A stretch of 64,000 bases of DNA from contig CP136063.1 in NCBI GenBank assembly GCA_032622095.1, positions 39,530,106 to 39,594,105 on the forward strand. Reading direction: 5' to 3'. The notes beneath the pieces were generated by a model. It did not search any database. It saw nothing but the letters and a program-made list of their open reading frames with translations, and had not been told where the DNA came from. This document shows positions 1-64,000 of the stretch, piece by piece. The number at the start of each line of letters is the position of its first letter. Positions within the stretch are counted from its first letter, which is position 1. Both the position numbers and the translations under genes were made by a program. Origin of the DNA: Siphonodentalium dalli. Lineage: Eukaryota; Mollusca; Scaphopoda; Gadilida; Siphonodentaliidae.

Positions 1-766
1 ATTAGGAATGTGGAATGTTGAATGTCTAATACTAGTTTATAGACATGAAGAGAAAAGTAAAATCCAAGATGGCTGCTGGCGGCCATATTTTCGGCCGAAT
101 GACCCCAAAATGAGTCGTTCCCATCTACATGTCATCGTTTTAACATCCATGACAAATTTTATGACGTTCAGACTGAAGGTACGACCTGTAGCCCATGCTA
201 AAGAATTTAGTCATACAAAGAGTAAAATCCAAGATGGCTGCTGGCGGCCATGTTTTTTGACCGAATGACCCCAAAACGATTCGTTACCATCTACATGTCA
301 TTGTTATCATCCATGACAAATTTCAATACCATCTGACCAACGCAACGACCTGTAGCCCGTGCTAAAGGATTTAGTCATGCAAAGAGTAAAATCCAAGATG
401 GCTGCTGGCGGCCATGTTTTTTGGCCGAGTGACCCCAAAATTACTCGTTCCCATCTACATGTCAATATTAACATCCATGACAAATTTCATGACGATCAGA
501 CGAATAGTACGGCCTGTAGCCCGTGCTAATGGATTGAATATTGAAATCCAAGATGACTGCTGGTGGCCATGTTTTTTTCTTCGAATAACCCCAAAATGAA
601 TCATTCCGGTCTAAATGTTGATGTCAACAGCTATGACAAATTTCATAATGATCCGATCAAAGGTACGACCTGTAGCCTGTATTGTTGACGCATCACACAC
701 ACGCGTACGACGGACGACAAAGCCATGGCAATAGCTGAAACTTTACAAAGTAAAGTTGAGCTATAA
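1..766 (+). mobile_element. Tandem-unit mobile element, copy A (cut by window edge)
   Basis: Four to five diverged units each carry the words AAGATGGCTGCTGGCGGCCA, TGACCCCAAAATGA and ACGACCTGTAGCCC. The right end matches the right end of the copy at 16289-19185: a CGACGGACGACAAAGCCATGG block and then a small hairpin (AACTTTACaaaGTAAAGTT) ending in GAGCT. The left end lies outside the window. The first bases match 16362 onward, so only the outer terminus is missing. The short open frames here are by-products of the repeat. Confidence 0.8.
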
Positions 767-1332
767 ATGAACATAGATGTACGGTAGTCCGATGCACTCG
801 TCCATTTTGGCTAAAAATGATCGCTAATTACCAATCCATAGAAACATAATTCCACAGTTGAACATAATTTATAATCAATAACAATGCCGTAACACGACAT
901 CAAAGGAAGCCGCTGGTCCGCCACGACTGAGAACATGTCGCACACCCATTTCTTTGAAGATTACCGCCAACTGTCGGCTGCGACATCAAAGACAAACGAA
1001 GCCTCATCAGAAGTGGCGAGAGAACAGGCTGTCAGGTGATAAATTGTGCTACATACACATGTACACTGTTAACTTTTACTTCCATGCATGGCATTTGTGC
1101 ATAGTACCGGTACATGTACGTACTGCTTACATTCACAACCATACCCCCCCCCCCCCCCCGGGTGATTAGTCGAGGAAAGTAAATAACAGTTGACTACCGC
1201 ACCTGTCATAGTGACGAAGGTTAGCCGATTAATCGAATAATTGTGGCGAGCCTAGGTTCGACTTTGGAGCATATCTTGAAATATGAATTTCTCATGTCTT
1301 AAAACTCAAATTTTTTCAAAGTAAAATTTCCT
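767..1332. other. Intergenic spacer with a hAT terminal fragment
   Basis: No gene is seen. A C tract lies at 1144-1158. Bases 1213-1252 (GATTAATCG, GGCGAGCCTAG) resemble the right terminus of the hAT element at 1851-3930, so they are probably a broken end of the same family. Confidence 0.4.
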
Positions 1333-1850
1333 TAAGGGCTTTGTGGACCCATTTTTTCCAAAATTTCCCAAAATTTAATAGAGTCCAAATAAAGGATTCT
1401 GTTCATGTATATTAGTAATAATAGAAACCATGCCCATTGATGCAACATTTTGAGAGTATACTTCATGGTGGATTATGTTAGAAATACAAAATGTGAACTT
1501 TATTGAAATTTAACAAAAAATTATTTACAGGCAATGGTCCAAGAAAAACAAAGTCCAATTCTAAGAATCAAATATGGGAATATGTACTGAACACTGTGAT
1601 GAATGATGTATTACAAAAAAAATATTATATTTCTTGAGTGTTCTTTGATAAAATTACTTTGAACCGGTTGTTGACAAATGATATACTAACTTCATAATAT
1701 GGTTGACTGAGAGGCAGCAGTTAATGGGTCAACCTTTCATGGCTGATGTCCAGTCTAGTGTGAATGGCCTTTTACCAATGTCAAACTTCCACATGAGTGA
1801 TCACCCTGAGTGAGTGGTGACCTACTTACTAGAATTAGTATGGTGATCTG

Positions 1851-3930
1851 TAGGCTTGCCGCGATTTTGGATTTTCAAAATCGATTAATCAGTGGCTATA
1901 ATCGACGATTAATCGATTTTTCTACACATGAAATTAAATCTCAAATAGAGATTTAATTTGTAGTAAATAGATGCCAAAAAAAAAAGACTATTAAGAGGTG
2001 CGTCTGGTAAGTGTAAGACGGTAAGTATAACCGTTATATGGGCACCGCACATCGGAAATGAAGGGCATTAGTTCTGAGAATTTGCTCCCATATAAATTCA
2101 AATGCCTCTATTAAACGATAAAAACAAATAATTACTCGTAGTTTATGAACTTTATGTAAGGCAAAAAGAAAAACATCTGTGTTTCCGGTTACCCGACCGA
2201 CCTGCCGAAATTGGGCCGACCTGGACTTTTTTTTTCAAATTTCAACCCAAAAAAAAAATTTAACCCCTTTTTTTTGCATGTAATTGGCATGTAAACACAT
2301 CTATATTGTTAAATATATAATATACTATGTTTACATTAAGCAGCAATAATTTTCAAAAACAATTTACTTCTATTAAAATAGTCCATTTGTGGTTGCAGAT
2401 GAATCCCAATCTCACCAAAAAATCTGCAGTCTTTAAAACCTGCCTGTGGTAATCTTGTTTGTTCAACTCCCATGTCTTGTGGGAAGAAGTCTTATCTGTT
2501 AGAGAGCAACATACATGTAGAAGACATTCTATATCAGAATTTAAAGTTCCTCTCCCCAGTCAATCAAGGATTCATAGTGTTCATGCATAGTTACTAGTAT
2601 GTATACAGACAGTATAAAGATGACTGCATGTCTACCATATCAAACACCCCTCTGGGATGGGCACTAAAAAGGCACATGAAATTATCTACTGGTTTGTTTG
2701 GGTGTATCAAACTTACAAGCATGCATATGCCAGTGTGTATAAGGAACTTCAAAGTTGGGGCCAATTTGAATGCTGAGGTGTGGTACATCAGTCAATGTGT
2801 GGCCTGTGGTACCATTTTCAGTGTGGTGTGGGACTTTATATTTCAGTGAGGAACATTTACACCCCGTGCAATGTGTCTGAGGCGCATGTGAGATATGTGT
2901 CTTAGGTCCTGAGGTGTATGACCAAATATTTAAGTGAGGTTTGAATTAATATCATACAAGTTATGTTATTATAAAGTAATAGAAAAGCCCTATTATGGTG
3001 TATGTCTTGGGCCTGTTGATATGTCAATATTGTGCTCTGAGGAAGATGTGCCACCACAATCTAAACTGAGAGAATAATTACAAGAGAGCTGCATAACTGA
3101 GTGCCTGGGAGGCATTTGTTTGTTCACATTGACAATTACTTATCATGTTACATTAAGTGTTTACTTGCAATATACATGGACAGCCTTAACACAAGTATAA
3201 AGAGTAAGCATTAATGTACTTCTTAACTGTTCGGGGGAGAAATAAAAAAATATTACCAAAAAAAAAAAAAATCCCTACCTACCCAGACCTACCTACCTGG
3301 AATTGTTTGGCACCGTAATAGGAAATAAATAAGTTTTTTTTTTAGGCCTAAGCACTAAGCAGATTCAGAAATCATTTTGAGTAAACAAATTGAACGAAAA
3401 AATCGGAAAAATACTCCCAACTCTCGTCGGGCCACGTGCTTCGTGAGACTGTTCGTGAATTTGGGATCGTGCATTAATTGAATTTGAAGTTCGGGATCGT
3501 GCCTTAATTCAAAGTCGGGAATCTCTCAATTCATTCGATCGTTAATATTCTTATTCAAGAATACGAGTTTGTCCGCGGAGTATACACATGCGTCGGCACA
3601 TTAAATGAAAAACCGCCGTGACGTGAAACCAAGACGGAACTAGATTACTCTGTCGGCCCGACTTCAAAAGACACCGCAACTGAAAGTTACATTGTCACAA
3701 ATGTTTGCGTGGGTGGGTTTCTGGGTTAGATTAGTGCTGTAAATACGGTGCAAAATATTGCCTCTTAAGTGGAGATAAGTTCTTTGCAAATACGCTGTAT
3801 TCCAGCGTTCTTGTGTTGTTGTATAATATGCATTGTTATTTGAACTAAAAAAGTCGATTTTCAAAATGAAAATCGATTAATCGGCACCACTGACGATTGT
3901 TCGAATATTCCCAAAATCGCGGCAAGCCTA
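1851..3930. mobile_element. Non-autonomous hAT element, 2080 bp
   Basis: The ends are perfect inverted repeats: TAGGCTTGCCGCGATTTTGG at the left and its complement at the right. The element is flanked by the exact 8-bp duplication GTGATCTG at 1843-1850 and 3931-3938. An 8-bp target duplication with T/CA-type ends is the hAT signature. The interior has GATTAATCG motifs near both ends, A and T tracts, and no transposase frame. It sits in the loop of the foldback element and is therefore younger than it. Confidence 0.88.
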
Positions 3931-4307
3931 GTGATCTGGTAGGGGTATGATTGAGGATTGGCATTCTATTGTCAACACAGAGTCCAGAGCAGTTACAATG
4001 GCCAGCTGTTAACCCGTGCCTGCTACCACCCACATAGCCAACGTTTAAGCAAGTATATATCAGTTGTCAACAACCGGTTCAAAGTAATTTTATCAAAGAA
4101 CACTCAAGAAATATAAAAAAAAAATTGTAATACATCATTCATCACAGTGTTCAGTACATATTCCCATATTTTATTCTTAGATTTGGACCATTGCCTGTAA
4201 ATTAATTTTTTTTAAATCTCAATAAAGTTCACATTTTGTATTTCTAACATAATCCACCATGAAGTATACTCTTAGTCTCAAAATGTTGCATCAATGGGCA
4301 TGGTTTC

Positions 4308-5309
4308 CGGTGACGCGTTATGCAGTAGGTCCCTAGATTTGCGTAGGTCTCCGTAGGTCACTCAATTCGCGTAGTTCCCTGCAGTAATGCAATATATAGT
4401 AGGTCTACATGATTTATTGACTGATAAAATGGATTGATACCACTAAATGATCATGTTAGATGTTACTTTGCAATTTGTTTTTTATAATTAATTTCCGAAA
4501 TCTGATGTGTTTGTTTGCTTAGTGATACTTAGAGGATCATGAAGCCTAACTAAAATAACGTGATTTCTGATCCGGAAAGTAAGAGGATTATCTTACTGGC
4601 TTCGTGGACAGATATTAATTGGAGGATAACTGATTGTATTTTTGCATTGATTTATGTGACTTTTGGAATAGAAAATAAGAGGATTATCAGATTTCTCGAT
4701 TCATCAGTATAGGTGAGTGGGCATGGGTGCGTTAGATAGGAGAATAAGTCGCATATTGAATAATATTAATGAATATGAGTTTGAAAGTCTCAGTGCTCAA
4801 CTTAAGTATCATGGTAATTCTTATTTTTTTTTTCATCTAAGCTAAACAAAATATATAATTTAGATATTTAATTTTTTTAAAACAACGCAATATCATATAA
4901 TATGTTCACTTATTGATAATATATTAGGCATGCACCCTTCCATTACTACGGGGACCTAAATCAATGCAAAAATATATCCAGTAATCCTCTAACTAATATC
5001 TTATCCCGAAGCCAGTAAGATAATCCTCTTACTTTCCGGATCAGAAATCACATAATTTTAGTTAGGCTTCATGATCCTCTAAGTATCACTAAGCAAACAA
5101 ACCCATCAGATTTCGGAAATTAATTATAAAAAACCAATTGCAAAGTAACATCTAACATGATCATTTAGTGGTAGCAATCCATTTTATCAGTCAATAAATC
5201 ATGTAGACCTACTATATATTGCATTACTGTGGGAACCTACGAGAATTGAGTGACCTACAGAGACCTACGCAAATCTAGGGACCTACTGCATAACGCAGTA
5301 CCGGTACCC
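4308..5309. mobile_element. Mutator-like element with long TIRs, about 1 kb
   Basis: Long terminal inverted repeats of about 345 bp (4308-4655 and 4955-5309) share GCGTTATGCAGTAGGTCCC and continue through ATGATCATTTAGTGGTA and GATCCGGAAAGTAAGAGGAT. The flank CATGGTTTC is duplicated at 4299-4307 and 5310-5318. Nine-bp duplications plus long TIRs are characteristic of the Mutator superfamily. The left arm of the foldback (around 1429) gives the undisturbed target sequence, which confirms the breakpoints. No transposase is present. Confidence 0.85.
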
Positions 5310-5477
5310 CATGGTTTCTATTATTACTAATATACATGAACAGAACCCTTTATTTGGACTCTATAATATTTTGGAAAATTTTGGAAAAATTGGGTCCACA
5401 AAGCCCTTAACTTAGGCAATTCTAAGTTGCGAAACTCAATCAAATGGTTATGTTTATGCTCTAAATTACTATTATAT

Positions 5478-6212
5478 TAGGGTCCGGCGAAGCTTCGATT
5501 CGAAATCGTCTTACTGATTCGATATCGATCGTGTGATTCGAATGTAGTTCGAATCACCACATTAACCTCATTCTGTACGAACTTGTTGAACAGCGTGTCC
5601 TACAAAAGCTCTAAAACAAACGCACGCAGATGTCATTGCGAACACAGTCAGTGCACGAGATGCGGTCCTGTTTCGTTCAGTATATTTTAATAGTGTTATT
5701 GCTCTTGGGTCGTCGCGGCGGCGAAATATCCATATCATCGATCCATCTCTTGTGCCCTTCCCTATTTTTATTTATCCAAAGTTATAATGGCTGAAATTAA
5801 AAGTTATTTTGAATGCAGCGTTGACAAATTCAGGTGCAAATCGTGCACGACTGTACTATCAGTTCAGAAAACGGGCACTACCTCCCACTTATGGGCACAC
5901 CTTAGCTGCAGTCATCCTGCAATCCACCATGAGGCAAAAGAAAAGAAAGACTCAAAACGAAAATTAACCGGCAACACATGTGCCGTTCTCAAAATTTTTT
6001 ATTGTTACGCAGGTCCACACGGCAAACTGCCAAACACGCACACGTGATGGTATGGGGAGACACTCACGCTGCAGTGGGATCGCCGACATAACTCCAGTAC
6101 ATTGTACTTGTCGATTTACCACGGGGAGTAAGATTCGATTCGAGATTCGCTTTGATGTGAAATCCGCGTCTCTGATTCGATTCGAACAAAATCGCGGATT
6201 CGCCAGACCCTA
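5478..6212 (+). mobile_element. hAT element remnant carrying a BED-finger fragment
   Basis: The ends read TAGGGTCCGGCGAA and, in reverse complement, TAGGGTCTGGCGAA. Both are followed by GATTCGA-rich subterminal sequence. The flanks are AT-rich and no clean 8-bp duplication survives. The interior encodes the N-terminus of a hAT-type transposase (5787-6047) and lacks the rest, so this is an internal-deletion derivative. Confidence 0.72.
5787..6047 (+). pseudogene. BED-type zinc finger, N-terminal fragment of a hAT transposase
   Basis: The 86-residue frame starts MAEIKSYF. It contains a zinc-finger pattern with C17-x2-C20, a hydrophobic core around L35-W36, and H38-x4-H43. This spacing fits the BED finger, which hAT transposases and ZBED proteins use to bind DNA. 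A lysine-rich stretch follows (KEKKDSKRK, residues 51-59). The frame then runs into unrelated sequence and stops, with no RNase-H-like catalytic domain and no dimerisation domain. Full hAT transposases usually have several hundred residues, so this is a truncated relic. It lies inside matching hAT inverted repeats, which supports a transposon origin over a domesticated gene. Whether it is transcribed cannot be seen. Confidence 0.7.
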
Positions 6213-6949
6213 GGCTATATTATATATACACTATACAGCACTATATGCAAAATATTTCAAAAAATCTCAAAAACGAAAAAGCATGTGAATTGTGATGTTG
6301 GCTGTGTTGCTACCTTTCGCCGGCGGCTTTCTGGGTTTACACGACTACATAGATAAATAACTACATGTATAATCTTGGTGGCACAATTCATGGATGTTGT
6401 TGTTGTTTGTTGTAACTGTATTCTTTGACAGAACACTTTGAGTAAATGTAATCAACCTTTTTCACGCGGGAGAAACTTATGAAAAAGTTTAACTCAGTTC
6501 CAGAAACACGCTGAAACGAAATGATACAAAAAGGGGCCAACTAAGGGGAAGACATGTGCCTCACAAAAGTTTTATATATATATCTGCTAATGTCTATCTT
6601 TCTTTAGTTTATATGGTATTTTATTTTTACTACATGTATATGGATAACCAAATATATAATTACAATATTGAAAATTAAAAAGTTTGAAGAAGATTTTAAA
6701 GTTTGAAGCCATAATAATGTTTGTTCTTTCTAACACAAGTTCAGTATATTACAACAATAATATGTACTGAACTGAACTAATTTTTATTGGTTGTCAAAAG
6801 TGCACAATGATAACAGAGACATGGCGACATGGGGGTTTGGGGGCTGTCTCACCCCCCCCCCCCCCAACTTTGGTCAAAATTTTCAAGCACAAGCCAGCGT
6901 CCGCTATATATAATATAACAGCGTATTAGTATCATAAGGTAAGGTAACA
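6213..6949. other. AT-rich spacer, no gene
   Basis: I see no coding sequence or terminal repeats here. A run of 14 C lies near 6852-6865. Confidence 0.4.
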
Positions 6950-7149
6950 TAATTCATGGTGGATTATGTTAGAAATACTAAATTTGTAATTTATAGAGGT
7001 TTTTAAAATCTATTTTTTCAAACCCAAATTCAACAAACACAAAATCCATATCTAAGAAAAATATGGCAATGTGTAGTACTGAACAGTGTTAATAATGATG
7101 AACAATAAAATAATATTCATATTTATCAAGAGTTCTTTGATAAAATAAC

Positions 7150-8932
7150 TAAGAACCAATTGTTTAAAAATGATAGAGTAATTTGCCAAACACTGCTTGT
7201 TGGGAGGTGACAGTTGAGTGTTAATATATGTGCATGGACAGTGGTGTGTTGTGTAGAATTGTGTAGGCCTAATCCTCTATCTGGGGATAGCCTGTAGCCC
7301 AGAAAGTAGGTCACCAATCAGGAGATAATATTCTCATGCCTCAGATCCTGCTGATCATTACAAATTGCAGCTGTCTTGAGCGAGCGCGTAATTCTGTGTA
7401 CGGCTGGACGGTTTTGGCCGTACCAATATTTTGCTGAACATGTGAATGACATACCGGTACATGTACTTGTACTTCTAATATGCAGGACATTATCACCTTC
7501 CAATGCATTTCCGATGAGTTCAGCTCCAATCAGTCCAATGTTAACAATCCTGCCATTCCCGGTATGCACAGTTAACTTATTGGAACAATGAATTGATCAT
7601 AATATTTGAGCAGTACACGTAGTTATGATAAGTGCATCACATTCCTTGCATACATGTATGCATATGTATGGTATAGATCTGTCATTATACATGTATATAA
7701 AAACAGCTACCAGTGGGTCTTTAAGCCATAACACAAACTCCTTTCCAATATAGGGCTGTATATGCCTATTCCTACATGTAGTTTATGATCCAGGGCTAAG
7801 CACTGACAGGAAAGTGCATGGGCCAAATGTGTACGTGGTATTGACTTGTGGATTTTGGTAATTTTAGTTGTTACGATACATGTATCGCCAACCGTAGGCA
7901 TGCCACAACCATGTGCCAAATTCAGTCATTCAGGTATAGACTATAGCATTTTTTTTCAACCAGCTTGCATGTCGCATAAATGCAATGTATACATGCAATT
8001 TGGAGGGGGATTTCGGATGAGCAAATTTCTCATTAACTTCGGAAGTGATACCCGATTTCATGTTCTCCACCTTACAAACTACACTGTGCACCCGGTGCTG
8101 TCAGGCAATGCTAAGATTGTGGATGTGCATGTACTTGTCAGATATTCTCGCACACTGCTGAAGTTGGACAAAGTTATATAAATAATATTTGGTTACTGCA
8201 TGTATACATAACATCACTGGAGTTTGTTTACCCCACTCGTATGATATATATACTCCACACTCCTCGCCAACTTCTGCAGTGACATACATCAGCGAATGTA
8301 ATTATGTAATTGTCACTCACACATGTACATGTACATAATCTACTTGAAATACCACCAATGCCAGGATCGAGTTTATCTAACGCAATATTACATTAAATAT
8401 TACTTATTTAAATTTTTCTACCCCCCCTTTTGTGTTCCCCCACCCCACTCGATTATGTCCCCCCCCCCCCCCCACTCACTGCTTTGCAGCTCAGGTCATG
8501 TTTCACAGCATATATATGTAAATTGTGCACCATATTATTTGGCCATATGGATAATTGTATGCCCACTACGCCCCTGGTCTTGAGCCTGTGAGCATTAACT
8601 TGACCCATCAAATTCAGTTCCCAAATAGCATTACTGAGCAATGAAATCTACCATTTGTAAACTGTACATTTTGGCGGTGTTACGACACTGTCAAAATTGC
8701 TAATTGGTGTGGGATGTTACCGTCGGTGGTCAAGAGCAAAGTGGTATTCTTTACATAGTGTGGGGGGAACAAACAAATCAAAACATCATTGGGTTTGCCC
8801 TACAATGGTCATTATATAATGGAATGCACGGATTGCAACTCACACCTGTGTTTGTTAGGGATGACCTTAATAATATTTGAATGTTTATCCATTCATTCAT
8901 CGATATGCCGCGACCAGGCAGCTGATTGGGCG
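7150..8932. other. Unassigned sequence between foldback arms
   Basis: No recognisable gene. C tracts occur near 8421 and 8459-8473. TACATGTA words are frequent. The 111-residue frame at 7846-8181 has no recognisable domain and I do not call it. Confidence 0.35.
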
Positions 8933-9806
8933 TAGACCCCGAAGCCACGACGAATAGTTTTCATGGCTGGCTCAACCGATTTTCGTGGCTGGTTAGCTAG
9001 CTAAGCCGGCTCAGTCACGACGTTCGTGGCTGACGAAATATGGCGGCTCAGCCGGCTGAGATGTTATCGTTCAGCGTATTTTCGTTTCCGAAATGTTCCT
9101 AATCCCCTGTTACCGGTTATAGACGCCGTTTTTTTTTATTTTAGCGTTTGTGGTGAACCCGTAGAATTCCAGACCACACGTAATCTTTTGATGTTGGGCT
9201 TTTCCATTATGGCGAAATTTCACGAAGGACTGGCATGGATATACTATGTAGTTTCCCATCTAATCGGTATAAGTAGTTACATTGGGACTTCTGTCGACTT
9301 CAGACTTCTATCATCACTGCCATCTTGCGATATATGCATGCATCATTGAATGATGAACCCGATAGTAATGATATATAATATTTCAAACTATTTTCTATTC
9401 TTATGTGTATATATTGACAAATGCCAGTGATGTCTGAGACTGGGTGTGGTCGATATAAACAATTTATATTTTAACCCTTTCAATACCGAATGGATGCGCC
9501 CATTCAGTTGTATGAAAGCATGCATTGGGATAGTCTATTCCACATTAAGGGGCCATGTGTTCTGATAATATACCAACCATGCCGTGTACATGCGAGTATG
9601 CCAATATTAGGCAATGCGGTTTAGTTCTTTGCGATTCACAATACAGTTGTGCTTGACATATAAGCCCATGCACACGGCTCAGCCATTTTACAATTCCGGC
9701 GGCGGAGATTTTTAAATGTGGCTGGCGTTAGATATAATATGGCTGGCGGCGGCTTGTGGCCAATATGGCTGGCGGCGGCGGCGTGCGATGGCGGCTTCGG
9801 GCTCTA
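8933..9806. mobile_element. Non-autonomous hAT element, 874 bp
   Basis: The ends are TAGACCCCGAAGCC and, in reverse complement, TAGAGCCCGAAGCC. They are flanked by an exact 8-bp duplication ATTGGGCG (8925-8932 and 9807-9814). Subterminal GGCTGGC and GGCGGC motifs repeat near both ends (about 8950-9070 and 9680-9800). No transposase is present. Confidence 0.85.
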
Positions 9807-10639
9807 ATTGGGCGCATACCGCGTGACGGTAAAATTGTGTACGCGGACGGCGGGGTTCGATCATTTATGTTTCAACCGCCGAAGACATCGGGATAATCAC
9901 AAGAAAATCACTCAAGAAATGTGAGTATATCTTTATTGTTAATAATTGTTCACAGTGTTCAGTACACATACATGTACCCATATTTTTTCTCAAATATGGA
10001 CTTTATATTTGTTGAATTTGTGTTCGAAAAAATAGATTTTAAAAACTATCAACTTCAAAATCGGTTGAATTTACCTCAATACAAACAACCATTTTTGGAG
10101 GTGCAGATGAATGTTTATGACGGTGTAGAATGTTGCCTGGTTACAGCGAATAGCAATAAGTAATGATGGGGTGAAATACGCGATGATGGTGTAGATTATG
10201 TCTAGACTTGGTGGTGTTGAGGAAAATCGTGACATACTAATACAAATGGCCACAATCGAAAGCTGTCATCTTCATCCAGTTCTCAAGACATAGCAGATGT
10301 GCTAGATGTATCTGCGATCCGGCTCAGGTATGTATATGTACGGTACATGGATGTCGTGTCTTATCATAATTCTACATCACAGTAGCTATTCCCGCCTGTC
10401 TAATATAAATGACGTGACGTGTCTTGTCTAATAATGACCATTAATTTGGAGATTACTTTTCTTTCATATTCTGGTAAATAAATTGAGAGAGAAAATTGTT
10501 CATTGGGATGGATACCAGTGTATCATGTTTCGGAAAACCATACAACCCATAATATTTGTTTGACGACTGGTACGTTATTATTGGAATAGGTTCGAAATTT
10601 GAAAGTCATATTTGATCCCGACATTGAGATAATCTACAA

Positions 10640-12142
10640 CAGAGCCGTAATTTCGCTAAAATCCGGATTGAGAATCCAAAGCCGATTACCGGTGGCGGAG
10701 CTAATTTCGGATTCTAGGTCAGATTTTGAAATCCACGTGGTCTCCGAAACTCTCTCCCAGCGTCAAACATGGCTCATGTATTTGACACAAGTATCATTTG
10801 TATCTTATATTTATAAAGTGCATGTTTGTTGTGAAAGTCATGCTTTTCTTCTATGTGTGTATACACGGCACATAATTTGCTGCCAATCCGACTTAATCGC
10901 ATCTTTTTTTCAAGTTAAAGTGTGTTTATTGATGATGGCAAGCATATCTAAACATGACAGCTCTAGGCCTCCTGAATCAAATTCCGAAGATGTTGTGAAG
11001 AACACACGGAACTTGTCAGTTGAACAGGGACGTGACGACAGGGGTTGATTGGGTGTCTCGACCCCCACCCCGAACTTTGGTACAATTTGCTAAGCTGTGC
11101 AGTCATTCATACGTGAGGAAAATCAGGATTATTTTGACTAACTGTTTCAAATAATGATACGTACAAGCCAACAAACGCAACAAACAAACCCGATTTTAAA
11201 TAAATACATATACAAACTTATGACTAACTCGGGAGAGGGGGTGTCCAGTGATCTGTATATATGTTCAACTTGTTTTGGTAGTCATGTTGCTTTGCCATTA
11301 CTAATTATTTATTTGTTCAGTGTAATAACATATGGGAGAGGGGGTACCCTTAAGTGAGTCAGTACTTGTCCCCCAATTCCTTTGTATGTATAAACAAATG
11401 TATGTGTTATATATCATGTGTTATCTAAATTTGACATATATTTGAAATAAATATATCTAAACTAAACTTTGGTACATTCCAGCAGTCGGAAATTTCATGC
11501 ATGACACAACATTAGTTGGACATTAATTTGACACCATATATAGGTTGGCATTGTTCTCATTGTTTGATTTTTTTCAAGACATATCCATGCAGGTTCATAT
11601 GAATTCGGTCAATGGTGACGTATCCGCTGAATTCGAAATCGACATGCGTTCGGGCGGTATTTTAAGGATGGAATTATGAAATGGACATATGAAAGTGACA
11701 ATCAACAATGGTTTGCAATTGCTTCGCCATCAACCGAAGTGCTCCCCCAGCGCTACTATCAATAGCGTTATTATTTGGCTAATTTCAGTAATATTCTCCC
11801 AGTTTACATTCAATAAAACAAATTTGTCTCCGCATTTAAAATTCTTTGATATAGATCGTTTATATTCTGCAATAATTTGTACACAAGAGACGGATTCTTA
11901 TGTTTTATTGTGTTTTTAAACTCTGAGGTGGCGAAATCTCGGTTTGTTTACATTACGAACATTTGAGTCCGTAATCGGAATCCGAATCCCAATCGGATTA
12001 CCACGAAATTGAGATTACGGTCTGTTCGTTTACTGATTCTGCCAATTTCTGGTCTGTTCTTTTGCCGAACCAAGTCGTACGGGGACAAATCTGTAATCTG
12101 AATCCAGAATCCAAATCGGATTTTAGCGAAATAACGCCTCTG
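10640..12142. mobile_element. Non-autonomous hAT-like element, 1503 bp
   Basis: The terminal inverted repeats are CAGAGCCGTAATTTCGCTAA and CAGAGGCGTTATTTCGCTAA, continuing through AAATCCG. The CAGAG start is typical of hAT. Subterminal copies of the AATCCGNATT motif occur at both ends. I could not find a matching 8-bp flank. Inside, near 11542, is a short match to the terminus of the foldback at 14612. There is no transposase. Confidence 0.68.
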
Positions 12143-12732
12143 GGGAATGCGTGGTACAATAGGCAGATATATTTCATGAAAAATTACCGGTTAATGCTCG
12201 ATTAGATATGCATATCAAACTCCACACTAAGATATTTTGGTCCCAAATTGGTAATGTTCCATGATCATGTGTGTTTGGTGAATCAACTGAAGCTCTAGTC
12301 GAATGTCACATGGCATTCTTCTTAAAACTGATGCCTTAGCTACAATTAATAGACATACTGAGTCTGTATAATTTAAAGCATGGTTATGACACTCCATTGC
12401 AGGGATAATCAATTCGATGTAGGAAAGCGCACACATCTCAAACGAAAACTTTAAAGTGAAAAAGTGTCACAGCCAGATGAGCCAGCGAGAAACCCATTTC
12501 CTGTGAGAGAATTTCACCGTGTCCATGCAGGAATAAAATATATTTTCAGATATCAGGCGGGGATTAAACTTTCAGATATATAAAGAATAAACGCACAATA
12601 TGTATAATATCTGTTGCCCTTCCTGTTTATCCCAACTCATCGGAAAGAATGGTTACTCTGCAATTCGTGAATTCTGCTAAGGCTTATTTCGTTCCCCGTA
12701 AGGCATGATATATTTCCAATGTACATTGACAT
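12143..12732. other. Spacer, no gene seen
   Basis: No coding pattern or terminal repeats recognised. Confidence 0.35.
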
Positions 12733-12955
12733 ATACAATAAGCCTTGGCACTGAGTCACGGCCGTATTGGATCCATCCAGCTCCGTTCCGTTTAGTGTTG
12801 CATACAATGTCAAAGTTCTGGAGTAGCATTCCATCTGAATGTTCATGAATTCCATATATGGAATGCTACTCCAAAACTTTAACCTGTAGCACTATAAAAC
12901 AACAGAACGGGTCTGGATTGATGGTCTCGACTCCGTGACAAGGCTTATACAATTA
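12733..12955. repeat. Imperfect foldback (hairpin MITE)
   Basis: The left arm, with ATAAGCCTTGGCACTGAGTC and TGGAGTAGCATTCCA, pairs with the right arm, with TGGAATGCTACTCCA and GACTCCGTGACAAGGCTTAT. The arms are about 110 bp with indels. The central stem around 12825-12870 is the best conserved part. Confidence 0.7.
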
Positions 12956-13180
12956 CAGGCTATGGTATTTTTGTGACAACTTCCCTGTTATTGAATAAAG
13001 ATCGACCACCGAAGTATAAACAAAGTAGACCCTGCCTCTTTATTCAGTAACGCACAACATATATACATAACATATATATATTTACTCTTAAAAAGATAAA
13101 TTCCAATCTTCAAAACATAATAAAAACATAAATATTTGTTGTTTTTCCAGGCATAATACTGTATATAGGTCCGTTGTCAT

Positions 13181-13520
13181 TCAGTGACACATGTCAACGT
13201 GTGCAGACAGGGCTGCACGCCAGATATATGCTTTCCCGCAGCTGCGGCATCGATGAAGGACGTCCTTAATTGTCGTGTACAGCTTTCGTGTGATTTCTTA
13301 AGGTATCCTTCCTGGTAAATACAGAACGGCATTTATCACATGTGTGCCACTTTCTAATTTGGTGACTTTCTATATGGTGATCATTTCAAGGCGTACTTGC
13401 GAGAAAAAAAATTGGACCATTTGTCGCATTCAAACTTAGATCCATCACCGTGCTTTGCACAATGTGCAAGCAACAAATGTTTCTCATTAAACGTTTGGCC
13501 ACCATCACCACACGGGAGTG
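13181..13520 (-). pseudogene. Decayed C2H2 zinc-finger array (four fingers)
   Basis: Reading the minus strand from 13520 down gives four successive C2H2-like fingers in shifting frames. Finger 1 (13515-13452) has the F, L, H and H positions, but its second Cys is Gly. Finger 2 (13434-13355) begins FECDKW, with Trp in place of the second Cys, and then meets a stop and a frameshift. Finger 3 (13343-13275) is intact: CDKCRSVFTRKDTLRNH, then a final His. Finger 4 (13250-13184) is intact: CRSCGKAYIWRAALSAH, then VDMCH and a stop. Spacing between fingers is regular, and the frame changes between 2 and 3 and between 3 and 4. C2H2 arrays bind DNA, usually as transcription factors. Here the broken frames and lost Cys point to a pseudogene. 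No upstream domain (BTB, KRAB, PR) is visible. Confidence 0.75.
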
Positions 13521-14611
13521 GTTGTGAATTTGTGTGTGTGTATTCTCCTGCTTTTTCATGTTGAAGGAATACGCTTATATGTAAAATGTGTAGCAGCGGA
13601 AATATTTAGCATTATTCCAAATGTCCATATATTATTTCATATCAGTATAGGCCTACTGAACGATTTATAGGAGTTTTGTCCACATAATTTTTTCAAATGA
13701 CAGTAAACCAAGTACGTTAATCCAGAAATAAAGGTACATGAGTAAACCGTTTTCGGTCCGTGTACGTTTCCGGTCTTCCGTGCTTTTACTTTTTGTTTGT
13801 TTCGACCGGAAACACGAGGTCAGATCAAGTTCAAGAGGAAAGGGTGTTGATCGCACGGCACATTGTTTTGACATTCAGCGATCAATTTCACGATTCAGTA
13901 CCTTGACAACAACGGTACAGCGACATTTTAACGCTTCATCTCAAAACTGAATTAATTTATATACATTTACCACTATTTGATTGCCGTAAGTCGTAACGGG
14001 ACCGCATTGTACGACCAAGAGTCTACATGTAGTTCCATAATATGAACTCGGTACAGTCGTTCAGGTAGTAACGGGTCTCAGGCAGTAACGGGTCAGTTGC
14101 TGTTTATCGTCGTGGCAAAAGTCACAGATGCACTTGATCTCCCAAAATCCTGTTGATTCTTGAGAATGAATATGTGTTGGAGATCATGTCCAATTTGTGG
14201 CGAGTTCTGACGGTAATTTCCGATTTAATTCAATTTTTCTGACGGACAGTGGAAACGCATCGGAGGAAAGTAGGTCAACAAAATATGTCAAGTTGCAGAT
14301 CGGCTGCTGCCAATAAAAAACAGAATAAAGTACACCCAAACTAAGCACTGTAAAATATTAACAAATTATTTATTTTTCAACTCCCAGACCCCCACAAAAG
14401 TTAAATTTGTCTTATTGTGTAAACATTTAATTTGTTTCGACCTACTTCCGTTGTCAATAGCGGGTCACATGCTTTTGTTGACAGTCGATCGCACGTGCTA
14501 TCACGGAATGGATAAAAACATGTCAATTGAATTCTAATGATTAGCATACGTTGGAAATAATAAAACATAGTAAGATTTCATGCCTTCATTGGTAATTTAA
14601 GACATAATATA
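13521..14611. other. Spacer, no gene seen
   Basis: No recognisable domain or transposon end was found. The overlapping opposite-strand frames near 13665-13950 look like chance. Confidence 0.35.
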
Positions 14612-15353
14612 GGTTGAAATTGTTCTCATAGTTTAATTTTTCAACCAGAATTGAATGAAGAGTGAATGTTTTTTTTAGACCAACAGTCAAATATTTTCCA
14701 ATGGTCGGTAAAATAATTAGATTGGAATGGCTATCAGTTGGAACATTTCTAACTATACAGGGTGCCAGGTTGAAAAATTCTAGCAGTTGGAATTCTTGAG
14801 GGACCTGTTTGGGGGGGGGGGGGGGGTATCCAAGCCAAATTATTAACCCACCCGCTATATATATGGGTGTGGGAGGGACAGGGACGTGGCTAGATCATGC
14901 CATGAACCTCTACTAATGCTAACGCCCGTTTTGAACTGATGGGAGTATGACCTCTACGGGCGTTAGCATTAGTAGAGGTTCATGACATGATCAAGGACGT
15001 GTCCAGAGGGTATCCGTTGGTGACGTCCACCTTGGAATTTCCAATTACTCCCCCCCCCCCCACCCACCACCATTGAACCAGACAAATCTCCCAAAGCCCC
15101 ACCCATGGTTTGAAAATTTCATCTGGTGTCTCAAACTTTCCAACTGTTGGAAACGTCTAACCCCACCCCCCCCCCCCCCTAAGGTTGGAAAATTTCCCAA
15201 AATAATCAGAAATAATAGACATTTTCAGACCAAATTTTTTACAAAAAAAATAGAAAAATATGCTGCTGTTGGTCTAAAAACAACTTATTCCCCACTATAT
15301 AATAACTGATTGGGCATATACATGTATACAAATAATTGAGAACAATTTCAACC
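14612..15353. mobile_element. Foldback element with internal G and C tracts
   Basis: Left end TAGGTTGAAATTGTTCTCA and right end TGAGAACAATTTCAACCTA are inverted copies. The arms continue inward through TAGACCAACAG and its complement. They carry a G tract (about 14812-14827) facing C tracts (about 15051-15061 and 15167-15179). The loop holds the near-perfect hairpin at 14892-14993. A diverged terminus of the same family occurs near 11542. Confidence 0.72.
14892..14993. repeat. Near-perfect inverted repeat, about 36-bp arms
   Basis: Arms 14892-14928 and 14958-14993 share CCTCTACTAATGCTAACGCC and its complement, with one visible mismatch and a loop of about 29 bases. It is nested in the 14612-15353 foldback. 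Confidence 0.85.
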
Positions 15354-15567
15354 TATGCGGGTAATTGTGGTGTAATATGCTCTAACTATAAAGTTGTGTT
15401 AGACTGGGTCAGGCATGATTTTCTAGCTTGAACATTTTTATCAATGTTGGGGAGGGGAGAGTCACCCCAACACCATACCTGTCACTACGTCCTTGAGGAG
15501 GGGTGCAAGGAGGGTGTGATTACCTGGATTCAGGAAGTTGGGTCTCGCCCAAGGGATGACCAGTGCC

Positions 15568-16199
15568 AGGCCTTTAGATTAGGCTAATTTGGGGACATTT
15601 TGGGGGACCGAGGTGGTGGGTTTGCGAGGAGGGGGGGGGGGGTACCCCCTAGTGACTATTGGGGGTACGGGGTTTTCCCCGGGGAGAATTTTTTTTAAAG
15701 TGAGCCTAAAATGGGGGCTGTCTGGTTGTTTATGAAGCATATGAAAGGTGAAAGAAATGAACCAATGGCCCCCATATCATTTCCTGGCAACTTGGGCTTG
15801 TTTCAGCATTCAGCAAGTTATATTACCCTTACATTTTCAAGTTTTGTAGGTCACAATTTATTGAATATTGGGAATATTGGATCATTTGACATCAACAAAG
15901 CCATTTTATAGATGTATGGTGCTTGAAAGATCACCAAGCAGTCCACCAACACACTGTTCATGGGTATTTCCAATTAAAATTTAATTTAATCTAACTACAT
16001 GTACATGTATATGTGAACCTGAAAAAAGTTAGAAAGTTGATTTGTTGTGGTCAAATGAAGCAATATACACACACAAACAGGTCATAAAAAGGGTGATTTT
16101 GCGGTGACATTTTGTCAAATGTGCCTTCTAATTTGGGGACATTTCTATAATTTGGGGACATCGGTAAACGCTGTGAGTTGTGGGGAATATTAAGGCCTG
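15568..16199. mobile_element. hAT-like MITE, about 632 bp
   Basis: Flanking copies of CCAGTGCC (15560-15567 and 16200-16207) form an 8-bp duplication. The ends share AGGCCTT (left AGGCCTTTAGAT, right in reverse complement CAGGCCTTAATAT). The word TTTGGGGACAT repeats near both ends. The TIR is short and imperfect, so the superfamily call rests mainly on the duplication length. Confidence 0.55.
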
Positions 16200-16288
16200 C
16201 CAGTGCCCATATGAATATGCTAAGGTGCATCCACCAAATGAAGTGCCCAAGCCATATAATCCTCCCCGAGAAAACCACAAAATTAAAA

Positions 16289-19185
16289 ATGAAAGTGTCA
16301 ATGACACTGTAGCTCAACTTGGAAAGGGAATAATTTAATATATTACAGTCAATGGAGCGATTAGGAATGTGGAAAGTTGAATGTCTAATACTAGTTTATA
16401 GACATGAAGAGAAAAGTAAAATCCAAGATGGCTGCTGGCGGCCATGTTTTCGGCCGAATGACCCCAAAATGAGTCGTTCCCATCTACATGTCATCGTTAA
16501 CATCAATGACAAATTTTATGACGATCAGACTAAAGGTACGACCTGTAGCCCATGCTATAGAATTTAGTCATACAAAGAGTAAAATCCAAGATGGCTGCTG
16601 GCGGCCATGTTTTTTGGCCGATTGACCCCAAAATGACTCGTTCCAATCTACATGTCATTGTTAACATCCATGACAAATTTGATGATGATCAGACTAAAGG
16701 TACGACCTGTAGCCCATGCTAAAGAATTTAGTCATACAAAGAGTAAAATCCAAGATGGCTGCTGGCGGCCACGTTTTTTCCGCCAAATGACCCCAAAATT
16801 ACTCGTTTCCATCTACATATCAACATTAACATCCAGGACAAATTTCATGATGATCAGACGAATCGTACGACCTGTGGCCCGTGCTAATGGATTAAATTTT
16901 GAAATCTAAGATGGCCGCTGGCGGCCATGTTTTTTGTCTGAATGACCCCAAAATGACTTGTTCCCATTTACATTCCAATTTCAACAGCCATGAAAAATTT
17001 TATGATGATCAGACTAAAGGTACGACCTGTAGCCCGTGCTAAAGGATTTAGTCATACAAAGAGTAAAATCCAAGATGGCTGCTGGCGGCCATCTTTTTTG
17101 GCCGAATGACCCCAAAATGACTCGTTCCCATCTACATGTCATTATTAACATTCACGAAAAATTTTATGATGATCAGACTAAAGATACAACCTGTAGTCCG
17201 TGCTAAAGGATTTAGTCATACAAAGAGTAAAATCCAAGATGGCTGCTGGCGACCATGTTTTTTGGCCGATTGACCCCAAGATTACTCGTTCCCATCTACA
17301 TGTCATTGTTAACATCCATGACAAATTTTATGATGATCAGACTAAAGGTACGACCTGCAGCCCGTGATAAAGAATTTAGTCATACAAAGAGTAAAATCTA
17401 AGATGGCTGCTGGTGGCCATGTTTTTTGGCCGAATGACCCCAAAATTACTCGTTCCCATCTACATGTAAATATTATCATCCATGACAAATTTCATGATGA
17501 TCAGACAATCAGTACGACCTGTGGCCCGTGCTAATGGATTAAATTTTGAAATCCAAGATGGCCGCTGGCGGCCATGTTTTTTGTCCGAATTAACATCCAT
17601 GACAAATTTCATGACGATCAGACGAACAGTGCGACCTGTGGCCCGTGCTAATGGATTGAATTTTGAAAACAAAGATGGCCACTGGCGGCCATGTTTTTTG
17701 TCCGAATGACCCCAAAATGACTCGTTCCCATCTACATTCCAATTTCAACAACCATGATAAATTTCATGATTATCAGACTAAAGGTACGACCTGTAGCCGG
17801 TGCTAAAGGATTTAGTCATACAAAGAGTAAAATCCAAGATGGCCGCTGGCGGCCATGTTTTTTGTCCGAATGACCCCAAAATGACTCGTTCCCATCTACA
17901 TTCCAATATCAACAGCCATTACAAATTTTATAATGATCAGACTAAAGGTACGACCTGTAGCCCGTGCTAAAGGATTTAGTCATACAAAGAGTAAAATCCA
18001 AGATGGCTGCTGACGGCCATGTTTTTTGGCCGAATGACCCCAAAATGACTCGTTCCCATCTACATGTCATTATTAACATTCTTGACAAATTTTATGATGA
18101 TCAGACTAAAAGTAGGACCTGTAGCCCGTGCTAAAGGATTTAGTCATGCAAAGAGTAAAATCCAAGACGGATGCTGGCGGCCATGTTTTTTGGCTGATTG
18201 ACCCCAAAATGACTCGTTCCAATCTACATGTCATTGTTAACATCCATGACAAATTTGATGATGATCAGACTAAAGGTACCACCTGTAGCCCGTGCCAAAG
18301 AATGTAGTCATACAAAGAGTAAAATCCAAGATGGCTGCTGGCGGCCATGTTTTTGGGCCGAATGACCCCAAAATTACTCGTTCCCATCTACATGTCAATA
18401 TTAACATCCATGACAAATTTCATGACGATCAGACGAACAGTGCGACCTGTGGCCCGTGCTAATGGATTGAATTTTGAAAACAAAGATGGCCACTGGCGGC
18501 CATGTTTTTTGTCCGAATGACCCCAAAATGACTCGTTCCCATCTACATTCCAATTTCAACAACCATGATAAATTTCATGATTATCAGACTAAAGGTACGA
18601 CCTGTAGCCCGTGCTAAAGGATTTAGTCATACAAAGAGTAAAATCCAAGATGGCTGCTGGCGGCCATGTTTTTTGCCCGAATAACCCAAAAATGACTCGT
18701 TCCCATCTACATGTCATTGTTAACATCCATGACAAATTTTATGACGATCTGACTAAAGGTACGACCTGTAGCCCGTGCTAAAGGATTTAGTCATGCAAAG
18801 AGTAAAATCGAAGATGACTGCTGGCGGCCATGTTTTTTGGCCGAATGACCCCAAAATTACTCGTTCCCATCTACATGTCAATATTAACATCCATGACAAA
18901 TTTCATGACGATCAGACGAACAGTACGGCCTGTAGCCCGTGCTAATGGATTGAACTTTGAAATCTAAGATGGCCGCTGGCGGCCATGTTTTTTTTCCGTA
19001 TGACCCCAAAATGAATCATTCCGGTACAAATGTTGATGTCAACAGCTATGACAAATTTCATAATGATCCGATCAAAGGTACGACCTGTAGCCTCTATTGT
19101 TGACGCGTTACGTACACACGCACACACGGACGACGGACGACAAAGCCATGGCAATAGCTCAAACTTTACAAAGTAAAGTTGAGCT
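16289..19185 (+). mobile_element. Tandem-unit mobile element, copy B (full length)
   Basis: A left terminal block (ATGAAAGTGTCAATGACACT then AGCTCAAC) is followed by about 16 units and a right block (GACGGACGACAAAGCCATGG, ending GTTGAGCT). Unit spacing measured at AAGATGG is 164 or 156 bp. The 164-bp type contains TAGTCATACAAAGAGTAAAA and the 156-bp type has ATTTTGAAATC there instead. One unit near 17580 is shortened. Short frames encoding motifs such as ARATGRT or MKFVMD come from the repeat and are not evidence for a protein. The same architecture is inverted at 50212-52083. Confidence 0.85.
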
Positions 19186-20492
19186 AAAAATATATAAACA
19201 CCAAATGATAATTTCGCGATTTCAATTGTTCCGTTATAAATTGATCTATTAGTACATTGCATTCTGTGTACAAATGGATAGTGTGCCATGTAACTACTCA
19301 CTGTGATAATAACCTGACAGGGATGAATCCAGCAGGCACTTCATGCAGTGCTACATGTAGCTGGCAGCCAGTGGCAGGTCAATTATATTGGGAGGGGGCT
19401 GCACAAATTTAAAATTAACACACAACTGAGGGTGGGTTGGGCGCTTGGTGAAAATGGGTACCATGTCAGTGGCGACACACACCCAACACTCACTGTCATT
19501 CGCGACGTCCTTGGTTGTAACATTTATCTTCGTTTTTCTGGATCGGAGCAAAAGGAAAGTAATTGCAAGTCCCAGTTGTGTCGTTGCTTCTTTCTTGATG
19601 TATATGTTGAACAGTTGAATACAAATGTAATCTAAATTGAATCATGATCCACAAATAAAGCGATAAGTGGACTAGCTCACAAACCAATGATATTAATTGG
19701 ATACATGTATATGTCAATCAGATTTGGCACTGGTAAGTGCTGCACATGCATTGCAATGAAATGAGTACACCACATTTGGTATTCTTGGTCATATAAACAT
19801 GTACAGGGTAGGCCAAATGAATATGTTGTCAGTTTTGTGTGTGTGTTTGTGTCATTAATTAATTAATTTAGAAACTACAAAACATATAATTATGTACTGT
19901 CCGAAAATAAATATAGAGCTTTGATAAAATCATTGACAATTAAATGTGAGTAAAAAATGTGAGTTAAAGATATATATATGTAATTAAATAAGTTATAGGC
20001 AATAACAACAAATTTGCCACTCAAGGTGACTCAAGACAGTACAATCCGCAATGAATTATAACTGATCCACTTGGGATTTGGGATGCAAGCGCCGAAGGTG
20101 CTTGAAACGATCAAATGATCTTGTCCGCCACCTTCTGTTCTGGTAAATTTCCATTTTCCAGTGTTTTATATCAGTTTGTTGCCTTTACCCCTGTTTATCC
20201 CATAGAAAGAATGGAGCTGTCCTATCCTGACTGCCAACCATCCACCCCAACTGCTGCCACCTCTGCTCTGATTATATATACTAGTATATGTTTGTATTAT
20301 GAACACAAAACATGCAATCACACACTGTAACACTACTACATATGATTTGTGAGTGAATGCTATTAACTGTACAGAGGGCCATATTATGTTGGGAACAAAT
20401 GTAATTTGAGTTTGTATCTCCACTATAAAAAAATAATAAAAACATATTTCTCAACTACTAATTTTTCTACAAATTAGTTATTGATTGTGATT
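19186..20492. other. Intergenic, no gene seen
   Basis: AT-rich sequence with no supported gene. None of the frames of 66-95 residues shows a domain. Confidence 0.35.
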
Positions 20493-20633
20493 CACAGTTG
20501 TTGGAAACTTGTCAAAAAACCCGAAAAGAGATGTCACCACCCCTACTTATTAATATAATTATATCAATTATATTAATAAGTAGGGGTGGTGACATCTCTT
20601 TTCGGGTTTTTTGACAAGTTTCCAACAACTGTG
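20493..20633. repeat. Perfect palindrome, 68-bp arms, 5-base loop
   Basis: Arm 20493-20560 and arm 20566-20633 are exact reverse complements, separated by ATATC. The outer part is CACAGTTGTTGGAAACTTG and the inner part is TACTTATTAATATAATT. A transcript would form a 68-bp uninterrupted duplex. No terminal duplication is evident. Confidence 0.95.
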
Positions 20634-21467
20634 GTTTATAGTAAACAAGTTTGTGTTAGATTAAAAACTTTTAATTGGAATAAATACATCTTGCACATGT
20701 TATTTGTGGTTTAATAACACACGAACAGCCATCAATTGTGATACATACAGTTCAAACGAAAGGTGACCCTTTACTGCCTGAATTGACCCCTTATTGCCTG
20801 GATTTTGTGCTATCTTTGATCGCGTATTTTAAAAAGAAAGAGCAATATTTGTGAACAATACATAAGATGTATGATAGAGCTAGGATTTATGAACAAAATG
20901 ACATATAAATTTTTATCCATTGTACTTGCATACAGACAGGTGCAGCACAAACATAAAAAGTGACCCTTTACTGCCTGAATGACTGTATTTTTAGCATCAG
21001 GATGCATACCGAGTTTCATTTCTTAGGGTCTAATCATGTGATCCATCAAATTGATCAATGAAATTTTCTAAATACAACTTTCTAGATTATTGAGTCATAT
21101 TACCGTTTGTTATTATGTATCTTCCATTTATCGTTCGCTGGCGGGTAGTTGACAATACTTTCATTTAATTTATTGAACATTTACAGCGTTTTCTTGTTTC
21201 CGAAATACGTCACGTTTTCTCATTTTTTGTACGATTTCAAAACTATAGCCCGAATGCGGAACGAACCAGGTGTTATTTTCCGGCTATCAAATCGGATAAA
21301 AATGTGGAATGTTGAGTTCTTTAAAGTTTAACCAACCCATCATTATCATATCGATAGGACAGTCAGTAGCGCCAATTGATGCCGACAACGTGTTTCTTTT
21401 ATTATATTTTATTTGACAGTTTATTTACTGTTTTCTGCATTGTATATTTATGTGGAAAAGGTTGACA
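20634..21467. other. Intergenic, no gene; short direct repeat
   Basis: GTGACCCTTTACTGCCTGAA occurs at about 20763 and again at about 20959. There is no coding evidence. Confidence 0.45.
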
Positions 21468-21502
21468 TATACCCCGCTGGACAAAACAAGTGTCCAATGC
21501 CA

Positions 21503-21680
21503 CCGCGGTGTACTTGCCGTTCGGCCGCGGTGTCACTTTGTGGAACCGCGGCCGAACGGCAAGTACACCGCGGTCGAACGGCAAGTACACCGCGGCCGAA
21601 CGGCAAGTACACCGCAGCCGAACGGCAAGTACACCGCGGCCGAATGGCAAGTACACCGCGGCCGAACGGCAAGTACACCG
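21503..21680. repeat. 22-bp subterminal array, left
   Basis: Period 22 measured at GAACGG (21554, 21576, 21598 and on), plus one inverted unit at the outer edge. The unit carries CCGCGG. It is not a CRISPR array: there are no spacers and it lies inside a TIR element. Confidence 0.92.
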
Positions 21681-23743
21681 GGGTTAGATTCCTGGTTTGT
21701 ATCGTCTTTTTTTCTCGAGTTTAAAACATGTTTTATTAGTAGAAATATACGAAGGTTAGTATTTTTAATTACAGGAAATTTAAATCCGTACATAATATCG
21801 GCTTTAAGGTCATTATGCAAATCACATTTATATTTAACCCAACTGTTTCAACGATCTAACGTACCGGTAGATTTTAATGGAACTTTGTTGTCAAATATAA
21901 AAAAACTTCATGCGTCGATCCTGTGCATGCTAGCACGTCGACATACACCTGTCAATCATCCCGGATTAGTTTGTGAGATTTTATTCTCTGCTTTAATTGG
22001 TTGGCTGTGGGAGGAGCTTACCGATATTTTGTTCTAATGTGGTATGCTTTGACACCATAACCGAGATTTGGTAAATAAAATGATTCCCATGTTTTTATTA
22101 GAGTTACTATTATTTTTGAAAAAAAATATGAGCATATTAAATAAAAGTGTTATATTATCGATCCATATATGTGGCAAATCCATTGCCAAGTAAAAATTAA
22201 TTGCCAGAAACTGAAAATACGCGACATTTTACACTTTGCTCGATCTATAAGTCCACGATATTTGCCACCAGAGGATGGACTGAATAAAGATTACACAAAC
22301 AATGTGTGTTGAAAAACAAATTAGAATTGTGATGGGACACGTGTATAAGGTCAAAAGGAATAATGCACACGTTTCCCCGAACGGACACCCCGAAATTAGG
22401 GGTGGGCGGTAAGCTTTTCAATTCATTTAATGTTTTCCGTTTTATTATGCATTAACAAGCTATTGAAAATACACCATTTATTGTATTCTCTACCAACATT
22501 CCTAAATATAAGAATTTAGTCATCATATTCAAATAAAAAATTTCATGTTGACAAGTTTTGAAAACCACTAGCCCTGATCAGAAAATGCAGATAATTCGGG
22601 GAAAACCTCGCGTGCACAAACAACCACGCGGTCAATACGTCATGCATGCGTTTATTACTGGTATAATTTATGTACTAGTAGGAATCTGGATTTTAAAAAC
22701 CAGACAGATATGACATATATTGACAAGTATAGTATCTCAACAAACATGCTTACTGTAATAGAGTTTCATAAATAAATAAACATTGGAATACACAGCGGCG
22801 CCGTATACGCCAATAAAAAAAACGGAGAACCACGATTCTTTTGTTTTCGCAACGGCAGTACATTCTCAGATATTCCCGTTTTGTTGAAGCGATGCGCTCT
22901 GGTGCCGTGTTTCCCAGAACGCAATGACATTGTTTGCTACATCGTAACTGTTTGAGTTAACATGATTATGACATGTCACTTTCTCCTCGATATTCCCTTT
23001 CAAGTTTTATCAAAGTTCAATTGGCATGCTGTCGCAGTTTTGTCTTTAAATTAACCACGGTATTGAAAGGATTTGAATATTTAGGTTCATAAAATCTTCG
23101 CGGGAGAAAAATACCTGATCACGCTCTTTATTGTTCATTCTGAAGACAATTCTGGCACAGATTTTTATACATTCAATGGACGGCAGTGAATTCCAAAAGG
23201 AGGTCCACATGGGTGGATGTTGTCAGTATATAATTCAAACCAAATAATAGTTTTAATTAATGTAAAAAAAAAAAAATTTAACAAGAGAAAACAACAACAA
23301 ATATTTCAACATGGGCAAACAAACAGTTCAAAGTAGGATGCGACAATCCTTATTTTATAATCAGTCTTAAATGACAGCATAGTGATTCAATTCTCTCATG
23401 GTGAGGCTGCCACGTGTGCACGACATTCCAATGCTTATTTCTCAAAAAGACACGTGCTGCCAAATCTAGATGAAGTCTGTTGTCGGCAACATCACACTTC
23501 CGTGTCGCCTAATAATTATCAGCGGGAGCCTTTTCTAATCAGGATGGATTATGACACCTTGATTTTATGACAGTTTACTGGTGGGACGTACGTTGACTAC
23601 TTAAAAGATTATCACACCTTGTCACCAGACAGATTAACCCTCAAACATATAATAGATCGTCTGACGGACGGTATTTAGACAATGGCCTCAATCAAGCCTC
23701 ATTTATGGTGCCCTCTTTGTGTTTTTCAACATCATTCCAAGAA

Positions 23744-23935
23744 CGGCAAGTACACCGCGGTCGAACGGCAAGTACACCGCGGCCGAACGGCAAGTACACC
23801 GCGGCCGAACGGCAACTACACCGCGGCTGAACGGCAAGTACACCGCGGCCGAACTGCAATCAGCCGGTGGAGCCGCCGTGTTGTTGCAGTTCGGCCGCGG
23901 TGGCAACGCAAACCGCACCGCGGTTAAGTGGACAC
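23744..23935. repeat. 22-bp subterminal array, right
   Basis: Six near-identical units in the same strand orientation as the left array, then a degenerate unit and an inverted pair (TTGCAGTTCGGCCGCGGTGG). An identical copy is at 28489-28680. Confidence 0.92.
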
Positions 23936-23977
23936 TTGTTTTGTCCAGCGGGGTATAATTAAGTTTTTGGTATACAC

Positions 23978-26900
23978 ACCTTCTCAAAATAAGTGGCCCT
24001 TTTAACGCAGTCCTCAACGTGGTCGTAACGCCAACGCAACGCGGTTTTTGCGTTGATAACGCGTTGTTGATACGTTACGACCGCGTTTAACGTAGACTGC
24101 GTTGAAGTTTAACGCAGACCGCGTTTACGTTAAACACGTTGCGCTAATGATCAACGCACAGTCGCACACACGTTTTCAAATGTATATATTTGTTTTTAAA
24201 TATTTGATGAGGACACATAAAGAAACTGAATTGCAGTGATTTAATTCTGGTGAGAAAAACAGAATTTAACTGAATTATTAAACTTATATATACTACTAGT
24301 ACAGTAAAAAGTAAAAGTTAATATTTACCATACATGTATGCTTGCCAATACAATAGCGGACAATTACTGAAACATGTAACGTCTCTTCGAAGCCACGTTG
24401 AGTAAGTTTATTTCATCATCGTGAAAGTGACACGGCCTCATTGCGTGATCATTGTGGCACACGATGTCCGCTAGCCAATCAAAACAGACAAAGTTATGCT
24501 TGCACGTGTCCAGTCGAGAATTCTGTGTTTGAATCACAGTCAATCAATACAGAATACAAGCTGGTAGGAGGAGTCATCTTCACAAAGTTGCTACATGGTA
24601 TAAAAATATCTTGCAGAAATTCCTTTGATCTAAATTTAATAATAACTTCAAAGAACGAGACAATGTCACCATTCAGCAGCGTGCGTGGTCCAATAGAGGT
24701 TCGCGATGGGGAAGTTATGTTTTCCTTGTATTAAAGGGGCACTGATATCTGGATAATATTTTACAAACTACCGACGAGAGGCTAATGAAAGTCCGAATAA
24801 TCAAGTCATGGTATTCTTCGACATAAATCACAAATCGTGTTTATTTTATAATGATTATTGGTTTATTTAATGCTACATGTACATGCACGTGTATACTGGT
24901 ATACATAACGAGCGTCGTGAACATTTCTGGAATTTTTCATGGCGTTTGTTTATGGCGAAAATAAACGCGCTTTATTGTTTCATACCGTTTCGGCCGACAT
25001 TGGAACTGACACAATACCCTTGGTCTATACATGAGCGTACAGGTAATCGACATTTAAACGGATATGACGCTGAATATTAAATATTCAAATAACACACATA
25101 CATGTACATGTACATAGCGATGTGACATCAATATGTTTTGTTTGTTAGCAGTCTCGATTACGTTTCCATTAATTCGTGCAGCGCGATCAACGTGATTTAC
25201 ATTAATTTATTATTTTTTCCAGGAAAAAATCTAAATGTGGGCCAATATGTAAAACATTTTAACACAAATATATCATGCATTACTCCCATCACGTCAACAA
25301 CATTGTATTATTTTGAAAACTTTCCATTTCGTTGATGGTTATCTCAACTGCGTTTGTTGCGTGACGGTTTACTCGACCGCGTTGTGATCAACGTGATCTA
25401 CATGTATTTATTAGTTTTTTTCCCGGAAAAATCTAAATGTGGGCCTATATGTAAAACATTTAACACTAATCAGAATGCATTACTCTCGTCACGCAAACAA
25501 CATTGTATTATTTTGGAAACATTCCATTTCGTTGACGGTTATCTCGACTGCGTTTGTTGCGTTGACGGTTAACTTGACCGCGTTTGTTGCGTTGGCGGTC
25601 ATGCCGATTTTTACATACTGCATGTACACATATCAATCAATTTTCAAATATGGGTGGAGTTACAGAAAATTATCTGGTGGTGGTGTGTTTTTTTTAGCGG
25701 GACATTAAATTACCGTATATATTTTGTCCGGCATCGGCGTTTGAAATCAAATGGGTAATCCATTATGTGTCGACTGTAGACTTGTGATTTGAATTGTTAA
25801 TATTTTACGATGTACCGCTATTCTCAAAGTAATTGACCAGAAAAACGGGGTGATACCCCGGTCATGACCGCGGTGATGCCGGTAATAAACGGTAGTGGTA
25901 TCAAGACGGTCATGGCAGTGGAGTTACGGTATTGGGCGATAATGATACCGCGGTCTTTTAGCGGGCACCGCATTAATTTTGTTGAATACCGCGGTGATTT
26001 TCATGGAACTGTTTGAGGGGAGGTATTTACTCACACATACTTGTTCGCGTTAACAAGCGGTATCAGTACCGCGGTATTGGAGGATACAGCGGTATAGTAC
26101 CGCCATATTAATGGGGTGACACCACGTTATTGGTGGTCAATTACTTTAAGTATAGCGGTACTTGTCAGTAGTAATGATAACGAATTTCGGAGAATACTGT
26201 AAATATATGTGCAAAAGAACTTTTTATTATATGAGGTTTTGATGACTAGATATCGCCTTTGAAGAGAATACATTTAACTCACTTGTTGTCAGTCTTACAA
26301 AAAAATTCAAATTATCGCTTCTAATAAAGAGCGTCCATGTTTACACCGAAATGTGGTATGTAATAAAGAGCGTTTAAATTATGATAGTTTGTACTCGTTT
26401 TCAATGTAAAACCACAAACGTATCTATATAGATCGATAATAAAACGGTGGACATTTGTGTGTTTTTTTTGCGATTTCTGTGACATAATAATTGATGGTGA
26501 CTATATTAAAGTTTTCTTTTATAACCCGGAAATCTAGAAAAAAACAATTTTGTCTAATTTGGTATCTACTGCGTCGGACGGCGCTTGGATCTTCAAATGT
26601 ACATTGTACATTGTTTTCAAATATTTGATGAAGACAAATAAATAATTGAATTGCAGTGATTTAATTCCGGTGAAAAAAAAACTGAAGTTAACAATATTAT
26701 TCAACTTATATATCCGACGGTAAAAAGAAAGTTAATATTATCATATGCTTGCCTACACAATAGCGGATTATACATTGTTGGTCTCTTCGAAGCACCATTG
26801 AATACGAATGATTTCGTTATTTCATCATCAATGAATAAAGTAACACCTGAACAAGACTTCATCGAGTGGTCACTAGCCAATCAAAACCGACGAAGTTATG

Positions 26901-27458
26901 ACAGCACGTTTTAAATCGAGAATTCCGTTTGAGTCGCATGGTATCACTCTCCACTTTACCGAAGACACGCCCCGTATTGTATTTGCGTCTATTGACACCG
27001 CTGTCAATCATTCGCAGCATGCTTCTTATCCGCGGTCTGTTGGTTAAAGTGACAAATCACTGGTAACCAAATCTGAGCGCTGTTTGTTTTACACATGTAT
27101 TTCACAACACATGGATAATTAATATTCTAAATTATTTGCATCACTGTACATGTATATCCATGTGTCAATTACGAACGTGCGTGTAAATGTAGATGTGTGT
27201 TTTATCGTACCCTCACGAAGATTTCAAATGACATCGGACCCTTGGCGTACAGGTTATTGACCTTTATTAGGAGGTGACGCTGAATATTAAATTTTCAAAG
27301 AATACACGTACATGTACATTGCGACGTGAACTCAAAGATTTTTGTTTGTTAGAAATCTCAATTGCATCTCTATTAATTCGTGCAGCGCTATCGATGTGAT
27401 CTGCATTTATTTATTATTTTTTTCCAGAAAAATTCTAAATGTAAATGTAAAAAATCAC
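23978..27458. mobile_element. Left portion of the ACCTTCTC TIR element (copy 1)
   Basis: Identical to 28723-32203. It is cut by the duplication junction at 27458/27459. Internally, 24160-25260 and 26600-27450 are diverged copies of one another (shared ATATTTGATGA, TTGCAGTGATTTAATTC, GCCAATCAAAAC and TTAATTCGTGCAGCGC), suggesting an older internal duplication or two related elements. Confidence 0.6.
25812..26161. mobile_element. 350-bp MITE with ACCGCGGT motifs, copy 1
   Basis: The ends GTACCGCTATTCTCAAAGTA and, in reverse complement, GTACCGCTATACTTAAAGTA continue through ATTGACCA. Between them are many ATACCGCGGT/ACCGCGG words in both orientations. GTAC at both outer ends may belong to the TIR or to a target duplication. 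Confidence 0.78.
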
Positions 27459-30400
27459 CATATATTGACAAGTATAGTATCTCAACAAACATGCTTACTG
27501 TAATAGAGTTTCATAAATAAATAAACATTGGAATACACAGCGGCGCCGTATACGCCAATAAAAAAAACGGAGAACCACGATTCTTTTGTTTTCGCAACGG
27601 CAGTACATTCTCAGATATTCCCGTTTTGTTGAAGCGATGCGCTCTGGTGCCGTGTTTCCCAGAACGCAATGACATTGTTTGCTACATCGTAACTGTTTGA
27701 GTTAACATGATTATGACATGTCACTTTCTCCTCGATATTCCCTTTCAAGTTTTATCAAAGTTCAATTGGCATGCTGTCGCAGTTTTGTCTTTAAATTAAC
27801 CACGGTATTGAAAGGATTTGAATATTTAGGTTCATAAAATCTTCGCGGGAGAAAAATACCTGATCACGCTCTTTATTGTTCATTCTGAAGACAATTCTGG
27901 CACAGATTTTTATACATTCAATGGACGGCAGTGAATTCCAAAAGGAGGTCCACATGGGTGGATGTTGTCAGTATATAATTCAAACCAAATAATAGTTTTA
28001 ATTAATGTAAAAAAAAAAAAATTTAACAAGAGAAAACAACAACAAATATTTCAACATGGGCAAACAAACAGTTCAAAGTAGGATGCGACAATCCTTATTT
28101 TATAATCAGTCTTAAATGACAGCATAGTGATTCAATTCTCTCATGGTGAGGCTGCCACGTGTGCACGACATTCCAATGCTTATTTCTCAAAAAGACACGT
28201 GCTGCCAAATCTAGATGAAGTCTGTTGTCGGCAACATCACACTTCCGTGTCGCCTAATAATTATCAGCGGGAGCCTTTTCTAATCAGGATGGATTATGAC
28301 ACCTTGATTTTATGACAGTTTACTGGTGGGACGTACGTTGACTACTTAAAAGATTATCACACCTTGTCACCAGACAGATTAACCCTCAAACATATAATAG
28401 ATCGTCTGACGGACGGTATTTAGACAATGGCCTCAATCAAGCCTCATTTATGGTGCCCTCTTTGTGTTTTTCAACATCATTCCAAGAACGGCAAGTACAC
28501 CGCGGTCGAACGGCAAGTACACCGCGGCCGAACGGCAAGTACACCGCGGCCGAACGGCAACTACACCGCGGCTGAACGGCAAGTACACCGCGGCCGAACT
28601 GCAATCAGCCGGTGGAGCCGCCGTGTTGTTGCAGTTCGGCCGCGGTGGCAACGCAAACCGCACCGCGGTTAAGTGGACACTTGTTTTGTCCAGCGGGGTA
28701 TAATTAAGTTTTTGGTATACACACCTTCTCAAAATAAGTGGCCCTTTTAACGCAGTCCTCAACGTGGTCGTAACGCCAACGCAACGCGGTTTTTGCGTTG
28801 ATAACGCGTTGTTGATACGTTACGACCGCGTTTAACGTAGACTGCGTTGAAGTTTAACGCAGACCGCGTTTACGTTAAACACGTTGCGCTAATGATCAAC
28901 GCACAGTCGCACACACGTTTTCAAATGTATATATTTGTTTTTAAATATTTGATGAGGACACATAAAGAAACTGAATTGCAGTGATTTAATTCTGGTGAGA
29001 AAAACAGAATTTAACTGAATTATTAAACTTATATATACTACTAGTACAGTAAAAAGTAAAAGTTAATATTTACCATACATGTATGCTTGCCAATACAATA
29101 GCGGACAATTACTGAAACATGTAACGTCTCTTCGAAGCCACGTTGAGTAAGTTTATTTCATCATCGTGAAAGTGACACGGCCTCATTGCGTGATCATTGT
29201 GGCACACGATGTCCGCTAGCCAATCAAAACAGACAAAGTTATGCTTGCACGTGTCCAGTCGAGAATTCTGTGTTTGAATCACAGTCAATCAATACAGAAT
29301 ACAAGCTGGTAGGAGGAGTCATCTTCACAAAGTTGCTACATGGTATAAAAATATCTTGCAGAAATTCCTTTGATCTAAATTTAATAATAACTTCAAAGAA
29401 CGAGACAATGTCACCATTCAGCAGCGTGCGTGGTCCAATAGAGGTTCGCGATGGGGAAGTTATGTTTTCCTTGTATTAAAGGGGCACTGATATCTGGATA
29501 ATATTTTACAAACTACCGACGAGAGGCTAATGAAAGTCCGAATAATCAAGTCATGGTATTCTTCGACATAAATCACAAATCGTGTTTATTTTATAATGAT
29601 TATTGGTTTATTTAATGCTACATGTACATGCACGTGTATACTGGTATACATAACGAGCGTCGTGAACATTTCTGGAATTTTTCATGGCGTTTGTTTATGG
29701 CGAAAATAAACGCGCTTTATTGTTTCATACCGTTTCGGCCGACATTGGAACTGACACAATACCCTTGGTCTATACATGAGCGTACAGGTAATCGACATTT
29801 AAACGGATATGACGCTGAATATTAAATATTCAAATAACACACATACATGTACATGTACATAGCGATGTGACATCAATATGTTTTGTTTGTTAGCAGTCTC
29901 GATTACGTTTCCATTAATTCGTGCAGCGCGATCAACGTGATTTACATTAATTTATTATTTTTTCCAGGAAAAAATCTAAATGTGGGCCAATATGTAAAAC
30001 ATTTTAACACAAATATATCATGCATTACTCCCATCACGTCAACAACATTGTATTATTTTGAAAACTTTCCATTTCGTTGATGGTTATCTCAACTGCGTTT
30101 GTTGCGTGACGGTTTACTCGACCGCGTTGTGATCAACGTGATCTACATGTATTTATTAGTTTTTTTCCCGGAAAAATCTAAATGTGGGCCTATATGTAAA
30201 ACATTTAACACTAATCAGAATGCATTACTCTCGTCACGCAAACAACATTGTATTATTTTGGAAACATTCCATTTCGTTGACGGTTATCTCGACTGCGTTT
30301 GTTGCGTTGACGGTTAACTTGACCGCGTTTGTTGCGTTGGCGGTCATGCCGATTTTTACATACTGCATGTACACATATCAATCAATTTTCAAATATGGGT

Positions 30401-32203
30401 GGAGTTACAGAAAATTATCTGGTGGTGGTGTGTTTTTTTTAGCGGGACATTAAATTACCGTATATATTTTGTCCGGCATCGGCGTTTGAAATCAAATGGG
30501 TAATCCATTATGTGTCGACTGTAGACTTGTGATTTGAATTGTTAATATTTTACGATGTACCGCTATTCTCAAAGTAATTGACCAGAAAAACGGGGTGATA
30601 CCCCGGTCATGACCGCGGTGATGCCGGTAATAAACGGTAGTGGTATCAAGACGGTCATGGCAGTGGAGTTACGGTATTGGGCGATAATGATACCGCGGTC
30701 TTTTAGCGGGCACCGCATTAATTTTGTTGAATACCGCGGTGATTTTCATGGAACTGTTTGAGGGGAGGTATTTACTCACACATACTTGTTCGCGTTAACA
30801 AGCGGTATCAGTACCGCGGTATTGGAGGATACAGCGGTATAGTACCGCCATATTAATGGGGTGACACCACGTTATTGGTGGTCAATTACTTTAAGTATAG
30901 CGGTACTTGTCAGTAGTAATGATAACGAATTTCGGAGAATACTGTAAATATATGTGCAAAAGAACTTTTTATTATATGAGGTTTTGATGACTAGATATCG
31001 CCTTTGAAGAGAATACATTTAACTCACTTGTTGTCAGTCTTACAAAAAAATTCAAATTATCGCTTCTAATAAAGAGCGTCCATGTTTACACCGAAATGTG
31101 GTATGTAATAAAGAGCGTTTAAATTATGATAGTTTGTACTCGTTTTCAATGTAAAACCACAAACGTATCTATATAGATCGATAATAAAACGGTGGACATT
31201 TGTGTGTTTTTTTTGCGATTTCTGTGACATAATAATTGATGGTGACTATATTAAAGTTTTCTTTTATAACCCGGAAATCTAGAAAAAAACAATTTTGTCT
31301 AATTTGGTATCTACTGCGTCGGACGGCGCTTGGATCTTCAAATGTACATTGTACATTGTTTTCAAATATTTGATGAAGACAAATAAATAATTGAATTGCA
31401 GTGATTTAATTCCGGTGAAAAAAAAACTGAAGTTAACAATATTATTCAACTTATATATCCGACGGTAAAAAGAAAGTTAATATTATCATATGCTTGCCTA
31501 CACAATAGCGGATTATACATTGTTGGTCTCTTCGAAGCACCATTGAATACGAATGATTTCGTTATTTCATCATCAATGAATAAAGTAACACCTGAACAAG
31601 ACTTCATCGAGTGGTCACTAGCCAATCAAAACCGACGAAGTTATGACAGCACGTTTTAAATCGAGAATTCCGTTTGAGTCGCATGGTATCACTCTCCACT
31701 TTACCGAAGACACGCCCCGTATTGTATTTGCGTCTATTGACACCGCTGTCAATCATTCGCAGCATGCTTCTTATCCGCGGTCTGTTGGTTAAAGTGACAA
31801 ATCACTGGTAACCAAATCTGAGCGCTGTTTGTTTTACACATGTATTTCACAACACATGGATAATTAATATTCTAAATTATTGCATCACTGTACATGTATA
31901 TCCATGTGTCAATTACGAACGTGCGTGTAAATGTAGATGTGTGTTTTATCGTACCCTCACGAAGATTTCAAATGACATCGGACCCTTGGCGTACAGGTTA
32001 TTGACCTTTATTAGGAGGTGACGCTGAATATTAAATTTTCAAAGAATACACGTACATGTACATTGCGACGTGAACTCAAAGATTTTTGTTTGTTAGAAAT
32101 CTCAATTGCATCTCTATTAATTCGTGCAGCGCTATCGATGTGATCTGCATTTATTTATTATTTTTTTCCAGAAAAATTCTAAATGTAAATGTAAAAAATC
32201 ACC
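27459..32203. repeat. 4745-bp tandem duplication, copy 2
   Basis: Copy 2 ends at AATCACCA, beyond which the sequence becomes unique (ATAAATCATGC). It contains the right part of the 21468-type element (27459-28702) and the left end of the ACCTTCTC element. It also carries the 350-bp MITE at 30557-30906. Confidence 0.95.
30557..30906. mobile_element. 350-bp MITE with ACCGCGGT motifs, copy 2
   Basis: Exact copy of 25812-26161, carried by the 4745-bp tandem duplication. Confidence 0.78.
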
Positions 32204-32419
32204 AATAAATCATGCATCACCCAAGCCAAACACACGGTCACCGTCTCGATTGATTACAACACTTCGTTCTGTTTCCTATCAGAAAATTGTATGAAACTAA
32301 AATTGGTGGCCGTCGTTCATTTTCTCTTTTCAATTTAATGTTTTTTTAATAAAATGAGTTCATGTCTCAAAGTTCATGTTTACAATGTTATTCAATAATT
32401 ATTATTACAGTATATTCTC

Positions 32420-32615
32420 CCAACCTCGTTTGTTGCGTTGACGGTTATCTCGACCACGTTTGTTGCATTGGTGGTCGTGCCGACCGCGTTATGTTGCGTT
32501 GGCGGTTTCCTCGACCGCGTTGGAGTAATGTTACGACCGCGTTGGAGTAACGTTACGACCGCGTTGTACCAACGCGGTCGTAACGTTACTCCAACGCGGT
32601 CGTAACGCGGTTGGG
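32420..32615. repeat. ACCGCGTT repeats with central palindrome
   Basis: Repeated GACCGCGTTGGAGTAACGTT units meet their complements around 32562-32568 (GCGTTGTACCAACGC), giving a palindrome of about 80 bp. They form the subterminal region of the element ending at 32638. Confidence 0.85.
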
Positions 32616-32737
32616 AGGGCCATTACTTTTGAGAAGGTCTGTAATTGATAAATTGACAAAGTTCCCACACTACCTGTATGCTTGCGTGGGGCTCCATTAA
32701 GGGCAAGGCTCCATATATTTCAGTTTTAATAATCCCA

Positions 32738-32841
32738 ACACAACGAAACAATATTGCTGTAATCACAGGAGTTTGTGAGAATGATAATAAATAATAATAA
32801 TACAAAATAAGTAATAATAAATACAAATAAAACACAAGGAA
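32738..32841. repeat. 104-bp direct repeat, first copy
   Basis: Identical to 33023-33126 and offset by 285 bases. Begins ACACAACGAAACAATATTGC and ends ACACAAGGAA. Confidence 0.93.
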
Positions 32842-33022
32842 TGCATCAAGGGGATTAGTGATTTGACCTACAAATGTTTATTTATAAATTTTTTGCCTCG
32901 AAAATAGGAAAGCCAAAACGTTATCGATTGTAGCGATCTTCAGACAGATTGCTATTATGACTACTATACATCAATATGACCGCATGTGGCTGAAATTCAA
33001 CTTCGCATTGACTACATCACCT

Positions 33023-33126
33023 ACACAACGAAACAATATTGCTGTAATCACAGGAGTTTGTGAGAATGATAATAAATAATAATAATACAAAATAAGTAAT
33101 AATAAATACAAATAAAACACAAGGAA
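33023..33126. repeat. 104-bp direct repeat, second copy
   Basis: Identical to 32738-32841. It lies immediately left of the MITE at 33131. Confidence 0.93.
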
Positions 33127-33130
33127 AATG

Positions 33131-33469
33131 TATCACCGCAACGGCAAGTTTCATTTTCGAAGCATTGGCTGCCCTCTGTGACACGCTGCTGGGTACGGTG
33201 TCCAGTAAAACTTGATCAACTCTTGGACGAAGTTGTTTGCAGCAGTGGTCCGAATATTTCGACCTAAATCTTTTAAATGTTACATCGTTTAATACTAACA
33301 TTAACATGCCCCGGAAATATTCGGACAGCATGATGCAAACGGCACAGATTCCTCGGCCCTTTTATTATATGTGTACATTTAAGCCCGACTAATTACAACA
33401 GATGTACATGGTCGCGTGTCCACGAAATCAGCGGACGGTTCGAAAATGAAACCTGGCGTTGCGGTGATA
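33131..33469. mobile_element. 339-bp MITE with TA ends
   Basis: Ends TATCACCGCAACGG and, in reverse complement, TATCACCGCAACGCC, each followed by TTTCATTTTCGAA. An inner inverted pair, CCGAATATTTC and GAAATATTCGG, gives a foldback shape. TA at both ends fits a Tc1/mariner-type or other TA-targeting family. Confidence 0.7.
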
Positions 33470-35749
33470 TAAAGAGAACATAAGGTGATATTGCCAATGT
33501 CATGCTAAATGTAAATCACAGTGGTCACGTTGGTGTATAACAGTCATAATAGCAATGAATATGGAGAGTGCCACGAGCGGAACTTTTTTTCACGTTTCTA
33601 AATTTCGTGATACTAAAAATAATAAAAAAAATGACGTAAATCGCTAATCCCCTAGTTGCAACCCTATTCTTTATTTATTACTTGTATATCTATATATATC
33701 TATATATCTCTTATATTTTTTATTTACTATCATTCTGACAAACCCCTCTGCTGTAATCCAATACTGAAATATATGAGGTTTACAACAGTTTTGGATTAGA
33801 TATTCAGAACATTTCCTTTCCCAAGAAGACCGATTAAAAAAAAAATTGTCTCAAACCCACTCAATTTACCTCCCGTATTCCATATCGATACTGAAAGTGA
33901 AAATAGAATTTCCCAGAAAGGTCTATCACTATGCCTGTAGGCTATACATGTATGTAGAATTCTTTCCGATGACACGTGGTAACTAATTGATGTCCACACT
34001 TTAAAGGCGCCAGATGCACCGCTCATCCCCCATAAATAAAAGGTCCCGAAATGGCTGGAGTCAAACTCCATATAGCTACATGTATATACTTACCGGTTTA
34101 TTATACATATGTGCCTATATCTGACAAAAAAAGATCGCGTGATAACTTTAAATTAACACTTGGGCACCGTGTGCAACCGGTAGCTTGCCTGCTGCAAATA
34201 AGAGGGACTCTTAAATTGTATACATGAATGGTATATCACGCTGCAAGGAGGAGAATATGAACCACCCGCGGGTTTGGGCATCTGCAGTTCGGGAATTGTC
34301 ATGGCCGGTTTGCCTATTTTCATGACATCGCGCGAACGTTCATAAATTTGTGAATTGTGATCACTGATTACTACTCACAATTGACCCTACCGCAATTAGC
34401 TGTGTGAGCCAATGAGATAATTGCATTATACAGCCTGGGGCAGCGGCCGCTTCTGCGAAGAGGAGGTTAGACAAAAAGACTCATTTACCGGCTTACTCGA
34501 TTTCGCTTTGATTTTGTTTTGTATAAAAGAGTATTGGTTTCATGTAAGTTGAATAAATTTAGCCCCCAAAAACACAAACCCTGCTGTAAGTTGATACAAT
34601 ATAATAATATAACAGTAACAGTATGCGAAAGCTTCGCCCTATGGGCTTTTTGGATTAGTAAATTATGAAAGTTGGAATGTCACGCTGAGCCAGAGAGGTG
34701 ACAAATGGAAATATGGTGAGGGGATTAGGAAGTGCTAGATAAGCTAATTAGTTAACACTATCAAATCAAACTATGTACACATTTGAGATAATGGACCACA
34801 TATTGTTATAATCTCCAAGGGATGATTCAAGTTTGTTGGGGACCGAGGGACACTAAAATGGCCAAAGTATATGACAGCACCTGTTAAGTTCACCTGTTGT
34901 CGATTAATACAGGCTGATTAGGGCGCCTCTTCCCGATAGTTTTCGGATTTGTGATGGTTACATTTGGTACATTATACAGCATTTATTGGTATATTTTGTG
35001 AATAAATGGTATTCACGGCATTTATTCGTGGACTTACATCACAAACATTATGACAGACCAATGGAATACTAGGGAACTGTGATATGAAAAATAATTTCTC
35101 AATATACTGAAACATGTTTGTTCTATACGCGTAATGTGCCAATTATGAAGATTATTAATTGTTATTATAACATTTTTTTTAAATTTAGATGTCTTTATTA
35201 ATTCCTTAGATATGTAAGCCACGTTTTTATATAGCCCATACACACCCACGTGGCCGGGATAAGGGTGTTCTTTTTGTCTGAAATAAAAGGATTATTATAT
35301 ATTGTACATATGTTGTTCCATAACGCCCTTCTTGGTAATAGGGTGGTCTGCTCTACGTCATTGTGGGAAAATTATTACAAGATACAACATACAGAGGCTC
35401 CATACACACGGCAAACAGTCCCTATATTCTAGGACATATATAAACACTATATAGCAATATATGCCGTATGTATTGGAACCTATGTGTATGGCATTGCCCC
35501 CACTTTCTGTATAGGCGTGGTATTTTCAAATTCTAAATTAGTGACTAAGGAGTTAATGATCAATACGTTCACGAACATAAGTCCAGTATAGGATTCAATA
35601 TGCCCATCTATTAGAATATGTATCATTTTCCAGAAGATAAAAACAATCAGTTATCCAGAAGAAAAAAAATCAATTATAACATGGAACACTTTTTGATATC
35701 AGTATGGTGCATCTTCGAAAAAGTACAAAAAACTTACTACAACGGATGA
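33470..35749. other. AT-rich intergenic sequence
   Basis: TATATC/TATATA simple sequence at about 33685-33725. No gene, terminal repeats or RNA gene seen. Confidence 0.4.
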
Positions 35750-35789
35750 AAAAATTCGAGGACTTGTATGTACAAGTCCTCGAATTTTT
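35750..35789. repeat. Perfect short palindrome
   Basis: Arms of 19 bases (AAAAATTCGAGGACTTGTA and complement) around TG. It looks like a terminator-type hairpin but has no supported gene beside it. Confidence 0.85.
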
Positions 35790-35984
35790 ATCGAAATAAG
35801 GAAATTGTATGGTACACCATCGATAAATTGATAGATCGTGTGCCTATTGTGAAGAGATATATTATAATAACATTGAATATTTATTATGTGTTACATATCG
35901 ATACAGCTTGACAAGAACAGTGAATATCCGAAATTATCGAACAATTTATCTCAAAATCGACGCCATGTGCATGTTCATTTTTCA

Positions 35985-36170
35985 TCATGCTTCGGTGGTA
36001 ATTTGCCGGTGGTAATACATTGAAACTGAATGTATGTAGCCTTCACTAAAGTACTTGTATCCTTGCTGTCGCGATTTCAATGAAGTTCCAGTCGAATTGA
36101 AGAAAAATCCAGCTAAATCTGGTGGTAAGTCCACCAAATTTGAAACACGTCGTTCCTTGTTGTCAGACAT
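35985..36170 (-). CDS. Possible short exon of an unidentified protein
   Basis: This is a 61-residue minus-strand frame with an ATG start (MSDNKERRVSNLVDLPPDLA). Its composition is protein-like: acidic and basic start, a DLPPDLAGFFF hydrophobic stretch, then YKYFSEGYIHSV. The pattern reminds me of the N-terminal part of SWIM or YqaJ-associated proteins common in mollusc genomes, but that is memory of a style and not an alignment. No downstream exon or clear GT donor was found. If it is a real exon, the last 15 residues or so may be read-through past a donor such as GTACTT or GTTTCA. It could also be a pseudogene fragment or chance. Confidence 0.25.
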   Translation of the reverse strand: MSDNKERRVSNLVDLPPDLAGFFFNSTGTSLKSRQQGYKYFSEGYIHSVSMYYHRQITTEA

Positions 36171-37080
36171 ATCGGCGTGTGATGTCTAACCTGCTATAAT
36201 TCAGTCTGGCAATTTATGACAGGCGTGGTTATCGCCTCTGGGCAGTAGCGTGAATTCTATTCACTCATGGAAATGTTACGAAAATCAATTGACACGAAAA
36301 AATATTGTAGTCATGCTCTTATTCTTTTCAAATCAGTGCGACGACATGCGTGTAAATCATCAAAGAGATGTGTGAATATTACTTAATTGCGTAGGTCATT
36401 TTGTTGCCTAATTTAGGTATTGTCATGAATGTAGTAAATCCGTGGACCGTGGTCATATATACAAGTATATTGTTCAGCTAAAAACTTGAAATTACAATAA
36501 TTTACAGGGAATATAATGAGCTAATGTCTCCAAGTATTCTTGTTTACACTGTTATTCAATTACTAAAGTTGAGAAACTATTCTCTATGTCCCCAATTGTA
36601 AACATCCAGTAAACATATACAGAGCGACTTGACCGCTGGAAGCAGCAATCTACGAAAGCGGTCATCATGCCAACTTGTGATTTGTGATGGAATATGGATT
36701 ACTTTGAGAAATAAAGCAGTCATTTGTATCTGTATTCAAGTGTAAATATACATGTACTGGATTTAATATTGTTCTTGATTGTGGATTTATGTAAAATTAC
36801 ACAACATAGAGAATGCTTTAAACATTGAAAAACTCACCCAATTTCACCGACTGACAAATTGTTTAGTACAAACACTCTTACATTTTGTTTGTGGTTCATA
36901 TTAATTATCATAACATATAAAACATAGTTAAATATTCACCATACCATATTTACTGTGGGAGGTTTGACATTCACAACTCTGGACATTTTGTTTCCACATA
37001 ACAAATTAATTTAGATGGAGTTAACAACATCCAAAATAGACAAACTAATGACAGTAGTAACTCTGATAAAATAAATCATA
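36171..37080. other. AT-rich spacer
   Basis: No gene or transposon termini recognised. Confidence 0.35.
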
Positions 37081-37084
37081 ACTG

Positions 37085-37990
37085 TAAAAGTTGAGGAGGG
37101 CTATAGCCTCCTAGGCTAGCCCTCAAAGGCAAATCTAGAAGGCAGACTTTCATTTTTAGAAAATGAAGGCGCGCATAGTCTCGCTCGCTAGTTTTTGGGC
37201 CCAGGCGCGCAGTTTCTATCAAGATAAAATAAACAGCGGATTGCCGGAAATACATTAATAAATGCCGCGTAAATTGAATTCGTTAACTCACGATCAATGT
37301 CCAGTGAATCTCTTTGATGGTTTAACACTGCTTAATCCACTATCCATAAGCCCAAGTGAATGTTACACACTATGTTTTATATTGTACATGCTCCTATACT
37401 AATTGTAATTCATAATTATTAATAAAGAATCAATTTAATACTCCGATTCCATGCTGACAGAATAATATCAACATCTCCTGGCCACGTGGTCTCGCTTTGA
37501 TTTTCCAGGAATTTATGTGACGTCATAAGCCATACATAGAAATCATATGTATTTTTAGCTTCGAATCATTCAGACAGATTGTGCATTCGACACCGTGTGA
37601 CCTCAAATAATTTACTGGTGTCGGTGATCAAACGTCGGGCGGGTTGATTGACACCGCACTGTGAATGGAAAGTTGTGGAATTGGTAACTAGGTCGCGGCA
37701 CCTTTGACCTCGTGACACATCACACAGGCATTCTCGCAACGCGGTAATAAAACGGAAAATGGGACACATTATTAACCAATCTCGTCTGGGTAGACACTGA
37801 AAATATCGTTATCAGGTTCGGCCAACTTCGCTCGCTGTATTTGGCCTAGGTGCGCAATCGATCGCTCGCTGGTGTTCAATTTCAGGAGCGCGATGGTGCG
37901 CAAGAGCGATCGCGCGCCTCAAAAATGAAAGTCTGAGAAGAGCTATCAAGAGCCCTCGTGGATTTTCTAGACCGCCAGCCCTGTGGTGGC
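37085..37990. mobile_element. Probable TIR element with CpG-rich subterminal sequence
   Basis: Left (about 37100-37215) and right (about 37835-37985, inverted) share AGACTTTCATTTTT, GGCGCGC, GAGGGCT or GCCCTC, TCTAGAA and GCTCGCT words in the same order. The ends are imperfect and no target duplication was identified. Confidence 0.42.
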
Positions 37991-38109
37991 ATCTAAAGAA
38001 CAAACAAATCCTTGAACTCCAAATTAAAGATAATGAATCCATTATTTGTTAAAATCAATACCAGCAGACACCTCATCCGTTGTGCACGGACGTACAGTGT
38101 GATGTCAGA

Positions 38110-38700
38110 GCATTCTATGTCATTTACGTTGGCATTACAACATTGGTCCAACGATTCTGTGCCAACGATATACTGGTACCAACCGACACAATCCAACATA
38201 TTTTATGGCTTATCGTTGCATATATTGTGTCAGCTATGATTGATTGTACATGTGTTTACGAAACGTAAAGTATCGGCATATCGTTGATATATATCGTGCC
38301 TGTTGAGATGTACATGCATCACATGTACGCTATGTACTAGTAATTGTGCTGCCATGAAACTGTTCGTTCGGATTCCAACTGTTACATTGGAGGAATACCT
38401 TGGGGTTAAGGGTTAACCAAGGCTCCAACGTTGTGCACAGTAAATTCCATTGGCATGTTTGCGTTGGCTCATTATTGGGCCAACGTTATAATTCCAACAG
38501 TTGGGGCGAATTCGTAGCGCCAACCCACCCAATTTACTTCAGTTAAGTCTGTTGGCATGTTCGTGTTGGCCCAATGATTGTAATTCCAATGGTTGGAAGA
38601 AATATGTTGTGACAACCAAGGACCAACCAAACCTAATGCCAACCGTGCCAACATTATTCCAAGGTCATTTCCTTAACATCACCATGACTACTAATGAATT
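38110..38700. repeat. Degenerate CCAACG/GTTGGC repeats
   Basis: Blocks such as TTGGCATGTTTGCGTTGGC and AATTCCAACAGTTGG recur with period about 110 near 38450-38610, and similar words continue on both sides. They resemble subterminal sequence of a DNA transposon, but clear ends were not found. Confidence 0.4.
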
Positions 38701-38863
38701 AAATTTGCCTGAAAGCCACATGGTAGTCAGCTGAAAAATGACAAACATTCTTAACTTTAGGATTCTTTATGCCTTCTTGTTCAGTCTATTAGATTGATTG
38801 TCACAATGTTTCATTAATAGTAATCTGTATCGAGAGAGCACGAGTCTCTGGCATAATGTTGAA

Positions 38864-40076
38864 TAGGGCTGGGCGATATTGGCCCCAAAAAATATCGCGA
38901 TATTATGGTGACAAAATCGCGATACACGATATTATCGCGATATTATTTTGGTATATTACAATTGGTAAGTACATGGACAATATATGCAATATTTCATGAA
39001 TAAAGTTTGCACAATACATCGCTACGTTTTATTTACGATTTGTGGGTCATGAGAAGTCGAGTAAATGTGTATTGAACAATTATCAGTAACATTACAGTAT
39101 ACATGTATATAATGACCACTCGTCTGCAACAATTGACAGTTTGCCGACGGAGAAACAATAACTTTGAAACAAAGGGATATAATCATATTACACGGCCCAC
39201 GTGCGTTTTCGCATACAGTTTTTAGAGTTATATCCCTTTGACCATAGCGCTCAACACCATGCACACATTAAGCACCGCATTCGTAAATTTCGGTTTCAAA
39301 TTTCCATTTTATTAATTCGTGAGGAATTGGTTGTTTGTGAGACTATTTATCAGTGGTAATTGGTAGTTGGTTGCACCGTGGGACTTTAATGTCCATATAC
39401 GGCAGCCCTGAGAATTAGCGACGACAATGCCACAATGGGCAGTGCCGAGGCAAAAGCCGACGTGAAATGAATTTGCGTCGGCATTTTTTTAGCTGAGGAA
39501 AATAAATATAGACAATCATGTTCAATTAGTTTGTGAATTTGACATTTGTTGAAGCGATAGCAATGCCATGATCCGTACGGCACATGTCCACAAAATTATT
39601 TTACTCGCAATTTGCACACATTGAGACGATCAGCTAGACTGAGTGTGGTCAATATAAAATCTGACATCGTAATTCGTCTCCAAGCAACCGGTTACGGTTG
39701 ATAGAGCATGCTGCACCAACTTGAAAGGAGGTCATTGTGCCAGTCGCATGCGCGCGACATACCAATCTCACAGTGTAGCCAAATGATGCTACTACATGTA
39801 GTATCTCTTTGATGTTTCCGACGAAGCATATCCAACTTGACAAGCACGTGCTCCGATGTTTTAAAACGTTTTCGACCGCGTATTTCCGGGAAGTTTGGGA
39901 CTATTATACTTACTCTAACTTCGCTGTTTGTTGGGACAATGTGATGGGTTTCAACCTACATGGAGAATATTACAACTTGGGACGGTATTACGATATTTTT
40001 ATTTCAGACGATATTATTGACGGTATCAAAATTAAAACCGGGTATACACGATATATCGTCATACCGCCCAGCACTA
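38864..40076. mobile_element. Non-autonomous hAT element, 1213 bp
   Basis: The left end TAGGGCTGGGCGATATTGG and the right end in reverse complement TTAGTGCTGGGCGGTATGA (element end at the TA of TAGTGC) are followed by ATCGCGATAT and ACGATATAT repeats. The flank ATGTTGAA is exactly duplicated (38856-38863 and 40077-40084). This is a textbook hAT signature. The 108-residue frame at 39809-40135 crosses the right end and is not a gene. Confidence 0.9.
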
Positions 40077-40163
40077 ATGTTGAAGCTGATTATACCTTCT
40101 TGTTTGTTAGATTGAATGGTATGAGCCATTATTGATGATCTGTATCATTCCAGCCAAGAGCGC

Positions 40164-40737
40164 ATGGATCAGTATATCAACGGGTGTGCTCGAGAAACTG
40201 GATCAGCATATCGACCGGTCACGGGTGTGCTCGAGAAACTGGATCAGTATATCGACCGGTCACGGGTGTGCTCGAGAAACTGGATCAGTATATCGACCGG
40301 TCACGGGTGTGCTCGAGAAACTGGATCAGTATATCGACCGGTCACGGGTGTGCTCGAGAAACTGGATCAGTATATCGACCGGTCACGGGTGTGCTCGAGA
40401 AACTGGATCAGTATATCGACCGGTCACGGGTGTGCTCGAGAAACTGGATCAGTATATCGACCGGTCACGGGTGTGCTCGAGAAACTGGATCAGTATATCG
40501 ACCGGTCACGGGTGTGCTCGAGAAACTGGATCAGTATATCGACCGGTCACGGGTGTGCTCGAGAAACTGGATCAGTATATCGACCGGTCACGGGTGTGCT
40601 CGAGAAACTGGATCAGTATATCGACCGGTCACGGGTGTGCTCGAGAAACTGGATCAGTATATCGACCGGTCACGGGTGTGCTCGAGAAACTGGATCAGTA
40701 TAGCGACCGGTCACGAGTGTGCTCGAAACTGGATCTA
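40164..40737. repeat. 41-bp minisatellite, about 14 copies
   Basis: Unit core ATCGACCGGTCACGGGTGTG plus CTCGAGAAACTGGATCAGT. Internal copies are essentially identical and the first and last are diverged. Because 41 is not a multiple of three and the plus strand has no stop in any frame of the unit, three overlapping frames of 179-204 residues stay open. These are artefacts of the repeat. Confidence 0.97.
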
Positions 40738-41511
40738 TATCGATGAAGCTGTAAGGGAGCAGGAGACACTGGGATAATGTTACCGGTAGCTGATGAGGGG
40801 GATTACACGGAGCCATCACAGTGAGTCAATCTGTATTCATACTGTTATATATTTATACTATAGAATTTCAGCCAGTTATTAAAGTGATGTGAAACGTAAA
40901 TTGAACCTCACAATTGAGTTCCCTGCGTTATTCTGTGGAAAGACTGAATAAAATAACCCCCATACACGAAATGCCCTAACCAGATATCAGTTTGTACTAA
41001 TTATACGGCCACGTAACTAACTATTTACTTTCCCTCAATCGGGACGAATAATTCCACTGTAAACGCGAAATAAATACACAAACGAGTTGTCGTGTGCAGT
41101 CGCGGAAACACCCGAACACTTCCGACTTGGTCGGGATTGAGTCGGCTTTCGTTCTCAGAAAATAGCTTCCGTGGAGGGAGGCCGTTTGCTGGAATAGCGT
41201 AACATCAGCTTAATAAAACGAAAAACAAGCGGTATAGTCAATTCGAATGGGAGGGATATAAAAGGAATTATTGCCTGAAATCACCAACGGAAGAACATTG
41301 ACCGAGTTATGAAAGAATTATAATCAAAGTGGTCATGATCGAGCAATGAACAACGGTAACAGTTGAAAATGTTACTATTTATAGAAATTTGTAATCGTTC
41401 CAGATCGTTGACCGATTTTATGATCGAACTACAGCAGGTACAGTCTCGTGCAGAAAGAGTTGTCTTACATGTGTATTTCAAACTGTTTAATTACCTGTGC
41501 AATGCTACATG

Positions 41512-41515
<4 letters not shown>
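40738..41515. other. Intergenic, no gene
   Basis: Bases 40848-40886 (TATAGAATTTCAGCCAGTTA) recur near 44157-44222, so a short dispersed repeat is present. Nothing else recognised. Confidence 0.4.

Positions 41516-41570
<55 letters not shown>
41516..41570. repeat. Homopolymer C tract, 55 bp
   Basis: Uninterrupted C run. It generates spurious polyproline frames. The G-rich strand could form quadruplexes, and the length is prone to assembly error. Confidence 0.95.
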
Positions 41571-41761
41571 ATATTGCTATTCACTATTCTAGTACAGACC
41601 GTATTTGTTTGGGACAGCAATAGTGATATAGATATCCATATGGAATTATGTTTTCTTCAATTTTTGAGTTTATATAGGCCCAAATAAATATACCATAAGA
41701 TGGACTCAATCATTGACAGTTAAAATTGGATGGAAGTAAAGAAGTGTTGTGTATTTGCACT

Positions 41762-42990
41762 AAGTAAGCGCAATTGCTTTATGCTTAAACCGCAAATATT
41801 TGTATGCAAATAAATAATAAATGTAAAAAAGACTCCCATGTGATTTGCTCTAAACTCAAATTAACTCAGGCCATAAAACATTACTCAAACATAGGTGAGG
41901 ACTCCACCCAGATCCCATACTAAGATGGATGTTCAGACTGAGGAAACCAGTTGGAGATAGGTACATGTATTTGCTTAAGCATAATTCATTTCAATTACGC
42001 TTAAGTGTAAATGAAATCCACTTAAGCGTAAATGAGTTGCGCTTAACCGTAATTCATATACACCCCCCATTGAACTCCACATACTCAAGCTGAAATGGAT
42101 GCAACCACATTACTAATGCCAGTAAGTTAACATACATCAGATTATACAAATATACATATAAGGTAAGACAGCCGATGAAATTATTGCTCTTAATATAATT
42201 CCAATGTATTATGATAACGCATAAGTCAATTATGCTTAAGCGTAAATGATTACATTAAGCGTAACTGGTTTACGCTTAAATGCAATTAGTTAATATAAAA
42301 TGTGAAAATGAATCATTTGCGCTTAAGCGCAAGTATATGTCTATCAATATATTTGCGCTTAAGCGCAAATACCTAACACTCCCTTTATACTTCCCTCTGA
42401 TTGTGAATGATAGAGTCCATCTCATAGTATATTATCATGGATCCATAGTAGTAGCCCCATATAATACTGAAACATTGAAGAAAAAATATTTCCATATGCA
42501 TATATCAGCATCTCTGTCCCTGGTGTCCCAAGAATTCGTGCCTCACTCCCAGAGCTCTAGTATATTTTATTAAAGGGACATCTCCTACACAGATATATAC
42601 CATTTCCATGGCCATAAATATGGAATTCGGGGTTACTGGGGACTCGCTTCCCTCATATGGTGTACTTATTGACTTGAAATTGGGGAAAACCCCAATTTTC
42701 ATATTATCAGCATCCCTGTCCCCAAGAATTTGTGTCTCCATCCCAGAGATCTAGTATATTTTATAAAAGAGATATATCCTGCACATATCTCTACCATTTC
42801 CATGGTCATAAAAGAGATATTGGGGTTACTGGGGGGGGGTGCTTCCCTCATATGGTGGGTCTGTGCCATTTAAAATTAATTCAGGGGGGTGATATCAATG
42901 CATATTAATTTTTATTTGCGCAAATGATTTACACTGAAGCGCAAATGATAGATGTTATTTTGCGAAATATTTGCGCTTGATCGTAAATGA
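41762..42990. repeat. Cluster of GCGCTTAAGCGC-type palindromic motifs
   Basis: At least ten copies of TTACGCTTAAG, TGCGCTTAAGCGCAA or TTTGCGCTTAAGCGCAAAT lie at 41765-42060, 42230-42375 and 42915-42985. This looks like the edges of a mobile element with subterminal repeats. A related motif (GCGCTTCAGC) clusters at 59345-59650. Confidence 0.6.
42503..42867. repeat. Two diverged tandem units of about 200 bp
   Basis: TCAGCATC..CTGTCCC, CCCAGAG.TCTAGTATATTTTA, CCATTTCCATGG and GCTTCCCTCATATGGTG occur in the same order at about 42508-42663 and 42708-42866. Confidence 0.8.
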
Positions 42991-42995
42991 ATAAT

Positions 42996-44640
42996 AAATA
43001 TGAAAACGCCTTATCTATATCCTATAGTGCGCATATCCTACAGGTCTGGGTGAACCACCGATCAATCAATAATAGCCCGATCGGGCTAAAATATACCGAT
43101 CGGGCTAAAATAATCCCATCGGTCTTTCACAGCCAGCATGAATCTTGGATAAAGGGAGTAGGCCTACTCTAAATTGTTCTTTCAAGTTACAACCATTTTT
43201 TTGTAAAAAAAATTATTCTTATTCATTTTGAAACTAATGAAAGACAATTTTGAAACTAATGAAAGACAATGTATAATTTTTTGCTGGTATATTCATCATA
43301 AATTTGAACAAATCTTCAAGCAAACAAAATTTCAATATTCAAGAAATCTCTTACAACAGTGTCAGGAAGACCAATCGATCTAGCTCAGCACGATTGGTCT
43401 ATTGTGATGTCAAATATTATTGAAATATTGCTTATAATTTACATTTACAGAAGTCAATAATTCGCATGCAGATAACTTCACCTTGTATTCGGCCAAATAT
43501 GTTGACGTTAGATTAGAAGGCAGAATTCCCAGATTTGTTTATTATTGGTGAACCTGGATAATTTCGGAGGTGTGCCAATCGTCTTTTGCACACTGTGAAT
43601 ACGTACTCATTCTCTCCTAAATTTGCAAAAATTCCATATATATATAAATATATATACAGAGTGTGAAAACTTTGTTAGTTGCCAAATAATTGTCGACATT
43701 TTACTTAGAAAACTTGAATGCAAAAACTATGATAGGCCCCCTATTATTATTTTATTTTTTTTCTCTTTTTGTTGAATTTACTTTCGTTATCGACATGCCG
43801 GCCTTTGTTTTGCCTGTTCTCCCAGTCGTGCGTGCCAGCCGATCGTCGTTATTCGGGTGGTTCCGATTTCCTCCGAATATAATTCCATGAGACTCCGCGC
43901 GCTGATTCGCTCCGAAAATGTGTTAGTATCTGAGAAGATTTCTTACTCTGATCGCAGTTTTCAACAATTTAATACAGGGCGAGTACCGCACTAATAATAT
44001 GCCACATTGGGGTTTTCTTTCTAGTTTTTTTATGACCTTTCTTGTGGTATATCGGGCACAGTTCTGTCTGACATCAAATATATGCCCACCGGGAGTGAAG
44101 CTAATGACTTTAATGGTTCAGTCAACCTATATTTATATTATTTTATATTTTACTATAGAGTTTCAGCCAGAGGGTTCTGTTTTATATTTATACTAATTAA
44201 TAGAATTTCAGCCAGTTATTGATGGTTCAGTTTCTACTGCTGCTGAGCTCTAGCCACTAATCCATATGAAACATAATTGAAGTTTCCACACATATCCATG
44301 AGTGGGAGGAGCTGTAGATACCATTCTGAGGATATACATGTATATCTCACCTGGCACCAATACACTGCAGGTGTGTAATATCTGCTTTATATACTGGTAC
44401 TTAATGTTATGTTTGTTGAATAATTTAATACGTCTATACAGATAAAATGTATAACACTATATATATGTTCTTTCCCTATCGCCATCTACCATGATTTGTG
44501 GAATTTATGTCTGAACATCATGTGTCCATCTTTCATACGACATGTGTACAACGGACTGTGACAATTTTTGTTTTCGGGAGCCATAGCATCTTCCTCACAC
44601 ATTAAGTAGTCATCGGAATAGTTCCACTCATCATCTGGTA
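42996..44640. other. Intergenic, small local repeats
   Basis: CCGATCGGGCTAAAATA doublet at 43078-43112. Twofold 23-bp repeat TTGAAACTAATGAAAGACAA at 43229-43270. No supported gene. Confidence 0.45.
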
Positions 44641-44756
44641 CTTGGAACAAGTAAGTTCTTTAACACGTTCAACATTAATATGTACATGCACAGTTTTCCA
44701 TGTTGATTCGACTTCCAACGGCTGGTTAGTTAGTTGTGGCTTTCTTTTGGTAAAAC

Positions 44757-44925
44757 TTGGAGATGATCTTTGTTCACATATCGCCACATCTGAGTCTGAA
44801 TCCGGGCATTTTTTCCCGCTGAATGCCGTTGTCGGTTGTGTGCATGTTCTGGTCCACGTCTGTTTACCTAGGTCACATTATTTACTACATAAACCTTATT
44901 CCAGAGCACTTGAGATATTTTGGTA
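44757..44925 (-). pseudogene. TSP1 module copy A (frameshifted)
   Basis: Minus-strand sequence aligns with the open TSP1 module at 48456-48641. One base is missing just after the Trp-Asn codons (TGGAATAAGGTT in place of TGGAATAATGGT), and a later codon is a stop, so the Trp to first-Cys part is out of frame. At the C-terminal end the final Cys codon is changed to Ser. Copies A and B lie 283 bp apart and share the frameshift, so the unit was damaged before it was duplicated. Confidence 0.75.
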
Positions 44926-45041
44926 TACAGAACCAACTCCTTTTATATGCTCAACATGAATATACCAGTATGTACATGCACAGTTTTCCATGTTTTTTTA
45001 CTTTAAGGGCTGGTAGTCGTGCCTTTTATTTGTTTAAACTT

Positions 45042-45210
45042 GGACATGATCTTTGTTTACAGATCGCCACATCTGAGTCTGAATCCGGGCATTTTTCCCC
45101 GCTGAATGCCGTTGTCGGTTGTGTGCATGTTCTGGTCCACGTCTGTTTACCTAGGTCACATTATTTACAACATAAACCTTATTCCAGAGCACTTGAGATA
45201 TTTTGGTATA
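45042..45210 (-). pseudogene. TSP1 module copy B (frameshifted)
   Basis: Nearly identical to copy A, 283 bp downstream in coordinate, with the same one-base deletion. The last Cys is kept here (AICKQRSCPS). Confidence 0.75.
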
Positions 45211-45213
45211 CAG

Positions 45214-45618
45214 AACCAACTCCTTTTATATGCTCAACATGAATATACCAGTATGTACATGCACAGTTTTTCATGTTTTTTTACTTTAAAGACCAGCTGA
45301 ATAATACAATTAATTTAGCTCCAAACATATCTAAATATGTCTTAACTCATGCTAAATAAGGTTTATAACATGTATCCTTTCCATTTTGTTCACATTTTTA
45401 CAAAAAAGTACTATTTCCAGACATTTGAATAAAACGGCTTCTTTGTTTACAATAGTCATTTTTGAATCGGGTGTTTCCGTCGATACTCGGAAATGACGTC
45501 ACCGAGGGTACAAAGACGGAAGAAATTTTATGCGCCGTTTTTAAAATCACGTATTTTGAAATCGTCTTTTTTTTATTGTTGTTTATTTTTTTGAAGAATA
45601 AAACGTATTCGTCGCTGC
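45214..45618. other. Spacer, no gene
   Basis: No coding signal except the THAP remnant that follows. Confidence 0.35.
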
Positions 45619-45814
45619 ATGGCTACAAACTGTAGCCATAAATGTTCAAGTGGCACAAGAATTAATGCAGCCATTCAACAACATTGGACGGCGTTTGTCC
45701 ACAACGAGAGTTTGGAATGGGCTGTCACAATACAGCTGCTTGTGTTCCAAGCACTTTGAAGAAGGATCTTTCACAAATATTGTGAAATTTAAGCTGGGAC
45801 ATACAAAAGTGTGA
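45619..45814 (+). pseudogene. THAP-type zinc finger remnant
   Basis: From ATG at 45619 the first frame reads MATNCSHKCSSGT, then HWTAFVHNESLEW. After about 45720 the similarity moves to another frame, which reads SQYSCLCSKHFEEGSF, then TNIVKFKLGHTKV and a stop. THAP domains have a C2CH zinc site: two N-terminal Cys, a conserved Trp, then the strongly conserved LCSxHF motif near residue 55. This order and spacing is what is seen, with one frameshift. THAP fingers occur in P-element-like and some DDE_Tnp_4 transposases and in host transcription regulators. Here it is a broken fragment. The DDE fragment at 49923 is on the other strand, so the two are not one gene. Confidence 0.6.
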
Positions 45815-46814
45815 TTCACATTGTCAAACAAAATGTTATCTACGTGAATACCGGTACCAATAAACACCCATGCACTCACGGTCCTTGTGGGGGGGGGGGG
45901 TATCAGTAATCTAGTAGACCTATACGGCTACGTCGTAGTGAGATGTGTGAATCGTGACTTGTTCTACTCAAGCGTGAATACATAAATCGGCACCTCGACA
46001 ATACAAAATGTCAGTTATGCATGACAATATGCAAAATTAAGCATGATTTACAAGGCTACCAATCCACAATCTGTGTAATATAAGTGACTGTTCTACGTTA
46101 ATTCTAGTCTAACGTGACGTAAACATTAGAACCTGAACTTGAAATGTAATGATTCAATGAAAACCATTAGTAAGTCTACTCACCAGATTGAATGTTTCGA
46201 AGAATTAAAATCCAATACGAATCACCAATGTATTAATCCATTTGTAAAAGCATATAAATGAAATCAGACGAAAAAGTACCGCACTGCATCCACGTGTTAC
46301 GAACTGTGTCGATCATGTCAGTTTGTCACGATTTTTCGCCAATATTTCCACCAACAAAACATAAATTCCTTGTATTCCAATCGAATTGTTCAGAGAAATT
46401 CTTGACGGTACTTCGAATTATATACCGTACATGGCTACGAATTTATATGACCACATCAGTCATTAAGCAGTAACCGAGCATTAACAAACTGGTATTTGAA
46501 CTATAAACACAAACAAATATTATGCAGGTGATGTGACCTATACATCTGACCTAACCTGAACGTCATACACGTGCATGTGCATATCCATACTCGACAATAA
46601 TGTGTCTAAAGTTGACTATGAAACACCTACTATCGTAAAAGATAGATCAATTATGGAATTATGTTACCTTTTAACATGACTTCAGTCCACTGTATGGGTA
46701 TTATTTTTAAAATAAGAACAGCAATCGCGAGGGACTATTTTGTTATTGCGAACGTAGCATGCGTAAAATATCGTTCGATTTGTGATCAAAGCGCAGTACC
46801 GTAGGCCTAGTAAG
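45815..46814. other. Intergenic, no gene
   Basis: G tract at about 45889-45900. Nothing else recognised. Confidence 0.35.
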
Positions 46815-47139
46815 GCTGAAGGGGTCACTCTCACAAAAAAAAGTGCTGAAGGGTACACAGGGTTTGAAAATGTGCTGAAGGGTACACAGGATTTGTGATC
46901 GGCACGAACACCATTACTTAAATTGTGTTTATGAAAGTCTGGCGCCCATTAGCAGTTTGTTTTCAGTACATTTTAATATTCATTGGAACGTAAACAATTA
47001 TTCTCTGACAGAAATCATGGCAGATACAAAGTCTGAATGTCCTTTATACTGACATTTCAAACCCTGTGTACCCTTCAGCACATTTTGAAAATCATGTGTA
47101 CCCTTCAGCACTTTTTTTGGTGAGAGTGACCCCTTCAGC
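46815..47139. mobile_element. 325-bp MITE with 9-bp target duplication
   Basis: The TIR GCTGAAGGGGTCACTCTCAC and its complement are flanked by CCTAGTAAG at 46806-46814 and 47140-47148. Two copies of GTGCTGAAGGGTACACAGG lie inside each end in inverted orientation. The 9-bp duplication suggests a Mutator-like origin. The interior has no coding. Confidence 0.82.
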
Positions 47140-47797
47140 CCTAGTAAGTACTACGTTCGTCATATGCACAGGGACGCCCACATTTCCACCGAGTGTGGTA
47201 GATATAGGCCTATATAGGCCCTAGATAGTTGGTCCGTGTGGAGATTGTGCGTTACTGGTCTTGATTCATTTGAAACAATAAATTGAATAAACATAATACA
47301 TACTGAAAATAATATATATACGTACGTACGCCTTTTGCGGTTTTTGTTTTGTTGACAGATTGTCAAAAAATGTGTTTTATATGATAATCTAAAGGCCATG
47401 CATGATACTGCATTTAGACTTCAGGTCAGTATCGGTACGTAGACAGCAGTTTGGAAATTCTTGATAGTATAAAATGTTTGATGTTTCACACCTATACCTA
47501 CCATTAGTGACCAGACATTCTCAATGAGAACTTGGGTGTCTATATAAAGCCAGTTGAAAAATTTAAACATAAAGAGCATTTAATTGGAGGATTATAGGGC
47601 TACTAGTAATGGAATATATAGGTCAAGCTTTTGCGGATTTCTGCTCACTATGTTCATGACTGACCAGATGAAATAATTACATACCAACAAATCTAATACC
47701 CAGTATCGTGAATATCAAGTTAAAACATAATTGTTTATTTAATCATGGAGCGATCTACTTGTGATATGCAGTTTTTGCATTTAATGGTGAAAGGATG

Positions 47798-47799
<2 letters not shown>

Positions 47800-47839
<40 letters not shown>
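47800..47839. repeat. Homopolymer C tract, 40 bp
   Basis: Uninterrupted C run, similar to 41516-41570. Confidence 0.95.
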
Positions 47840-47840
<1 letters not shown>

Positions 47841-47974
47841 CAATTAACTGCTTGACACAACATAAGTTGAAAATTATACCACATTCAGGCTGAACTGTCT
47901 AACTGTTTGAATTTCAATTCAGTTATTGTTGAGGATTGGGAAATGTGTTGACGTTTAGACCAACGTACAGCAGC

Positions 47975-48139
47975 CTATCTTTCTACTTTTGGTCCGAAAG
48001 AGGGGGAACCGGTGCAAATGCATGGTCCATGGATGCGATGATTTATTGTCGGATCGTCGGTCACCGGTCTCTTGCCGATATGTGGAGGATCATTGTCATC
48101 AGGCTCGAATGCAGCAAGATCAAAATCATCTTTACAACG
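47975..48139 (-). CDS. Possible exon fragment, unidentified
   Basis: A minus-strand open stretch of 54 codons without ATG reads KDDFDLAAFEPDDNDPPHIG, continuing KRPVTDDPTINHRIHGPC. The acidic, proline-containing composition looks like a real protein, unlike neighbouring random frames. A possible AG acceptor lies just upstream at the TGGCAGGTCAG sequence around 48151. I do not recognise a family. The longer plus-strand frame over it (47936-48334) looks like a shadow. Confidence 0.25.
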   Translation of the reverse strand, partial: RCKDDFDLAAFEPDDNDPPHIGKRPVTDDPTINHRIHGPCICTGSPSFGPKVER

Positions 48140-48219
48140 TTAGCGCTGACCTGCCATCGCCATTATAGCCACACGTTGCCAATGACGCAAAGCAGAACTG
48201 TGCATTTGTGTTCCCTCCG

Positions 48220-48236
48220 TGACGTCATGTCACGTG
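48220..48236. promoter_or_regulatory. CRE plus E-box pair
   Basis: TGACGTCA (48220-48227), a full cAMP-response palindrome, is followed three bases later by CACGTG (48231-48236). Full CRE and E-box sites close together are typical of promoters. The nearest candidate is the minus-strand fragment at 47975-48139. Occurrence by chance is possible. Confidence 0.35.
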
Positions 48237-48455
48237 TTCCCCCAGTAGCCATGTGCGCGCAGTGCAAAATGAAAACAAATCTTCGGCGACTGTTTCGTTC
48301 CCAAGATATAAAAAATAATTGCAGGATATTTTGACGGGATTTTTTGCGGATTTGTGTTAAGGGGACTTAGATACACACGGGATAATATATCAATACTCAA
48401 ATTAGGTTACAGTTCAGCTGGACTTTAAGGGCTGGTAGTCGTGCCTTTTATTTGT

Positions 48456-48641
48456 TTAAACTTGACATGATCTTTGTTTACAGATCGCCACATCTGAGTC
48501 TGAATCCGGGCATTTTTCCCCGCTGAATTCCAATGTTGGTTGAGTACATGTTCTGGTCCGCGTCTGTTTACCTAGGCCACACGATGTACTACATACACCA
48601 TTATTCCAGCGCACATCAGCCATTTTGGTATACAGAACCAA
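48456..48641 (-). CDS. TSP1 (thrombospondin type-1 repeat) exon, open copy C
   Basis: The minus-strand frame of 61 residues contains one complete TSP1 module: W12, then six Cys at 17, 21, 32, 44, 54 and 59, with the signature CSTSCGLGKQTRTRTC and the Gly-Glu-x-Cys and Cys-x4-Cys ends. TSP1 modules are extracellular, disulphide-stabilised beta folds that bind glycans and proteins. They occur in tandem in ADAMTS, hemicentin, properdin and many molluscan secreted proteins. One module per exon is common, and the exon could end at the GT in TGTCAAGTTTAA. No signal peptide or flanking domain is present, and the ATG is probably internal to an exon. The neighbouring copies are damaged, so this may be the one surviving exon of a gene or a duplicated exon array. 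Confidence 0.6.
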   Translation of the reverse strand: MVLYTKMADVRWNNGVCSTSCGLGKQTRTRTCTQPTLEFSGEKCPDSDSDVAICKQRSCQV

Positions 48642-48747
48642 GTCCTATAACATGTTCAACATTAATATGTACATGCACAGTTGTCCATGTTGATTCGACT
48701 TCAACGGCTGGTAGTCGTGCCTTTCATTTGTTAAAACTTGGACATGA

Positions 48748-48957
48748 TCATTTTTCACAGAGCGCCACATCTGAGTCTGAATCCGGGCATTTTTCCCCGC
48801 TGAATTCCGTTGTTGGTTGAGTACATGTTCTGGTCCGCATCTGTTTATCTAGGCCACACGATGTTCTACATACACCAGCACATGAGCCCAACACTATCTT
48901 CAATATTGAATCCTCGATCCGCATCTGTTCTACATACACCATTATACCAGCACACAT
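48748..48957 (-). pseudogene. TSP1 module copy D (altered ends)
   Basis: A 69-residue frame retains CRTSCGLDKQMRTRTCTQP and SGEKCPDSDSDVALC. The N-terminal Trp region is replaced by a 5' duplication (SCAGVC after an extra GIMVYVEQMRIEDSILK stretch), and the frame stops before the last Cys. The copy lies about 281 bp from C. Confidence 0.65.
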
Positions 48958-49016
48958 GAGCCCCGCACTATCTTCAATATTGAATTATCAGTGAGCTAGA
49001 ACTATATATCCAGGCA

Positions 49017-49140
49017 AAAGTATGTTTAAAAGACCACTGTTCTCTTGTATGCTTATCACTTGTCCGTCCTCCTGGTGCATTTGAAATGAATGACAGTTTT
49101 TTGTGTGGATTTTCCTATTAAATATTTAACAGTTTCTGCT
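49017..49140. repeat. Flank of TSP1 unit D: paralogous empty site
   Basis: Bases from AAAAGT.TGTTTAAAAGACC onward match 49410-49422 joined directly to 49814-49925. This shows the sequence before the TTAA element inserted. Confidence 0.88.
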
Positions 49141-49194
49141 TAAGTATAGTACGCGGTCCTCGAGGTTAGTTAGTTGTGCCTTTCTTTTGGTAAA

Positions 49195-49360
49195 ACTTGG
49201 ACATGATCTTTGTTCACAGATCGCCACATCTGAATCTGAATCCGGGCATTTTTCCCCGCTGAATTCCGTTGTTGGTTGAGTACATGTTCTGGTCCGCATC
49301 TGTTTACCTAGGCCACATGATGTACTATATAAACCTTATTCCAGCGCACATTAGCCCCAC
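49195..49360 (-). pseudogene. TSP1 module copy E (frameshifted)
   Basis: Same one-base loss after the Trp codon as copies A and B. The Cys-rich remainder is intact in the second frame (MRTRTCTQPTTEFSGEKCPD, and RSCPS at the end). Flanking sequence beyond it duplicates the flank of copy D. Confidence 0.7.
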
Positions 49361-49422
49361 ATTATCTATAATAACGAATCATCGGTGAGCTAGCACTATA
49401 TCCCAAACAAAAGTCTGTTTAA

Positions 49423-49813
49423 CCCTTTACCCAACAGAAGGGCCCTGTGCCAATGCATTCTCTTATATATGCGAGTCGACCATAGGTCGCCTCGCATATA
49501 TAAGAGAATGCATTGGCTTAACACATTAAAAATTATAAAATTGTTAAAGAATGTAAGAAAAAATGGTAAAAAGTGTTAAAAACAGATTTTTTTAGGCCAA
49601 TGCATTCTCTTATATATGCGAGGCGACCTATGGTCGACTCGCATATATAAGAGAATGCATTGGCACAGGGCATAACTGTAACTATCACAATGTGGTCAAG
49701 GAGCCGGTTCCAATGATATCCATATTTGTATGGTTCTATTGAGACAGACCGAAGATATTTTAGGCTGTTGAAGCTTTATTTGGCCGGTTTTGGCCGGTTT
49801 GTTGGGTAAAGGG
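49423..49813. mobile_element. piggyBac-like TTAA element built of two hairpins, 391 bp
   Basis: TIRs CCCTTTACCCAACA and complement are flanked by TTAA at 49419-49422 and 49814-49817. A CCC start with TTAA duplication is the piggyBac pattern. Inside are two 69-bp hairpins (49449-49517 and 49596-49664) that are inverted copies of each other. Each has arms GCCAATGCATTCTCTTATAT continuing ATGCGAG, so the whole is a palindrome made of palindromes. The empty site at 49017-49140 confirms precise TTAA insertion. No coding. Confidence 0.88.
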
Positions 49814-49922
49814 TTAAAAGACCACTGTTCTCTTATATGCTTATCACTTGTCCGTCCTCCCGGTGCATTTGAAATGAATGACAGTTTCTTGTGGGGATTT
49901 TCCAATTAAATATTTAACAGTA

Positions 49923-50207
49923 TTATGATGTTTTTGCGTGGGCTTCGAGGTTAGTTGGCCGGTCTACAGATATTTCGAAGCAGTCGATTATGACAGCTGT
50001 TTTCAGTCTAAAGTCTTCACGGAACACCATGGGTACGGCTAACATCAGCTCATCCCGACCCGCCCAAAACACAAACCTTTCCATTTTGGTATACATAATA
50101 TGAATAACAGTGATGAATGTTTTGGTAATAGTTGACTGCGAAACTCTGAACCTATATGCTAAGTCCTTTGTTTGTAGGTTGAGACGCAATCGCATCAACA
50201 CTATCAT
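49923..50207 (-). pseudogene. DDE_Tnp_4-type transposase fragment (PIF/Harbinger/ISL2EU-like)
   Basis: The minus-strand frame reads IVLMRLRLNLQTKDLAYRF, then RVSQSTITKTFITVIHIMY: the helix-turn-helix (HTH_Tnp_4) region with its DLAYRFxVSQSTxxxxF motif (residues about 1-40). Residues 60-94 read PMVFREDFRLKTAVIIDCFE, then ISVDRPTN. The Asp in VIIDCFEI is the expected first acidic residue of the DDE catalytic triad that cuts DNA. The frame then stops at KTS, and the second Asp and the Glu are missing. The N-terminal side is interrupted by the tandem-unit element at 50212, and decayed upstream sequence continues at 52085-52245. This is a dead transposon gene. Family recognition is from motif memory. 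Confidence 0.75.
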
Positions 50208-50211
50208 TTTT

Positions 50212-52083
50212 AGCTCAACTTACTTTTGTAAGTTTGAGCTATTGCCATGGCTTGGCGTCCGTCGTCCGTGTGTGCGTGTGTCCGTCAACAATTTCCTTTG
50301 GCGCGGGCTACAGGTCGTACCTTTGGTCTGATCTTTATGAAATTTTGCATGAATGTTGACATTGACATGTAGATGGGAACGAGTCATTTTGGGGTCATTC
50401 GGCCAAAAAACATTGCCGCTGGTGGCCATCTTGGATTTCAAAATTCAATCCATTGGCGCGGGCTACAGGTCGTACTGTTCGTTTGATCATCATGAAATTT
50501 GTCATGGATGTTAATATTGACATGTAGATGGGAACGAGTCATTTTGGGGTTGTTCGGCCAAAAAACATGGCCGTCAGCAGCCATCTTGGATTTTACTTTT
50601 TGCATGACTAAATCATTTGGCGCAGGCTACAGGTCGTAGTTTTGATCGGAACTTCATGAAATTTGTCATGGATGTTAACAATGACATGTAGATGGGAACG
50701 AGTGATTTTGGGGTTGTTCGGCCAAAAAACATGGCCGCCAGCAGCCATCTTGGATTTTACTCTTTGCATGACTAAATCCTTTGGCGCGGGCTACAGGTCG
50801 TACCTTTGGTCTGATCTTTATGAAATTTGTCATGAATGTTGACATTGGCATGTAGATGGGAACGAGTCATTTTGGGGTCATTCGCCAAAAAAACATGGCT
50901 GCTGGTGGCCATTTTGGATTTCAAAATTCAATCCATTGGCGCGGGCTACAGGTTGTGCTGTTCGTCTGATCATCATGAAATTTGTCATGGATGTTAATAT
51001 TGACATGTAGATGGGAACGAGTGATTTTGGGGTCGTTCAGCCAAAAAACATGGCCGCCAGCAGCCATCTTGGATTTTACTCTTTGCATGACTAAATTCTT
51101 TGGCGCGGGCTACAGGTTGTAGCTTTGGTCAGAACTTCTTGAAATTTGTCATGGATGTTAACAATGACATGTAGATGGGAACGAGTGATTTTGGGGTCGT
51201 TCGTCCAAAAAACATGGCCGCCAGCAGCCATCTTGGATTTTACTCTTTGCATGACTAAATCCTTTGGCGCGGGTTACAGGTCGTACCTTTGGTCTGACCT
51301 TTATGAAATTTGTCATGAATATTGATATTGACATGTATATGGGAACGAGTCATTTTGGGGTCATACGGCCAAAAAATATGGCCGCTGGCAGCCATCTTGG
51401 ATTTCAAAATTCAATCCATTGGCACGGGCTACAGGTCGTACTGTTTGTCTGATCATCATGATATTTATCATGGATGTTAATATTAACATGTAGATGGGAA
51501 CGAGTCATTTTGGGGTCGTTTGGCTAAAAAACATGTCCGCCAGCAGCCATATTGGATTTTACTCTTTGCATGAATAAATCCTTTGGTGCGGGCTACAGGT
51601 CGTAGCTTGGTCGGAACTTCATGAAATTTGTCATGTATGTTAACAATGACATGTAGATGGGAAACGAGTCTTTTTGGGGTCGTTCAGCTGAAAAACATGG
51701 CCGCCAGCAGCCATCTTGGATTTTACTCTTTGCATGACTAAATCCATTGGCACAGGTTACAGGTCATATCTTTGATCAGATCATTATGAGATTTGTAAAG
51801 GCTGTAGATGGGAACAAGTCATTTTGGGGTAATTCGGAAAAAAACATGGCTGCCGGTGGCCATTTTAGAATTTACTCTTTGCATCAATAAATCCTTTGGC
51901 ACACCATAATCACCACATCCCTGATCCGATCATTATGAAACCTGTTATGAATGTTGATATTGACATGTACATCTAGTCTTACTTAGACATTTCAATTAGC
52001 ACTTTTCCTATTCCTCCATTTACTGTCGACCATTAAATTATTCCCCTACCTAAGTTGAGCTACAGTGTCATTGACACTTTCAT
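50212..52083 (-). mobile_element. Tandem-unit mobile element, copy C (inverted)
   Basis: Reverse orientation of the 16289-19185 element. It begins AGCTCAACTTACTTTTGTAAG with GGCGTCCGTCGTCCGTGTG and ends GTTGAGCTACAGTGTCATTG then ACACTTTCAT. About ten diverged units carry TTTGGGGTC, GCAGCCATCTTGGATTTTAC and GGCGCGGGCTACAGGTCGTA. It separates two parts of a DDE transposase pseudogene. Confidence 0.87.
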
Positions 52084-52084
52084 T

Positions 52085-52245
52085 ATTAAATTTTGATAAG
52101 TCACATCAATACGAGACTGGAATTGAAACTTCCTAGAAGTCCATACAAATCAAGTAAGAGTGTAAAAAAGAACTGTTTATTCATCTGAGGTAATATTATC
52201 CTCATAGAGCTTTAATTGCTGTCGTCTCTTGACATTCCATCGAAA
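52085..52245 (-). pseudogene. Decayed upstream part of the DDE_Tnp_4 transposase
   Basis: In minus-strand frame, after LYEDNITSDE and a stop, come TVLFYTLT, another stop, and FVWTSRKFQFQ. This resembles the TxxFYTGLPSF motif that precedes the helix-turn-helix in this transposase family. It has stops and no start, and is followed by copy C and then by the fragment at 49923-50207. Confidence 0.4.
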
Positions 52246-53024
52246 GCTTTTGTATGTCATGGTATGCACCTGCCGATAATTTTCCCAGTTTCAAAAAGGT
52301 GCAAGTTGGATTGTACCTTATCAGCATCTCAGAACTGGTATAACATGCTGAAATGAAACATACATGTAACAACACACACAGCTGCTCTACTTAGCTAATG
52401 TCTTTAACTCTAGAACTGCTGGACGGCCACGTCGGTGGGCTAACCAGCATATGAAGATAAAATAATTTCTGTCTAGTGTCTGACAAATATTCAGGTGTAT
52501 AGAGTGTCTGCTAGTAACAACCAGGCTTGGTTACCTCCCTTAATCTGCCTGTGGACGACACATACAACTGAGTCTCTCATCGGGGGTTACCTCCCTTAAT
52601 CTGCCTGTGGACGACACATACAACTGGATCTATATTATATGGACTACATTGTACTCTTGCTCATTAACTGTCAACTAGTTGGTTGTTGGTTAATGATGTA
52701 CACTTGCCACCTAAAACCGACTCGTTGTTTTTTTAAATATCACGGTGGGTGGAAGCACTAAATGGTGTAAGGCCGTATTAATTTATGCAGTGTATACTCT
52801 GACATTGCCTGTGAAAGGTACCTTCAATTTGGGAATATCAATTTGCTGTTTCTGAATTATGACGATAATTAAACATAAATGTTCACATACAAATTAATTT
52901 TTCTGGAAGCAAACATAATAAGTCACTGCTTCAAAACTTGAGACAAGAAAATACAATTATAGAGTTATGCCTCTTGGTCTGTCTGAGCAAATATATTTAC
53001 ATTACTAGTTTGAATCTGGATACA
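52246..53024. other. Intergenic, one short tandem repeat
   Basis: GGTTACCTCCCTTAATCTGC, continuing CTGTGGACGACACATACAACTG, occurs twice (about 52528-52570 and 52585-52627). No gene. Confidence 0.5.
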
Positions 53025-53475
53025 GGTTACAGTGAAGTAATTATTTCCCATAGGCCTCAGTGTTAACATATAATGGCCTGCAGCCCTGACTATCCACGAA
53101 TTGTGATAAATGAGTACATGGTCACCGGAATTGGCATCTGCGCAAAGTTTCTGCATGAAAAAAATCATATCGTCGAGCATGGAATGTACCTTTAAATTTG
53201 GGATTTATAATCGAGAGTCAGAATTGCATGAAAAAAATATTGACATTTTTTACCTCACACCAAAAAAATTAAATCTAGGAACCACGTGCTTTACAATGTG
53301 CCAATGTTTTGTTTGGAGTCTGAAATTTCAAGAGGAGTGATTGCATGTATATTATATGTTTAAATATCGAAACTACTATTAACCAACCAGAGCCCAGAAT
53401 TTTTTTAATTCTCTCCTGCATCTTGGTCCAAAATCCGTTGGAGGGCGCTACCAATCGAAATACTTCACTGTAACC
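53025..53475. mobile_element. MITE with GGTTACAGTGAAGTA ends, copy 1 (451 bp)
   Basis: Ends GGTTACAGTGAAGTAATTA and TACTTCACTGTAACC are inverted. Internal sequence is nearly identical to 54366-54825. It encodes nothing recognisable. Confidence 0.8.
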
Positions 53476-54365
53476 TAAAGTGACAACAACGTCAATGACA
53501 TGCCATCTGAAAATGACACAAATCGGTCACTGGACTCTTCACATTTGAAAATAAAATACAAAATCTCTATCCATGACTTTGTTTTCGTCTTATTAACCCT
53601 TTTCTGACCCCACTCCTGTTTATAATTGCAACACAAAATATCTTAAAATGAACACGAAAAGTCACCATGTGAGGTCCATGTCGATAAAGTAAACGATGAT
53701 AGCATATATACCCATCATTGGTGTGAAAGCTGACCGATTTCTCTCTGAGAAAATATGGACGATGGTTCGCCTGATAAACATGGACACGCTGGAGCTTGAA
53801 TTGGGCGCACTTGACAAATTCTGAGTCCTGGTAAACGAAATTTTGGCAAAAACTGAAGATTTGAGTGCAGCAGAATGATTATGTGCCTACATGTATGTGC
53901 ATGGAAACAGCCACATCACTCAAACATACCACCGTGTTACACTTTTTGTCGACAAGCCACCTCAAGCAGACTAATTGGCTGCCATTTAACCTGCACTGGT
54001 CATGTTTTACATCAATTTTTAGAGACCTGCCACAGATAGCGATGTAGTTTGCTCTCATGGCTAGTCGAAAAGCCTTTATTTCAGTTGTGTACTGACCCTC
54101 GATGTTCAGTGCGTGATTTGTTACCATGACATTCATTAAAGGTACACATATGAGTTCATAACGGACAAAAAGGGTAGATTTTCGAGGTGAAAATTTGAAG
54201 CAAAAATTGTCCCAGATGGGTTAATATTGGCTTCTCATTGATTACCACCGACTCAAATAATATGATATGCCACGTGCTACAAGTTCCCTAATTGTTTGTT
54301 GGTCAATGTTTATAGGAAACCCGCCACTAGGCCCAAATGAGAAAAAGGATCATTTTTGTGCTTTA
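53476..54365. other. Spacer between two MITE copies
   Basis: About 890 bp with no gene evident. Confidence 0.35.
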
Positions 54366-54825
54366 GGTTACAGTGAAGTAATTATTTCCCATAGGCCTCA
54401 GTGTTAACATATAATGGCCTGCAGCCCTGACTATCCACGAATTGTGATAAATGAGTACATGGTCACCGGAATTGGCATCTGCGCAAAGTTTCTGCATGAA
54501 AAAAATCATATCGTCGAGCATGGAATGTACCTTTAAATTTGGGATTTATAATCGAGAGTCAGAATTGCATGAAAAAAATATTGACATTTTTTACCTCACA
54601 CCAGCTCACACCAAAAAAATTAAATCTAGGAACCACGTGCTTTACAATGTGCCAATCTTTGTTTGGAGTCTGAAATTTCAAGAGGAGTGATTGCATGTAT
54701 TTTATATGTTTAAATATCGAAACTACTATTAACCAACCAGAGTCCAGAATTTTTTTAATTCTCTCCTGCATCTTGGTCCAAAATCCGTTGGAGGGCGCTA
54801 CCAATCGAATTACTTCACTGTAACC
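54366..54825. mobile_element. MITE with GGTTACAGTGAAGTA ends, copy 2 (460 bp)
   Basis: Direct-orientation copy of 53025-53475 with a 10-bp insertion (CAGCTCACAC near 54602) and a few substitutions. TA borders it on both sides (TTTA|GGTTAC and GTAACC|TACAG), consistent with a TA target. Confidence 0.82.
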
Positions 54826-55311
54826 TACAGTCTGCCTCCATTTCTCGCCTGAGGATTGCTGCAACTGCTGGTTCGCACCTTCAGGGTCAATAACAAAGCG
54901 TCTGCGATGTTGAGATTTACATAGATCTTAAATGGGTTCTGTGGTTCCTGTAGTTAATTTTCTTTCCTTGATTTGACTCTGATTCTCATCTTTCTCTTTG
55001 ATAAGTTAGTTAATCTTTGTCATCTTTGAAAGGGACTGTAATAATACTTACATTCTAGAACCATGTGAACAGAGATAACATAGCAATTGGACAAACATTT
55101 TGACTCGCGTAAAAGGAACCCTTTGAAGATTTTTCCACTCACTTAAGATAGATAATAATATTGTATCTGACCATGTGTTGCAACCGGAAGTGTACCCCAG
55201 TGAAATTTTCCCACAATTCTCAATAAAGTAACAAATAATGTATCCTTGATTGATTAACAAAGCAAATATCAGTTTTTATGCCAAAACATCAGGCTTGTGG
55301 CCATTATTTCC
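54826..55311. other. 3' flank of the 244-residue gene
   Basis: No gene seen. No canonical AATAAA on the minus strand was found close after the stop at 55312. Confidence 0.35.
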
Positions 55312-56046
55312 TCATAGTGTCGCTCTCTCTGAGACCTTCTCAGAGGCGTTGATGTCATGGAAATCCCAGAATCCTTGGGGTGTCAAAACTTCAGGGCTAA
55401 CGTCACAGGGTGTTGCATCGGATGAATCGTCATCTCTCAGAGTGTCCGTGCCCGAACAGGTAATGTCCACATGTATGGTTTTTGGCGACGTATCAGGGCT
55501 GTTGTCGCAAGACGTTGCAGACTGTGAGTTATCTGTCCCAACAGAGTCTGCGTCAGGCCGTGTAAGGTCGAGATATATTGGCGACACCGTGGATATAGTG
55601 TCGGCGGTCGGTGCAGCCGGTGACATTTCTATCAGTACGTCCTGGTCAGCCTGTGACATATCTACCACAGAGTCCTGGCCTGTTTCGGCGGGGTGAGACG
55701 TATTGGCTGTAATGTCCAGTGTAGTGTCGGTCGTCACATCTGCATTAAAACTTGTATCCTCCAACAGGGGTGTTGATGTTGAGGTAGGGGTTGTTGGTGA
55801 CACCGACATGCTACGTGGTGCATATTCAAGTCTAATGCGCTGCCTCCGGTTCAACAATCGCTTTAAACACCAACCAAGCGCTCCCACAATGACACTGACC
55901 AATGCGGCTGCCGCAGCACTCGCAACCGCCTCCCACATCCCTATAGTGTGTACACCGGGATATGTGTCGGCAGACAAAATGTTTGTAGGTGGTTCCGTAG
56001 ACGACACAATTGGTAATGCCTCTGTAGATGTGTATGCCTCAACCAT
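55312..56046 (-). CDS. Hypothetical single-pass membrane protein, 244 residues, intronless
   Basis: This is the longest non-repeat frame in the window. The start MVEAYTSTEALP has a good context (GACATGG). Residues 1-39 are a short Ser/Thr/Pro-containing segment without a signal-peptide core. Residues 40-61 (AVASAAAAALVSVIVGALGW, then CL) are one strong transmembrane helix, followed by a basic stop-transfer stretch (KRLLNRRQRIR). The remaining 170 or so residues are acidic and Ser/Thr-rich, with two clear repeats of about 34 residues: IYLDLTRPDADS.., ending CDNSPDTSP, and IHVDITCSGTDT.., ending CDVSPEVLTP. A weaker third repeat lies before them. Several SP/TP sites suggest phosphorylation. Topology is probably type III, with a cytoplasmic tail. 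No family is recognised. It could also be the last exon of a spliced gene, but the TATA box upstream argues for a complete short gene. Confidence 0.65.
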   Translation of the reverse strand: MVEAYTSTEALPIVSSTEPPTNILSADTYPGVHTIGMWEAVASAAAAALVSVIVGALGWCLKRLLNRRQRIRLEYAPRSMSVSPTTPTSTSTPLLEDTSFNADVTTDTTLDITANTSHPAETGQDSVVDMSQADQDVLIEMSPAAPTADTISTVSPIYLDLTRPDADSVGTDNSQSATSCDNSPDTSPKTIHVDITCSGTDTLRDDDSSDATPCDVSPEVLTPQGFWDFHDINASEKVSERATL

Positions 56047-56108
56047 GTCGTGTTGAACTCATGCTTACGAAAATAATTTCGGATGTGTGTAAAACCACCA
56101 CAAAATAT

Positions 56109-56118
56109 CTTATATATA
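56109..56118 (-). promoter_or_regulatory. TATA box for the 244-residue gene
   Basis: Minus strand TATATATAAG lies about 63-72 bases upstream of the ATG at 56046. Between them is an upstream ATG (56061) with a short frame ending in TGA that overlaps the main start, which could lower translation. Confidence 0.5.
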
Positions 56119-56145
56119 CGTGTATTGTGTATAATGAGGGGGGTC

Positions 56146-56170
56146 CGTTATGTCATCGCATGACATAACG
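56146..56170. promoter_or_regulatory. Short perfect stem-loop upstream of the gene
   Basis: Arms CGTTATGTCAT and ATGACATAACG around CGC. It lies about 100 bases upstream of the 244-residue frame, beyond the TATA box, and could be a paired half-site for a dimeric factor. Function is inferred only from position. Confidence 0.35.
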
Positions 56171-56744
56171 CCGGTAAGGAATTCAAAAAGATTAACATCA
56201 GTTCATTAATTATAGGGTCAAGCGGGGGACAGCGTTTCCTAAATGATCCTAAATGATTACGCGTCAATTTTCAAACATTTTGATACAGCATACTCTTAAA
56301 CACCATTAGTATAGACACTGACACGTATCACGACCCCCACAAGTCTTATCTCCACACCCGAATCTTGATATATGTAGGATAGTTTTCCTACGTTATAAAA
56401 AAGTAACAAAACGCTGTTAGCAACAAATCGATATATTTTACAATGATCAAAAGTTAATAAAACGTTATAAACATACATGCACATCAGCTATACATAACAA
56501 AAAGTTTGGAGCAGTCAACTCGAATCCTAACCAACTCGTACGCATGTTAAAAAAAATGTACGTCACTTAGTTAACTAATGTTATTAAAAAATTAAAAGAT
56601 GTCTTAGTTATATGTGCCAGATCATATTATGAATGTTATTTTTGTTGAAAAACCAGTTATGGACCCCCTGAATTGCTGGGGGAAAAAATAAGCATGATTA
56701 GAGTCGGTCAGGATGGGAGTTTACTGACACCCTTTTGGTCGATA
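56171..56744. other. AT-rich spacer, no gene
   Basis: Nothing recognised. Confidence 0.35.
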
Positions 56745-57385
56745 TAAAACAAGACCAACCATTAATACCCTTAGGTGTATTATAAAATTTAGTCAAAAAA
56801 GTTTGTTTTTTTCAAAACCAACGCAGTACAGAATGCCAAATATATCAGCGCTGAAACAGCATTCGTATTTTCATACATAATATAAGCGAGAGCATCGATG
56901 GGTAGAGGTAAAATAAGTCCTTTAGACATTTGTACGGTCAAATGTTAAGTAGAAAAATGGTCGTAACTCGTTTTAAAATAAATTGGACGGAACGTATCTT
57001 AGAACATGGCATACACCGCCAAAAAAAAACAACGTTTGGCATGCATATTAAAATATTAATGCCTGTATAAAGTGTATTATAAAAAATATAAAAAGTAGTC
57101 AAAAATATTTCTTTTTCCAAAAGAATCAACAAAACACCTAATGATTGTCATATACATCACCGCCATAAAACATAACTTGTCATATATACTATAAAAATAG
57201 ACCAACCATTAATACCTGCAGTTGTATTATAAAATTTAATTCAAAAAAGTTTGTTTTTTTCTTCAAAACAGTATAGAATGCCAACAGCGCCGAAACAGCA
57301 TTCGTATTTTCATACATAATATAACGAGAGCATCGTGGGGGTAGCGATAAAATAAGTCCTTTAGACATTTTCGAATTGTATTACA
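56745..57385. repeat. Diverged tandem repeat, period about 438 bp
   Basis: GACCAACCATTAATACC at 56751 and 57189 starts two matching segments of about 200 bp (shared AGAATGCCAA, GAAACAGCATTCGTATTTTC and AATAAGTCCTTTAGACATTT). A weaker third segment is at 57000-57130. Confidence 0.8.
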
Positions 57386-57608
57386 ACATAAGAAAAAAAT
57401 AGTAATTACATTAAATTTGAAAAAAAACACATATGCTTTCAATGTCAAAATACTGTCAAATTCTAAGACGAAAAGGGGGGGTCGTAACTCTCTAAATAAT
57501 TGGACAGAACACTTCTTCAAACTTGACAGGTATCGTTAGCCTCCCAGATACACATACCAACTTCAGCTAAAAACAAACGGACGGATGGACAGAATGATAA
57601 CCTAATAC

Positions 57609-58089
57609 TTTAAAGGTACTCAATCCGTTAAAACTCCGCTCAATTACTATTTCTTTGGCTTCGGGGGTAAAAAATATTTGATTCGAGTCGAGGAACCCAT
57701 CAAACAAAGCTCAGAGGTGTTAGATATTGATTTTTGAAATTTTTTTATTTACTCGAGATGACTACTAATAATTGCCTTCAAGCTGTCGTTATCTGCTCGG
57801 GATGTGTATACCAAAATTTATTCTAACAGTCAAGGATGGATAACTCTAAAATCAAGTGGTAATAATAACGCAATTTTGACTGAGTTCGGGGAACAGAAAG
57901 TATTCCCGATAATGAAAAATAATAGATTTCTAAAATATGTGTTTTGTTTGATGAGTTCCTCGACTCGTATCAAATATTTTTTACCTCCGAAGCCACGGAA
58001 ATAGTAATTGAGAGGAGTTTTATAGGATTGTTGTTGTTGGAATCTGTTGAGACGGGGGAACCCCCCTGTTCGGATTGAGTACCTTTAAA
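57609..58089. mobile_element. 481-bp foldback MITE
   Basis: Ends TTTAAAGGTACTCAATCCG and CGGATTGAGTACCTTTAAA. The arms continue inward through CTCAATTACTATTTC, TTTTACC or GGTAAAA, and CGAGTCGAGGAAC. Confidence 0.82.
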
Positions 58090-58140
58090 CAATAAGCAAC
58101 CCCCTGATTGACACATGTGTACTCACAGGAAATAATGTTA

Positions 58141-58406
58141 TAGCTAATAAAAGTCAGTTTAACGCCAATTGCTAGTTGTGTATGTATTGTTTTTATATTG
58201 TGTATAAACATACATCGCAAAATAATATATTATCAGCATTAAGCTCAGTACTACATGGACCCCTCTAATAGTGTTATTGTTTTTTTGTTTTTTTTTATCA
58301 CCGTGTATTACTTCTGAACCTCGCAAATGCCTTTAATAATAAGAATCGTATTCGCATGACTACTCTGGAAAATATCAATCGACGTTAAACTGACTTTTAC
58401 TAACTA
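58141..58406. mobile_element. 266-bp MITE
   Basis: Ends TAGCTAATAAAAGTCAGTTT, continuing AACG, and in reverse complement TAGTTAGTAAAAGTCAGTTT, continuing AACG. No clear target duplication. Confidence 0.7.
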
Positions 58407-59344
58407 ATGTATATATGTGTGATATTGGGTGACTATGCCAAAATTGTGGTCCGATGGGAAGAATAGTCCCCGAGCCATGTAAACGATGGTGTTTACATAA
58501 AAGACAGGTGCTTTTTTAAATATGTCCGCCATTTTCCGATAGGATTATTTTTGAAGTGGGAATTTCCCAGAACATTTCGCGAGAAAATTTTTATTCAATA
58601 CATTACACAAATATAACTTAAAAATCAAATTAATATCTGCGGGGATTGAGACAAATTATGTACGGCAAATATTTATTTGTTTTTAGAAACAATAAGCATA
58701 TATTGGTGGTATTACACAATGATAAATGTTACATAATTATATATTGAGTCAGATAACGAAATAAAAGAGTAGGTAGAATAAAGGATTAGATTAGAGTGTG
58801 ATAGTGGAATGCATATTGCTACTGTATGAAAAATATACACTTTTTTTAAATTCTATTATTCATTCGTGTTAATTACTTGAAAAAATGTTTTATTGTCTTT
58901 TGGTGTCTTTTGGTGTTTGGCAAATATACTTATATGAATTAAATTCAGTGTTCAATATCTAATCATTTGAAAATAAAGTGCATTTGTATCAAATTTTACC
59001 AATAAATTAAATTTCCTCTGAATCTGAAGTTGGACTCTTGGGAGTCCACCTAGAATTTGATAAGAGTATCTTTTGCAGGAGATGCCTTTGAATAAGGTCT
59101 TCTGGCATGTTTCTTCCTTTTAAATTCCTTTCTTATATTAGTAAACAAGTGGTCTTCAAAATCGGAATCTGATCGTTCGGTTTCTGCTTGCAGCATCTCT
59201 TGGATTTCACTTGCCACAACACTAGGATTCGAGGCCGCAATTTTAATGCAGAAGTGCAGTCACTGAGTCAGCCAATCAAACAGTTATTTGCTAGACACAT
59301 GATCATTAGGATTTATTCATTATTTAACTCTGGGTTAGCCATAT
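58407..59344. other. AT-rich intergenic sequence
   Basis: No gene recognised. Confidence 0.35.
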
Positions 59345-59650
59345 TTGGGTAAATAATTGCGCTTCAGCAATTGAATTGCGCTTCAGCACAATTAATTTTC
59401 TATTGGATATATTCATTAATTAACTGGGTGTTCCCATATGCGGGACAATAATTGCGCTTCAGCACACTTAATTTTCAATTGGATTTATTCATTACCTGAG
59501 GGGAGGGGGGGGGGGGGGGGTTTAGCCATATATGGAAAATTAATTGCGCTGAAGTGCAATTTAATTGCACTGCAGCTCAATTAATTTTGGATTGCGCTGA
59601 AGCGCAGTTGATGAGCGCAATTGAATTGCGCTTCAGAACAATTATTAATG
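59345..59650. repeat. Cluster of TTGCGCTTCAGC motifs
   Basis: About eight copies of AATTGCGCTTCAGCACAATT or its complement, with a G tract at about 59504-59520. The motif differs by one base from the GCGCTTAAGC motif clustered at 41762-42990. Confidence 0.7.
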
Positions 59651-60002
59651 AATGTGAATTTGGCCTCCCATAGTAAGCCATGTTTTTCCACTATTTCCCT
59701 GCTTGTCAGTTATCCAAATAGTATTCGTTGTCTGTCTGCATCATCCCAGTTATTGATTGTAAAGCACCGTCGTTTTTAATAGCCCTAGTATTCTATGTTG
59801 TGCCATTACGTTTGCTGTTCTCTCTGCTAACTGCCATTATGCATCTATATATAAATTCACCCTCTGGGGACTTCACTCTGCAAATCCCCTTTGCTCTCTT
59901 ACTCCCAGCCTGTCGTTCCATACTATTTTTATGGAATTTGATATCATATTAGGCTTGTATGGGTCATGGAGTCCATCAATTTGAGATTCTTTGACTACCC
60001 AA

Positions 60003-60395
60003 TCACAATTGCTGCTGTTTCGTCTGTATTTCATGTGCTGGAATGGTTTGAGAGCCCATGAAATGGTTCAGTTGTGCCTGCGATAGATGGTTTACAGCAG
60101 ACACATGGGTCGGTAATGGATTATGCAGACCGGGTGATTTATTGGTTGAAGGTCGAAATAGGGTGGCACCTGCCAACCCTGGCCAATGCAGATTTTCGTC
60201 ATTGCTCGGTGTTACCCTGCCGAAACTGTCGTTGTTTTTGGAATAGTCTTGGTACATCCTCGCAGTTTGTGGTTGGCCCACCGGACCAGCTTCTGAAGTC
60301 GCCCAATGCGATCGTCCTTTCGTGCTGGACTGCTCGTCTCGCGGTCAAACAAAGCCTCGCTTATCTCAACGAGATCACTCATCATTCTCCTTCTT
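60003..60395 (-). pseudogene. Candidate exon or decayed coding sequence, unidentified
   Basis: On the minus strand, a first frame starts MMSDLVEISEALFD at about 60392, runs to RLQKLVRWANHKLRG and stops. A second frame overlaps and continues VGQPQTARMYQDYSKNNDSF to HEIQTKQQQL and a stop at 60003. Both look protein-like (low-complexity polar, Gln/Asn/Pro-rich in the second), which suggests one coding sequence broken by a frameshift or two exons. It may be the continuation of the zinc-finger exon at 60728-61172, on the other side of the hairpin element. No family identified. Confidence 0.35.
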
Positions 60396-60410
60396 TGGGT
60401 TTTACAGTTA

Positions 60411-60727
60411 TACCCTGTGCCAATGCATTCTCTTATATATGCGAGTCGACCATAGGTCGCCTCGCATATATAAGAGAATGCATTGGCCTAAAAAAAATCT
60501 TTTTTAACACTTTTTACCATTTTTTTCTTACATTCTTTACCAATTTTATAAATTTTTTCTTACATTTTTTAACAATTTTTATAATATTTTTCTACATTCT
60601 TTGACAATTTTATCATTTTTAATATGTGTTAAGCCAATGCATTCTCTTATATATGCGAGGCGACCTATGGTCGACTCGCATATATAAGAGAATGCATTGG
60701 CACAGGGCCGTTCTGTTGTGTAAAGGG
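60411..60727. mobile_element. Second copy of the hairpin-pair TTAA element
   Basis: Two hairpins (60419-60487 and 60633-60701) match those at 49449-49664. The right end GTGTAAAGGG abuts TTAA (60728-60731), as in the first copy. The left end stops resembling copy 1 after TTACAGTTATACCCTGTGCC, and no left CCCTTTAC is found, so the copy is truncated or rearranged. The spacer is longer than in copy 1 because a TTCTTACATTCTTTA-type unit is repeated. Confidence 0.8.
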
Positions 60728-61172
60728 TTAACACCCAAGGTAAGAGTCACACCTCTTGCTGTCTGTCTTAACTTCGTCTTCTTCCACCCACCAGCGGGTG
60801 GGTAAATGGGAACAGAACATGTGCCGTCGGAAAGGCTTCGGGTTGAAATTACACTCAATCACAGGACACTTTGAGTCTAGATTTTCTGACGACGCTGGGT
60901 GAAGCATAACCTGGGGGTTAAATGCCACTCTCCTTTCCCTTTGTTCTGAAGAAGATCTTTCTCGAGGCTTTGGTGATTACTGTCTTCGCGGCATTGAGGA
61001 TGATGTACGAGTTTCCGTCTTCTGACTGAACCTGCCTTCCCTTAATCGATGTGTTGATGAGGGTCTTTGAGCTTCCGTCTGCTGACTGAAACTCCATCCC
61101 CTGATTCGTGGTTCTGATGGTTTTCGAGCTTCTGTCTGCTGACTCAACCTCTTTTCCTTTGTACTCGGATTT
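60728..61172 (-). pseudogene. Exon-like sequence: 20-residue repeats plus a C2H2-type finger
   Basis: The minus strand has a strong acceptor at about 61172 (TTCTTATTTTCCAG then GAAATCC). The frame reads three repeats of about 20 residues with cores RLSQQTEARKPS, SFSQQTEAQRPS and RFSQKTETRTSS. It then meets a TAA in MPRRQ*SPKP, at the position where a fourth degenerate repeat would be, and continues in the same frame to CPVIECNFNPKPFRRHMFCSH and LPTRWW. The latter has the C-x4-C-x9-H-x4-H spacing of an atypical C2H2 finger. The frame ends at DSYLGC* directly at the TTAA border of the hairpin element. The single in-frame stop could mark a pseudogene, a sequencing error or an unrecognised intron. 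The family is not identified. Confidence 0.5.
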
Positions 61173-61286
61173 CCTGGAAAATAAGAATATCGTTTCACAT
61201 CGAGATTTTGTTTTTCAACAACATTAGCATATGTTTGTTAAGTCTTTTGAAGCTGAGTTTATTATGTGGCCCTTCATAGTGGGGCA

Positions 61287-61340
61287 TTCTAATGGCTGGC
61301 CGACCTGGCTGCATTCTAATGGCTGGCCGACCTGGCTATT
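61287..61340. repeat. 27-bp direct duplication
   Basis: CATTCTAATGGCTGGCCGAC, continuing CTGGCT, occurs twice in tandem. Confidence 0.88.
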
Positions 61341-61544
61341 TTTTGTAAGATGAATAGGGTCTGAGTGGCATAAACGACTTTCTTGTAACATCAGTCTGGG
61401 TCATTTTCATTTACTCAATTTATTCATTTATTCAAACTTCTTCAGAAATCACTTGAGTTCTCTCGAATTACACAATTGTTTTTAAATAATTGTTTTCCCT
61501 GCAATACTGAATTCATCTCATTTTTCTTTATCGTTATATTGGCC

Positions 61545-62408
61545 AATGGAGCTTTCCACAGAGGCCACACCCACAGCGGTAGTCCCGCCCACTGGTAAAA
61601 ATACTTTATCCACATAAATATTGTCTGTTACCTGAGATCGACTTAGATTATTTTTTTTTTTTTTAGACTTTGATCTGCTGTTGAACAAAAACCAAATAAT
61701 AATTTGTTTTTTAAATTAAAAACAAATTTAAAATTTTAAAATTAAAAGTTTTCAATTAATTTTTTTTATTTCCTTTTTAGATTTTTGGATTGAATCTTTA
61801 AATTTTTTAATTAAATTTGTTTTTAATTTAATTAAAAAAAATTCTTTTTAGATTTTTAAATTGAAACTTCTTGCTAAAAATTCAAAAAACAAATTTAAAT
61901 TTTTTATTTGTTTAAAAAATTTAATTTAAAATATAAATTCGTTATAACATCTGCCGTGGTACCCCGAGGCACCACACCAAATTTGGTTAAAATCGATCAA
62001 GGGCTCAGGAAGAAAAATTGCATACAGACCAGAACAGACAGACAGATCACTGAAATCTAATATATCTAAACCAGAGAACATACATTCGTTTTGCCATTAA
62101 ATGTGAAAATTAGGACAAGTGTCATGCTAAACGAAAAACACTGTTATAATGACGGATAAATTTATAACATCATGCCGCAAATATAAATCTCAGTATATTA
62201 TGATTTGACAACAAAAACGTTGTTTGAATATAGCCAATTTAACACTGAATGTATGCATGGATATCAAAAATAGGGTGAAGAAAGATGGCGTCGAAAAAAA
62301 TCTCCGCAGCCAGCGGCCGGCTCGGCACCTGATTGGTCGAATATATTCTAATAAATTGCCATTGGGCGGGACTACGCTGTGGGCGTGGCCTCTGTGGAAA
62401 GCTCCATT
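61545..62408. mobile_element. TIR element, 864 bp
   Basis: Left AATGGAGCTTTCCACAGAGG and right, in reverse complement, the same 20 bases. Both continue CCAC(A/G)CCCACAGCG and GTAGTCCCGCCCA for about 45 bp. The interior is an AT-rich low-complexity block (61650-61940), then a stretch ending ACAGACAGACAGA (about 61950-62050) that resembles the tail of a dispersed retroelement. No target duplication is evident. Confidence 0.82.
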
Positions 62409-63502
62409 AAAGATGAGTTGAAGTTTGTAACACTTCTTGAGGGATTATTTCATCAATTGCTTTAACAACAAAACTATAAATGTTCATCAATGTGCCTAAA
62501 TTTCCTCTCTGTTGTGTTATTAATGAGGAATAGTGGGTTTCTACGCTCAACAATGGGCTCTTATAATGAACTCTATAATGATTCTGATGTGAATGCACCG
62601 GCCCAATTAGAATGAACCAGTGATTATAATGGGCACACTCTATAATAATTGTAATGTGAATGCACTGGCCCAATTAGAAATGAACCAGTGATTATTCATG
62701 TAGTCCAGAAATTGGGTGTTAATTTGGTCATCTACCACTTCATTTGATATTTCAAGTAGAATAAACTCCTGTATGCCATGTTGTCTCTCACTTTGAAATT
62801 CCGTGCCCTCATTATTCCCTTCATCGCAATTTCTACAGGACTTGGACATATTTGTAATTTCTCTGTCTCCATGATATAAATTCTCCTAGAGAAGCACTGC
62901 ACTGTTAAAATGTGATCTTCTTCACATTCCTGATTGCAAATACTGATAGCTGAGACTCTACCAGGGTTATTTCCATCTTATAAGGTTATTATGCTTGTTT
63001 TGAATCTGCATGCCACATCAAAGCCAATGACATACTCGTTTTTTTCTTCAAATCAAGTATAACACTCCCAGGTCATTTGACGTGAGATTAATCTTCTTGA
63101 GTATGGTTTAACAACATATTTAATTGCATGATAAATGAGTAACAAGAGTTTGTATATATATCTGGCTGACAGGCCAGCCACCGAAGATCACATCGTGGCT
63201 TCTGTGTCGACACCCCAGTTAGGGGTCTCACATCTTGCTTTCTGGTGTGTCTTAATTATATTTTGAATTTTGTACTGGCAGCTTTTCATTGGTCACAAGA
63301 TTAACCTTCACTAAGCCGAGTATATGATAATAATAATGGAAGCTACCATATCCAAAGTGTTACATAAGACATGCCTTGTAATCTGAAAGAACTATATAAT
63401 AATTTCTATCATTTGATAAATCTGCCCTTTGATATAGTAAAACATTTTGTGGGTACCTTTCAAGAAGTAATTTTGTGAGGATCCAGTCAGATTGAAAGTG
63501 TT
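62409..63502. other. Intergenic with one diverged duplication
   Basis: Bases 62562-62629 and 62635-62700 are two copies of a unit containing GTGAATGCACTGGCCCAATT and GAACCAGTGATTAT. No gene seen. Confidence 0.5.
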
Positions 63503-64000
63503 CCTCAAGAATCACTCAACCCTATCAAATTCCTGAAGAATCACTCGACCCTATAAAATTCCTGAAGAATCACTCGACTCTATAAAATTCCTGAAGAATC
63601 ACTCGACCCTATAAAATTCCTGAAGAATCACTCGACCCTATCAAATTCCCGAAGAATCACTCGACCCTATAAAATTCCTGAAGAATCACTCGACCCTATA
63701 AAATTCCTGAAGAATCACTCGACCCTATAAAATTCCTGAAGAATCACTCGACCCTATAAAATTCCTGAAGAATCACTCAACCCTATCAAATTCCTGAAGA
63801 ATCACTCGACCCTATCAAATTCCTGAATAATCACTCGACCCTATCAAATTCCTGAAGAATCACTCGACCCTATCAAATTCCCGAAGAATCATTCGACCCT
63901 ATAAAATTCCTGAAGAATCACTCGACCCTATCAAATTCCTGAAGAATCACTCGACCCTATCAAATTCCCGAAGAATCATTCGACCCTATCAAATTCCTGA
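63503..64000. repeat. 29-bp minisatellite, at least 17 copies
   Basis: Unit CCTGAAGAATCACTCGACCC plus TATAAAATT (or TATCAAATT). Copies are contiguous and differ by one or two bases. The array runs off the right edge. There are no unique spacers, so it is not CRISPR. Confidence 0.97.

Follow-up and report, generated by a model that had tools for sequence, protein, structure and literature searches.

The locus described here raises the question of how a short sequence carrying two long, mutually inverted hairpins came to lie between TTAA copies in one of two duplicated units whose counterpart has TTAA alone. Within the window, by which we mean the whole 64-kb stretch of DNA that was analysed, TTAA stands on both sides of the element, its inverted ends are of the CCCTT type, and the empty and filled sites form a sharp pair; these are direct observations. 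The element is very probably a non-autonomous piggyBac-like MITE that would have been moved in trans by a TTAA cut-and-paste transposase of the piggyBac-like kind, and whose hairpins would have arisen by inverted duplication.

Both sites lie among open frames with TSP1 repeats:
44605-44877, 45029-45160, 48459-48644 and 48751-48984, minus strand: open frames matching Pfam TSP_1.
49129-49335, minus strand: TSP1-repeat open frame between the empty and filled sites (Pfam TSP_1, E=3e-08).

The five minus-strand frames submitted to Pfam all matched TSP_1, four above the curated cut-off and one below, which bears out the TSP1 units that the initial annotation had placed near the site. Five plus-strand frames from the region gave no TSP_1 match, the domains being on the minus strand; a motif check for TSP1 in frames of at least 45 aa on both strands returned none. 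In the minus-strand sense the empty site falls between the fourth and fifth TSP_1 frames and the filled site upstream of the fifth, and the element probably sits beside TSP1-repeat exons, within an intron. A plus-strand frame at 45602-45811 is weakly THAP-like (Pfam E=0.016, below cut-off) and is perhaps a transposon remnant.

The two sites, in units termed D and E, and the element itself are delimited as follows:
49026-49029, no strand: single TTAA of the unoccupied paralogous site in unit D, from alignment to the joined E flanks.
49419-49422, no strand: left TTAA of the occupied site in unit E, from the D/E comparison.
49814-49817, no strand: right TTAA of the occupied site in unit E, from the D/E comparison.
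49423-49813, plus strand: body of the piggyBac-like MITE, 391 bp long; just inside TTAA, its ends CCCTTTACCCAACA are inverted at 14/14 positions.

The alignment of unit D (48942-49133) with the E flanks continues unbroken across the site, where D has one TTAA. Right of the TTAA, 99 of 104 aligned bases match; on the left (48942-49029, TTAA included) 71 of 87 match, with 1 further gap column. At the break, D agrees with the left E flank, counted with its TTAA, at 17 of 20 positions and with the right flank at 19 of 20, against only 4 of 20 and 3 of 20 when compared with the element sequence past either break; the break is therefore exact, and the alignment agrees with the earlier description of duplicated flanks holding TTAA alone in one unit and the 391-bp element between two TTAA copies in the other. 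The two units are paralogues, not alleles. The sides of the site diverge unequally (16 mismatches in 87 positions on the left, 5 in 104 on the right), so the history of the D/E duplication was not simple, and conversion or stepwise duplication in a tandem array is suggested. No third copy of the whole D/E site was found within the 64-kb window: the right flank gave best scores of 29 and 33, nothing clearly above the 24-30 of shuffled sequences, and for the left flank there is a partial relative, near 48870-48916, which ends before reaching the TTAA.

Beyond the 14/14 inverted positions the pairing continues more weakly, reaching 27 nt at 89% with TTAA counted in, and the ends are of the CCCTTTAC(A/C)CAACA kind. 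The window has 488 TTAA positions, and 4 pairs of them with a separation of 60 to 3000 bases show 14/14 inverted ends: the element at 49419-49817 and three others, one of which consists of simple A+T-rich sequence. A 479-bp inverted-repeat stretch at 57610-58088 also has TTAA on either side. Its ends, AGGTACTCAATCCG, agree at 14/14 positions and its inner arms of 93 nt pair at 89%; the AG start fits a Kolobok/T2-type MITE better than piggyBac. A TTAA pair at 4488-5123, inside the arms of a large inverted repeat at 4302-5309 (372-nt arms at 91%, 264 nt apart), looks incidental.

CCCTT is reported as the best conserved end motif of piggyBac elements and TTAA as their usual duplication (PMC10813416), and coral piggyBacs and their MITEs have, among others, CCCTTTCCC or CCCTTTAAG ends with TTAA (PMC2872659). 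The element follows the rule for short terminal inverted repeats (TIRs) beginning CC(C/T)T given in these two sources (PMC2872659, PMC10813416), and its TIRs CCCTTTACCCAACA are inverted at 14/14 positions. It is flanked by a TTAA target site duplication and is small (391 bp), with no long open frame and no transposase gene: none of the 7 stop-to-stop frames of at least 150 aa in the window overlaps 49423-49813. The TTAA duplication, the CCCTT end motif and the small non-coding size make it fit a piggyBac-like MITE. Such MITEs are expected in many copies of homogeneous size; the 64 kb holds one full and one incomplete copy. No transposase was seen in the 64-kb window, where the longest of the 7 frames reaches 248 aa; a full piggyBac transposase has roughly 500 aa (PMC10813416). 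Exact-match scans for further copies gave 0 matches in viral and prokaryotic collections, which say little about a eukaryotic repeat. There is nothing unusual in the insertion that distinguishes D from E; the oddity lies in the nested hairpin, and the element as it stands is one well-placed MITE insertion with an odd internal structure.

That structure comprises the following parts:
49442-49521, plus strand: left arm of a large inverted repeat, holding hairpin 1; 80 nt, 99% complementary to 49592-49671.
49592-49671, minus strand: right arm of the large inverted repeat, holding hairpin 2, from an inverted-repeat search.
49449-49517, plus strand: hairpin 1, a 69-nt near-perfect palindrome whose 33-nt arms are 97% complementary and enclose a 3-nt loop.
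49596-49664, minus strand: hairpin 2, by sequence comparison the exact reverse complement of hairpin 1.
49518-49595, plus strand: A+T-rich spacer of 78 bp.
49672-49813, plus strand: remainder of the body to the right of the nested palindrome, with the right TIR; its only counterpart in the window is the TIR of the second copy.

The element had been called a palindrome of two 69-bp palindromes. Two mutually reverse-complementary 69-nt palindromes are indeed present, but the whole element is no palindrome: the nested structure covers 230 of its 391 bp (49442-49671) and lies off-centre, toward one end, with hairpin 1 beginning at base 27 of the body and 70 nt between the 80-nt arms. An off-centre T/C mismatch in hairpin 1 has its mirror image in hairpin 2; the homology of the arms passes the hairpin by 7 bases on the outside and 4 on the inside. 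The hairpins score 29 in a palindrome scan of the window, where 20 order-1 Markov simulations of 64 kb gave best palindromes of 8 to 11 in 19 cases and 16 in one. The window holds 10 non-overlapping palindromes scoring at least 16, including the four hairpins of the two copies, and two that score higher (68 and 37), so this segment is rich in large palindromes, and what stands out more is the nesting. The top score of the scan belongs to a perfect palindrome at 20493-20633, with 68-nt arms and a 5-nt loop.

Folding favours one long stem for the 230-nt stretch (-158.1 kcal/mol as RNA) over two hairpins (-115.3 kcal/mol when the pair span is limited to 75); the z-scores are -21.91 for the full element as RNA and -27.10 for the hairpin pair as DNA. 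These energies and z-scores restate the palindromes and are no evidence of function. Rfam gave no match at gathering scores over the whole window. Relaxed thresholds over 49400-49830 returned 26 matches, 23 of them to miRNA precursor families; all fall below gathering scores, and a long hairpin may give such matches. We claim no miRNA identity.

A second copy, placed by the initial annotation at 60411-60727, is present, with slightly wider bounds, in inverted orientation and with a single outer end:
60402-60731, minus strand: second, incomplete copy with one TTAA and TIR end, the hairpin pair and a 145-bp spacer; the other end is missing.
60633-60701, minus strand: hairpin adjoining the TIR end, on that strand identical to hairpin 1.
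60419-60487, minus strand: the other hairpin, on that strand identical to hairpin 2 of the first copy read on the plus strand.

All four 69-nt hairpins are thus one sequence once oriented. The TTAA end of the second copy has 2 mismatches in its outer 23 bases relative to the first. Beyond its other arm, it follows the closing 146 bp of the element, a stretch that takes in the right TIR and TTAA, for the first 10 bases and then diverges. A Smith-Waterman search of the window for this missing right part found only the second copy's own TIR on one strand (score 37) and, on the other, a score of 26 at the level of shuffled sequences (26-28); the second copy was therefore broken or incompletely made and, having no second end, it shows no clean insertion. 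With one complete copy and another that lacks an end, a single locus carries the case for mobility of the form with hairpins.

The spacers of the two copies differ mainly by length: the 145 bp of the second holds 3.7 units of period 32 (Tandem Repeats Finder), and the 78 bp of the first, judged by eye from the alignment, amounts to about one such ~32-bp unit. The inverted arms of the hairpin pair are 80 nt in the first copy and 86 nt in the second. An expectation that the hairpin pair would be constant and the spacer variable holds in the only two copies at hand. With gap columns ignored, the copies mismatch at 1 of 160 arm positions and at 4 of 103 other positions (p=0.079); this difference is not significant, and we do not claim faster change outside the hairpins. 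Tandem arrays of a 164-bp repeat lie at 56-677, 16415-19092 and 50294-51900, the last being by eye the reverse complement of the other two, and tandem-repeat and TTAA features at about 23741-25800 recur at 28486-30545 with a constant offset of 4745 bp, which suggests a tandem duplication.

Had the hairpins entered separately, duplications of their own might frame them. We saw none around the pair or around single hairpins, in a test that has low power for 4-base duplications and covers two copies only. Direct repeats around the pair, allowing up to 10 bases of slop, reach 5 bases in the first copy and 4 in the second; those around each hairpin reach 6 bases, the 6-base ones lying inside the hairpin itself. 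As background, repeats of 3 to 6 bases occur at 1861 of 2000 random positions, and at the true insertion the same scan returned TTAA (4) together with a chance 5-base repeat, ranking TTAA no higher than chance. Separate insertion of the hairpins is unsupported, not disproved. Foldback elements have long structured inverted repeats as termini, framed by a duplication; the long arms here are internal, so the whole element is not of this kind. That the pair alone is a foldback-type element which entered a piggyBac MITE, leaving the MITE merely its carrier, would accord with its own inverted arms in both copies and with its near constancy between them (159 of 160 arm positions unchanged, 99 of 103 elsewhere). 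We consider this improbable: no target duplication is seen around the pair (a weak test), the difference in divergence is not significant, and both copies have the same outside sequence on both sides of the pair, which would confine any such entry to at most one, before the copies parted. Long palindromes are also prone to assembly and library errors, but the same nested structure recurs at two loci that differ in both flanks and spacer, and the flanks of the first match an unoccupied paralogue; an artefact is accordingly very hard to credit.

The direction of the D/E difference is a further matter. Insertion into E is the simpler direction, and there is good evidence that a piggyBac-like MITE has moved with TTAA precision; the initial annotation went further in holding that the empty site proves insertion, which is too strong, since precise excision is usual for piggyBac (PMC2872659), D and E are paralogues, and there is no third copy to give polarity. 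With excision usually precise and no third copy to give polarity, the D site could be the seamless excision product of a once-occupied duplicate, the element being older than the duplication; as this takes one event more than insertion into E alone, we regard it as an unlikely history. An element of the Kolobok type (T2-MITE), which also targets and duplicates TTAA, would be expected to begin differently: Kolobok ends begin RR and those of T2-MITEs AGGRR (PMC6004289). The CCC ends of the element do not share this purine start and place it outside that group, to which it is extremely unlikely to belong.

For a piggyBac-like MITE whose hairpins arose by inverted duplication, the likely course can be outlined. 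An ancestral element would have had a single imperfect palindrome near one end. This palindrome, with its GCCCTGT neighbour, would then have been duplicated in inverted orientation, perhaps by template switching in gap repair after excision. One such duplication is simpler than two insertions as an account of the mirrored T/C mismatch and of the 7 bases of homology beyond the hairpin's outer edge. The hairpin pair would from then on have been carried along as part of the element; the common TIR outside one arm and the 10 shared bases outside the other indicate that it was inside before the copies parted. The length of the A+T-rich spacer may have shifted by gain or loss of ~32-bp units.

Each hairpin has a core reading TGCGAG...CTCGCA, which we take to recall the TGCG...CGCA of the Trichoplusia piggyBac repeat, with different spacing. 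Most probably the hairpins are passengers or else an enlarged form of the short transposase-binding palindromes near piggyBac ends, and a passenger is more likely than a working module. A module would consist of giant subterminal palindromes correcting themselves by arm-to-arm conversion and either raising mobility, through clustered transposase binding or cruciform-assisted end pairing, or shielding the family by way of dsRNA; we think this rather doubtful. A preprint suggests that the inner repeats of such elements could form hairpins or cruciforms (PMC12324416), and the piggyBat paper reports that subterminal sequences can inhibit transposition (PMC11707139). Constancy of the pair over many copies, if borne out, would provide a natural experiment on whether transposition is promoted or impeded by large palindromes close to piggyBac ends, as well as a series for following the rise and lasting identity of nested palindromes; if the module reading were true, this would be an architecture of piggyBac MITEs not met in the literature searched.

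In that literature, which lay outside Repbase and most subscription papers, there was no piggyBac-type MITE with nested hairpins of this size, which is weak evidence of novelty. The closest systems share parts of the architecture. CMITE, the piggyBac-like MITEs of Acropora corals, are likewise small and non-coding with a TTAA duplication; most families have CCCTTT ends, filled and empty alleles are reported, and the internal region is better kept than the TIRs, but the elements are about 100 bp with a 75-base internal region, and the available portions of that account describe no comparable nested palindrome (PMC2872659). MSITEs such as Microuli share the TTAA duplication and subterminal inverted repeats and are described without TIRs, in contrast to the 14/14 TIRs found here (PMC2872659). 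In the Xstir repeats of a Xenopus TTAA MITE an internal segment of a MITE has likewise been amplified as repeats, but that MITE has T2/Kolobok-type ends (PMC6004289).

The claim that the architecture is unusual stands for its size and nesting, but palindromes near piggyBac ends are known. MER85/PGBD3 of primates is piggyBac-derived, with TTAA, short TIRs and a palindrome near the 5' end; this is a 16-bp imperfect palindrome needed for PGBD3 binding, rather than a doubled 69-nt one (PMC3459987, PMC2268245), and is bound by the CSB-PGBD3 fusion (PMC3459987). In piggyBac and piggyBat, palindromes also lie close to the ends in an asymmetric arrangement and are bound as duplex by C-terminal Cys-rich domains; those of piggyBac, near both ends, are 19 bp, and piggyBat has a short imperfect palindrome three times at one end (PMC11707139). 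On the best reading, the element is a variant of the piggyBac-like MITE, an already known kind, and the nested hairpin pair is what differs.
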